The notes beneath the pieces are model-generated. The model was not told the origin of the DNA. It ran no database searches and saw only the letters and a list, made by a program, of their open reading frames with translations. 32,731 bases of DNA from a virus, in IMG/VR virus record IMGVR_UViG_3300028361_000084, positions 1 through 32,731 of that record, one strand, 5' to 3'. The translations under genes were made by a program, and so were the position numbers. Shown one piece after another: positions 1-32,731 of this stretch. Each line of letters begins with the position of its first letter. Position 1 is the first letter of the stretch.

Positions 1-373
1 CATACGCCATCCGCGCCGCATTTGCCGACTCAGTAGGCAGGTTCATGCCCAGTTGTGCCGCCGCGCCAATTTCCTCAATCGAATAGGAATACATGACGCC
101 CGCCATATTGACGGTCTGCTCAAACTTACCGGTCGTTATATCAACGCGCGGGATGTCGTCCCCTTTGCCATTGATGAATTTTGCGCGCCCGACCGAATCC
201 TGCGTGAAGAACGTGACGGATGCTGCGAATTGATTTGTCGACGTGTCCACCTGCATCAATCGCGGGTAGAGGATCGTCGGATAGGGTTTGCGCATCACCT
301 CGGCTTCGATGTGGCTGCGCTGCGAAATGACGAAACCCAAAGCTGCGGGCGCGTCCATGATCTGCGTGTTCAT
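1..373 (-). CDS. Major capsid protein, DUF2184 family (N-terminal part)
   Basis: This encodes the first 124 residues of the phage major capsid protein; the rest lies beyond the window start. Features typical of the DUF2184 capsid family are seen: an R-S-H-I-E-A-E-V stretch, then YPRLMQVDTS, a VTFFTQDSVGRAK block, DDIPRVD, and the SIEEIGAAAQLGMNL segment preceding the hinge of the HK97-like fold. The ATG at 373 is preceded by AAGGAGC at 7-nt spacing, so the start is firm. It follows the cement protein gene by 12 nt. In related phages this protein is cleaved or assembled with the DUF2213 protein and decorated by the cement protein. Family assignment is from motif recall, not a search. Confidence 0.88.
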   Translation of the reverse strand, partial: MNTQIMDAPAALGFVISQRSHIEAEVMRKPYPTILYPRLMQVDTSTNQFAASVTFFTQDSVGRAKFINGKGDDIPRVDITTGKFEQTVNMAGVMYSYSIEEIGAAAQLGMNLPTESANAARMAY

Positions 374-385
374 TGTCTTTGCTCC

Positions 386-820
386 TTACGGCAGGTAGAC
401 ACGAACAAGATCACCGATCTCGCCCGAAGTTTCAAATTTTGCCCCGGCAATCGTGGTGGCAAGGTCATGCCCGATCACGCCGGTTGCGGGAGTGAAAGTG
501 ACGGGGTTTGCCACAGTCACGGCAGTGGATGCGATGACCCAGACCGTGCCCTTACGCAAGATGCCCGCCATTTCACCGACGATATACTCGTCATTGGCCC
601 GGCTCTTGTCAGCGACGGCGATACCCTCAAATCCAACGCCACCGAGGCGGCATGTACCTTCGTCTGTACCGCTGGCACCGACAGCGCGCCCGAACGGGAC
701 CACGGCGGTTGTGACACGCTTGGACGCCACGTCTTTAACTTGTTGGCCCTCGGCGATCATACCGGCGTAACCAAGGGGCATGACAGTAACAGCTGCCCCG
801 AATGCGTCTTGAATAGGCAT
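386..820 (-). CDS. Structural cement / head decoration protein (Gp24-like)
   Basis: This 144-residue protein sits between the DUF2213 protease-scaffold and the DUF2184 capsid protein, the usual place for the small cement protein that stabilises the expanded capsid. It is a beta-rich, Gly/Val/Thr-rich single domain with no signal peptide or membrane segment, as expected (YAGMIAEGQQVKDVAS near the N terminus, GEIGDLVRVYLP at the C terminus). The start is supported by AAAGGAGC seven bases upstream of the ATG at 820. The role is inferred from position and general composition; no catalytic motif is expected. Confidence 0.75.
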   Translation of the reverse strand: MPIQDAFGAAVTVMPLGYAGMIAEGQQVKDVASKRVTTAVVPFGRAVGASGTDEGTCRLGGVGFEGIAVADKSRANDEYIVGEMAGILRKGTVWVIASTAVTVANPVTFTPATGVIGHDLATTIAGAKFETSGEIGDLVRVYLP

Positions 821-823
821 GAT

Positions 824-1954
824 TTACGCTCCTTTGCCAACGGGTTGAAGATAGGCCGTGCCGAGGCCCTTGACGTATTCGGCACGCGCGTCGGTCGCAA
901 CCGTCACGCCAGACTTGATCGCGTCCGCGACCGGATCGCCCTTGCCAGCGTCACGAGCCACAACGGCGAACATGCCTTTGATTTCGGCGTCGGACGCATC
1001 GGACACGGCCTCATCACCCAGCTTGTGGGCAACAGCGGCTTTGCGCAGATCACCGTCAGATAAGCCCTCGGGCTTCACGTCCTTGGCAATCTTGGCCACG
1101 GTCGAAACCAACGCCACACGGTCAGAAACCAGCTTATCGATTCCAGCCTGATCAAGCGCGCCGTCTTTGGCGGTCTTGAGGTCAGCTTTCAACGTGCCGA
1201 TTTCCTCGTCCTTGGCTTCGATTGCCGCGATATGGGCAGTCTCAGCGTCGGAAAGGGCTTTGGCTTGGGAGACCTTGAACGCCTCGATTTTCGCGGTATC
1301 GGCGGCGCTGACCTGAACGGCCTGATCCCCCAAAACCACAGTTTGCAAATTGTCTGCCATTGGGCGGACCTCCTTATCTGCATGTGGGATGGGGGAAGCG
1401 CCCCAAGTCGCCCGGTCTTTCCCAGCGTCAGCATTGTCTCCAATGCGAGCAATGCCAGCACGGCCACGGGCCACGATAGCAATGTGATTGATGCGAATGT
1501 CGCGCTGCACCGCGTCGTATTCTTCGCCGTCAGCAGTGATGCCCGGCGTGTGGTCTATGACGCTGGTGTAGCCCGCTGATAGGTCGCGGGTGCCCGCCTC
1601 GATTGCGGCAATGGCAGCGGCATCCTTAACGATTAGGGGGAGGCGCAACTTGCCATCCACCCACTCGGCTTCGGTGCTAACTTCACCCTTCGCAAGATCT
1701 GCCCAGTTGTCTTTTGTGACCGCCTCGGCAGGGTGGCCCATAGTGATAGGCGCGTGCGTGTATGTCATCACGCTTGCCGGGGCTTTGACTTCATCCTCTG
1801 GACGGTAGACCCGCACCGGCGCATCGCCAGTCAGTCCCATCTCGGACGCTGAGTATAGCTGGATGCCCGTGCGCGCGACAAAAGCCTCTGCCACGAGGTA
1901 TCCGTCCGCAGTCTTGCGGGTTCCTGCTAATGTGGCCGCGTCAGTAAATTTCAT
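824..1954 (-). CDS. DUF2213 prohead protease / scaffold protein
   Basis: This 376-residue protein matches the DUF2213 family found between portal and capsid genes. Residues 1-150 form the conserved domain (DGYLVAEAFVARTGIQLY, then VMTYTHAPITMGHP, GTRDLSAGYTS and RDIRINHIAIVARGRAG). Residues about 200-300 are Lys/Glu/Ala-rich and likely coiled-coil, as in scaffolds. The family is thought to combine prohead maturation protease and scaffold in one chain; the serine-type activity is inferred from the family. Its ATG at 1954 overlaps the portal stop in an ATGA, so translation is coupled. It ends three bases before the cement protein start codon region. Confidence 0.82.
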   Translation of the reverse strand: MKFTDAATLAGTRKTADGYLVAEAFVARTGIQLYSASEMGLTGDAPVRVYRPEDEVKAPASVMTYTHAPITMGHPAEAVTKDNWADLAKGEVSTEAEWVDGKLRLPLIVKDAAAIAAIEAGTRDLSAGYTSVIDHTPGITADGEEYDAVQRDIRINHIAIVARGRAGIARIGDNADAGKDRATWGASPIPHADKEVRPMADNLQTVVLGDQAVQVSAADTAKIEAFKVSQAKALSDAETAHIAAIEAKDEEIGTLKADLKTAKDGALDQAGIDKLVSDRVALVSTVAKIAKDVKPEGLSDGDLRKAAVAHKLGDEAVSDASDAEIKGMFAVVARDAGKGDPVADAIKSGVTVATDARAEYVKGLGTAYLQPVGKGA

Positions 1955-3231
1955 TCCTGATCTCCCTCGCCTTGCCCGGCGAAAAACTCTGCAACATCGG
2001 CCTCAAGACCGGGCGCAACGCCGGATTCCGTCAGCGCATTGACGACCGCGCGGCCCAGAGCTTCTTCTGGAATAAGCCCATCCATGCGATGCACGCGCTC
2101 GAATGCCGTGGTGATTTTGTCCGCAACTTCAGCGCGGTCTTTCGCGTCAGGCTGGTGAAGCGACTTCCAGTTGAAATGGATTTCCTCGGGACGCTCCCCA
2201 AGGGCTGACCGAACTAGGCACTCGTCCAAAACCGCCATTGCAGGCTGCATTTCGCCGGATTGCTGCGCCTTAATCATGTCGTAAAAGTTGCGCGTGTCGC
2301 TTTCGCCCGTGGCGTTCATGCCAGCGGGTGCGCGACCGAATAGGCGCGTCATGGGAATGTCAGAGGCACCAGAAACCGAGACCATGAAGCGGTCCCAAAT
2401 GTCAGGCAGACCCGCAAAGGTCATTGTCTTTTGTTCATACTCTTCCGCCGCGTCAATCATCAGCGCGCCGTTGATGCCCTTGCCCGTCATTGCGAGTTGC
2501 CAACGGGCGAGCATGTTCTGCTCGTATGCCGAGCCGCCACTGCGCAGGCTTTCGGTAAAGTCTGGAATCTTCACGACGTCTATTTTGGCCTCGTATGTCA
2601 GGCTTAGAATGTTTGCCGAAACGCTGTCATGGGCCTTTACCGCGTCCATGGTTGCTTGCAGCACGCTATCACCCCAGCCATCTGAGGTCATATCAGGATC
2701 TGGCAAATGCACGCCGTCAAAGATGACCAGCCGCGACGGATGCACGATGGTGTCGGACCCCATTTTATACATCGACGGACGGCCATAGCCCGGCAATGTG
2801 GGGTCGTTTTGCATGGTCTGTGCGGAGAGTTTCAACTTAGGCAGGACCGCTAGGAACTGGATGCCCCCGGCGCGCACGCTACCAACGTCCATCGGCAATG
2901 TAGGGTCGCTGTCGCCCGTTCCAATGTAGATTGCCGCGCCGCCGTACAGACGGGCCAGAACGCGCGCTTGGCGAACCTTCTGCACCAGCCCAAGCCGCGC
3001 CTCCTCAGCTTCGATCCTGCTGATCTGGTCCGCTTCCGCCTGCCACTCCCGCCACTCCCGCACGCTTTCATGCGCTGGAAGGTTGACGATTTTCTGTGCC
3101 AGCCAAGATGACCGCCACGCCTGCGAAAGCTGCGCATCGCTCAAAGACACAAACGCATATTCTGCGCCGAATGCCTTGTCTCGGCTTGTGCCAAGATTTG
3201 ATACGAGGTTGCGAAGGCCGTCTAGGATCAT
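1951..3231 (-). CDS. Portal protein, DUF1073 family
   Basis: This 426-residue protein is the phage portal (DUF1073, Phage_portal_3), the dodecameric ring at the capsid vertex through which DNA is packaged. Visible family features include MILDGLRNLVSNLGTSRDK at the start, IVNLPAHESVREWREW, RLYGGAAIYIG, HPSRLVIFDG, and SDIPMTRLFGRAPAGMNATG with SDTRNFYDMI near residues 310-340. The frame stays open to 3282, but ATG 3231 gives the family N terminus and lies one base past the TAA of the terminase gene. It is coupled to the DUF2213 gene by ATGA. Some databases label this family anti-CBASS Acb1-like; position shows it is a portal. Confidence 0.9.
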   Translation of the reverse strand: MILDGLRNLVSNLGTSRDKAFGAEYAFVSLSDAQLSQAWRSSWLAQKIVNLPAHESVREWREWQAEADQISRIEAEEARLGLVQKVRQARVLARLYGGAAIYIGTGDSDPTLPMDVGSVRAGGIQFLAVLPKLKLSAQTMQNDPTLPGYGRPSMYKMGSDTIVHPSRLVIFDGVHLPDPDMTSDGWGDSVLQATMDAVKAHDSVSANILSLTYEAKIDVVKIPDFTESLRSGGSAYEQNMLARWQLAMTGKGINGALMIDAAEEYEQKTMTFAGLPDIWDRFMVSVSGASDIPMTRLFGRAPAGMNATGESDTRNFYDMIKAQQSGEMQPAMAVLDECLVRSALGERPEEIHFNWKSLHQPDAKDRAEVADKITTAFERVHRMDGLIPEEALGRAVVNALTESGVAPGLEADVAEFFAGQGEGDQE

Positions 3232-3232
3232 G

Positions 3233-4711
3233 TTAAAGCATACCTTCGATTGAGTATGTGGAGCCGCCCAGCAAGTCCGCAATCGCGTCCATTAGAGGGT
3301 CTACTTGATCGTCAAAGCCCGTTCCCAAGCCGTCGAATGTCTGCAATTCGTATCGCAGCGCCTCGGTAAATGTCGTGTTGTCAGGCAACCACACCTGCCC
3401 CGTTGATATCCATGGGGCGGCGTCTAGGCCGCGCGTGTACTTGTCTTTGTTGCGCTGGATGCCCTGCACAGGAACGCCTTGGCGCTTTAGCGACTGGATC
3501 AGGCCCGTGCCGGAAACCTTATCCTCGACCCAAAGCCCTCTGACATTCTTGCCTGTCGCGCGATGCTTTGCCCAAAACGCGAGCGCGTTCTTTTCAAGGT
3601 CTGGCGCTTCCCACTTGCCGCGAACCAGGTCGATAAGACCCGCCCCGCCGCCTTTGAATTTCGCCCAAAGCTCTATGACCGAATAATCATTCCGCTCGCC
3701 CGTCTTTTGGGCTGTGTCTGCATACATCCGGTAGTAATCAACCTCGGGCAATCCGCCCTCATTGTACCACCTGATTCCGCCCATATCGAACAACGCGCCC
3801 TCGATAGAGACGGGCCGCTGCATGTATTGGCTTGCGAAGGTGTAGGCGTCGGCCTTGAGTATCTCTATTTCGTCCGCTGAATGCTTTTCCGGCCAAAGGG
3901 GGCCAGCGGGCAGCGAATGTCTAATAGGCCGTCCGTGCGTCCATTCTGCGGGATAATCTTGCCCCGGCTCTGTTATTACCGGCAGATCAAGATGATCCCA
4001 TATTTCGCCTGTGCCGCCTTTCAGCAAATGCCCCACGAAGTCGTCGCTGTGAAGCCGTTGCATAATGACGACAATCGGCACCCCGTCATGGGCCAGCCGC
4101 GATCTGAATGTGTTGGTAGCCCTCTGGTTCACCGTCTTGCGTTTCGTCGGGCTGAATGCGTCGTCAGGCTTTAACGGATCATCGACAATCAACGCGCCCG
4201 TAAAGCGCGACTTGTCCATGTATCCCGCTCGGAAGCCCGTGATAGGCCCACCTGCGGCCTTGGCCAGCATCCCGCCGTTCGCAATTGTCTTCCATCTGTC
4301 CTTCGCGCTGCTGCTGGCGTCGATACCAACCGGCCACGCCCGCGCAAATTCCTCAGTTTGGATCAGGCCCTTGATCTTGTCGCTGTTCTCCCGTGCCAAA
4401 TCATCCGAGAAGGTCGCATGGATGAAGCGAGATGCCGGGTTTATCTGAAACCCCTTGGCCACGAAGTTGACCACGGCCAACTCGGTCTTTGTGTAGCCGG
4501 GCGGTAGCGTGATTATAAGCCGCGTGATTTCGCCCGCATGGATCTTATCCAGCGCCTGCCCGATGATCTTGTGGTGCGGCCCTTCGATAAACTCCATGCC
4601 TTCACGGATCGGAAAGAAATGCTTGGCAAAGCCTAAGTTAGTCCGCCTCGCCCATTCCAGGCTGATCTCTTGCTTTGTCGGTAAGGCGTTCAAGTTGTGC
4701 AAGCTCCTCAT
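3233..4711 (-). CDS. terL: Terminase large subunit
   Basis: This is the ATPase-nuclease motor of DNA packaging, about 492 residues. The Walker A variant PPGYTKTE lies near residue 70 and Walker B is LIVDDP in GALIVDDPLKPDDAF. The C-terminal RNase H-like nuclease shows three acidic sites: the D of MYADTAQ, ED in LWVEDKVSGTG, and DD in GFDDQVDPLMDAIADL. It overlaps the small terminase gene by about 70 bp. The start is uncertain: ATG 4711 was chosen; ATG 4735 and a TTG a few codons downstream, which has AGGAG upstream, are alternatives. The truncated-looking Walker A (YTKTE rather than GKS/T) is usual for this terminase subgroup. Confidence 0.93.
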   Translation of the reverse strand: MRSLHNLNALPTKQEISLEWARRTNLGFAKHFFPIREGMEFIEGPHHKIIGQALDKIHAGEITRLIITLPPGYTKTELAVVNFVAKGFQINPASRFIHATFSDDLARENSDKIKGLIQTEEFARAWPVGIDASSSAKDRWKTIANGGMLAKAAGGPITGFRAGYMDKSRFTGALIVDDPLKPDDAFSPTKRKTVNQRATNTFRSRLAHDGVPIVVIMQRLHSDDFVGHLLKGGTGEIWDHLDLPVITEPGQDYPAEWTHGRPIRHSLPAGPLWPEKHSADEIEILKADAYTFASQYMQRPVSIEGALFDMGGIRWYNEGGLPEVDYYRMYADTAQKTGERNDYSVIELWAKFKGGGAGLIDLVRGKWEAPDLEKNALAFWAKHRATGKNVRGLWVEDKVSGTGLIQSLKRQGVPVQGIQRNKDKYTRGLDAAPWISTGQVWLPDNTTFTEALRYELQTFDGLGTGFDDQVDPLMDAIADLLGGSTYSIEGML

Positions 4712-5051
4712 CCGACAGGTTTGTGAGAAGAACATTGGGCTGTGGCGTCATGGTGCCGTCGCTGCTGGTGTTATCCACAACGCTGGTTTCCTTCCACCCG
4801 GACCGCGTCTTCATCCAGAAGATCATTGCAGACGTGTCGCCGTTTTTGGCCTTGTTGAATAGCGCGCCGCCGATGGTGGCGTTTGCCTTGGCCGTCGATA
4901 AATCCAACTCATTGCGGTAGTGCTTGCGCAATGTCTTGGGGTCGATCCCAAGTATTTGCGCCACGATATCCTGCCGCGTGCCGACTGTTGTGTGCAACTC
5001 AACCGTCTGCCGTGTGGCATCCGTTGGCTCATGCGGGGGCTTGGTCTTCAT
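4638..5051 (-). CDS. terS: Terminase small subunit
   Basis: This 137-residue protein lies directly before the large terminase. It has an N-terminal helix-turn-helix (TRQDIVAQILGIDPKTLRKHYRNEL, about residues 25-50), the DNA-recognition domain of small terminases. Next comes a helical oligomerisation region with AMIFWMKTRSGWKE, typical of the family in Alphaproteobacteria. The C terminus is acidic. The frame extends upstream to 5120, but ATG 5051 overlaps the stop of the upstream membrane-protein gene in an ATGA and fits the family length. It recognises the packaging site and loads the large subunit onto viral DNA (known for the family). Confidence 0.87.
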   Translation of the reverse strand: MKTKPPHEPTDATRQTVELHTTVGTRQDIVAQILGIDPKTLRKHYRNELDLSTAKANATIGGALFNKAKNGDTSAMIFWMKTRSGWKETSVVDNTSSDGTMTPQPNVLLTNLSDEELAQLERLTDKARDQPGMGEAD

Positions 5052-5245
5052 GCGAAAAGCCTCCGAACCGCGTATGAGCGGATGATTGATGCGCCCGTGT
5101 AAACTGCTGTGATGCCCCAAGCGTGTGAGGCTGTGACGTGATACCCAAACGCGGGCAGCACAGTGAACGTCAGGGCTAGTGAGACGCCGAATCCTATGGC
5201 TGTGGACGCTACAGCCTCAAGCGCGCTTAGGCGGCGAGGTTGCAT
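5048..5245 (-). CDS. Small membrane protein, DUF7220-like
   Basis: This 65-residue protein has a conserved pattern seen in small phage proteins: MQPRRLSALEAVASTAIGFG, a hydrophobic stretch (LALTFTVLPAFGYHV), then AVYTGASIIRSYAVRRLF. Two hydrophobic helices are likely, with a basic tail, so it should sit in the inner membrane. The resemblance to DUF7220 is from memory. Its start overlaps the methyltransferase end by 19 bp, and its stop is coupled by ATGA to the small terminase. An AAAGG lies upstream of ATG 5245. Its function is unknown; the family is repeatedly found just before terminase genes. Confidence 0.75.
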   Translation of the reverse strand: MQPRRLSALEAVASTAIGFGVSLALTFTVLPAFGYHVTASHAWGITAVYTGASIIRSYAVRRLFA

Positions 5246-6411
5246 CGTTCAGCCTTTAGCTCGTCGTATGTCTGGCCTGTGGCCTCAAGCGTTGCTGTTG
5301 CGCCTGCGAAGGCTTGCCAGCGTTGGATTATCACGTCGCAATACTTGGGGTCGAGTTCCATCATAAACGCTCGCCTGTCCGTGTTTTCACAGACGATGCA
5401 AACCGTCCCACTACCAGCAAACACGTCCAATATCGCGCCCTTAATTGGCACAGACAAAAAGTCCACAGAGAAATCTATAACCTCAGCAGGCTTTTGTGTC
5501 GGGTGAACTGATCCACGCAAAGCGCCCCGATTTACAGTCTTGCTGCGCAGCGGCTTATCTTCGGTCGTCCATGCCAGTTCACCGTCTGACATGGTTAAGC
5601 CGTCTTGGCCTTTACTCCAATAAATCCACCCACGAGTTGCAGGCAACAGGTCAGCGAAGTAATTACCGCCCCAAATAACAGAAGGGACGCCTAACGCAAC
5701 GATCCACGCAAAAATTGAAGCGTTGGGCCTTTCGTTGTCCCATCCCCTTTTTTCATGAAACTTGCGGTTGTGTTTGGGGTTTGCGCTCACAGACTTCTTT
5801 TGCCCGTCAATGCCAATTCCATAAGGTGGGTCTGTGATGACAGCGTTTGGCGTCACACCATCCATCAGCTTATCAACCGCATCAATGCTAGTGCTATCAC
5901 CGCACATCAACCGATGCCGCCCTAACAGCCAAACATCGCCCTCAACAGTAACGGGCACCTCTGGCGCATCCGGCACCGCGTCCTCGTCCGTCAGCCCTTC
6001 GGTTGGCTCTGCTAAGAAGTCGGCAATCTCACCCAAGTCAAACCCGGTCAGCGTCAGGTCAAAGCCCGATGCGTCCAGATCCGCAAATTCCAGCTTCAGA
6101 AGTTCAACATCCCATTCGGCAAACTCTGACACTTTATTGACGCTCAGGCGGAACGCCTTGATCTGCGCGTCGGTCAGATCGTCGGCCAGGATCACAGGCA
6201 CCTCGGTCAGGCCCAGCTTTGCGGCGGCTTTGAGCCGAAGATGACCGTCCACAACCGTGCCGTCCGACTTGGCGACGATTGGCACGCGAAACCCAAACTC
6301 ACGGATTGCAGACGCCACCTTGTCAACGGCATGGTCATTCTTGCGCGGGTTCCGGGCATAGCCGATGCAACGCTCGATCGGCCATGTTTCAAACTGCAAA
6401 GTCACTGGCAT
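5227..6411 (-). CDS. ParB-N domain / DNA N6- or N4-methyltransferase
   Basis: This 394-residue protein fuses an N-terminal ParB/sulfiredoxin-like domain (residues 1-105, with VDGHLRLKAAAKLG at 54-67) to an S-adenosylmethionine-dependent DNA methyltransferase. The catalytic motif DPPY is at 194-197 and the SAM-binding motif DVFAGSGT at 329-336, preceded by VHPTQKP at 302-308. That order places it in the beta class of amino-methyltransferases. Such phage enzymes usually methylate adenine in short sites and protect against restriction. No cognate restriction enzyme is nearby. It starts inside the HNH gene end (10-bp overlap) after the ribosome-binding sequence AAAGGACC, and is placed to be made just before packaging. 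Confidence 0.92.
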   Translation of the reverse strand: MPVTLQFETWPIERCIGYARNPRKNDHAVDKVASAIREFGFRVPIVAKSDGTVVDGHLRLKAAAKLGLTEVPVILADDLTDAQIKAFRLSVNKVSEFAEWDVELLKLEFADLDASGFDLTLTGFDLGEIADFLAEPTEGLTDEDAVPDAPEVPVTVEGDVWLLGRHRLMCGDSTSIDAVDKLMDGVTPNAVITDPPYGIGIDGQKKSVSANPKHNRKFHEKRGWDNERPNASIFAWIVALGVPSVIWGGNYFADLLPATRGWIYWSKGQDGLTMSDGELAWTTEDKPLRSKTVNRGALRGSVHPTQKPAEVIDFSVDFLSVPIKGAILDVFAGSGTVCIVCENTDRRAFMMELDPKYCDVIIQRWQAFAGATATLEATGQTYDELKAERCNLAA

Positions 6412-6947
6412 CGGTCCTTTAGCGCGCCATATGCGCCGCTCTTTGACATTCCCATTGTGTCGGCCACTTCCTGTATCGTCGCGCCAGACTTGCGCATCGA
6501 AATCATTTCATCGGCGCGAGGGTGCCTGCTCGGCTTAGGCCCGCGTTTCTTTTGCCCCGGCTTATAATAATTCACTGGCCTGTCATAAGTGCCGTGCGCC
6601 CGCTTGTGCTGCTCATTCTCCGAGCGCGAAGACCAAACGATGTTTTCAAGTCGGTTGTCAGATGGCTTGCCGTTCTTGTGGGCTGCTTCTTTTCTTTCTC
6701 CAACAGGTGGACCAAGAAACGTCAGGGCCACTAACCTATGCACGCCCATCTTAACGGATGCACCGAGGCTAACGTAATGATAACCAAGCCCCGCAACCCA
6801 CGGCGACAGAATGCAACCCGTGCGCTGCCTGCCGTCAGGCAAAAACCGATCAAGCGATCTGACCCGCCCTATAGACGAAACCTCATATCCTTCGTTATCT
6901 GGGATTGCCCGCCAAACCTCTGCGGGTGTAGTTGTTAAATCAGCCAT
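6402..6947 (-). CDS. HNH endonuclease with NUMOD4 and C-terminal HTH
   Basis: This 181-residue free-standing nuclease has a NUMOD4 motif at the N terminus (WRAIPDNEGYEVSSIGRVRS), an HNH core (HRLVALTFLG, then AAHKNGKPSDNRLENIVW and SRSENEQHK) and a C-terminal helix-turn-helix (ATIQEVADTMGMSKSGAY) that would bind the target. Proteins of this layout are homing endonucleases or packaging-linked HNH nucleases. It is the first gene of the leftward late unit and precedes the methyltransferase. GGAAGGA lies upstream of ATG 6947. Proximity to terminase allows a packaging role, but NUMOD4 points to a mobile homing gene. Confidence 0.88.
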   Translation of the reverse strand: MADLTTTPAEVWRAIPDNEGYEVSSIGRVRSLDRFLPDGRQRTGCILSPWVAGLGYHYVSLGASVKMGVHRLVALTFLGPPVGERKEAAHKNGKPSDNRLENIVWSSRSENEQHKRAHGTYDRPVNYYKPGQKKRGPKPSRHPRADEMISMRKSGATIQEVADTMGMSKSGAYGALKDRCQ

Positions 6948-7318
6948 ATTCGATCCTTCCGTGATCGTCTTGGTTAGACCCGGTGTTGAGTGCTAGAACA
7001 CTCCATCGGGTTGATTGTATTTTAGCCTTATTTACTTTGCGATGCCACCAAAACACTTGGATATGGCACAAGATCAGCGGTCGCAATCGCCTTATAGGCG
7101 GGAAATTCTGTCATTTAACCCTCGCCTTGCTGCGTTACCCCATCCCCAATTCGCCGCATCAAATGCTATGGCCAGACGGCGTTGACGCTTGCGCGCATTG
7201 TGGTGCTATACGGTGGGGTGGGCCGTTGGGAGTACCTGGCCGGGAACGCAAAACGCGCCCGAATGTTTCCACCGGGCGCACTAAGTCACATCACCAATAC
7301 ACCAACTTCAAAACCGCG
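6948..7318. other. 371-bp non-coding gap between early and late leftward units
   Basis: No convincing gene is seen on either strand. The right end holds the terminator of the early operon (7250-7279). The left end holds an imperfect stem-loop (ACCCG/CGGGT with inner GTGTT/AACAC, 6978-7012) about 30 bp before the HNH start. In between, the minus strand carries TATAAG inside a palindrome (CGCCT-ATA-AGGCG, 7089-7101), which could be the -10 of the late promoter; the best -35 at 16-17 nt spacing is poor (TTAAAT). Since the late genes need a promoter here, this is the best candidate, held weakly. Confidence 0.5.
7250..7279 (-). terminator. Intrinsic terminator of the leftward early operon
   Basis: On the minus strand a 7-bp perfect stem GCGCCCG/CGGGCGC (7279-7273 with 7261-7255) with an 11-nt loop is followed by GTTTTGCGTT. 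It lies 40 bp after the last gene of the early operon (stop at 7319) and before the late unit. The T-tract is short, so termination may be partial. Confidence 0.65.
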
Positions 7319-7837
7319 TCAAGCGCCAGCCACAACGTCCAGCGCGCCACGCAATAGCGGCAGATTGCCGGGGGTCTTTCCGCTGCACACGGTCCACTCG
7401 ATTGCCCCGCGCTGCCACGTTGTCAGGCGCTCCGTTATGCGGCGATAGGCAAGGTAGGCTTCCACGTTGCCGTCGCCCTCGTCATGCCCGACCGGGCCGA
7501 TATCAAGACATGACCGCCCCGTTGATAGCCCTAGCTCCGCGCGGAATGCCGCGTGCGCTTCTTGGATGTGCCGCGCGGCCTGCTCCTGCGCATAGTTGAT
7601 TTGGCCGAGGTCATAGAGGCGCGCCACTGCGTCGTGGATTGTCATCGCTGGGGCCTCCTGCCTCCCCGGCCCCGTGGGGATTGTCACCTTGCCGTGTTGC
7701 GCCCGCTCTGGCGGGGGCCTGATAGCCGATTGCCGCCCTTCTGGGGGTAGTGCTGCGATTTGGCCGGGTTGCGCCTGGACGCGGCCTTGTGGCGTCATTT
7801 TGCGCCTTGGCTTCTTGGATTTGCTGCCCTTGCCCAT
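7319..7837 (-). CDS. Unknown protein, last gene of the early operon
   Basis: This 172-residue protein has a very basic N-terminal tail (GKGSKSKKPRRKMTPQGR), a Pro/Gln-rich linker to about residue 60, and a helical C-terminal domain with YLAYRRITERLTTWQRGAIEW and a final NLPLLRGALDVVAG. The C-terminal pattern recalls helical domains in alphaproteobacterial phage regulators, but I do not recognise a defined family. ATG 7837 has AGGAG six bases upstream; a second ATG at 7798 overlaps the upstream stop in an ATGA and could give a shorter form. A basic protein made last in the early operon, directly before a terminator and the late genes, could be a late-gene activator or antiterminator. That role is inferred from position only. 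Confidence 0.6.
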   Translation of the reverse strand: MGKGSKSKKPRRKMTPQGRVQAQPGQIAALPPEGRQSAIRPPPERAQHGKVTIPTGPGRQEAPAMTIHDAVARLYDLGQINYAQEQAARHIQEAHAAFRAELGLSTGRSCLDIGPVGHDEGDGNVEAYLAYRRITERLTTWQRGAIEWTVCSGKTPGNLPLLRGALDVVAGA

Positions 7838-8043
7838 GACTTGCTCCTTTTGCCGTATTTCGCGTTGCCGTAATTTGTGAGCGCCTGCCTCTGGAAGTCG
7901 TCGCGCACATCATCCACGCGGATCAGAAGAAGCCCGTGTTCGTGCCAAGCGAGATTGCAGGCTGCGAAGGATGCCAGGCTGTCCTCCACTGGTGTGCGGG
8001 GCGCAGGTTGCCCGTGCCGATAGATGGAGGATATGGCGGTCAT
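7795..8043 (-). CDS. Unknown small protein
   Basis: This 82-residue protein starts MTAISSIYRHGQPAPRTPVE, has a central helical part (LASFAACNLAWHEHGLLLIRVDDVRDDFQRQALTNYGNAKYG) and a basic C-terminal tail. The sequence looks like a genuine folded protein, but no family is recognised. ATG 8043 overlaps the upstream stop as ATGA, so it is translationally coupled. Its end overlaps the start of the next gene by 43 bp. Nothing further can be said about its job except that it belongs to the late part of the early operon. Confidence 0.6.
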   Translation of the reverse strand: MTAISSIYRHGQPAPRTPVEDSLASFAACNLAWHEHGLLLIRVDDVRDDFQRQALTNYGNAKYGKRSKSWARAANPRSQGAK

Positions 8044-8249
8044 GTCAGCCTCCAAACCGGAACGTCATTGGCGATCTGGCGGCGAACAAGACCAAGCGCC
8101 TTGAGCCTGCCGAGCGCCTTTGCAACGCGCATTTTACCCTGACCCGTTGGGATCATCAGATCAGAGCATGTGCGCTCCCGCCCGTCGCTCATGATGTCCA
8201 GCACCATGGCCTGCGTTTCGTTCGGGCATAGGACTGCGCCTCGGGTCAT
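8040..8249 (-). CDS. Small winged-helix DNA-binding protein
   Basis: This 69-residue protein has a helix-turn-helix with a wing: ETQAMVLDIMSDGRERTCSDL, then KMRVAKALGRLKALGLVRRQI and a strand ending VPVWRLT. The KALGRLKALGLV recognition-helix pattern resembles MarR-like or phage replication-initiator winged helices. The start ATG 8249 overlaps the upstream stop (ATGA). It may regulate phage genes or assist DNA modification or replication. The fold assignment is from pattern and the role is unknown. Confidence 0.65.
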   Translation of the reverse strand: MTRGAVLCPNETQAMVLDIMSDGRERTCSDLMIPTGQGKMRVAKALGRLKALGLVRRQIANDVPVWRLT

Positions 8250-8344
8250 GCGCCTGCCCTCCCAATAACCCAATGCTCCGGATGCACGGCCTCAACCGTC
8301 AACCCGATGGCCCCCACGGCGCTGGATGGTGTTTGTGCGTTCAT
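8246..8344 (-). CDS. Very small unknown protein (32 aa)
   Basis: A 32-residue reading frame starts at ATG 8344 after GGAGA at seven-base spacing (MNAQTPSSAVGAIGLTVEAV). It ends in an ATGA shared with the winged-helix gene. The ribosome-binding site and the coupling suggest real translation, either for a small product or as a leader that delivers ribosomes to the next gene. The frame is open upstream but without coding character. No family is recognised. Confidence 0.4.
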   Translation of the reverse strand: MNAQTPSSAVGAIGLTVEAVHPEHWVIGRAGA

Positions 8345-8417
8345 TGTCGTCTCTCCGTTGTTGGGTGGCTGGCGGGCCGTTCGTGTCTTTGGTTTCAGGC
8401 CCGCCTGCCGTATGCCC

Positions 8418-8555
8418 CTAGCCCTGCAATGCACTTGCCACATAAAAGAATGTTTTGGGTTTCGGGGCAATTCTATTTGGGTGTGGCCTCCGGTGGGGCG
8501 GGAAGAGCATGGCCAAGCGCCCAGATACGCTCAGGCGCTTGGGTGTGCTGGTCAT
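8418..8555 (-). CDS. Possible small basic protein (45 aa)
   Basis: A 45-residue frame starts at ATG 8555 and overlaps the HNH gene stop as ATGA. The product is basic and Pro/Arg/Lys-rich (RLAMLFPPHRRPHPNRIAPK). Composition is not typical of a folded protein and no ribosome-binding site stands out, so this may be chance. It is listed because almost every confirmed leftward junction in this operon uses the same ATGA overlap. Confidence 0.25.
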   Translation of the reverse strand: MTSTPKRLSVSGRLAMLFPPHRRPHPNRIAPKPKTFFYVASALQG

Positions 8556-9007
8556 TGGGTATCTCCCTTGTGTTCGTTTACGTGGCACTGGCGGCATAGC
8601 CAAACCACGTCTAAGGGTCGCGCATAGTCGTGATGGTGGCCATCTATGCGGCATCCAGACTTCCCACACCTACTGCAATGGTCAGGCTTGATTACCTTGC
8701 TGTCTCTAACCCTATTCCCAAGAATGACATGCGCCGCTCTCTTCTCTGAATTGTCATCTACCCACTTTTGCCTAGACGCCTGCAAAGATGCCTTGCCCGC
8801 ATCCGTCTTTTGATACCGCTTGTGCCTAGCAATTACCCTTGGGTCTTCCTTGAATCGCTTGGCATCATACGCCCTGTACCGATCAACGTTTTCCCTTCGG
8901 TTTATCCTAACCGCTTCCTTGTGGCATTCCTTGCATCGGGTGTTTACGCCTTTGTAAAATTCAGCGCTTTTTTCGGTCGCGCCGCAAACCTTGCATTTGC
9001 TTGGCAT
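8552..9007 (-). CDS. HNH / endonuclease VII-like nuclease with zinc fingers
   Basis: This 151-residue protein has an N-terminal zinc finger (CKVCGATEKSAEFY with CKECHKE), a basic helical linker (residues 35-95) and a C-terminal treble-clef HNH nuclease core: HCSRCGKSGCRIDGHHHDY followed by VVWLCRQCHVNEH. This matches the recombination endonuclease VII/HNH group, many of which are free-standing homing nucleases in phages. The DNA is visibly more AT-rich than its neighbours, suggesting separate acquisition. No strong ribosome-binding site precedes ATG 9007. It interrupts the operon between the SSB-tailed protein and a set of tiny genes. Confidence 0.82.
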   Translation of the reverse strand: MPSKCKVCGATEKSAEFYKGVNTRCKECHKEAVRINRRENVDRYRAYDAKRFKEDPRVIARHKRYQKTDAGKASLQASRQKWVDDNSEKRAAHVILGNRVRDSKVIKPDHCSRCGKSGCRIDGHHHDYARPLDVVWLCRQCHVNEHKGDTQ

Positions 9008-9022
9008 GGGTTCACCATAACC

Positions 9023-9049
9023 CTAAAACGGTATATGTAAAGACATACC
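9023..9049 (-). terminator. Possible weak terminator after the SSB-tailed gene
   Basis: On the minus strand GGTATGT pairs with ATATACC (one G-T pair, 6-nt loop; 9049-9043 with 9036-9030), followed by GTTTTAG. It lies directly after the stop at 9051 and before the HNH gene. The stem is short and AT-rich, so efficiency would be low. Confidence 0.35.
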
Positions 9050-9050
9050 T

Positions 9051-9758
9051 TTAGAACGGGATATCTTCCCCATCCATATCTGAACCCCCTGCCCCGCCAG
9101 TGCCGTACCCGCCGCCAGCGCCGCCGCCGTAGTTTGAACTGTCAGGTAATCCTTGACGGTTGCTGCCGTCGCGCCAGAACGCGCCGGGAAGTTTTTCGGA
9201 TTTGGGGCGGACTTCTGTGATTTTAGCGTTGGGGAATTTATCCTTGACCATGCCGAGCAGGCCGTCACCCGCGCCGATACCCTTCAGGGACATAGACACT
9301 TCCCGCATCGTGAAGAGCTTCAAGTCTGAGCGGGCGTCTTTTGCCGCTTGCCAATCCGCGTCATCGCGGACGATGCCAAAGCGAAAGCCCTGGCCGTCGT
9401 CGTATTCGATGATTGACCGGTCAGCCTTGGCAGCGCCGATGCGCTCGGCCTCGGCATCCATGTAGGCGAAGCCCTTTAGGGCACTCTCAACGCAGGCCGT
9501 CAGATCCGCCTGCGCGGCACGTGGGCTTATGGGCCGCTCAGTGCCAGCAATCGCTTTGTTGAGGTTGCCCATTGTCTGGTCCCAGATGTGGGCGGTCTCC
9601 ACGCTGACCAACTCAGCCAAGCGGCTGACGCCCCATTTGATATCCATGTCCCGGCTTGCCGCGTCGAACGCCTTGAGTCCGTGCGCGGTGTTGATGTCGG
9701 CGGGAGCGCTCTTGCCATAGGTGGGCGGCTGCGTGTGATGGCGGTAATGGCGGCTCAT
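9051..9758 (-). CDS. Unknown protein with SSB-type acidic C-terminal tail
   Basis: This 235-residue protein has a mainly helical and charged N-terminal domain (residues 15-170: WGVSRLAELVSVETAHIWD, LTACVESALKGFAYMDAEAE), then a strand-rich part, a Gly-rich linker (GGGAGGGYGTGGAGG) and the ending MDGEDIPF. A Gly-rich linker ending in an acidic-DIPF tip is the signature of bacterial single-stranded DNA-binding protein, where it docks replication and repair proteins. No clear OB-fold is seen in the N-terminal domain. It lies two genes after the primase-helicase, so a replication role is likely. Its ATG overlaps the previous frame as ATGA. The N-terminal family is not recognised. Confidence 0.75.
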   Translation of the reverse strand: MSRHYRHHTQPPTYGKSAPADINTAHGLKAFDAASRDMDIKWGVSRLAELVSVETAHIWDQTMGNLNKAIAGTERPISPRAAQADLTACVESALKGFAYMDAEAERIGAAKADRSIIEYDDGQGFRFGIVRDDADWQAAKDARSDLKLFTMREVSMSLKGIGAGDGLLGMVKDKFPNAKITEVRPKSEKLPGAFWRDGSNRQGLPDSSNYGGGAGGGYGTGGAGGSDMDGEDIPF

Positions 9759-10060
9759 AGCTTTTCCTCATTTATTGTTTGGCTGGCATCTTCCCGTCGC
9801 ACCCCTCCCTCCCCTTTAAGAAAGGGGGGGAGTGGAACGGTAGTGTGCAATTTTCCGGAACGGAACGGCGACCGTTCCAGTGTTTCCTCTTTTTTTTCAA
9901 TGGCTTGCGCCGAAGCCGTTCCGGATCGTTCCAGTGGAACGTTCCGCGTTCCAGTGCCGTTCCAGAGGCATGTTTTGGGACGGCAAATCGTTCCAGTCGG
10001 ATCGTTTAAAAACAATGACTTAGCGGGGGTTGGGTTGTGTAGTGGAACGGCCACAATCAT
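9755..10060 (-). CDS. Questionable 101-aa frame over a repeat cluster
   Basis: A 101-codon frame joins the primase-helicase gene and the SSB-tailed gene with ATGA overlaps at both ends, which favours translation. Against this, the DNA is filled with CGTTCC/GGAACG repeats in both orientations, which dictate peptide repeats (WNGTGT, LERSG, LERSP), and the end (PPFLKGEGG) is the translation of a C/G-rich palindrome common in intergenic DNA. Composition is unlike a folded protein. Either it is a poorly conserved linker peptide that keeps ribosomes moving, or the frame is chance over a cis-acting site. See the repeat entry. Confidence 0.35.
   Translation of the reverse strand: MIVAVPLHNPTPAKSLFLNDPTGTICRPKTCLWNGTGTRNVPLERSGTASAQAIEKKEETLERSPFRSGKLHTTVPLPPFLKGEGGVRREDASQTINEEKL
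9831..10050. repeat. Cluster of twelve CGTTCC/GGAACG repeats, candidate origin or binding site
   Basis: Twelve copies of CGTTCC or its complement occur within 220 bp, beginning at 9834, 9857, 9862, 9873, 9917, 9927, 9936, 9940, 9947, 9958, 9989 and 10044. Many extend to CGTTCCAGTG. Several form perfect dyads: GGAACGG-CGA-CCGTTCC (9862-9878), CGTTCCA-G-TGGAACG (9927-9941) and GGAACGTTCC (9936-9945). A T-rich run (9888-9897) and TTTAAAAAC (10005-10013) lie within the cluster. Repeats plus an AT-rich element beside a replication gene fit an iteron-type origin; multiple regulator sites are the alternative. Confidence 0.6.
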
Positions 10061-12123
10061 GCCTCCAAATCCACGGGGGAACCGCCGCCGTGAATGATTT
10101 CCGCAGCCTTGTGACCCTTGTCGGTTAAGAACCAGTTGTTCAAAATGCTCTTGATCAAGCCCTCATCCTTGAGTTCGACCAGTCTACGAACCAGCGTGGA
10201 CTTCTGCGCATTTCCGGTTGCGCCAATCAGCCCAACATCAACGCACCGCTGCGTCATGGAGAGGCAATCGCTGTTTTCTATGCTGAGAATTAAGCGCTCT
10301 TTTATGGTGTGTGATGTTTTGGCAATTTCCATTGCTCGCGTCTCAAGGAGAGGCTTTGCCAGAACGGTCGGCATCATGCGGCCTTTGGCATCTTTGATCC
10401 GCTCTGATTTCACCGTTTCGATCTCAAACATCAGCGGCTCGAAGTCTGCTCCTCGGTGCTTGCCTTGCCAGTGCATTTCGACCGCCGCGTCTCGCTTCCA
10501 AAGACACAGGTTGCCGTCCACCTCGTTTAGGAGGGCTGAACCGCCCATGGGTGTTAGGTTTGTTTTGGCGGCGTTTTTGACGGGGTGCGCTGGAACAATA
10601 ACCGCGGGCTTTCCGTGGGCCTCGGTAATCTTGCGAAGCACTCTTGCGAAGTCCAGCATTTGCGCGTTGCTGTTGCTGTCGTCTCCGTCAAAGTAGGCTG
10701 CGAGGGTGTCGATGATAACAAGGTTGCATTTTGGCAGGCTTGCCAGCTTTTCCTTGATCAGCGCCATGTCCTGCCGGATCGAAAATGTACCGGCGATGAA
10801 GTGCATACGGCTTTGCGCCGCAGGCGTTTCTGATCGCTCCAATGTAGCGATAATGCGGCCCCGCACATCGTCGGGGTTTTCGCCCGCCATATAGATCACG
10901 TCACCGCCTTCGGTTTCGCGCCCGCACACGTCCTGCCCGCTTGCCATGGCGTCAGCCGCGTAAAGCATAACAGCGGTTTTTCCGCTGCCTGTTGGGGCAG
11001 TCAGAGTGTAGAGCCGCCCGCGCTGGATTACGCCGTCAATCAGGTATTCAGGGGCCACAAAATCAGCGGTGAACTCAGCCGCGCTTTGCATCCTCCATGC
11101 AGGGCCACTGTTCGGGGCAACATCAGGATTGGTGGCATTGCTCGGTGCATGATCGAAGTTCGGCGCGGGCTTTTCAGCCGCCTCGAATTTCGGGTTCGCC
11201 CGCGTCCGGTTAATCATGTCCTGCACTTCGCGCCGGGTATCTTCGACGGTATAGCCGGGCAGGGTCAGGGGGGCCGTCAGGGCGTGGATTTCGCCATCAG
11301 ACAGGGATTTGCGCACGTAGCTGCCGACCAGCTTCAGCACGGCGATATTCCACTCGCTGCCGGAAAGCGCCTGTATGGCGGTGCGTTCGCGGTCCAGCGT
11401 CTCAATTGCGCCCGTGTCGATGTGCAGACCCGTTGTGGGGGCCGTGGCCGCTGGTGTGGACCCGAATGCCCGGCGCATTTGATCGATGGTCACGGGGGCG
11501 CGTGTGTCGTCGTATTGGGTGCGGATCGAGCACATCTCTTTGGTGTAGCCGCGTTCCTGCTTGTGTGTGGCGGGATAGGAGATGGTGCCGCCCACGCGCA
11601 TGATGCGGCTTGGGTTGATCACTGACCTGTCGGACCCGAAGTGCGCGGCTATGGCGCTTTGTGTGTCGCGCCATGCGGCAAGATCCGTGGTGGGCGTTTC
11701 CAGTTCCCAATAAAGGTGGACCCGCACTGTAGGGATAGACCCCGTTAAGACTGCCGCCACGTATTTCGGGCCGGTCCATTGTTTGACGTTGTTGGCGCTT
11801 TCCAACTCGTCGCAATCGGCCCAAAGAAAGAAGCTCGCAAGGATGTCTTCGTCCTTGGCTGATCCCGATACGTCGGCCCTAATGGGATTGCGGACGGCGT
11901 AGATGTTGAAACCAAGGTCGTTCATTGATTCGACCCACGCCACGGCGTCCTCGATGTCGGCGGGGCTAAACTTGGCGATTTGTGGCTTTGCGTTTTCTTT
12001 GAACGCGCGGATTTCAAAGACGGCGGGGGCGGTTAATTCGCCCCATCGGGCCGTCATGTAAGTAAGGTCGCGGCGGATGCCGACGGCATCCGGCAACAGA
12101 GCGGTGCTTGCTGGCTCCATCAT
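10057..12123 (-). CDS. Primase-helicase: RepB-like AEP primase fused to RecA-type ATPase
   Basis: This 688-residue protein combines replication functions. Residues about 20-200 look like an archaeo-eukaryotic primase of the RepB type: the metal-binding pair in LWADCDE (102-106), RVHLYWEL (134-141) and NPSRIMRVGG (170-179). After a linker comes a RecA/AAA_25-like helicase with Walker A TAPTGSGKT (375-383), Walker B LVIID (468-472) and MGGSALLNEVDG downstream. The C-terminal 80 residues form a winged helix (STLVRRLVELKDEGLIKS, NWFLTDKGHKAAE). The frame extends to 12180, but ATG 12123 overlaps the upstream stop (ATGA). No DNA polymerase was found, so the host enzyme probably extends from its primers. 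Confidence 0.87.
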   Translation of the reverse strand: MMEPASTALLPDAVGIRRDLTYMTARWGELTAPAVFEIRAFKENAKPQIAKFSPADIEDAVAWVESMNDLGFNIYAVRNPIRADVSGSAKDEDILASFFLWADCDELESANNVKQWTGPKYVAAVLTGSIPTVRVHLYWELETPTTDLAAWRDTQSAIAAHFGSDRSVINPSRIMRVGGTISYPATHKQERGYTKEMCSIRTQYDDTRAPVTIDQMRRAFGSTPAATAPTTGLHIDTGAIETLDRERTAIQALSGSEWNIAVLKLVGSYVRKSLSDGEIHALTAPLTLPGYTVEDTRREVQDMINRTRANPKFEAAEKPAPNFDHAPSNATNPDVAPNSGPAWRMQSAAEFTADFVAPEYLIDGVIQRGRLYTLTAPTGSGKTAVMLYAADAMASGQDVCGRETEGGDVIYMAGENPDDVRGRIIATLERSETPAAQSRMHFIAGTFSIRQDMALIKEKLASLPKCNLVIIDTLAAYFDGDDSNSNAQMLDFARVLRKITEAHGKPAVIVPAHPVKNAAKTNLTPMGGSALLNEVDGNLCLWKRDAAVEMHWQGKHRGADFEPLMFEIETVKSERIKDAKGRMMPTVLAKPLLETRAMEIAKTSHTIKERLILSIENSDCLSMTQRCVDVGLIGATGNAQKSTLVRRLVELKDEGLIKSILNNWFLTDKGHKAAEIIHGGGSPVDLEA

Positions 12124-12419
12124 TCTATGACCACGAAGTCTTCGGCGCTGTCTTCTATGGCCTCGGCCATAATGCTGCACAGACCCGCCATGCCCTCAAC
12201 AGACGGCCCAAAATACTGGCCTTTTAGTTTGTGGGGCCAGAAGTTGAGAACGCGGACATTGCCTGTAGCCCCATTCAAAACGCGGCACTGGACGTGCCAC
12301 GGGGCTTTTTGGGGGTTGGGTTGAAAGAATGTGGCCCACTCGAACCGGCGCATAAAGGTTTCGAATGCGGCGCAGTTGGTTACTTGGTCTGGGTCGTTGT
12401 CGTTCATGTAGAGTTGCAT
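12120..12419 (-). CDS. Unknown protein before the primase-helicase
   Basis: This 99-residue protein has an aromatic-rich core (FMRRFEWATFFQPNP, APWHVQCRVLN, VLNFWPHKLKGQYFG) and an acidic C-terminal helix (LCSIMAEAIEDSAEDFVVIE). It looks like a compact folded domain but is not recognised. ATG 12419 has GAGG at seven-base spacing. A 6-bp stem with a 4-nt loop (GTGGGG/CCCCAC, 12436-12451) sits just upstream in the leader and could modulate translation. It is coupled to the primase-helicase gene by ATGA, which suggests a helper or regulator of replication. Confidence 0.65.
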   Translation of the reverse strand: MQLYMNDNDPDQVTNCAAFETFMRRFEWATFFQPNPQKAPWHVQCRVLNGATGNVRVLNFWPHKLKGQYFGPSVEGMAGLCSIMAEAIEDSAEDFVVIE

Positions 12420-12489
12420 GATTGCGCCTCGTTGTGTGGGGTAGGCCCCACGCAGATCATTCCGCGCGGGGCTGGTTTAGATGGGTGGT

Positions 12490-13152
12490 TTAGAAGCCTC
12501 CTGCTGTGGCAGTTGGTGTGGGTGTGGTTTCAACGGGTGCAGGTGCGACTTCTGTGGCGATTGTCGGCGCGTCGGCTTTGAGGCAATCAGGGCGCTCGAC
12601 CCACTGCACGACGGTCAAGACAGGCTTGTTGCTGGCCCCGGATTTTAGCACTTGGGTATCAACGCCGGTTTGTTTGACCAGCGGCAGTAACCGCCCGTTG
12701 TCCGACTTTTCCGTCCATTCCGCTGCGATCTGCTTGGACAGCTTCGAGAATGCGTCATAGGAGCCGAAAGACGCCTGCTCCCAAGTTGCGGCTAGGCCGT
12801 CTCCGATTGCGCATCGGATGGACAGGGCCGCTCCCCAAGCATAGGCCCCGGAGGGCTTTTTGCTTTCGTCAGGGCGTGGCGTTGCCTGCGAAAAGTGCGG
12901 GTTCCATTTCTTTTCTGGGGCCTGCCCTGTTGCGCCGTCACGCATCCAGCCGAGTTGCAGTGTGTCCAAATCGAGGACGCACCCGCTGGCAAAGGCATCA
13001 ACAACACGCTCAAACTTTTCGTCGTTCTCGTCCTTGCCCCGCAAAACCCAAGACTTGGGCGCGAAACCCTTCATCGCAGATCCGTTCGAGGTCCAAGACA
13101 TCCATGGCCCCATGGAGCCGCCTGTGTCGCCTGTGTCGATTGTAAAAGACAT
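12490..13152 (-). CDS. Unknown protein, possibly nucleic-acid binding
   Basis: This 220-residue protein starts with a Gly/Ser/Thr/Trp-rich segment (DTGDTGGSMGPWMSWTSNGS), followed by a beta-rich domain (WVLRGKDENDEKFERVVD, VLDLDTLQLGWM, KKWNPHFSQATPRP, YAWGAALSIRCAIGDGLAATWEQ, KPVLTVVQWVERPDCLK) and a Pro/Thr/Ala tail of about 25 residues. Beta-rich proteins of this size between nuclease and helicase genes are often single-strand binding proteins, but no diagnostic motif is seen. AAGGAAA lies seven bases before ATG 13152. The leader between the HNH gene and this gene has a small hairpin (13197-13212) and the next gene follows after 70 bp. Confidence 0.6.
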   Translation of the reverse strand: MSFTIDTGDTGGSMGPWMSWTSNGSAMKGFAPKSWVLRGKDENDEKFERVVDAFASGCVLDLDTLQLGWMRDGATGQAPEKKWNPHFSQATPRPDESKKPSGAYAWGAALSIRCAIGDGLAATWEQASFGSYDAFSKLSKQIAAEWTEKSDNGRLLPLVKQTGVDTQVLKSGASNKPVLTVVQWVERPDCLKADAPTIATEVAPAPVETTPTPTATAGGF

Positions 13153-13215
13153 AATGTGTTTTCCTTGTTTTTCGTTTGCGCCGTAGCGCGGTTAAACCGT
13201 GAAAAGTCACGGCAT

Positions 13216-13782
13216 TTACGGAAGTTTCCGCAAATCATTCAGGTCTGTTAGACCGTTGTTTCTTGAGTAGGCCATTGAGGCGACGTAGACGCTGCTCTCG
13301 GAAACGGCGCACACCTTGGCTATGCGCGGCACTTCGCCTTGGCCTAATTGCCCGGTGGCTGTGCGACGGGCATTTTTAATGCTGTCGAGAACCTGAGAAA
13401 GTTGGGCATTGCTAAACTTTGCATGATGGTGATGCTCTCCTTGCACATGTGTCCCGTGCATCTTTTTATGGGAGCAATTAACCTTCTGAGTTGCCTGCAA
13501 AAGATTTTCCGGCCTGTTGCTGTCGCGGACTCCGTCAATGTGACAAACCACCATATCGGGCAGTAGAGGCCCGACGAAAGCCTGATAAACAAGCCGGTGA
13601 ACTAGGAAATTATCTTTCACTTTTGCACCATCTTGGGTGCGGTAAAGCATGATGTATTCATAGCCGTTTTTGGCTTTATAATTCTTCCTCTTGCGCATCC
13701 GCCCGCTCTGCGTCGAATAAACATGACCTTCTTGCGTGATGTAATTATTCGGGAATCCCGATATTTGAACAAAATCATACAT
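13216..13782 (-). CDS. HNH homing endonuclease (NUMOD4-HNH)
   Basis: This 188-residue protein starts with a NUMOD4-like motif (FVQISGFPNNYITQEGHVYS) and has an HNH core: HRLVYQAFVG, VVCHIDGVRDSNRPENLLQA and KVNCSHKKMHGTH. A C-terminal region with NAQLSQVLDSIKNARRT and a final helix-turn-helix (VPRIAKVCAVSESSVYVAS) would bind the target. Base composition is clearly more AT-rich than neighbours, the usual sign of an acquired homing gene. Its ATG shares one base with the upstream stop (TGATG) and no ribosome-binding site is visible, so it relies on coupling. It separates a VRR-NUC module from the replication genes. Confidence 0.87.
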   Translation of the reverse strand: MYDFVQISGFPNNYITQEGHVYSTQSGRMRKRKNYKAKNGYEYIMLYRTQDGAKVKDNFLVHRLVYQAFVGPLLPDMVVCHIDGVRDSNRPENLLQATQKVNCSHKKMHGTHVQGEHHHHAKFSNAQLSQVLDSIKNARRTATGQLGQGEVPRIAKVCAVSESSVYVASMAYSRNNGLTDLNDLRKLP

Positions 13783-14141
13783 CAGAAATTTTTCCCCAAA
13801 ACGTTGGTTTGCGCTGTTGGCGTGGTTGCCACGGGCGCACCCGTATCGGGGGCCGGGTCGTTTCCGGCTTCCAGAATTGCTGTCTGAAATATTGCCGCCT
13901 CAGTAACGTCCTCGCCCATGCGATTGTCAAACATAAATATCGCGTCGATCATCAGGCTTTCGGCAGCGAGGTAGTCGTCAACCTCTTGCGTGGTTTCCAA
14001 GCCTTCGATTTGTTCGATAACTTGCCGCTTGCTGCGATCCGCGCGGGCGAAGGTGGTGAAGGAAATGCGCTGGCTGTCGTCAACAACGGCAGACTTTGCC
14101 TGCCAAGTCGGTTCGGGCGCCCCGGTGTCGATTCTAAACAT
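13782..14141 (-). CDS. Unknown acidic protein next to the VRR-NUC gene
   Basis: This 119-residue protein begins MFRIDTGAPEPTWQAKSAVV, continues with ISFTTFARADRSKRQVIEQIEG and a helical acidic part (DDYLAAESLMIDAIFMFDN, TEAAIFQTAILEAG), and ends in a Pro/Thr-rich tail. The opening FRIDTG motif resembles the FTIDTGDTGG start of the 220-aa protein two genes downstream, hinting at a shared element. The start ATG 14141 has GAGG at six bases and overlaps the upstream stop by 8 bp. No family is recognised. Confidence 0.6.
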   Translation of the reverse strand: MFRIDTGAPEPTWQAKSAVVDDSQRISFTTFARADRSKRQVIEQIEGLETTQEVDDYLAAESLMIDAIFMFDNRMGEDVTEAAIFQTAILEAGNDPAPDTGAPVATTPTAQTNVLGKNF

Positions 14142-14502
14142 AGCGCACCTCATTGTGCGGGATGCCTTCTGCGATCAGGAAGTCGCGCACATCATCGACG
14201 CTTTTGACGACGGCCACGGGATAGCCGATGCCGCGCAGCATTTCGTGCGCTTGGTTTTGGGCGTCTGTTGTGCGGCCCGTTTTCGATTTAACCTCAAGAA
14301 GGAACGTCTGATTGGGTGCCAGCACGACCAAATCGGGGAAGCCTTTGAACACGCCCGCTGCGCGCTGGCGCATAACCTGAGCCATGCCGGCCTTGCCGCG
14401 TGTGTTGACTTCATTGACACTGTGCTGGACGATTGCGCGCGGCATGACGGCGCGCAGGTATTTGACAATCGCCACTTGGATTTTGAACTCAGGATTTGCC
14501 AT
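14134..14502 (-). CDS. VRR-NUC domain nuclease
   Basis: This 122-residue protein is a stand-alone VRR-NUC (PD-(D/E)XK superfamily) nuclease. The active-site residues visible are E31 in VNEVNTRG, D57 in GVFKGFPDLVVL, and E70-x-K72 in FLLEVKSKTGRTT, with Q82 in AQNQAHEML. Such phage enzymes are proposed to cleave branched replication or recombination DNA. ATG 14502 has GGAGG nine bases upstream, which decides the start over the open frame further upstream. The gene overlaps the DUF6378 gene by 14 bp. Confidence 0.88.
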   Translation of the reverse strand: MANPEFKIQVAIVKYLRAVMPRAIVQHSVNEVNTRGKAGMAQVMRQRAAGVFKGFPDLVVLAPNQTFLLEVKSKTGRTTDAQNQAHEMLRGIGYPVAVVKSVDDVRDFLIAEGIPHNEVRYV

Positions 14503-14761
14503 CGGTCGCCACCTCCCCACCGCAAGCGGCATAGCCTGCCATGTCCACCCAATTGTCGGCGAGGCCGGGGTTGCCCCAAGCGCGCACTGTTTTGAGATCA
14601 ATCATCATAATTGCGACTTGCGCGGGCGTGATGTTTACGCCGAGACGGCCTGACCAGATCCGCGCCAGCGCCGTGAAGTTGTCCTTCACGCTGCCGTGCG
14701 TTGCTGCGCGGTCCACGGTCACGGCTTGGGTGGCGTCTCTTAGGATTTCTGCGCGGGTCAT
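14489..14761 (-). CDS. DUF6378 domain protein
   Basis: This 90-residue protein fits the DUF6378 family: ILRDATQAVTVDRAATHGSV (6-25), NFTALARIWSGRLGVNIT, VAIMMIDLKTVRAWGNPGLA and NWVDMAGYAACGGE (70-83). It is all-helical with conserved Asp/His/Glu/Asn residues and resembles MazG-like/nucleotide-handling folds, though the activity is not established. It is frequent in phages next to nucleotide and replication genes. ATG 14761 overlaps the stop of the preceding gene (ATGA), which fixes the start over the longer open frame. Confidence 0.8.
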   Translation of the reverse strand: MTRAEILRDATQAVTVDRAATHGSVKDNFTALARIWSGRLGVNITPAQVAIMMIDLKTVRAWGNPGLADNWVDMAGYAACGGEVATDGKS

Positions 14762-15105
14762 ACCCTCACCTCCGCTTGCGCCAGGCGCGCCTTTGCCTTG
14801 ACCCACTTGCGCTCTAGCTGGCGTGTGGCTTTGTGGGACTGCCGTGCCCGCTCTACCGCCCGCCGTGCGTTGTGTTCGTCGGTGGACGCGCAGAACCACA
14901 CGGCGCGGGCCAAGCGGGCGTCTGTGTCGCCTGAATAAAAGCCCTCAGCCCGTAGGCCGAGGGGAGTTGACAGGGAGGCTTTGCGCAGAGACACCGCTGC
15001 GCTCGGTGTTGGTGCGCGGCGCAACTCAGGGGAGGCTGAGGAGGCCGCGCTATCGCACTCCGCCGATAGGTAGCAGGCGGGTGCGTGTGGGTGCGTGGGG
15101 GTCAT
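14758..15105 (-). CDS. Unknown protein with a terminator inside its coding region
   Basis: A 115-codon frame is coupled at both ends by ATGA overlaps. The first half (Pro/Ala/Ser/Arg-rich, SAECDSAASSASPELRRAPT) has poor coding character, while the second half looks like a real helical basic domain (DARLARAVWFCASTDEHNAR, QSHKATRQLERKWVKAKARL). Between them, encoding PLGLRAEGFYSG, lies a strong intrinsic terminator on the same strand (14934-14963). Either the gene carries a regulatory insertion, or only the second half is a gene and the first half is a structured leader. No in-frame ATG with a ribosome-binding site was found after the terminator. Function unknown. Confidence 0.5.
   Translation of the reverse strand: MTPTHPHAPACYLSAECDSAASSASPELRRAPTPSAAVSLRKASLSTPLGLRAEGFYSGDTDARLARAVWFCASTDEHNARRAVERARQSHKATRQLERKWVKAKARLAQAEVRV
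14934..14963 (-). terminator. Strong intrinsic terminator with UACG tetraloop inside the early operon
   Basis: On the minus strand CCCTCGGCC-TACG-GGCTGAGGG forms a 9-bp stem (one G-T pair) closed by a C(UACG)G loop, followed at once by CTTTTATT. This is the best terminator structure in the window. It lies inside a reading frame about 835 bp downstream of the start of the leftward operon, so polymerase must read through it to reach the replication genes. Confidence 0.75.
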
Positions 15106-15362
15106 GCTGCCGCCTTTGAGGCTGCTTTTAGGGCCTCTCGATCAATTTTGCCGCTCATGTAAGCTTCGTGGATAAAGTCATGATCGAGCCCGGCCAATAT
15201 GCACACGCACTGAAAATCACGCCGCGCTTCGGCTATCCATTTTCGGGCGGCAGCTCTGGACAGGACCTCGTAGGATTTGCGCGTGGGCTTAGTGGCGGTA
15301 GCGTCGATAACTGCGTTAAACAAAACAGCTTGCCATAGTGTTTGCTCTGGAGGCTGGGTCAT
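15102..15362 (-). CDS. Small helical phage protein
   Basis: This 86-residue protein has the pattern LWQAVLFNAVIDAT, AARKWIAEARRDFQCVCILAGLD and DFIHEAYMSGKIDREAL, a small all-helical family often seen in early regions of temperate phages. The WI...RDF..VC.LAGLD segment resembles a helix-turn-helix, so it may bind DNA. It is joined by ATGA overlaps to the genes before and after. The function is not known. Confidence 0.7.
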   Translation of the reverse strand: MTQPPEQTLWQAVLFNAVIDATATKPTRKSYEVLSRAAARKWIAEARRDFQCVCILAGLDHDFIHEAYMSGKIDREALKAASKAAA

Positions 15363-15583
15363 GCTGCCGCCTCCGCATTGGCCAGCGCGGCCAAGCCACT
15401 GGGCGTGATCGTCCAGTTTTCGCCTTGCGTCCCGAACCTGCCAAAATCAGCCCCGCGAATGAGGCCCTTTTCGTTGAGCGCGGCCAACACCTTCGGGTGC
15501 GCGTCAAGATTGCGCCCGGTGCGCCATTGCTCGTCCGATAGCCGGGCGAGGACGGTGTGCTGCTTGGGGGTGAGGGAGGTCAT
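15359..15583 (-). CDS. Small winged-helix protein
   Basis: This 74-residue protein is a predicted winged helix: LTPKQHTVLARLSDEQWRTG forms helices 1 and 2, HPKVLAALNEKGLIRGADFG holds the recognition helix and turn, and ENWTITPSGLAALANAE the wing and last helix. It resembles small phage and MarR-like domains. It is the second gene of the leftward operon, coupled by ATGA on both sides, and probably acts in the same regulatory circuit as the XRE-like protein. The DNA target is unknown. Confidence 0.7.
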   Translation of the reverse strand: MTSLTPKQHTVLARLSDEQWRTGRNLDAHPKVLAALNEKGLIRGADFGRFGTQGENWTITPSGLAALANAEAAA

Positions 15584-15798
15584 GCTGCACCCCCAACCGG
15601 CGCGGCATTCATCTTTGCGCGGATGCCCTCAATCGTGGGCCATCTGGGGTCGCGGCCATTCTCAAGGTCTCGCAACAGGTTCGGGTCATTGACAGTCCAG
15701 ACCCCAAACGCGGTTTTGGACATGCCACTAAGCGCGCGGTAGCGATCAATCTCGGCCACCAGCTTCACTATCTCGGGGTTTTTCACTGCGATGTTCAT
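15580..15798 (-). CDS. XRE-like phage repressor, first gene of the leftward operon
   Basis: This 72-residue protein is a short helix-turn-helix regulator of a type common in alphaproteobacterial phages: IDRYRALSGMSKTAFGVWTV (helices 1-3) and DPNLLRDLENGRDPRWPTIE (recognition region and helix 4). It lacks a cleavage/oligomerisation domain, so it is Cro/small-repressor-like rather than LexA-like. ATG 15798 has no ribosome-binding site; a promoter-like TTGCAA (15833-15828), 17-nt spacer and TAATGA (15810-15805) put the transcript start on or near the A of the ATG. Operator O1 lies in that spacer, so the protein probably represses itself. It is coupled by ATGA to the next gene. Confidence 0.75.
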   Translation of the reverse strand: MNIAVKNPEIVKLVAEIDRYRALSGMSKTAFGVWTVNDPNLLRDLENGRDPRWPTIEGIRAKMNAAPVGGAA

Positions 15799-15953
15799 GC
15801 CACATCATTAGGAAACATCCTAACGTCTTGCAACAGGAAACTTCCAATTCGCACCGCAATCGCGCGAAAATATATTAGGAAGTTTCCTGTTTTAGTGTTG
15901 CGTTAGGAAATATCCTAGGCCATAGTTCCCCCAACAACTGAGGAGACACCGAC
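15799..15953. promoter_or_regulatory. Divergent control region with four operators and two promoters
   Basis: Four 16-bp dyads of consensus TTAGGA-AANN-TCCTAR lie at 15808-15823 (O1, perfect arms), 15833-15848 (O2, weakest, core GGAAACTTCC), 15875-15890 (O3) and 15903-15918 (O4). Rightward promoter: TTGCGT 15898-15903, 17-nt spacer, CATAGT 15921-15926. Leftward promoter: TTGCAA 15833-15828, 17-nt spacer, TAATGA 15810-15805 on the minus strand. O4 and O1 fill the spacers of the rightward and leftward promoters. The arrangement resembles the operator-promoter regions of temperate phages; the binder is inferred to be the adjacent XRE-like protein. Confidence 0.78.
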
Positions 15954-16628
15954 ATGAAATACGAAATCAAACATCGCTGGACGGGGCGGGTGATCTTCAC
16001 CGCCGAAATCGAATGCGACGAAAGACAAGCCGCAAACTTCAAGCTCGGCTTGGCCATCAAGGTTGCTGTGGGAAAAGGCGCGGACCTCAAAGGCGCGTAC
16101 CTCGAAGGCGCGTACCTCAAAGGCGCGTACCTCAAAGGCGCGCACCTCGAAGGCGCGAGCCTCAAAGGCGCGTACCTCGAAGGCGCGCACATCGAAGGCG
16201 CGTACCTCAAAGGCGCGCACCTCGAAGGCGCGAGCCTCAAAGGCGCGTACCTCGAAGGCGCGCACATCGAAGGCGCGTACCTCAAAGGCGCGCACCTCGA
16301 AGGCGCGTACTTTGGGAGGGTTCCCATTATCCCCAATATTCATACAGCGGTATACGAGGCGTCAACCCAAACACCGGAATCTCTGGATATGGGCCGTTGG
16401 CACTCATGTGGGACAACGCACTGCCGTGCCGGATGGGTAACGACGCTGGCGGGCGAGGCGGGCGCTAAACTGGAAGCTGAGATTGGCACACCAGCCGCTG
16501 CCATGGCGATCTACGCCGCAAGCGACCCTGAATATTTACAGCGCGACGGGTGCCCCGATTTTTTATGCGGGAATGATGCTGCTCTGGCGGACATGAAGCG
16601 CCTTGCCGAGTTGGAGACATCGACATGA
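15954..16628 (+). CDS. Pentapeptide-repeat protein, first rightward gene
   Basis: This 224-residue protein has a short N-terminal beta region (MKYEIKHRWTGRVIFTAEIE), about sixteen pentapeptide repeats of the type A-(Y/H/S/D)-L-(K/E)-G at residues 42-122, and a C-terminal domain with LDMGRWHSCGTTHCRAGWV, LEAEIGTPAAAMAIYAAS and PEYLQRDG, which often follows such repeats in phage proteins. Pentapeptide repeats fold as a right-handed quadrilateral beta-helix; some mimic DNA and bind gyrase, but that is not shown here. A 75-bp block is duplicated in tandem. It lies directly behind the operator region with AGGAGA eight bases before the ATG. Confidence 0.88.
   Translation: MKYEIKHRWTGRVIFTAEIECDERQAANFKLGLAIKVAVGKGADLKGAYLEGAYLKGAYLKGAHLEGASLKGAYLEGAHIEGAYLKGAHLEGASLKGAYLEGAHIEGAYLKGAHLEGAYFGRVPIIPNIHTAVYEASTQTPESLDMGRWHSCGTTHCRAGWVTTLAGEAGAKLEAEIGTPAAAMAIYAASDPEYLQRDGCPDFLCGNDAALADMKRLAELETST
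16126..16307 (+). repeat. 75-bp tandem duplication within 15-bp pentapeptide repeats
   Basis: Positions 16126-16200 and 16201-16275 are identical 75-bp blocks (five pentapeptide codon units), and a third partial copy continues to 16307. The whole array from about 16078 consists of 15-bp units such as GGCGCGTACCTCAAA and GGCGCGCACCTCGAA. Because 15 is a multiple of three, all frames stay open, which explains the overlapping open frames on both strands. Confidence 0.95.
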
Positions 16629-17185
16629 ACTTAGACATCAAACCAGAAAAGCTAGAAGCCGCAATTATTGCTGAGGCGGTAGATCAAATCCTTGGCGCAG
16701 ATCAGGGTGAGGCTTACTCACGCTACCTGACCGGCATCCGCGCGGGTGTAGAATCCCGCATCGATAAGATGTTCGCAGACCATGCTGACGCCCTCATTCA
16801 AGAGGCGTTGGACGCCGCCATAAAGGATGGCTTTGAGCGGGAATACAGCAAGGTTGACCAGTGGGGCAAACGTGAGGGGGAGAAAACCTCAATCTCAAAA
16901 GAGCTTGCCCGGCTTGTTAGCGGTTATTGGTCGGAGCGCGTGGACAGCAGTGGGAAGCCCACAAGCTCAACCTACGGAAACACCCTGACGCGAGCAGAAT
17001 ACTTGATGACCGTAATTTGTTCTTCGGACTTTTCCGAGAGCATGAAGGCCTCCGCTTTGAACGTTACTGGGCACCTAAAAGATGGGCTCCGCGCGCATAT
17101 GGCAGCACAGATGGACACAGTTCTTGACGGCCTATTCAAGGTCAAAAGCCTCCAAGACCAAGGTAAAGTCGAAAAGCCTTACTAA
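16625..17185 (+). CDS. Unknown helical phage protein
   Basis: This 186-residue protein is mostly helical (KPEKLEAAIIAEAVDQILG, YLTGIRAGVESRIDKMFADH, ALIQEALDAAIKDGFEREYS, LKDGLRAHMAAQMDTVLDGL) with a short middle segment (TSISKELARLVSGYWSERVD). No family is recognised. Its ATG overlaps the stop of the pentapeptide gene (ATGA) and it also carries the recurrent GGAGACATCGACATG start cassette. The operon position suggests expression with the pentapeptide protein under the operator-controlled rightward promoter. Confidence 0.65.
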   Translation: MNLDIKPEKLEAAIIAEAVDQILGADQGEAYSRYLTGIRAGVESRIDKMFADHADALIQEALDAAIKDGFEREYSKVDQWGKREGEKTSISKELARLVSGYWSERVDSSGKPTSSTYGNTLTRAEYLMTVICSSDFSESMKASALNVTGHLKDGLRAHMAAQMDTVLDGLFKVKSLQDQGKVEKPY

Positions 17186-17230
17186 CCCCACACGCGGGGT
17201 TGACGCCCCGCTCCAAAAGGAGATACCGAC

Positions 17231-17497
17231 ATGACCGCCCACACTGCAATCACCGCCCCCGCACGGCAAGAGGCTCACGCTATGAGCATCTCCGACATGG
17301 GCACCTGCCACAAGTGCGGAGGCACTGGCATGGTTCACCTGTTCAAGATTTCCGAGCCATGCCGTCGCTGCAATGTGGGCGGGTTTGGCGGATTGGCCGC
17401 TTACGACGGCTACACCGCTGCTGAGGTTCGCCAGCGCGGTCAGGCCAACGACGATGCGTTGTTTGGCGACGTGTCGCACGTGGAGGTGGGGCAATGA
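17231..17497 (+). CDS. Small zinc-finger protein
   Basis: This 88-residue protein contains a four-cysteine cluster, CHKCGGTGMVHLF followed by PCRRCNVGGFGG (residues 26-52), of the DnaJ-type/rubredoxin-like zinc ribbon class, after a 20-residue N-terminal tail. The rest is polar with a short helix (YTAAEVRQRGQANDDALFGD). Such small zinc ribbons in phages are of unknown role. The start cassette AAAAGGAGATACCGACATG supports ATG 17231. A 6-bp GC hairpin lies in the 45-bp leader (GCGGGG/CCCCGC). It is coupled by ATGA to the next small gene. Confidence 0.7.
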   Translation: MTAHTAITAPARQEAHAMSISDMGTCHKCGGTGMVHLFKISEPCRRCNVGGFGGLAAYDGYTAAEVRQRGQANDDALFGDVSHVEVGQ

Positions 17498-17673
17498 ACA
17501 CCGAACAACAGCGCCAATTCCTTGCCAAAATCCGCAAATGCGACCCCGAAACCATGAACTTTGACGAGTGGCGCGAACTGCACGGGATGCTGGTGGACTT
17601 GGTCCATTGCGATGACGTGAATGGCCTCCGGGTTGCGCTCGAAGCGCTCGAAGCGCACGAGGTGACGGCATGA
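17494..17673 (+). CDS. Unknown 59-aa protein
   Basis: A 59-residue frame begins MNTEQQRQFLAKIRKCDPET and ends GLRVALEALEAHEVTA. It is helical, acidic and evenly coding-like. It starts in an ATGA overlap with the zinc-finger gene, with GGAGGTGGGGCA just upstream, and ends in an ATGA overlap with the next frame. No family is recognised; a small regulatory or host-modulating protein is possible but unsupported. Confidence 0.55.
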   Translation: MNTEQQRQFLAKIRKCDPETMNFDEWRELHGMLVDLVHCDDVNGLRVALEALEAHEVTA

Positions 17674-17774
17674 CCATCTGGAACTGGATTGCAGACACAA
17701 TAGCCGCGCTCTGTTTGTTTGGCGGGCCTGTTGCGGGGCTTTGGGTCGCGCACGGCATGGGGTGGCTGATGTGA
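17670..17774 (+). CDS. 34-aa single-span membrane peptide
   Basis: A 34-residue frame (MTIWNWIADTIAALCLFGGP and on to GMGWLM) is almost entirely hydrophobic with aromatic residues at both ends, as expected for one membrane helix. It starts in an ATGA overlap and its end overlaps the GTG start of the next gene (ATGTGA). The tight overlaps make translation likely. Function is unknown; small membrane peptides next to phage control regions sometimes act in exclusion. Confidence 0.5.
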   Translation: MTIWNWIADTIAALCLFGGPVAGLWVAHGMGWLM

Positions 17775-17950
17775 CTGACCTCTACGCCCTATCCACCAAC
17801 CCCGCGACGCCGTGCGATGTGATCCGCGCTGCCTGCGACGAAATCCTGCGCCATTCGGTGCGGTACCCATATGCCGACGTCGTTCTGGCCCGCCAGATTT
17901 TGGACGCCAGCAAAACCCAAGGCAAAACCAGCGAAGGAGCAAAGACATGA
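17771..17950 (+). CDS. Unknown 59-aa protein (GTG start)
   Basis: This 59-residue protein starts at GTG 17771 (TDLYALSTNPATPCDVIRAA) and continues CDEILRHSVRYPYADVVLAR and QILDASKTQ. It appears helical. The start was chosen because it overlaps the preceding stop by four bases; an open extension upstream has no start signal. It ends in an ATGA overlap with the next frame. No family is recognised. Confidence 0.55.
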   Translation: MTDLYALSTNPATPCDVIRAACDEILRHSVRYPYADVVLARQILDASKTQGKTSEGAKT

Positions 17951-18096
17951 CCGCCCGTGAGAATTTGCGCGCCTGCCTCTCGGAGCGCCGAAGCCATGCA
18001 CGTAACAGCCTCAATTACCAATACCTCACACGCGCCTTGATCGAAACGCTACTGCGGAGACGCCAAGACGGCCTGATCCGCCTGCCTAACGACTAG
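17947..18096 (+). CDS. Unknown 49-aa basic protein
   Basis: A 49-residue frame (MTARENLRACLSERRSHARN, LNYQYLTRALIETLLRRRQD) is strongly basic and helical. GAAGGAGC lies six bases before ATG 17947, which overlaps the previous stop (ATGA). A nucleic-acid contact is conceivable from charge alone. No family is recognised. Confidence 0.5.
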   Translation: MTARENLRACLSERRSHARNSLNYQYLTRALIETLLRRRQDGLIRLPND

Positions 18097-18148
18097 CCCC
18101 CACGCGGTCCCAGCCCATGCCAGGACGCACATAGAAAGGAATGAGACG

Positions 18149-18358
18149 ATGCCAAAACATGACAGCCTTATCGCCAAGGCGCGAGAAATTGCATCCGAGC
18201 GAGACGAAAAGGCAGCCGAAAGCATGATGATAGCAGAGGCGCACAGGAACGCCGGTAATTCTGGTACAGCCTCGGGCTGGTACGTCTCTGCTGAACACGC
18301 AGAGGAAACCGCAGCCACCTTGCGGGCGCTTGCAAGTATTGTCGAGGCCACCCCATGA
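18149..18358 (+). CDS. Unknown 69-aa helical protein
   Basis: This 69-residue protein is a long charged helix pair (LIAKAREIASERDEKAAESM, SAEHAEETAATLRALASIVE) with a TASGWYV turn between. AAAGGA precedes the start region; ATG 18149 is used here, with an ATG eight bases upstream out of frame. It follows a 52-bp spacer and is coupled by ATGA to a 35-codon frame. No family is recognised. Confidence 0.55.
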   Translation: MPKHDSLIAKAREIASERDEKAAESMMIAEAHRNAGNSGTASGWYVSAEHAEETAATLRALASIVEATP

Positions 18359-18462
18359 CTGACATGGCAGACGACATCGCGCGGGATCGGGTAGATAACC
18401 TTCAGGCAAGACTCTCCCCTGACTACTGGAAGCGTCGCGGAGCACCGAAAGGGCCCCGATAA
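18355..18462 (+). CDS. Unknown 35-aa peptide
   Basis: A 35-residue frame (MTDMADDIARDRVDNLQARL, YWKRRGAPKGPR) begins in an ATGA overlap with the previous gene and ends just before the 12-bp repeat region. It is amphipathic with a basic tail and could bind nucleic acid. It is the last gene of the first rightward set. No family is recognised. Confidence 0.45.
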   Translation: MTDMADDIARDRVDNLQARLSPDYWKRRGAPKGPR

Positions 18463-18497
18463 TTGGCCCAGAAAACGTCAATGGCCGTTTCTGGCCG

Positions 18498-18545
18498 TTT
18501 ACGGGCCAATTTACGGGCCAATTTACGGGCCAATTTACGGGCCAA
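18498..18545 (+). repeat. Four tandem 12-bp repeats TTTACGGGCCAA
   Basis: Four perfect copies of TTTACGGGCCAA lie head-to-tail at 18498-18509, 18510-18521, 18522-18533 and 18534-18545. Two partial TGGCCGTTT units precede them and an inverted TTGGCCC is at 18463-18469. They fill most of the 136-bp gap before a truncated excisionase-like gene. They resemble iterons or binding sites for an accessory recombination or regulatory protein. Confidence 0.9.
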
Positions 18546-18598
18546 TTTTGGCCTGCGCTTCTACTCCTGCAGTCAATACCGACTGACGGAGCAAATGA

Positions 18599-18853
18599 AT
18601 GCAACGGACAGACAACGCACTAGAAACTATTTCGGTGAAGGGTGTGCCGCCTCGGCTTTTGAGCTTAGCCGACGCGACAGCCTACTTAGGCGACAGTCGA
18701 GCAACGCTCTACAAATTGCGAACAGCCCTTCTGAGCCAGTCGGTTCATCTGGCGGCGCTCTTGCTGTGGCTTGGGTCGGTCGCGCTCAATCTCGTTCAGC
18801 GCCGAGTTGAACACGTCAACGCGCGCCCATGCTTCTTCCGTCAGCCGCTTTGA
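18599..18853 (+). pseudogene. Truncated excisionase/AlpA-like HTH gene
   Basis: From ATG 18599 (GGAG seven bases upstream) the first 40 residues carry a clear MerR/HTH_17 excisionase-type motif: PRLLSLADATAYLGDSRATL then YKL. In the family this is followed by a charged wing and a C-terminal helix, but here the frame changes to hydrophobic nonsense (LLSQSVHLAALLLWL) that is antisense to a genuine leftward gene. The homology stops at residues 39-40, exactly within a 13-bp sequence (18708-18720) repeated at 18914-18926. This looks like a gene cut by a rearrangement. A short functional peptide cannot be excluded. Confidence 0.6.
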
Positions 18854-18883
18854 TTGGGCCAGAGGGCTTTCATGCGCATCCAT
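18686..18883 (-). CDS. Unknown small protein, third gene of the leftward recombinase-like unit
   Basis: This 65-residue protein starts at ATG 18883 after GAGGAG, one base shared with the upstream stop (TGATG). The first 50 residues look genuine (DAHESPLAQSKRLTEEAWAR, VFNSALNEIERDRPKPQQER), whereas the last dozen (SQFVERCSTVA) are antisense to the excisionase fragment and may have been acquired by the rearrangement. Function is unknown. Its end overlaps the convergent excisionase-like frame. Confidence 0.5.
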   Translation of the reverse strand: MDAHESPLAQSKRLTEEAWARVDVFNSALNEIERDRPKPQQERRQMNRLAQKGCSQFVERCSTVA

Positions 18884-18926
18884 CACTCTCGCTCCTCAGA
18901 ATGGACGCGTGCATCTACAAATTGCG
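18708..18926 (+). repeat. 13-bp direct repeat TCTACAAATTGCG
   Basis: TCTACAAATTGCG occurs at 18708-18720 and again at 18914-18926, 206 bp apart in the same orientation. The left copy coincides with the end of the excisionase-like homology; the right copy lies near the 3' end of the 66-codon leftward gene. A 13-bp match this close is unlikely but possible by chance. Confidence 0.6.
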
Positions 18927-19083
18927 CGCGCGCGACGGCGGCGGCGGTCATCATTTCAACAACTACCTTCTCCACCAGATCGGGGGATAGCCGAAACACG
19001 GCCCCACTGCCCGGCATCTTGGCGCTCAGGCACACAACGCCGCCTTCCGCAGTCACGGTCAGTGTGGATTTGCCACGCCGCAT
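18883..19083 (-). CDS. Unknown small protein, second gene of the leftward recombinase-like unit
   Basis: This 66-residue protein starts MRRGKSTLTVTAEGGVVCLS, continues with AVFRLSPDLVEKVVVEMMTA and ends polar. A strand-rich N-terminal half and an amphipathic helix suggest a small dimeric domain. The start is firm: AAGGAGG lies seven bases before ATG 19083, directly after the stop of the recombinase-like gene. No family is recognised. Confidence 0.6.
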   Translation of the reverse strand: MRRGKSTLTVTAEGGVVCLSAKMPGSGAVFRLSPDLVEKVVVEMMTAAAVARAQFVDARVHSEERE

Positions 19084-19096
19084 CAGTCAGCCTCCT

Positions 19097-19549
19097 TCAA
19101 TCTAGCGTTCTATCGGCGGGGTTCCGGCTCAGATTGCAAAGCCGGTTCACCTGATTGCGGTTGACGGGCTGACCCGCCATGTCTGTGATCTTGGCCAGCG
19201 CGTCGGCCTGATCCAGCGCGGACCACCAGACCGCACACATATCGGCGCGGCGTGGGTGTGCCTTGGATAGCCTACTGGCCCTCTGGCGCGGCGCAGGCGG
19301 CATCACCTCGATAGTGGCCCCCAGCGCCTCAACGCGCCCCTGCATGGCCTTGCTGGCGGCACCGTGACCCAGATCAGCCAAGGCGCAGATGCGTACCACG
19401 TCGCCACGCCGTATGCCGCCGCCGTCCACCAGCGCCGACAAATCCGCGCGCTGCGTTCCCGGTGCGTCGGTGAAAACGTTTTCCGGCTTCACGTCCATGT
19501 GAGACGCGGCAGATCGGGGGCGGTCAAAGAGGTATGCGATAATTCTCAT
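19097..19549 (-). CDS. Serine-recombinase-like protein lacking catalytic residues
   Basis: Residues 1-85 of this 150-residue protein follow the N-terminal domain of resolvases: MRIIAY, VFTDAPGTQRADLSALVD, IRRGDVVRICALADLGHG and ALGATIEVM. At the positions of the active site, the usual Y-A-R-V-S is Y-L-F-D-R and the usual L-D-R-L-G-R is L-A-D-L-G-H, so the nucleophilic serine and the key arginines are missing. The C-terminal part (ADMCAVWWSALDQADALAKI, NRLCNLSRNPADR) is unfamiliar. ATG 19549 lacks a ribosome-binding site and sits six bases after a -10-like TAATTG, so the message may be leaderless. It is probably a DNA-binding or oligomerising regulator, not a recombinase; the fold is an inference. 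Confidence 0.6.
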   Translation of the reverse strand: MRIIAYLFDRPRSAASHMDVKPENVFTDAPGTQRADLSALVDGGGIRRGDVVRICALADLGHGAASKAMQGRVEALGATIEVMPPAPRQRASRLSKAHPRRADMCAVWWSALDQADALAKITDMAGQPVNRNQVNRLCNLSRNPADRTLD

Positions 19550-19640
19550 GGTGGACAATTAGCACCTTGCGCGCAGTAGCGCAATAGTCTAAAAACGAAC
19601 ACAATAGACGCACCGAACACCACCCGAGAGGACCAAAGAA
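19550..19640. promoter_or_regulatory. Second divergent promoter pair with inverted -35 boxes
   Basis: TTGCGC (19567-19572) and its inverted copy GCGCAA (19579-19584) face each other across 6 bp. Rightward: TTGCGC, 17-nt spacer, TAAAAA (19590-19595). Leftward on the minus strand: TTGCGC (19584-19579), 17-nt spacer, TAATTG (19561-19556), then six bases to ATG 19549. The two -35 boxes are the arms of one dyad, so the polymerases would exclude each other and one regulator could block both. Confidence 0.55.
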
Positions 19641-19829
19641 ATGACACGCTACTTTGCAAACAGCGCCGCAACCCGCAAAAATCGCTCCCTCGCCACAGGC
19701 TTTGACACTGAGATGGCGGCGCGCGATCAGGCTGAATTTTTGGCCAACACTTACGGTGGCGTCGCCAAGGTCAGCACAAACAAAGGCGAGGCAAAAGGCG
19801 CGTTTTCCGCAAAGAAGGGCTGGCACTAA
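19641..19829 (+). CDS. Unknown 62-aa protein
   Basis: This 62-residue basic protein (MTRYFANSAATRKNRSLATG, ARDQAEFLANTYGGVAKVST, AKGAFSAKKGWH) starts after GAGGACC and follows the second divergent promoter. A compact alpha/beta peptide is likely. It opens the second rightward set, whose members share an AAAGGACC-like ribosome-binding site. No family is recognised. Confidence 0.6.
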   Translation: MTRYFANSAATRKNRSLATGFDTEMAARDQAEFLANTYGGVAKVSTNKGEAKGAFSAKKGWH

Positions 19830-19866
19830 GCCAGCCGCCACACCCCCGTTAAGAAGGACCGATGAT

Positions 19867-20085
19867 ATGCCAGACCTTCAACCGTATGAAGCATTGCACA
19901 ACGCGCTTTGCGAAATGAATGCCGAACCAGAGTTTCCCATTGCGCTTGACGATAAGGCAAAAGCACGCATCCGCAGCATTGCCGAAGAGCAAGGTGTAGA
20001 CGTCTATGAAGTCATCCGCACGTTCGCCGAAGAGAGTGCGCTAAATTACTTTAGGGGTCGCAATGATGACCCTGCAAACGCCTGA
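19867..20085 (+). CDS. Unknown 72-aa acidic protein
   Basis: This 72-residue protein (MPDLQPYEALHNALCEMNAE, IALDDKAKARIRSIAEEQGV, DVYEVIRTFAEESALNYF) has a ribbon-helix-helix-like or simple helical pattern in its second half. AAGGACC lies upstream; ATG 19867 is chosen over an open extension without signals. It could be a small DNA-binding regulator, but this is weak. Confidence 0.6.
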   Translation: MPDLQPYEALHNALCEMNAEPEFPIALDDKAKARIRSIAEEQGVDVYEVIRTFAEESALNYFRGRNDDPANA

Positions 20086-20320
20086 CATAAAAGGACCGAA
20101 TGACTGAATAAATGAGCAGTAGGGAACTGTGAACTCGAAGATAGCTATTGATCGTGGCGTTTAGGGTTGCAAGGATTTTAGGCGGGCGGCGGATCGTAGC
20201 GCTGCGTGACATCAAGCCACCTAAACCAGCTTATCCCGCCATGCGTGGAGCATGGAGATAGCCCAATGTGGGCCTGCTCTTTTATTCAGTCAAACGGTAA
20301 TCTCACAAAGGACCAGATCA
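20086..20320 (+). ncRNA. Leader-like non-coding region with tiny frames, alternative pairing and terminator
   Basis: This 235-bp gap begins with the AAAGGACC ribosome-binding motif followed by ATGACTGAATAA (3 codons, 20100-20111), an abutting 6-codon frame (20112-20132) and an overlapping GTG 11-codon frame (20129-20164). Next, TTTAGG (20177-20182) can pair with CCTAAA (20220-20225), or GGCGGG (20181-20186) with CCCGCC (20235-20240); the two pairings share bases and exclude each other. It ends in a terminator-like hairpin (20248-20286) before the 153-aa gene. This has the parts of an attenuator or a small structured RNA, but a decayed gene is also possible. Confidence 0.4.
20248..20286 (+). 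terminator. Terminator-like hairpin in the leader of the 153-aa gene
   Basis: GAGCA/TGCTC (20248-20252 with 20275-20279) encloses GCCCA-ATG-TGGGC (20261-20273), followed by TTTTATT. The inner stem, outer stem and T-run fit an intrinsic terminator with an internal loop. The tail CTTTTATTCAG is identical to that of the terminator at 14934 on the other strand. Confidence 0.55.
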
Positions 20321-20782
20321 ATGAAAGAAGGCGACATATACCGATGGAAGTGGCGCGACCCAGAACGTGACAGCGCCGCGCCATCTGGCGATTACCACTG
20401 CAAGTCTCAGATCGCCGTTTTCGAGGGCGGAAAACTGTTCGATACCTTTTGGGGGAGCGGGCCAACTGATAATAGTTATCTATCCGCTGAAAAGGTAGAG
20501 CTTAAATTGTTGGGTAACCGCAATGAACTTGACGTATTTTCCGACCGCGAGGACTTCTATGACCCTGAAGACTTAATCGTCATGCGTCATAGTAACGACA
20601 CGCGGGCTAAGACCCTCATAAAGCGCGGCGCACGGCGCAGCCCCGCCTTCATGCGCGTTTCACTCCAAGAAAATATTGCCGAAGCTGAGCGAAATATTCA
20701 ATCTGCAATCTATGATTTGAAGCGATTGGCTGTTGCTCAAGACGCCATTATGCGCGGCAAAGTTGACAAGATTCATTTCTAA
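20321..20782 (+). CDS. Unknown 153-aa protein
   Basis: This 153-residue protein starts MKEGDIYRWKWRDPERDSAA, has a beta-rich N-terminal half (YHCKSQIAVFEGGKLFDTFW, LSAEKVELKLLGNRNELDVF) with aromatic residues, then EDFYDPEDLIVMRHSNDTRA and a C-terminal coiled helix (NIAEAERNIQSAIYDLKRLA). AAAGGACC is ten bases before ATG 20321. No family is recognised. It follows the leader-like region and so may be subject to attenuation. Confidence 0.6.
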   Translation: MKEGDIYRWKWRDPERDSAAPSGDYHCKSQIAVFEGGKLFDTFWGSGPTDNSYLSAEKVELKLLGNRNELDVFSDREDFYDPEDLIVMRHSNDTRAKTLIKRGARRSPAFMRVSLQENIAEAERNIQSAIYDLKRLAVAQDAIMRGKVDKIHF

Positions 20783-20800
20783 CATTCAAAGGATACATCA

Positions 20801-21112
20801 ATGGCCAGCACATCAGAGGTAAAGTCCGCAGCGCGCGCCGTCGAGGCCGTAGAGAGTATCGACAAGGTGATCGCATGGATGAGAAAAGATGTTGAGGAAT
20901 CCGCCGTCGAATGGGGTGATGGTGTGCGCGCCGCCTTCGGGCGCAACCGCCTCTCGAAGATGACGGATGGACGCATCGATCAGGCCACATTCTGCGCCAT
21001 AGTCAACGATCTACTGGATAAGCGCGAAGCCGCCGTCAGCGAGCATTGCGACCTTGTAGACTTTCCTGCGCCGCCCTGCCCACGGCAGAATCCACCACAG
21101 CTAGACCAGTAA
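20801..21112 (+). CDS. Unknown 103-aa helical protein
   Basis: This 103-residue protein has a helical N-terminal half (SEVKSAARAVEAVESIDKVI, WMRKDVEESAVEWGDGVRAA) and a second helical part (RIDQATFCAIVNDLLDKREA), with a Cys/Pro-rich tail. AAAGGATACATCA precedes ATG 20801. No family is recognised; the layout suggests a small accessory protein of the second rightward set. Confidence 0.55.
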   Translation: MASTSEVKSAARAVEAVESIDKVIAWMRKDVEESAVEWGDGVRAAFGRNRLSKMTDGRIDQATFCAIVNDLLDKREAAVSEHCDLVDFPAPPCPRQNPPQLDQ

Positions 21113-21124
21113 AGGACCAAACCA

Positions 21125-21529
21125 ATGAAGAAGACTTACGAGGTTGAGACGCTCAGATCAGGCCAACCGCAAGCCTACGCTGACACTGAGCGAGAATACC
21201 GGATCACGGTAACGTCAGAAGCATATGGCAAGGAAGGCATGGTTCCGTGGGTCATGCACGGCGATGTTGAGGCGCAAATAACGAAAGAAGAAGCATTACG
21301 CAGTGCCGGAAACCTGTTTGTCGGAATGAAGCCAGATGACATGCGCAAGTCTCAGCGGGATTGGGCAGAAAATCTGGTCCGTTCTCTTTGCCAAAACTTC
21401 CGCAAGAAAGACGACAACGACGGGCGCACAGGTATGGATGCAGCGTTTTATCCGACCCTTAAATGGCTCAAGATTGACCCTACTGCGGGCACTGTTCACG
21501 CCTTTATAGTTGAAACTTACACAGACTGA
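21125..21529 (+). CDS. Unknown 134-aa protein, last rightward gene
   Basis: This 134-residue protein starts MKKTYEVETLRSGQPQAYAD, has strand-rich segments (REYRITVTSEAYGKEGMVPW, TLKWLKIDPTAGTVHAFIVE) and a central helix (DDMRKSQRDWAENLVRSLCQ). AAAGGACCAAACCA precedes ATG 21125. It is the last gene before the convergent late terminator. No family is recognised. Confidence 0.6.
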   Translation: MKKTYEVETLRSGQPQAYADTEREYRITVTSEAYGKEGMVPWVMHGDVEAQITKEEALRSAGNLFVGMKPDDMRKSQRDWAENLVRSLCQNFRKKDDNDGRTGMDAAFYPTLKWLKIDPTAGTVHAFIVETYTD

Positions 21530-21540
21530 CACAAAGGGAC

Positions 21541-21588
21541 CGCCCAAAACGCAAAAAGCCCGCGCCGCCCAATGTGGACAGCGCGGGC
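21541..21588 (-). terminator. Intrinsic terminator of the late leftward operon
   Basis: On the minus strand GCCCGCGC (21588-21581) pairs perfectly with GCGCGGGC (21565-21558) around a 15-nt loop and is followed by TTTTTGCGTTTT. It lies about 80 bp past the last lysis gene (stop 21670) and just after the end of the opposing rightward genes, so it separates the two convergent units. Confidence 0.8.
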
Positions 21589-21669
21589 AAGTATCTGAAT
21601 TGAGCCGGTGAAGGGCTCCCCGGATAACGCGCGCCGGGAGTCGCGCACACCGCCGTTATGGCGGGGATT

Positions 21670-21912
21670 TCATGGGCACGTCCCTGCCATGCGGTCGTCC
21701 AAGTCAGCAACCCAAACTCCCCACGCGCCGATCACGTCCAACGCAGCGGCGTCAGGCATGGCAAGGCGGGCCTCTGCGTAGGAACGGCACCCGGCGTCAA
21801 CGCTTGTCATTGCGCCGCACGCGCTCAGAAGGAGACATGCCAGAATTGCGGCCAGCCTCGACGGCGTCCCTGCCAGCTTCTTCGCGCTCGAATGCGTCTG
21901 ATAGTGCGTCAT
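21670..21912 (-). CDS. Outer-membrane spanin lipoprotein (Rz1-like)
   Basis: This 80-residue protein has a lipoprotein signal: LAAILACLLLSACGAM, with lipobox LSAC, followed by a periplasmic part with two more cysteines (GCRSYAEARLAMPDAA, DLDDRMAGTCP). Its start ATG 21912, preceded by AGGAGG, lies inside the preceding membrane-protein gene in another frame, giving a 116-bp overlap. Overlapping frames of a membrane-anchored protein and a lipoprotein downstream of the endolysin are the hallmark of two-component spanins, which fuse inner and outer membranes in the last step of lysis. The assignment rests on this layout and the lipobox. Confidence 0.75.
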   Translation of the reverse strand: MTHYQTHSSAKKLAGTPSRLAAILACLLLSACGAMTSVDAGCRSYAEARLAMPDAAALDVIGAWGVWVADLDDRMAGTCP

Positions 21913-22036
21913 GCTCCGCCTCCTGCTTTCCCGCGCGCTTTCCGCGCCCAAATTGAATACGCCCGCCCGTGAGCGCGTAGACGGCAAGCCCACCCGCAAA
22001 GGCGAGGGCCGCGATGATGATTTCTAGAATGCTCAT
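21797..22036 (-). CDS. Inner-membrane spanin subunit (Rz-like)
   Basis: This 79-residue protein has one N-terminal membrane helix (ILEIIIAALAFAGGLAVYAL) followed by a charged helical periplasmic part (KQEAEHDALSDAFEREEAGR) ending in a basic tail. This is the expected shape of the i-spanin. It overlaps the lipoprotein gene in a different frame and is coupled to the preceding gene by ATGA. It is shorter than enterobacterial Rz (about 150 residues), but short forms occur in other phages. Confidence 0.68.
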   Translation of the reverse strand: MSILEIIIAALAFAGGLAVYALTGGRIQFGRGKRAGKQEAEHDALSDAFEREEAGRDAVEAGRNSGMSPSERVRRNDKR

Positions 22037-22260
22037 ATCGACACGCCCGGCGCATCGGTGGCGGGTTCACACCAGCCCTCGATAAGCCCGATGAGCGGGC
22101 CGTAGCCTCCGACTTCAAGCGCCGACTGCACCATGTCCAGCCGCGCCTCTATCTGCCCCTCACATGCCGCCTTTGTGAGGGCGTAGGGCGCAACATAAAC
22201 GCGGCATTGCATGGGCTGTGACGCGGCGGCGAGGCACACCATAACGGCAAGGTGCATCAT
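22033..22260 (-). CDS. Unknown small secreted or membrane protein in the lysis cassette
   Basis: This 75-residue protein begins MMHLAVMVCLAAASQPMQC, a probable signal sequence, and continues RVYVAPYALTKAACEGQIEA, MVQSALEVGGYGPLIGLIEG and WCEPA. Cysteines near both ends could form disulfides in the periplasm. ATG 22260 overlaps the holin-like stop as ATGA. Position between holin-like and spanin genes suggests a lysis accessory role. No family is recognised. Confidence 0.55.
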   Translation of the reverse strand: MMHLAVMVCLAAASQPMQCRVYVAPYALTKAACEGQIEARLDMVQSALEVGGYGPLIGLIEGWCEPATDAPGVSI

Positions 22261-22520
22261 GACAAAGCCCCCTTCGCATTTGGGTTGATCGTATAGGGCC
22301 GCGCCGCGCCGCTGCGCTGCTGCAAGGTGAATGCCAGCGTGAGAACAGGCGGCAAATGCGAGAACACCTCGCCCCAAGCCTCCATATCGCCCCCGACAAA
22401 AGCGGCGATAAAGCTGCCAAGCGAGCGGGCCGTGGCGTCGTCGGCTTCCGACAGAACCAAAACGGCAGTCACAACCGCACCCCAAAAAGAGCGCGCCCAT
22501 AGGATGAAAATGGGTCTCAT
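22257..22520 (-). CDS. Holin-like small membrane protein
   Basis: This 87-residue protein has a hydrophobic N-terminal segment (IFILWARSFWGAVVTAVLVL), a weaker middle one (LGSFIAAFVGG) and a third (LPPVLTLAFTLQQRSGA), with a basic end (RPYTINPNAKGALS). This pattern recurs in alphaproteobacterial phages near the endolysin and fits a holin with two or three membrane spans. It is coupled by ATGA to both neighbours. Holin function is inferred from topology and context. Confidence 0.6.
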   Translation of the reverse strand: MRPIFILWARSFWGAVVTAVLVLSEADDATARSLGSFIAAFVGGDMEAWGEVFSHLPPVLTLAFTLQQRSGAARPYTINPNAKGALS

Positions 22521-22924
22521 GCCCTTACCTCCATGTAATCCGCCATCGGGTCGCCAAGGCGAGATTTGATCGCCCTAATCGGCTCCATGCCGTGATGCGC
22601 TTTGATGTGCGTGGCCGACCAAGAAACGCTCCACATGAGCGGAAGGATTGCGATCCCAAACCACGGGTCACGCACCCACCCGCGCGAAGTGCTGAACACC
22701 ACAAAATCCATACCTGCAAGCTTTCGGCGTGTTCCAGGCTTAGGACACGCCCACTCAAAGCTGGTAAGCTGCGCGCCAAAGCCGCCAAGGAACGTATAGA
22801 AACGCGCTGGCGTGCTGTGTTTGCGTCCGTTGCTTGTGTCCACGAGCCAGTACACTGTTTGATCGAAAAACGGAGCGCCCATACCGTGCCCGTTGCCGAA
22901 AACCTTGCGTGTCAGCCAGTTCAT
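22517..22924 (-). CDS. Unknown membrane-associated protein in the lysis cassette
   Basis: This 135-residue protein starts MNWLTRKVFGNGHGMGAPFF, has a middle part rich in aromatic residues (RFYTFLGGFGAQLTSFEWAC, RKLAGMDFVVFSTSRGWVRD), one likely membrane helix (PWFGIAILPLMWSVSWSA) and a charged tail. It follows the amidase, coupled by ATGA. No family is recognised. It may assist endolysin export or anchoring, which is speculative. Confidence 0.55.
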   Translation of the reverse strand: MNWLTRKVFGNGHGMGAPFFDQTVYWLVDTSNGRKHSTPARFYTFLGGFGAQLTSFEWACPKPGTRRKLAGMDFVVFSTSRGWVRDPWFGIAILPLMWSVSWSATHIKAHHGMEPIRAIKSRLGDPMADYMEVRA

Positions 22925-23487
22925 GCGTCACCTCTCATCTTGCGCAGGATCGCCGCGACGACCGCGATGAAGCCCGTGGGCGCTTTCTTGGGGGCTTGGG
23001 GCGTCACGGGTGCGCGTGGTGCCGTGGGCGGCTTGCTGGCGGGTGCGCGCTGGTCTTTTGACCACCATGGCCCCACGCGAAAGCAAGGGCACGCCTTGGC
23101 GGCGTATTCGTGGTGCCCGCTGATCTTGGCAATCGTCGGGTAATCGCTTTGCAGTCTTCGGATTAGGCCCCGCAACGCCACGTCTTGGGCTGGGGTGAAG
23201 TGGTCCGAGAACTGGTCATTCTCATTGCCGCCATGGCCGCCGAATAGTGCGACCCCAACCGTCCCGGTGTTGCGGCCCTTGACGTGCGCGCCCTTGCGCT
23301 CCAGCGGACGCCCCGTGGCAATCTTCCCGTCTCGGTCGATCAGGTAATGGTAGCCGATGTCAGACCAGCCTCGATCATCGACATGCCAGCGCCGGACCTC
23401 CGCTGTTTTTTGGTTCACAGTGCGGGTTGCCCACCATGCGGGGCGGGTCGCTGTGCAATGCACAACGATTTCATTAAGTGGTCGCAT
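22921..23487 (-). CDS. Endolysin: N-acetylmuramoyl-L-alanine amidase (T7 lysozyme-like)
   Basis: This 188-residue protein is a type-2 amidase that cuts the bond between MurNAc and L-Ala in peptidoglycan. Zinc ligands match T7 lysozyme: H10 (EIVVHCTATR), H125 (SGHHEYAAKACPCF) and C133, and the catalytic Y46 (IGYHYLI) and K131 are at matching spacing. After residue 145 a Pro/Ala/Lys linker leads to a hydrophobic C-terminal segment (GFIAVVAAILRKMRG). AGGAG lies six bases before ATG 23487. It has no signal peptide, so release should depend on a holin. The C-terminal hydrophobic segment is unusual for T7-type lysozymes. Confidence 0.92.
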   Translation of the reverse strand: MRPLNEIVVHCTATRPAWWATRTVNQKTAEVRRWHVDDRGWSDIGYHYLIDRDGKIATGRPLERKGAHVKGRNTGTVGVALFGGHGGNENDQFSDHFTPAQDVALRGLIRRLQSDYPTIAKISGHHEYAAKACPCFRVGPWWSKDQRAPASKPPTAPRAPVTPQAPKKAPTGFIAVVAAILRKMRGDA

Positions 23488-23543
23488 AGCGGACTCCTGT
23501 GTTGTGGGGAATGTGGGTGTCGTGTTAGCCCGCGCGGGCCGGG

Positions 23544-23834
23544 TTACGGGCCTCGGTTGAGCGCCCGCACAAGGGCGGCGATGTCTTCGCGCAACCCGGA
23601 TATCTGCTCAGTCAAGCGCGCAACCTGCACCTCCTGGCTATTCGCCGCCGTGCGGTTTGAGTTTGCCACCGCCTCCACGCGGATCAAGTCCCGGTCATGG
23701 CGGATGACCTGCGTGTTAATGCCTGACGCCCACCAAATGCCGCCGCCTGTCTGGACGCATAGGGCGATGATAAGCGCAATCGGCACGCGCTTATCCAAGT
23801 GCCAGCCTTCATCGTTTTGTTGTTGGTCCGTCAT
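23544..23834 (-). CDS. Small membrane protein with coiled coil
   Basis: This 96-residue protein has a polar start (MTDQQQNDEGWHLDKRVP), one membrane helix (IALIIALCVQTGGGIWWASG) and a long coiled-coil (NSQEVQVARLTEQISGLRED, IAALVRALNR). Similar proteins precede endolysin genes in many alphaproteobacterial phages, sometimes called holins; the single span and periplasmic or cytoplasmic coiled coil would also fit a spanin-like part. ATG 23834 overlaps the upstream stop (ATGA). A 56-bp gap with a GCCCGCGCGGGC palindrome separates it from the amidase. Confidence 0.65.
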   Translation of the reverse strand: MTDQQQNDEGWHLDKRVPIALIIALCVQTGGGIWWASGINTQVIRHDRDLIRVEAVANSNRTAANSQEVQVARLTEQISGLREDIAALVRALNRGP

Positions 23835-24175
23835 ACTGCCCCCGGCCTGAATAGCGCCCAAATGAAAATCCCAACCGCTGCAACCTTTGCCTTGGTCGCA
23901 GGAGCGCCGCCCGCAATAGCGCCGTCGAACCACTCAGCCGCCGCCTGACCACGGCCATAGATGCCAACCTCCAGCATGTGGTCGTGGACCAAAGCCGCCA
24001 GCAGGAAGCGCGGATCGTCGCGTGATAGCCACCAGCGGGCAAAGAACGGGACACTACTCTCGAACTCGCGCCCTGCGTGGATCGTGATGGGGTAGCCGTT
24101 GCCCTTGCGGCCTACGTGCCACGTGATGTCCTGCGTCAGCCGCCAGCGCCGCATCGTGCCGCGCTCAAACATCAT
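23831..24175 (-). CDS. DUF1353 family protein
   Basis: This 114-residue protein resembles DUF1353: RRWRLTQDITWHVGRKGNGY, TIHAGREFESSVPFFARWWL and DPRFLLAALVHDHMLEVG, where the HDHML segment matches the conserved H-D-x-x-Y/L motif. A C-terminal hydrophobic stretch (VAAVGIFIWALF) could contact the membrane. DUF1353 proteins occur between tail-fibre and lysis genes of many phages; their activity is unknown. ATG 24175 overlaps the previous stop (ATGA). Confidence 0.75.
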   Translation of the reverse strand: MMFERGTMRRWRLTQDITWHVGRKGNGYPITIHAGREFESSVPFFARWWLSRDDPRFLLAALVHDHMLEVGIYGRGQAAAEWFDGAIAGGAPATKAKVAAVGIFIWALFRPGAV

Positions 24176-24660
24176 GGCCAGTGCTTATCATCGGCATAGT
24201 CAGCGGGGATTGGGTCCATCGCCACCAGCACGTTGTGCGCCCGCATGATTGCGCCCGACGCAGCCGCGAACGCATCCGCCAAACCCAGAACGCGGGTGGC
24301 CAGTGCGGCAAGCGCGGTTGCATCGTCAGACACCAGCGCGCGCAGAAGTGGTGCAGGGGCGGCATCATCATCGGCAAGCGCCTTGGCCTCCGCGATCTGT
24401 ACAGACCACGTTTCGCGCTCGGATGGGCTGTACGCCCCGGCCATAGCGTTTAGCCTGCGGTCGCGCTCTGCTGTGACCATGGAAGCAGAGGGGGAGGGCG
24501 GCGCTCCTGCGACCCACTCGCCGTCCACCCATTCGTAGCCTGCCCCCGGCTTTAGAGGCACGCTTATCGTGCCCTCGGGGTAGCTGTCCAATACGCTTTG
24601 CGGCGGCGTGTTTGTAGTCTGCCAGTAACCTCTGGTGGGGTGAAAGAAACCTTTTTCCAT
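24172..24660 (-). CDS. Tail fibre assembly-like protein
   Basis: This 162-residue protein starts MEKGFFHPTRGYWQTTNTPP, followed by TISVPLKPGAGYEWVDGEWV, typical of small fibre-associated proteins, and a helical C-terminal half (ERDRRLNAMAGAYSPSERET, WSVQIAEAKALADDD) resembling DUF4376-type fibre assembly chaperones. It lies directly after the fibre gene, sharing one base (TAATG). Expected role: folding or attachment of the fibre tip. The frame stays open upstream, but ATG 24660 fits the context. Confidence 0.68.
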   Translation of the reverse strand: MEKGFFHPTRGYWQTTNTPPQSVLDSYPEGTISVPLKPGAGYEWVDGEWVAGAPPSPSASMVTAERDRRLNAMAGAYSPSERETWSVQIAEAKALADDDAAPAPLLRALVSDDATALAALATRVLGLADAFAAASGAIMRAHNVLVAMDPIPADYADDKHWP

Positions 24661-25370
24661 TAGCGTAACTCCACCCAAATTAGACCAGATATGCCAGCAG
24701 TTATCCTGTAATAGTAACCATCTGGAATTATTGCTGACATATTCCCATCTGCGTTGTTGTTTCCATTTTGAACTCCAAGCCAAGTTGAATTATTAGAGGA
24801 AACTTGAAACTGAGCATCGTTACCGTCTCCATATCTTATCAAAACCATAATAGGTCTACCTGTTGTGTTCTGATAAGAAGTGTTGGCAACTCTCGAACCC
24901 TCAACGTTTTGCCAAGTCTGACCTACGCCAATGGCTGCGCCTGCGACCGCAGCAATGGCAGATGCTACAATATCGCGCCGCGCTGCTCCATCTGGATCAA
25001 CGGCCAAATCTGCATCGGCGCTGTCCACCATCAGGGCCGCGCTTCCAAGCCCAAGCGTCGTCCGCTGTGCTGCCGCGTCGGCATCGTCCAGCAATTCCCA
25101 ACCTGCTGCCGTCACGTCCGCAAATTCCACGCCGTCAGCCGCTGCGTTTACCCGCACCGCGTCCAATGCGCGCCCTGTCAGTGACGGCAGGTTTGCGGCC
25201 ACCAGCGCTGCGGCAGTATCACTGGCAAACGTTCCAAACGCCACCAAATCCGGCGCGAATTGCAGCGCCTGCCAGTCGAGAAACGCATCGACGTTCGTAT
25301 CGAACGCGGTCTGCGCTTGACCCTTGTCCGGGATGGTTCCAAGGAATTGTCTGATTACTGGCGCGGTCAT
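24660..25370 (-). CDS. Tail fibre / receptor-binding protein with mosaic tip
   Basis: This 236-residue protein has an N-terminal attachment part (MTAPVIRQFLGTIPDKGQAQ, FDTNVDAFLDWQALQFAPD), a mid part with LLDDADAAAQRTTLGLGSAA, common in phage fibres, and a C-terminal beta domain from about residue 150 (GVGQTWQNVEGSRVANTSYQ, TGRPIMVLIRYG, STWLGVQNGNNN, YYYRITAGISGLIWVEL). That domain resembles receptor-binding tips shared among unrelated phages. The last 240 bp have 96 G+C of 240 (40%), clearly below the surrounding DNA, so the tip was probably swapped in. It is coupled by ATGA to the upstream gene. Confidence 0.8.
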   Translation of the reverse strand: MTAPVIRQFLGTIPDKGQAQTAFDTNVDAFLDWQALQFAPDLVAFGTFASDTAAALVAANLPSLTGRALDAVRVNAAADGVEFADVTAAGWELLDDADAAAQRTTLGLGSAALMVDSADADLAVDPDGAARRDIVASAIAAVAGAAIGVGQTWQNVEGSRVANTSYQNTTGRPIMVLIRYGDGNDAQFQVSSNNSTWLGVQNGNNNADGNMSAIIPDGYYYRITAGISGLIWVELR

Positions 25371-26272
25371 AGCGTCTCCACTTCAAGTTGTACTTTTGTT
25401 ATGCCGCGCACGTCTACGACTGTCTGACAAGAGCTAACAAAACCATATGCCAAAAACTCAGAATTGTCATCAGGTCCAGCAAACACAGCCGCCACGCCGT
25501 CCAAATCGTTAATTGTTCGCCAGAACGGCGCGGCGCTATAGTCGTTCAGGTGAACACGATAGCCAACGCGCGATGCAGGTGTCCGCCGCAATAGCGACGT
25601 AAGCGTGCCTTCGGTTTTCTTGACCGACCGAGTGCGCAGGCCCAGCGTAGATGCCACCTCAACAACGCCGTATAGGTCAGCCAAGCCCATCGCAATCGTG
25701 CCTACCGCCGCCGTCGATCCTGTGTTTGTAATCGTGACCACAACGGTTGCGCCGATTGGGATGTTGATCTCAAAATTGGCATATGTGCGCTGCAAAGACT
25801 GAGGCGCAAAAAACCATCGCCAGAACGATCCTTCGTATGGCGTCGCGTCGGGCACCCCATACGTCACGTCCGCCACGTCGCCCGTTGCGTCCAGCGTGCC
25901 AACGATTGTGATCTGTGTGGCACGCAACCCAAAGAACGCTATAGCTGATAGCCGTGGCAGTCCGGTCAGGGTGTAGGTGATGCTGTCCGCGCGACTTGTT
26001 ACGGTGTCAACAACGCGAAACTGATCCGCCCCGAATTGCAGATCGAACGCCGCGTAACGATTGGCCGGTCCAGCGTCAAACCATTCGTTTGAGGCGGCAA
26101 GTCCCGGCTCCTGCGTTGTGCTTGCCGCTGATACCTCAAACAACCGTTCACCCACCCGTCGCACGTCGCCAAGGTTATATGTGCCCGCCGTCCAAGCCGT
26201 TTCCAGCACCACGTTTGTGCTGTCAATGTTGCCCTCGGTGATGGCGAAAGGCTCAATGATCCGCAGAGTCAT
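25367..26272 (-). CDS. Tail tip / baseplate structural protein
   Basis: This 301-residue protein is beta-rich throughout. Residues 25-70 (TAWTAGTYNLGDVRRVGERL, STTQEPGLAASNEWFDAGPA) resemble a carbohydrate-binding (CBM5/12-like) module; the middle repeats beta-sandwich patterns (ANFEINIPIGATVVVTITNT); the end (WRTINDLDGVAAVFAGPDDN, TKVQLEVETL) is compact. It lies between tape measure and fibre, so it most likely forms the tail tip or connects the fibre. It is coupled to both by ATGA overlaps. The assignment is from position and fold class. Confidence 0.65.
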   Translation of the reverse strand: MTLRIIEPFAITEGNIDSTNVVLETAWTAGTYNLGDVRRVGERLFEVSAASTTQEPGLAASNEWFDAGPANRYAAFDLQFGADQFRVVDTVTSRADSITYTLTGLPRLSAIAFFGLRATQITIVGTLDATGDVADVTYGVPDATPYEGSFWRWFFAPQSLQRTYANFEINIPIGATVVVTITNTGSTAAVGTIAMGLADLYGVVEVASTLGLRTRSVKKTEGTLTSLLRRTPASRVGYRVHLNDYSAAPFWRTINDLDGVAAVFAGPDDNSEFLAYGFVSSCQTVVDVRGITKVQLEVETL

Positions 26273-29200
26273 AGGGTCTGCTCCAATTGGAAGGCCAGCG
26301 TGTCGTCTGCCGCGTCTGCCCCGCGCCCGGTATTGCCCGCCGTGATTTCCGATGAGGATATCAGCCGCTCCATCGACACGTTAAGCGCCCGCAACTCAGC
26401 GCGCAATTCCGCATCGGATTGCTTGGGGCCATAGGTCAGCCCATTGGCAACACGGGACAGGCCGCGCATGTAGTCTTGGCCAGTTGCAAACAGATCCTCA
26501 TTTACCAGCGCCCGCAGGCTGCCCCCGAGCGCGTCGGCCCCCGCGCTGATTTCCGCGAACGCCGGGGAAAGCTGCATAAGAGCCGCTACCATGTCCGTAT
26601 CGCCTAAAGCGTCGGCCTCGTCCACCAGCGCCCGGAATGCCGCGCGCGTGGCAGGCAAGGCGTCAATCCCAAGGCTGGCCATTTCCAGCGACAACACCGA
26701 CGTGGCGCGGGCTAACCGCTCCGCATCGGTGTAGAAGTTCTGATAGTAGGAAGCCGCTGCGCTGGTGAAGTTTTCCAGTGATCCGAATAGGTCCACAAAG
26801 GCAGACGCCGCCGCGCCGCCCGCAAGCGACACGTCATACGCGCGAAGCTGGAAGTTGCCCATCCATGCGTTGACGGTTGTGAGGCTACTGGCCAAACGAT
26901 CCAGCGTTGCCGACGCGCCCTCGCCCGCCTGCATAAAGCCGTCCAGACCGCCCACCATGCCAGCCATAGCGTCAGCCATGCCCGTGAGACCGTCCATCAC
27001 CGCCCTTTGCGCCGCCTCGTCGCTCAGGCCCTTCGTGCTTATCCGCATACGGTGCGAAAACCCGTCAAAAGTGTTCGCCGCTAGCCCGAGCGCATCCGCC
27101 GATGCCATCACGCCACTTTGCAGCGTATCGACCATGCTGGTGACGGCGTCGGTTGTTTCCCGATCCGCAGCGCTGGTAGACGTGCGCACCTTTTTGGACA
27201 GGCCAAAGAAGCGGCTGGTCTGAACCTTTTTGAAGGTCTCGACCAGAACGTCCATGTTGTTGACCGTGGCCATGATGCCCGTGTCGAGAGTCTTGGTTTT
27301 CTTGCGGAATGCGGCGAACGCTAGAGCCACAGCGCCGATAACAGGGATTGCCACGCTGAGAGATGCGGCCAATCCTGCGCCCACGCCTAATGAGCCGATG
27401 CCCGCCGCCAAACCGGAACCAGCACCGAGTCCCAGAATGCTTGACCCACCGCCAAGCCCTAGCAGCCCGGAACCAGTACCAAACGCGCCCAGCATACCAG
27501 CACCGCCGCCTGCGCCCTTTGCGCCCGCGCCGCCACCGCCGCGCAACAGGTTGCTCAGAAACCCACCGCCCCCACCGCCCACGCCACCCGCCACGGCTTG
27601 CCCCACGCCGCCACCAGACGCGCCGATGCCAGTGCCACCCGCGCCAAAGGCCCGCATGACGCGCGACCGCACGGCCATACTGATCATCTGCGCAATCATC
27701 TGCTTAAAGCTGTCCAGCACGGATTGCACAAAGCCCTTGAAGTCTTTGAACCCGTTGACGACAAAGTCACCGAACGCATCGGAAACGCTTTCAATTCCGC
27801 TGATAACAGATCCACCGAACTCGCGGCCCATATCAGCCGCCGATTTCTGCGCACCCTTGAACGCCTCGGCTAGGCCTTCGGCGAACGTAGTGGCCTCCTC
27901 AATAGCCTCCGCCGCTGCGCCTGCGGAGCCGCCACCGCCGCCCTCTGCACCGCCGATGCCGTCCAGTTCCTCGCGCAGCCGCGCAGTTTCCGCCGCCGCG
28001 CCCTCAGTCGCCGATGCGTTTCCGTCCATAACCGTGTTAAGCGCGGCAATGCTTTCCATCGGCGCGCCCGCCGCCTCCGTGAACACGCGCCCAAAGTTGC
28101 CCATGACCTCAGATGCGTTCGCCGCTTCATCCGCCGCCCCCCGCAAACCGTTGGACATCTCGCCCGTATAGTCGCGGCTGAAGGCTTCCTCGAACGCCCT
28201 GCCCGCCGCCTCAACTACACCTTCGGCCTCGCCTACCTCTACTCGGAAATTAGAAAGATCAGGCGCGCCAATATCAATGCCGGGGATCACGTTCAACGCG
28301 GTTACAAGCCCGCCAACGCCAGCCTCTACCGCGTCAATCAAACCGTTCATCGCCTGCGCGCCCAAGCGCGCGAACGCCGCTGGCAACGCGCCCCAAGCTG
28401 CGACAACAGCCTGATATGCGCCCACAAAAGCGCCAATCGTCGGGTTCACAAAGCCCGGCAATCCGCCAACAATGCCAGCCAACGATCCAAGCGCAGACGC
28501 CTTAATACCCTGCCACGCTGCCGAGACTTTGAAGTCCAGCGCCAAGCTGGCGTAGCCAATGCGTTCCCACGCCTCAACCGCGACATCTTTGACCAGCGTC
28601 ATTGCGTTACTAAACCCGCCGGTTGCTGTAACTAACCGCCCGAACATCGCCACCAGATAACCAGCCCCGACCACAAGCGCCCCGATGCCAGTGGTGATCA
28701 GCGCCGTCTTGAGTATTCCCAGCGCGCCCGCAAAAGTAAACGTGGCAATCTTCGCAAGTGCCAGCGCGCCCACGTATCGAACGCCAAACGCCGTAACCGC
28801 AACGCCCAATGTTGTGCCGACAACATCAAGGTTTTCGGCCATTAGAATGATCGCTCGCGCGAAAGATTCGCTACCGCCAACCATAGAATCAAGCGACCCA
28901 AGGGAAAGTGTCATTTGATCGCGGAAAACCTGCAAGGCACCAGATACTGTGGGGATCGTATTGGCAAACGTCGCTTCTAGCGCGTCAGATTGCGAAAGAA
29001 CCGCCTCAAAGAACTCTCGACTAGAAACCTCTCCCGCGATAACCATATTACGCAGTTGGCCAACTGACCCAGCGGCACCCTCAATGGCATTTGCCGCCGC
29101 TTGCGCAATCGGGAATGCGCCCTCAAGGATGCTGTTAAATTCTTCAGCCCTCACGATGCCGCCGCTCATGGCCTGGGATAGCTGCAACAGTGCGCCCGAT

Positions 29201-29673
29201 GCCGCCGCACCACCGCCGCCAACTTGAGCAAGTGCCAGTCCCACGTTTTCGGTAAACCGCAGCACGTCAGAAGATGATGCCCCAAGGTCACGGCCCGCAA
29301 TGCTGATCCGCTGATACAGTTGCGCTGTGGCCTCAAGCGGCGCACGTGTTCTTGCTGCAATATCCCCAATCTGCTCAAGCGCCGCAGCAGCTTCGCTGCC
29401 AGACATTCCAATTGCGCGCAGTGAGTTAGTCATTACAGCATATTGCTGCGTAGCCCTAAAAGCACCAGTAAGAGCGGTAAGCGCAGAAATGCCAAGGCCA
29501 ATTGATGCCGCCATCCTAAGCGCGCCCCCAGCCATGCCCGCAAACGCGCCTTTAGCCTTGCCTGCTGAACGCTCCGCGCCAGCGCCAGCGCGCCCAAAGC
29601 GGTCCAAGTCGCCAGTGGCCGTGCGAACGCCACGGGAATCGACGGCAAGTCCAAGTGTGGCGAGATCAGTCAT
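26269..29673 (-). CDS. Tail tape measure protein
   Basis: This 1134-residue protein sets tail length. The N-terminal tape-measure domain is visible at about residues 75-250 (YAVMTNSLRAIGMSGSEAAA, LYQRISIAGRDLGASSSDVL, VRAEEFNSILEGAFPIAQAA). Hydrophobic segments follow (ALALAKIATFTFAGALGILK, TGIGALVVGAGYLVAMFGRL), then long helical regions, a Gly-rich stretch near residues 680-760 (GGVGGGGGGFLSNLLRGGGG) and a C-terminal helical part. The length predicts a tail of roughly 170 nm by the usual 0.15 nm per residue rule, a siphovirus value. Its ATG at 29673 overlaps the end of the chaperone frame (ATGA), and its stop overlaps the tail-tip gene. Confidence 0.93.
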   Translation of the reverse strand: MTDLATLGLAVDSRGVRTATGDLDRFGRAGAGAERSAGKAKGAFAGMAGGALRMAASIGLGISALTALTGAFRATQQYAVMTNSLRAIGMSGSEAAAALEQIGDIAARTRAPLEATAQLYQRISIAGRDLGASSSDVLRFTENVGLALAQVGGGGAAASGALLQLSQAMSGGIVRAEEFNSILEGAFPIAQAAANAIEGAAGSVGQLRNMVIAGEVSSREFFEAVLSQSDALEATFANTIPTVSGALQVFRDQMTLSLGSLDSMVGGSESFARAIILMAENLDVVGTTLGVAVTAFGVRYVGALALAKIATFTFAGALGILKTALITTGIGALVVGAGYLVAMFGRLVTATGGFSNAMTLVKDVAVEAWERIGYASLALDFKVSAAWQGIKASALGSLAGIVGGLPGFVNPTIGAFVGAYQAVVAAWGALPAAFARLGAQAMNGLIDAVEAGVGGLVTALNVIPGIDIGAPDLSNFRVEVGEAEGVVEAAGRAFEEAFSRDYTGEMSNGLRGAADEAANASEVMGNFGRVFTEAAGAPMESIAALNTVMDGNASATEGAAAETARLREELDGIGGAEGGGGGSAGAAAEAIEEATTFAEGLAEAFKGAQKSAADMGREFGGSVISGIESVSDAFGDFVVNGFKDFKGFVQSVLDSFKQMIAQMISMAVRSRVMRAFGAGGTGIGASGGGVGQAVAGGVGGGGGGFLSNLLRGGGGAGAKGAGGGAGMLGAFGTGSGLLGLGGGSSILGLGAGSGLAAGIGSLGVGAGLAASLSVAIPVIGAVALAFAAFRKKTKTLDTGIMATVNNMDVLVETFKKVQTSRFFGLSKKVRTSTSAADRETTDAVTSMVDTLQSGVMASADALGLAANTFDGFSHRMRISTKGLSDEAAQRAVMDGLTGMADAMAGMVGGLDGFMQAGEGASATLDRLASSLTTVNAWMGNFQLRAYDVSLAGGAAASAFVDLFGSLENFTSAAASYYQNFYTDAERLARATSVLSLEMASLGIDALPATRAAFRALVDEADALGDTDMVAALMQLSPAFAEISAGADALGGSLRALVNEDLFATGQDYMRGLSRVANGLTYGPKQSDAELRAELRALNVSMERLISSSEITAGNTGRGADAADDTLAFQLEQTL

Positions 29674-30466
29674 AAATTGGACCCTTCAAACGGCGGGGGA
29701 ACATCTTCATCCCGCGCCCGTGATATCTCACCCGCAAACGCGGATGACATTTTGTGCAGCCACTCAGGCTCATGCGCCTCTAATTCCTCGCCCGAGACCA
29801 AGACCCAAGCCCTGATTTCGGAATAAGGAACAGCGACCTCGCCTATACCTGTTTGCATGATTGGCCCGACCCTCAGGAACATTGGGATCAAGTGATCGAA
29901 ACACTCAGGCACTGGCGGGAACTCGATAATACCGCCGTGCCGCGCTAACGTATCGGCGCGACTTTTCTTGAGGCCCTTAGCCGGCGTTGATAGCCAAGCG
30001 GATTGACGCGCCCAGAGACAAAGGGCCTCTAGGCCTTCTCGAAAAAATTAGCTTCACCCTCAAGGAAAGCCAGAACCTCACGCATGATCGCGGGATAGCG
30101 GCTATAAAGCCATTCCGCGTTTTCGGCGGAGAAATCCAAGGGCTTGCCGTCGCGGGATAGGTTCTCCCAGCCGAATGTCGCGTCCACCGCGTCTCCCAGC
30201 TTGCTCTTTTCGCCATCGGCCATCAGCGCCATGATTTCGCCTTCCGACATGCGGGAAACGTCCATTTTGGTGCCACGGCGCTTTACCATCACGGCAGCGC
30301 GCTTCTTCACACGTTGGCGCACTTCCTTGCTGTCGGACCCCATGAGGTGAATGCGGATCGGCTTCTTTTCAGCATCATCCGCGTAGGCCGGAAGCCCGGT
30401 GGCGATGTTGGTGAGGTGGAGCCAAGCGCCCTTTTCAGAAGCGGCAACGGTGTCAAACATATCCAT
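29670..30466 (-). CDS. Tail assembly chaperone, long frameshifted form (GT-like)
   Basis: The short chaperone frame and the -1 frame beyond it form one long product of about 265 residues. The -1 frame is open without a stop from the slippery site at 30041-30047 to the stop at 29670 and includes REGLEALCLWARQSAWLSTP, the PPVPECFDHLIPMFLR stretch, AVPYSEIRAWVLVSGEELEA and WLHKMSSAFAGEISRARDED. An isolated reading from a GTG at 29912 (80 codons) is possible but lacks an obvious ribosome-binding site. As in lambda G/GT, the long form should bind the tape measure and bring tail-tube subunits. Confidence 0.78.
30014..30047 (-). other. Programmed -1 ribosomal frameshift site T-TTT-TTC
   Basis: The heptamer TTTTTTC (30047-30041) is in the correct phase, read as AAT-TTT-TTC in the zero frame three codons before the stop TAG at 30029. 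Slipping back one base enters an open frame to 29670. A small stem follows (AAGGCC-TAGA-GGCC) within a few bases and could stimulate pausing. The arrangement is that of lambda-type G/GT chaperone genes. Confidence 0.85.
30029..30466 (-). CDS. Tail assembly chaperone, short form (G-like)
   Basis: This 145-residue protein (MDMFDTVAASEKGAWLHLTN, KPIRIHLMGSDSKEVRQRVK, WENLSRDGKPLDFSAENAEW, YPAIMREVLAFLEGEANFFE) resembles tail chaperones of siphophages, with an N-terminal strand region and C-terminal helices. It is positioned between tail tube and tape measure. AGGAT lies eight bases before ATG 30466. It ends just after a T-TTT-TTC slippery sequence, which allows the extended form. It should coat the hydrophobic tape measure before tube assembly and is absent from the finished virion in known cases. 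Confidence 0.82.
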   Translation of the reverse strand: MDMFDTVAASEKGAWLHLTNIATGLPAYADDAEKKPIRIHLMGSDSKEVRQRVKKRAAVMVKRRGTKMDVSRMSEGEIMALMADGEKSKLGDAVDATFGWENLSRDGKPLDFSAENAEWLYSRYPAIMREVLAFLEGEANFFEKA

Positions 30467-30547
30467 GTGATTTATCCTATGGGTTCTGGTTCAATCGGAG
30501 GCGCGCGGCGAACCACTCCACGCACCTCCTAGCCTGCGCTTGCAGGA

Positions 30548-30991
30548 TTAAGGCGCGGCGACGTTCACCTCAGCGCGGGTGAACTCAATGTTCACGTTTG
30601 CCATCACGACAGACCCGACCGACTGGCCAGACGGAAAGGACATGACCTTGCCGCTGATGTAACGGATAGACCCGTCCGACCGCGTCTCGCGGAAGCTGAT
30701 CTCATCTTTGGAGGCAAGCGCAGCGCGCAAGATACCTTGGCCCGCGTCGCCGTCTGAAAGCGCCATGGGGACAGTCACCGAGCCATAGTTAAGCGCGCCG
30801 TGATACTTGTTCACAATTCCAGTCTTCAGCGGCGTAAACGTCACGGAATCGTGGGCCGGGCCGAACTCAGGGATTTCTTCAGCTTCGCCAATTTCGGTCC
30901 ATGTCAGGGCTGCGTAGCCTGTGTCATCGTATGTGGCAGGAGCTGCCGCCGAGGCGGAAAGAAACCCGCCGATGCCTTCTGTGGTACCCAT
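30548..30991 (-). CDS. Tail tube protein
   Basis: This 147-residue protein (MGTTEGIGGFLSASAAAPAT, ALTWTEIGEAEEIPEFGPAH, ALNYGSVTVPMALSDGDAGQ, VGSVVMANVNIEFTRAEVN) has the beta-rich pattern of siphovirus tail tube proteins (lambda gpV group) and lies just before the chaperone genes. The start ATG 30991 has AAAAGGAA seven bases upstream. A GC-rich hairpin (CCCCG/CGGGG, 31066-31079) followed by TTTG lies in the leader on this strand and could cap or partly terminate the upstream transcript. About forty rings of it stack along the tape measure in typical phages. Confidence 0.82.
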   Translation of the reverse strand: MGTTEGIGGFLSASAAAPATYDDTGYAALTWTEIGEAEEIPEFGPAHDSVTFTPLKTGIVNKYHGALNYGSVTVPMALSDGDAGQGILRAALASKDEISFRETRSDGSIRYISGKVMSFPSGQSVGSVVMANVNIEFTRAEVNVAAP

Positions 30992-31065
30992 AGGGCTATT
31001 CCTTTTCTGTGGGGGTGCGCGCATGGCGCTGGGATAGGCGGGTGCCTATTTCGGAACGGCTCAAA

Positions 31066-31079
31066 CCCCGCAAGCGGGG
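31066..31079 (-). terminator. Hairpin before the tail tube gene
   Basis: CCCCGC-TT-GCGGGG on the minus strand is followed by TTTG, and a second small hairpin (ATAGGC/GCCTAT, 31034-31049) lies 20 bp further on. The T-run is short, so this is more likely a partial terminator or an RNA-stabilising hairpin than a full stop, since the tail genes continue beyond it. Confidence 0.35.
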
Positions 31080-31103
31080 CAAGGCGCGTGAATTTTCAAG
31101 GTG

Positions 31104-31346
31104 TCAGGCTTGGGGCGTCAGGCCGTTTTTGAACTCGACAAGCACTTCGCCGCCTGCTTCGATAGCGCCAGCCACCGTGCCGGAATATGTGACGCCGTTG
31201 GACATTGCAAAATGCAGGACATCGCCCTTCTCAGGCACATCGCCATTGTAGATCATGGCGGGTGTCGTGCCGGTCGGTGTTGGCATTGTGACGATGCGCG
31301 CGCCTGTGATCGGCCCAGCCTTTGCGCGGGATGTTTTCTTGTCCAT
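31104..31346 (-). CDS. Small head-tail or tail accessory protein
   Basis: This 80-residue protein (MDKKTSRAKAGPITGARIVT, TPAMIYNGDVPEKGDVLHFA, GTVAGAIEAGGEVLVEFKNG) starts basic and continues as a small beta-rich domain. It lies between the tail terminator and the tail tube. AAGGACACC lies upstream of ATG 31346. No family is recognised; the position suggests a structural or assembly accessory protein. Confidence 0.6.
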   Translation of the reverse strand: MDKKTSRAKAGPITGARIVTMPTPTGTTPAMIYNGDVPEKGDVLHFAMSNGVTYSGTVAGAIEAGGEVLVEFKNGLTPQA

Positions 31347-31348
31347 AT

Positions 31349-31786
31349 TTAAGGTGTCCTTTGAAAGATTGCGCGGCAACGGATCGACACATTCTTGCGA
31401 AAGTATGCGCCGTCGATTGCGCCCGGCTGTGGGTCGCCCATATCTGCCACCTGAATTTGACCGTCTCCGGCGGATAGTATCAGGTCAATGGGGAATTGGT
31501 CGATGATGCGCTGCGCTTGGTCGTCAGCCTCATCCTCGAACGTGCCTTCTTGCACAAAGACTGCCACAAACAGCCGAACGACCATCCGGCTTGATTTGGA
31601 CAATCCCAAACGCTCCGGCGGCGTCATGGTGAAATACGCCAACCAATAAGGCGGATCCGGCGTGACGTATTGCAGCGCGCCTGCGTCCCAGACACCAGGC
31701 GCATTTTCACCCCATACAATCGGCGGGGCGGACGGTGTGGCGGCCAAGCGTGTGCGCAGGGCTGTTTTGATGTCTTTGTGATTCAT
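31349..31786 (-). CDS. Tail terminator protein (DUF4128-like)
   Basis: This 145-residue protein (MNHKDIKTALRTRLAATPSA, IVWGENAPGVWDAGALQYVT, RMVVRLFVAVFVQEGTFEDE, FRKNVSIRCRAIFQRTP) has the alpha/beta pattern of tail terminators of the DUF4128/gpU-like group, which cap the tail tube and join it to the head. The start ATG 31786 overlaps the previous stop (ATGA). It follows the gp10-like gene, the standard order in siphophages. Confidence 0.78.
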   Translation of the reverse strand: MNHKDIKTALRTRLAATPSAPPIVWGENAPGVWDAGALQYVTPDPPYWLAYFTMTPPERLGLSKSSRMVVRLFVAVFVQEGTFEDEADDQAQRIIDQFPIDLILSAGDGQIQVADMGDPQPGAIDGAYFRKNVSIRCRAIFQRTP

Positions 31787-32193
31787 CCGACCCGTGCCTT
31801 TGCTTTTGCGATAGACGCCCTCACAATCGCGGGCCATTGATCGACGGCACCCTCGACAAAGTGTGCGCCGGGGCGGCCATTGCGGCCGTTGTTCACCGCT
31901 GCAGCGTATGGAACATCGCCATTACCCCAAGTAAATGTTGCTAGATCGCCGCCCTTCATACTGGCAGCGATCATGATATATGATTCCTCGCCCTCTCCCG
32001 ACGCACCGCCAGCCACTGACGATTGCAGGCTGTTGCGCAAGTTGCCCGTGTCAACAGGCATGCGTCCGCCTTTGGCCTTGGTGACTTGCGCGACAGCCAC
32101 GACAGATTGCGTCGCGTCCTTCAGCACGGCATCAATCCGGCGTTCGGTTTTTTTAGTCCACTGGTCAAGCTGGGCCCATGTATATTTCGCCAT
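31783..32193 (-). CDS. HK97 gp10-like minor structural protein
   Basis: This 136-residue protein (MAKYTWAQLDQWTKKTERRI, LKDATQSVVAVAQVTKAKGG, RMPVDTGNLRNSLQSSVAGG, DVPYAAAVNNGRNGRPGAHF) carries the diagnostic P-V-D-T-G-x-L-R-x-S motif and a Y-A-x-x-V-x-x-G-like segment of the HK97 gp10 family, head-tail joining proteins. ATG 32193 shares a base with the upstream stop (TAATG). The frame upstream of it is spurious. Confidence 0.87.
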   Translation of the reverse strand: MAKYTWAQLDQWTKKTERRIDAVLKDATQSVVAVAQVTKAKGGRMPVDTGNLRNSLQSSVAGGASGEGEESYIMIAASMKGGDLATFTWGNGDVPYAAAVNNGRNGRPGAHFVEGAVDQWPAIVRASIAKAKARVG

Positions 32194-32731
32194 TATTCCA
32201 GCCTCGCAAAGAAGTCGATTATGATTTCCTCGTAGCATCTGCAATTTACGATTTCAGACGCCGGTGCGCCCATACTTGAGTCGAGCGGAAACATCAGCGA
32301 AAAGCCGCCCACAATAAACGGCTCCCCATATGCCACCACCTGACCGTCGGCTGCTGCATGTGTCGGTCGCGTTTTAGCATCACCCGTGGCGTCCCACTTG
32401 CCCTTTTTATCCTCAGCCCGCACATCATTGTTCGGGTTTTCGATAAGCTGCGCGACCGCCTCATGCCGCCCTGCACTCAAAGCCCTCATAGTTTCTGTGC
32501 GGGCGATGGTTTCGCCGCGTTGCCGCAACAGATTGTTGGAATATCCCTGCGCGGCCCTGTCAATGGCCGTCTGGGGCAGGGTTGTTCCATCCCGAATGGC
32601 GCGAAAAATGGCGGCGTCGGATTGTTTGTTGCGCGCTGTGAGTGTGCTTTTCAACGTGCCGTCATTGCCGATCCAGAACGCCTTGACCGGACGCGATGCG
32701 CCCGTGACAGGATCGGTGACAATGCGCACAA
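32193..32731 (-). CDS. MuF-like head morphogenesis protein (C-terminal part)
   Basis: This is the C-terminal region, 178 residues or slightly more, of a phage Mu gpF-like minor head protein; the N terminus is beyond the window end. Seen are RPVKAFWIGNDGTLKSTLTA, GYSNNLLRQRGETIARTETM (the conserved R-x-x-T-I-A-R-T-E motif), WDATGDAKTRPTHAAADGQV and the terminal SEIVNCRCYEEI with the conserved N-C-R-C. Such proteins sit inside the portal vertex and are probably ejected or needed for head assembly. It precedes the gp10-like gene, as usual. Confidence 0.9.
   Translation of the reverse strand, partial: VRIVTDPVTGASRPVKAFWIGNDGTLKSTLTARNKQSDAAIFRAIRDGTTLPQTAIDRAAQGYSNNLLRQRGETIARTETMRALSAGRHEAVAQLIENPNNDVRAEDKKGKWDATGDAKTRPTHAAADGQVVAYGEPFIVGGFSLMFPLDSSMGAPASEIVNCRCYEEIIIDFFARLE

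Follow-up and report, generated by a model that had tools for sequence, protein, structure and literature searches.

The DNA analyzed in this study is the IMG/VR phage contig IMGVR_UViG_3300028361_000084, the whole of which (32,731 nt) is referred to here as the window. No near relatives among sequenced phages were retrieved by megablast. Head genes are cut at both ends of the window (1-385 and 32193-32731): judged from the translations, one is probably the major capsid gene and the other encodes a minor head protein. The genome represented by the record seems nearly complete, with its opening in the head cluster; because the cut falls within head genes, part of the genome is unseen, and on a circularised map the missing part lies inside the head gene cluster. 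Leftward from 15798 run a gene for a 72-aa protein, small genes and genes for a VRR-NUC nuclease, a primase-helicase, a terminase, a portal protein and a protease, and the tail and lysis genes follow this block on the circularised map. The rightward operon starts with a pentapeptide-repeat gene, whose likely ribosome-binding site, as read from the sequence, is GAGGAG at 15940-15945, and continues with many small unknown ORFs, some of them with faint similarity to HTH_17 or RHH_1. One such ORF at 18599-18853 (plus strand) has faint HTH_17 (excisionase-like) similarity (E 0.088) and may be a remnant of integration functions. Within the pentapeptide gene (16069-16310), a 15-nt DNA repeat of high regularity was also observed. 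The features at and beside the intergenic region are as follows.

15580-15798, minus strand: gene for the 72-aa Cro-like HTH protein (by family profile, fold and operator distance), first of the leftward replication/structural operon
15805-15833, minus strand: putative leftward promoter, PR equivalent, TTGCAA-17-TAATGA
15808-15823: operator O1, OR1 equivalent, TTAGGA-AACA-TCCTAA, a perfect 6+6 dyad in the spacer of the leftward promoter
15833-15848: operator O2, degenerate OR2 equivalent, ACAGGA-AACT-TCCAAT, 25 bp from O1 as in the related locus L120
15849-15874: interval of 26 bp where relatives have OR3 and the cI gene (comparison with L120)
15875-15890: operator O3, OL2 equivalent, TTAGGA-AGTT-TCCTGT, two mismatches
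15898-15926, plus strand: putative rightward promoter, PL equivalent, TTGCGT-17-CATAGT
15903-15918: operator O4, OL1 equivalent, TTAGGA-AATA-TCCTAG, one mismatch, in the spacer of the rightward promoter
15954-16628, plus strand: pentapeptide-repeat protein gene (Pfam Pentapeptide, E 1.9e-20; PHROG 31265, E 1e-66), first of the rightward early operon

The interval 15799-15953 thus contains four related dyads, whose centres are separated by 25, 42 and 28 bp. The first-pass annotation had given all four as TTAGGA-AANN-TCCTAR; their positions and spacings were reproduced, and the common formula is overstated, since O2 deviates from the consensus (TTAGGA...TCCTAR) at four of its 12 specified bases and the right arm of O3 departs from it as well. 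O2 and O3 are exact reverse complements across 14 nt (AACAGGAAACTTCC). When the plain consensus was searched with up to three mismatches, 7 matches were obtained window-wide against 4.3 expected, which is not significant. AGGA-N4-TCC occurs four times on the plus strand of the whole 32.7-kb window, each time within 15799-15953. With a weight matrix for which 32 operators of relatives served as the sole training set, O1-O4 took ranks one to four window-wide (23.1, 22.7, 19.7 and 16.9 bits; next best 12.6), and the fourth-best site never exceeded 10.5 bits in 300 first-order Markov simulations. The four dyads are real.

The leftward and rightward promoters are weak sigma-70 matches, and a consensus promoter scan of the region reported neither of them; its sole report was TTCGCA-17-TATATT at 15848-15876, a possible second rightward promoter whose start would fall inside O3. 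Both weak promoters are nonetheless credible, because the same hexamers and the same operator-in-spacer geometry recur at orthologous places in relatives. The geometry of the leftward promoter is repeated in L009 (TTGCAA-17-TAAAAT), L120 and phage MinM1, and the rightward promoter aligns with those of the OL regions of L120 (TTGCGC-17-CAAAGT) and L123 (TTGACG-17-TACCTT). This recurrence, together with the placement of O1 and O4, bears out the earlier proposal of a divergent switch with an operator in each promoter spacer; O1 additionally overlaps 3 nt of the leftward -10 element. The start codon of the 72-aa gene lies 9 nt past O1, an operator-to-ATG distance shared by L009, L119, L120 and L122, and this spacing suggests that the mRNA of the 72-aa (cro) gene is probably leaderless or nearly so.

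By Pfam, the 72-aa protein matched HTH_31 only below the cut-off, and this was the sole HTH_31 match in the window. Neither a search with the single protein nor a narrower first alignment run against genome contigs retrieved related loci, and homologues were found with a broader alignment. The protein matched the resulting family profile at E 4.8e-22, the window sequence itself being among those used to build it. It is 67% identical to the L009/L010 homologue and 43% identical to that of Synechococcus phage MinM1 (ON981384), and homologues are also present in further phages and many Sphingomonadales contigs. Members from the window, MinM1, L009 and Sphingomonadales share sequence homology and the conserved core FGxxAVxDPxLVxxLxxGR, and Pfam matches, both weak, were obtained for only 2 of 28 members. 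The protein is a member of a small HTH family, found in phages and Sphingomonadales, for which Pfam has no dedicated model. Its AlphaFold model consists of four helices (pLDDT 81), and the best Foldseek matches were XRE, HipB and C-protein HTH folds, with weak E-values (best 0.34), as is expected for an HTH protein of 72 residues. Readings of the protein as a restriction-modification controller or as a HipB-type antitoxin were rejected: for each there is fold similarity only, and neither a restriction partner nor a toxin partner was seen alongside. In MinM1, the Cro-like gene (L002:9983-10207), which lies opposite an S24 repressor, is absent from the public annotation, which instead places an ORF on the opposite strand across part of it. 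Nothing relevant to MinM1 or to this Cro-like family was found in the literature searched.

GGA-N4-TCC was found upstream of family genes at 84 of 95 distinct loci, the window included, against 3.6 expected (0.038 per locus), most of these loci being related Sphingomonadales and hence not independent. Apart from the window, 12 of the 15 phage and plasmid loci carry the motif, one of them (L018) with the dyad inside the gene. When 2.9 million viral contigs were scanned, blind to protein content, with the leftward promoter/operator pattern TTGC-N6-TTAGGA-N4-TCCTAA, a family member was present in 6 of the 10 stretches retrieved, from 4 lineages, each with its start codon 9-10 nt past the operator. 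With a three-operator pattern, 21 stretches were retrieved from the viral contigs, among which 12 carried a family member; other fused four-operator cases were absent from these contigs at the strict consensus tried. From these scans, an operator in the promoter spacer followed directly by the start codon is a recurrent arrangement of the family. That the motif travels with the family favors the 72-aa protein as the most likely binder, as had been suggested from the window. In the relatives, CI and Cro probably both use the dyads; for this reason the conservation of these sites does not by itself tell which protein binds.

In dozens of Sphingomonadales genome contigs (L034-L113), an S24/HTH repressor gene is paired with a gene for a Cro-like protein of about 58 aa, with a TAGGA-N4-TCCTA dyad between them. 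At one locus (L017), such a chromosomal repressor/Cro-like gene pair is flanked by TonB receptor genes, and it may represent a phage switch that has become domesticated.

The gene opposite the family member usually encodes an HTH or HTH-S24 repressor, with a Peptidase_S24 match in 22 of 28 cases and matches to HTH models in others. The order OL, cI, OR, cro was found in L114, L120, L122 and L123, where a second dyad pair lies past the CI gene, over a promoter pointing away from the cro side; this pair is the OL equivalent. In L120, OR and OL are separated by OR3 and the CI-like gene. A tyrosine integrase is encoded in the records of L010, MinM1 and 7 of 9 further relatives, and an integrase accompanies L114, L120, L122, L010/L123 and MinM1. 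Judged by gene order and homology, the 72-aa protein occupies the Cro position. The first-pass annotation had set the locus apart from lambda-type systems, partly for the lack of a cleavage domain in this protein. The comparison does not support this contrast: in the relatives, these operators and the small protein are the components of a lambda-like OL-cI-OR-cro region, and such a lack is normal for Cro.

No CI-like gene was detected in the window by HTH_3, HTH_26 and S24 profiles, or by tblastn searches in which the products of the opposite genes in relatives were the queries (best E 0.013). Matches to PF00589 (tyrosine integrase) and PF00239 (serine recombinase) were likewise absent from the window, the record being incomplete. 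OR3 is missing, only 26 bp separating O2 from O3. The O2-O1 half aligns best with the OR of relatives (score 71 against L120), and the O3-O4 half with their OL (77 against L120 and 66 against L123), whereas aligning one half with the other yields a score of only 45. An origin of the O3-O4 half by inverted duplication was rejected, because it matches the OL of relatives far better than its own O2-O1. The simplest account of these alignments would be that cI and OR3 were lost and PL/OL was joined to PR/OR; the wide occurrence of a CI-like gene in relatives points to a loss and not to an ancestral state. The symmetry, previously taken for a purpose-built design, is better explained by the meeting of PL/OL and PR/OR without cI.

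With a probability of roughly 0.7, we consider the region to be a lambda-like PL/PR control region that naturally lacks cI, with autoregulation by the Cro-like 72-aa protein, which also damps both early operons. O1 and O2 would form the OR1-OR2 pair on the promoter serving the Cro-like gene and the replication operon, and O3 and O4 the OL2-OL1 pair on the other early promoter. Most likely, on the model of lambda Cro, the protein is made from a near-leaderless mRNA and binds each 16-bp dyad as a dimer; once bound, it would fill the promoter spacers and block RNA polymerase, thereby limiting its own synthesis and turning both early operons down as infection proceeds. A phage without cI and integrase is probably virulent, yet still sensitive to the repressors of related prophages, and this one looks like a naturally virulent relative of phages capable of dormancy.

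Two other explanations are unlikely. The 72-aa protein might itself be the immunity repressor of a purpose-built one-protein bistable switch without a separate CI, as the coverage of both promoters by the four sites and the failure to detect a CI-like gene in the window could suggest, but its gene is the first of the replication operon, its homologues stand opposite CI-like repressors in the Cro position, and no integrase was found in the window. The phage might also be temperate, with an ordinary switch whose cI is displaced and with a repressor or integrase of an unrecognised kind or in the unsequenced part of the genome. The head genes cut at the contig ends and the small rightward ORFs, some faintly HTH_17- or RHH_1-like, leave some room for this, but the missing part sits in the head gene cluster of the circularised map, and OR3, the cI-adjacent site in relatives, has gone as well. 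It is likewise unlikely that a lone Cro-like protein on four spacer-embedded operators provides a decision or reversible dormancy, that is, immunity without CI, or that the operators were retained as an adaptation letting a resident prophage CI silence the phage. An artefact in which the assembler dropped cI from a mixed population is very improbable even though the O2/O3 junction is spanned by one contig only, since there is no long direct repeat between the operator clusters to collapse and the O2/O3 copies are inverted; the near-identical contig L003 begins within the repeat-bearing pentapeptide gene, just past the junction, which suggests that the assembly broke at the repeat.

A widespread small-protein family without its own Pfam model is now tied to the operator TTAGGA-N4-TCCTAA and to a Cro role. 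Under the favored cI-less reading, the locus would be a natural case in which Cro and its operators are retained where cI is absent, making testable what selects Cro in purely lytic growth, and would illustrate that a symmetric-looking switch can arise through simple cI loss.

Among known systems, the C.Esp1396I type of restriction-modification control resembles the window in the fold of the 72-aa model. The 72-aa gene instead neighbours genes for replication and for the pentapeptide-repeat protein; the closest methyltransferase found was a ParB-MTase at 5227-6411, and the locus was not assigned to this class. In lambda, the immunity region has the order OL-cI-OR-cro, and Cro autoregulates and represses the early operons. 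As in lambda, the window has two operator clusters on divergent early promoters, with operators overlapping promoter elements, and a small HTH protein gene as the first of the replication operon. Adjacent cI and integration genes were not found; the window also differs from lambda in lacking OR3, in having two sites per cluster and operators within the -35/-10 spacer, and in a Cro-like protein from a different HTH family. The CI-cro regions of L114, L120, L122, L123 and MinM1 share with the window the homologous Cro-like protein, GGA-N4-TCC operators, a TTGC promoter with an operator in its spacer and an ATG about 9 nt beyond, but differ in having a CI-like HTH/HTH-S24 gene opposite cro, three OR dyads and integrases in their records (L010/L123 for L123). 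Mycobacteriophage D29, in comparison with L5, is an example of a natural virulent derivative of a temperate phage, its repressor having been lost by deletion. Like such derivatives, the window keeps operators and early promoters while the repressor is missing; the repressor systems are unrelated, and in the window the putative loss has united OL with OR in a single region of about 110 bp.
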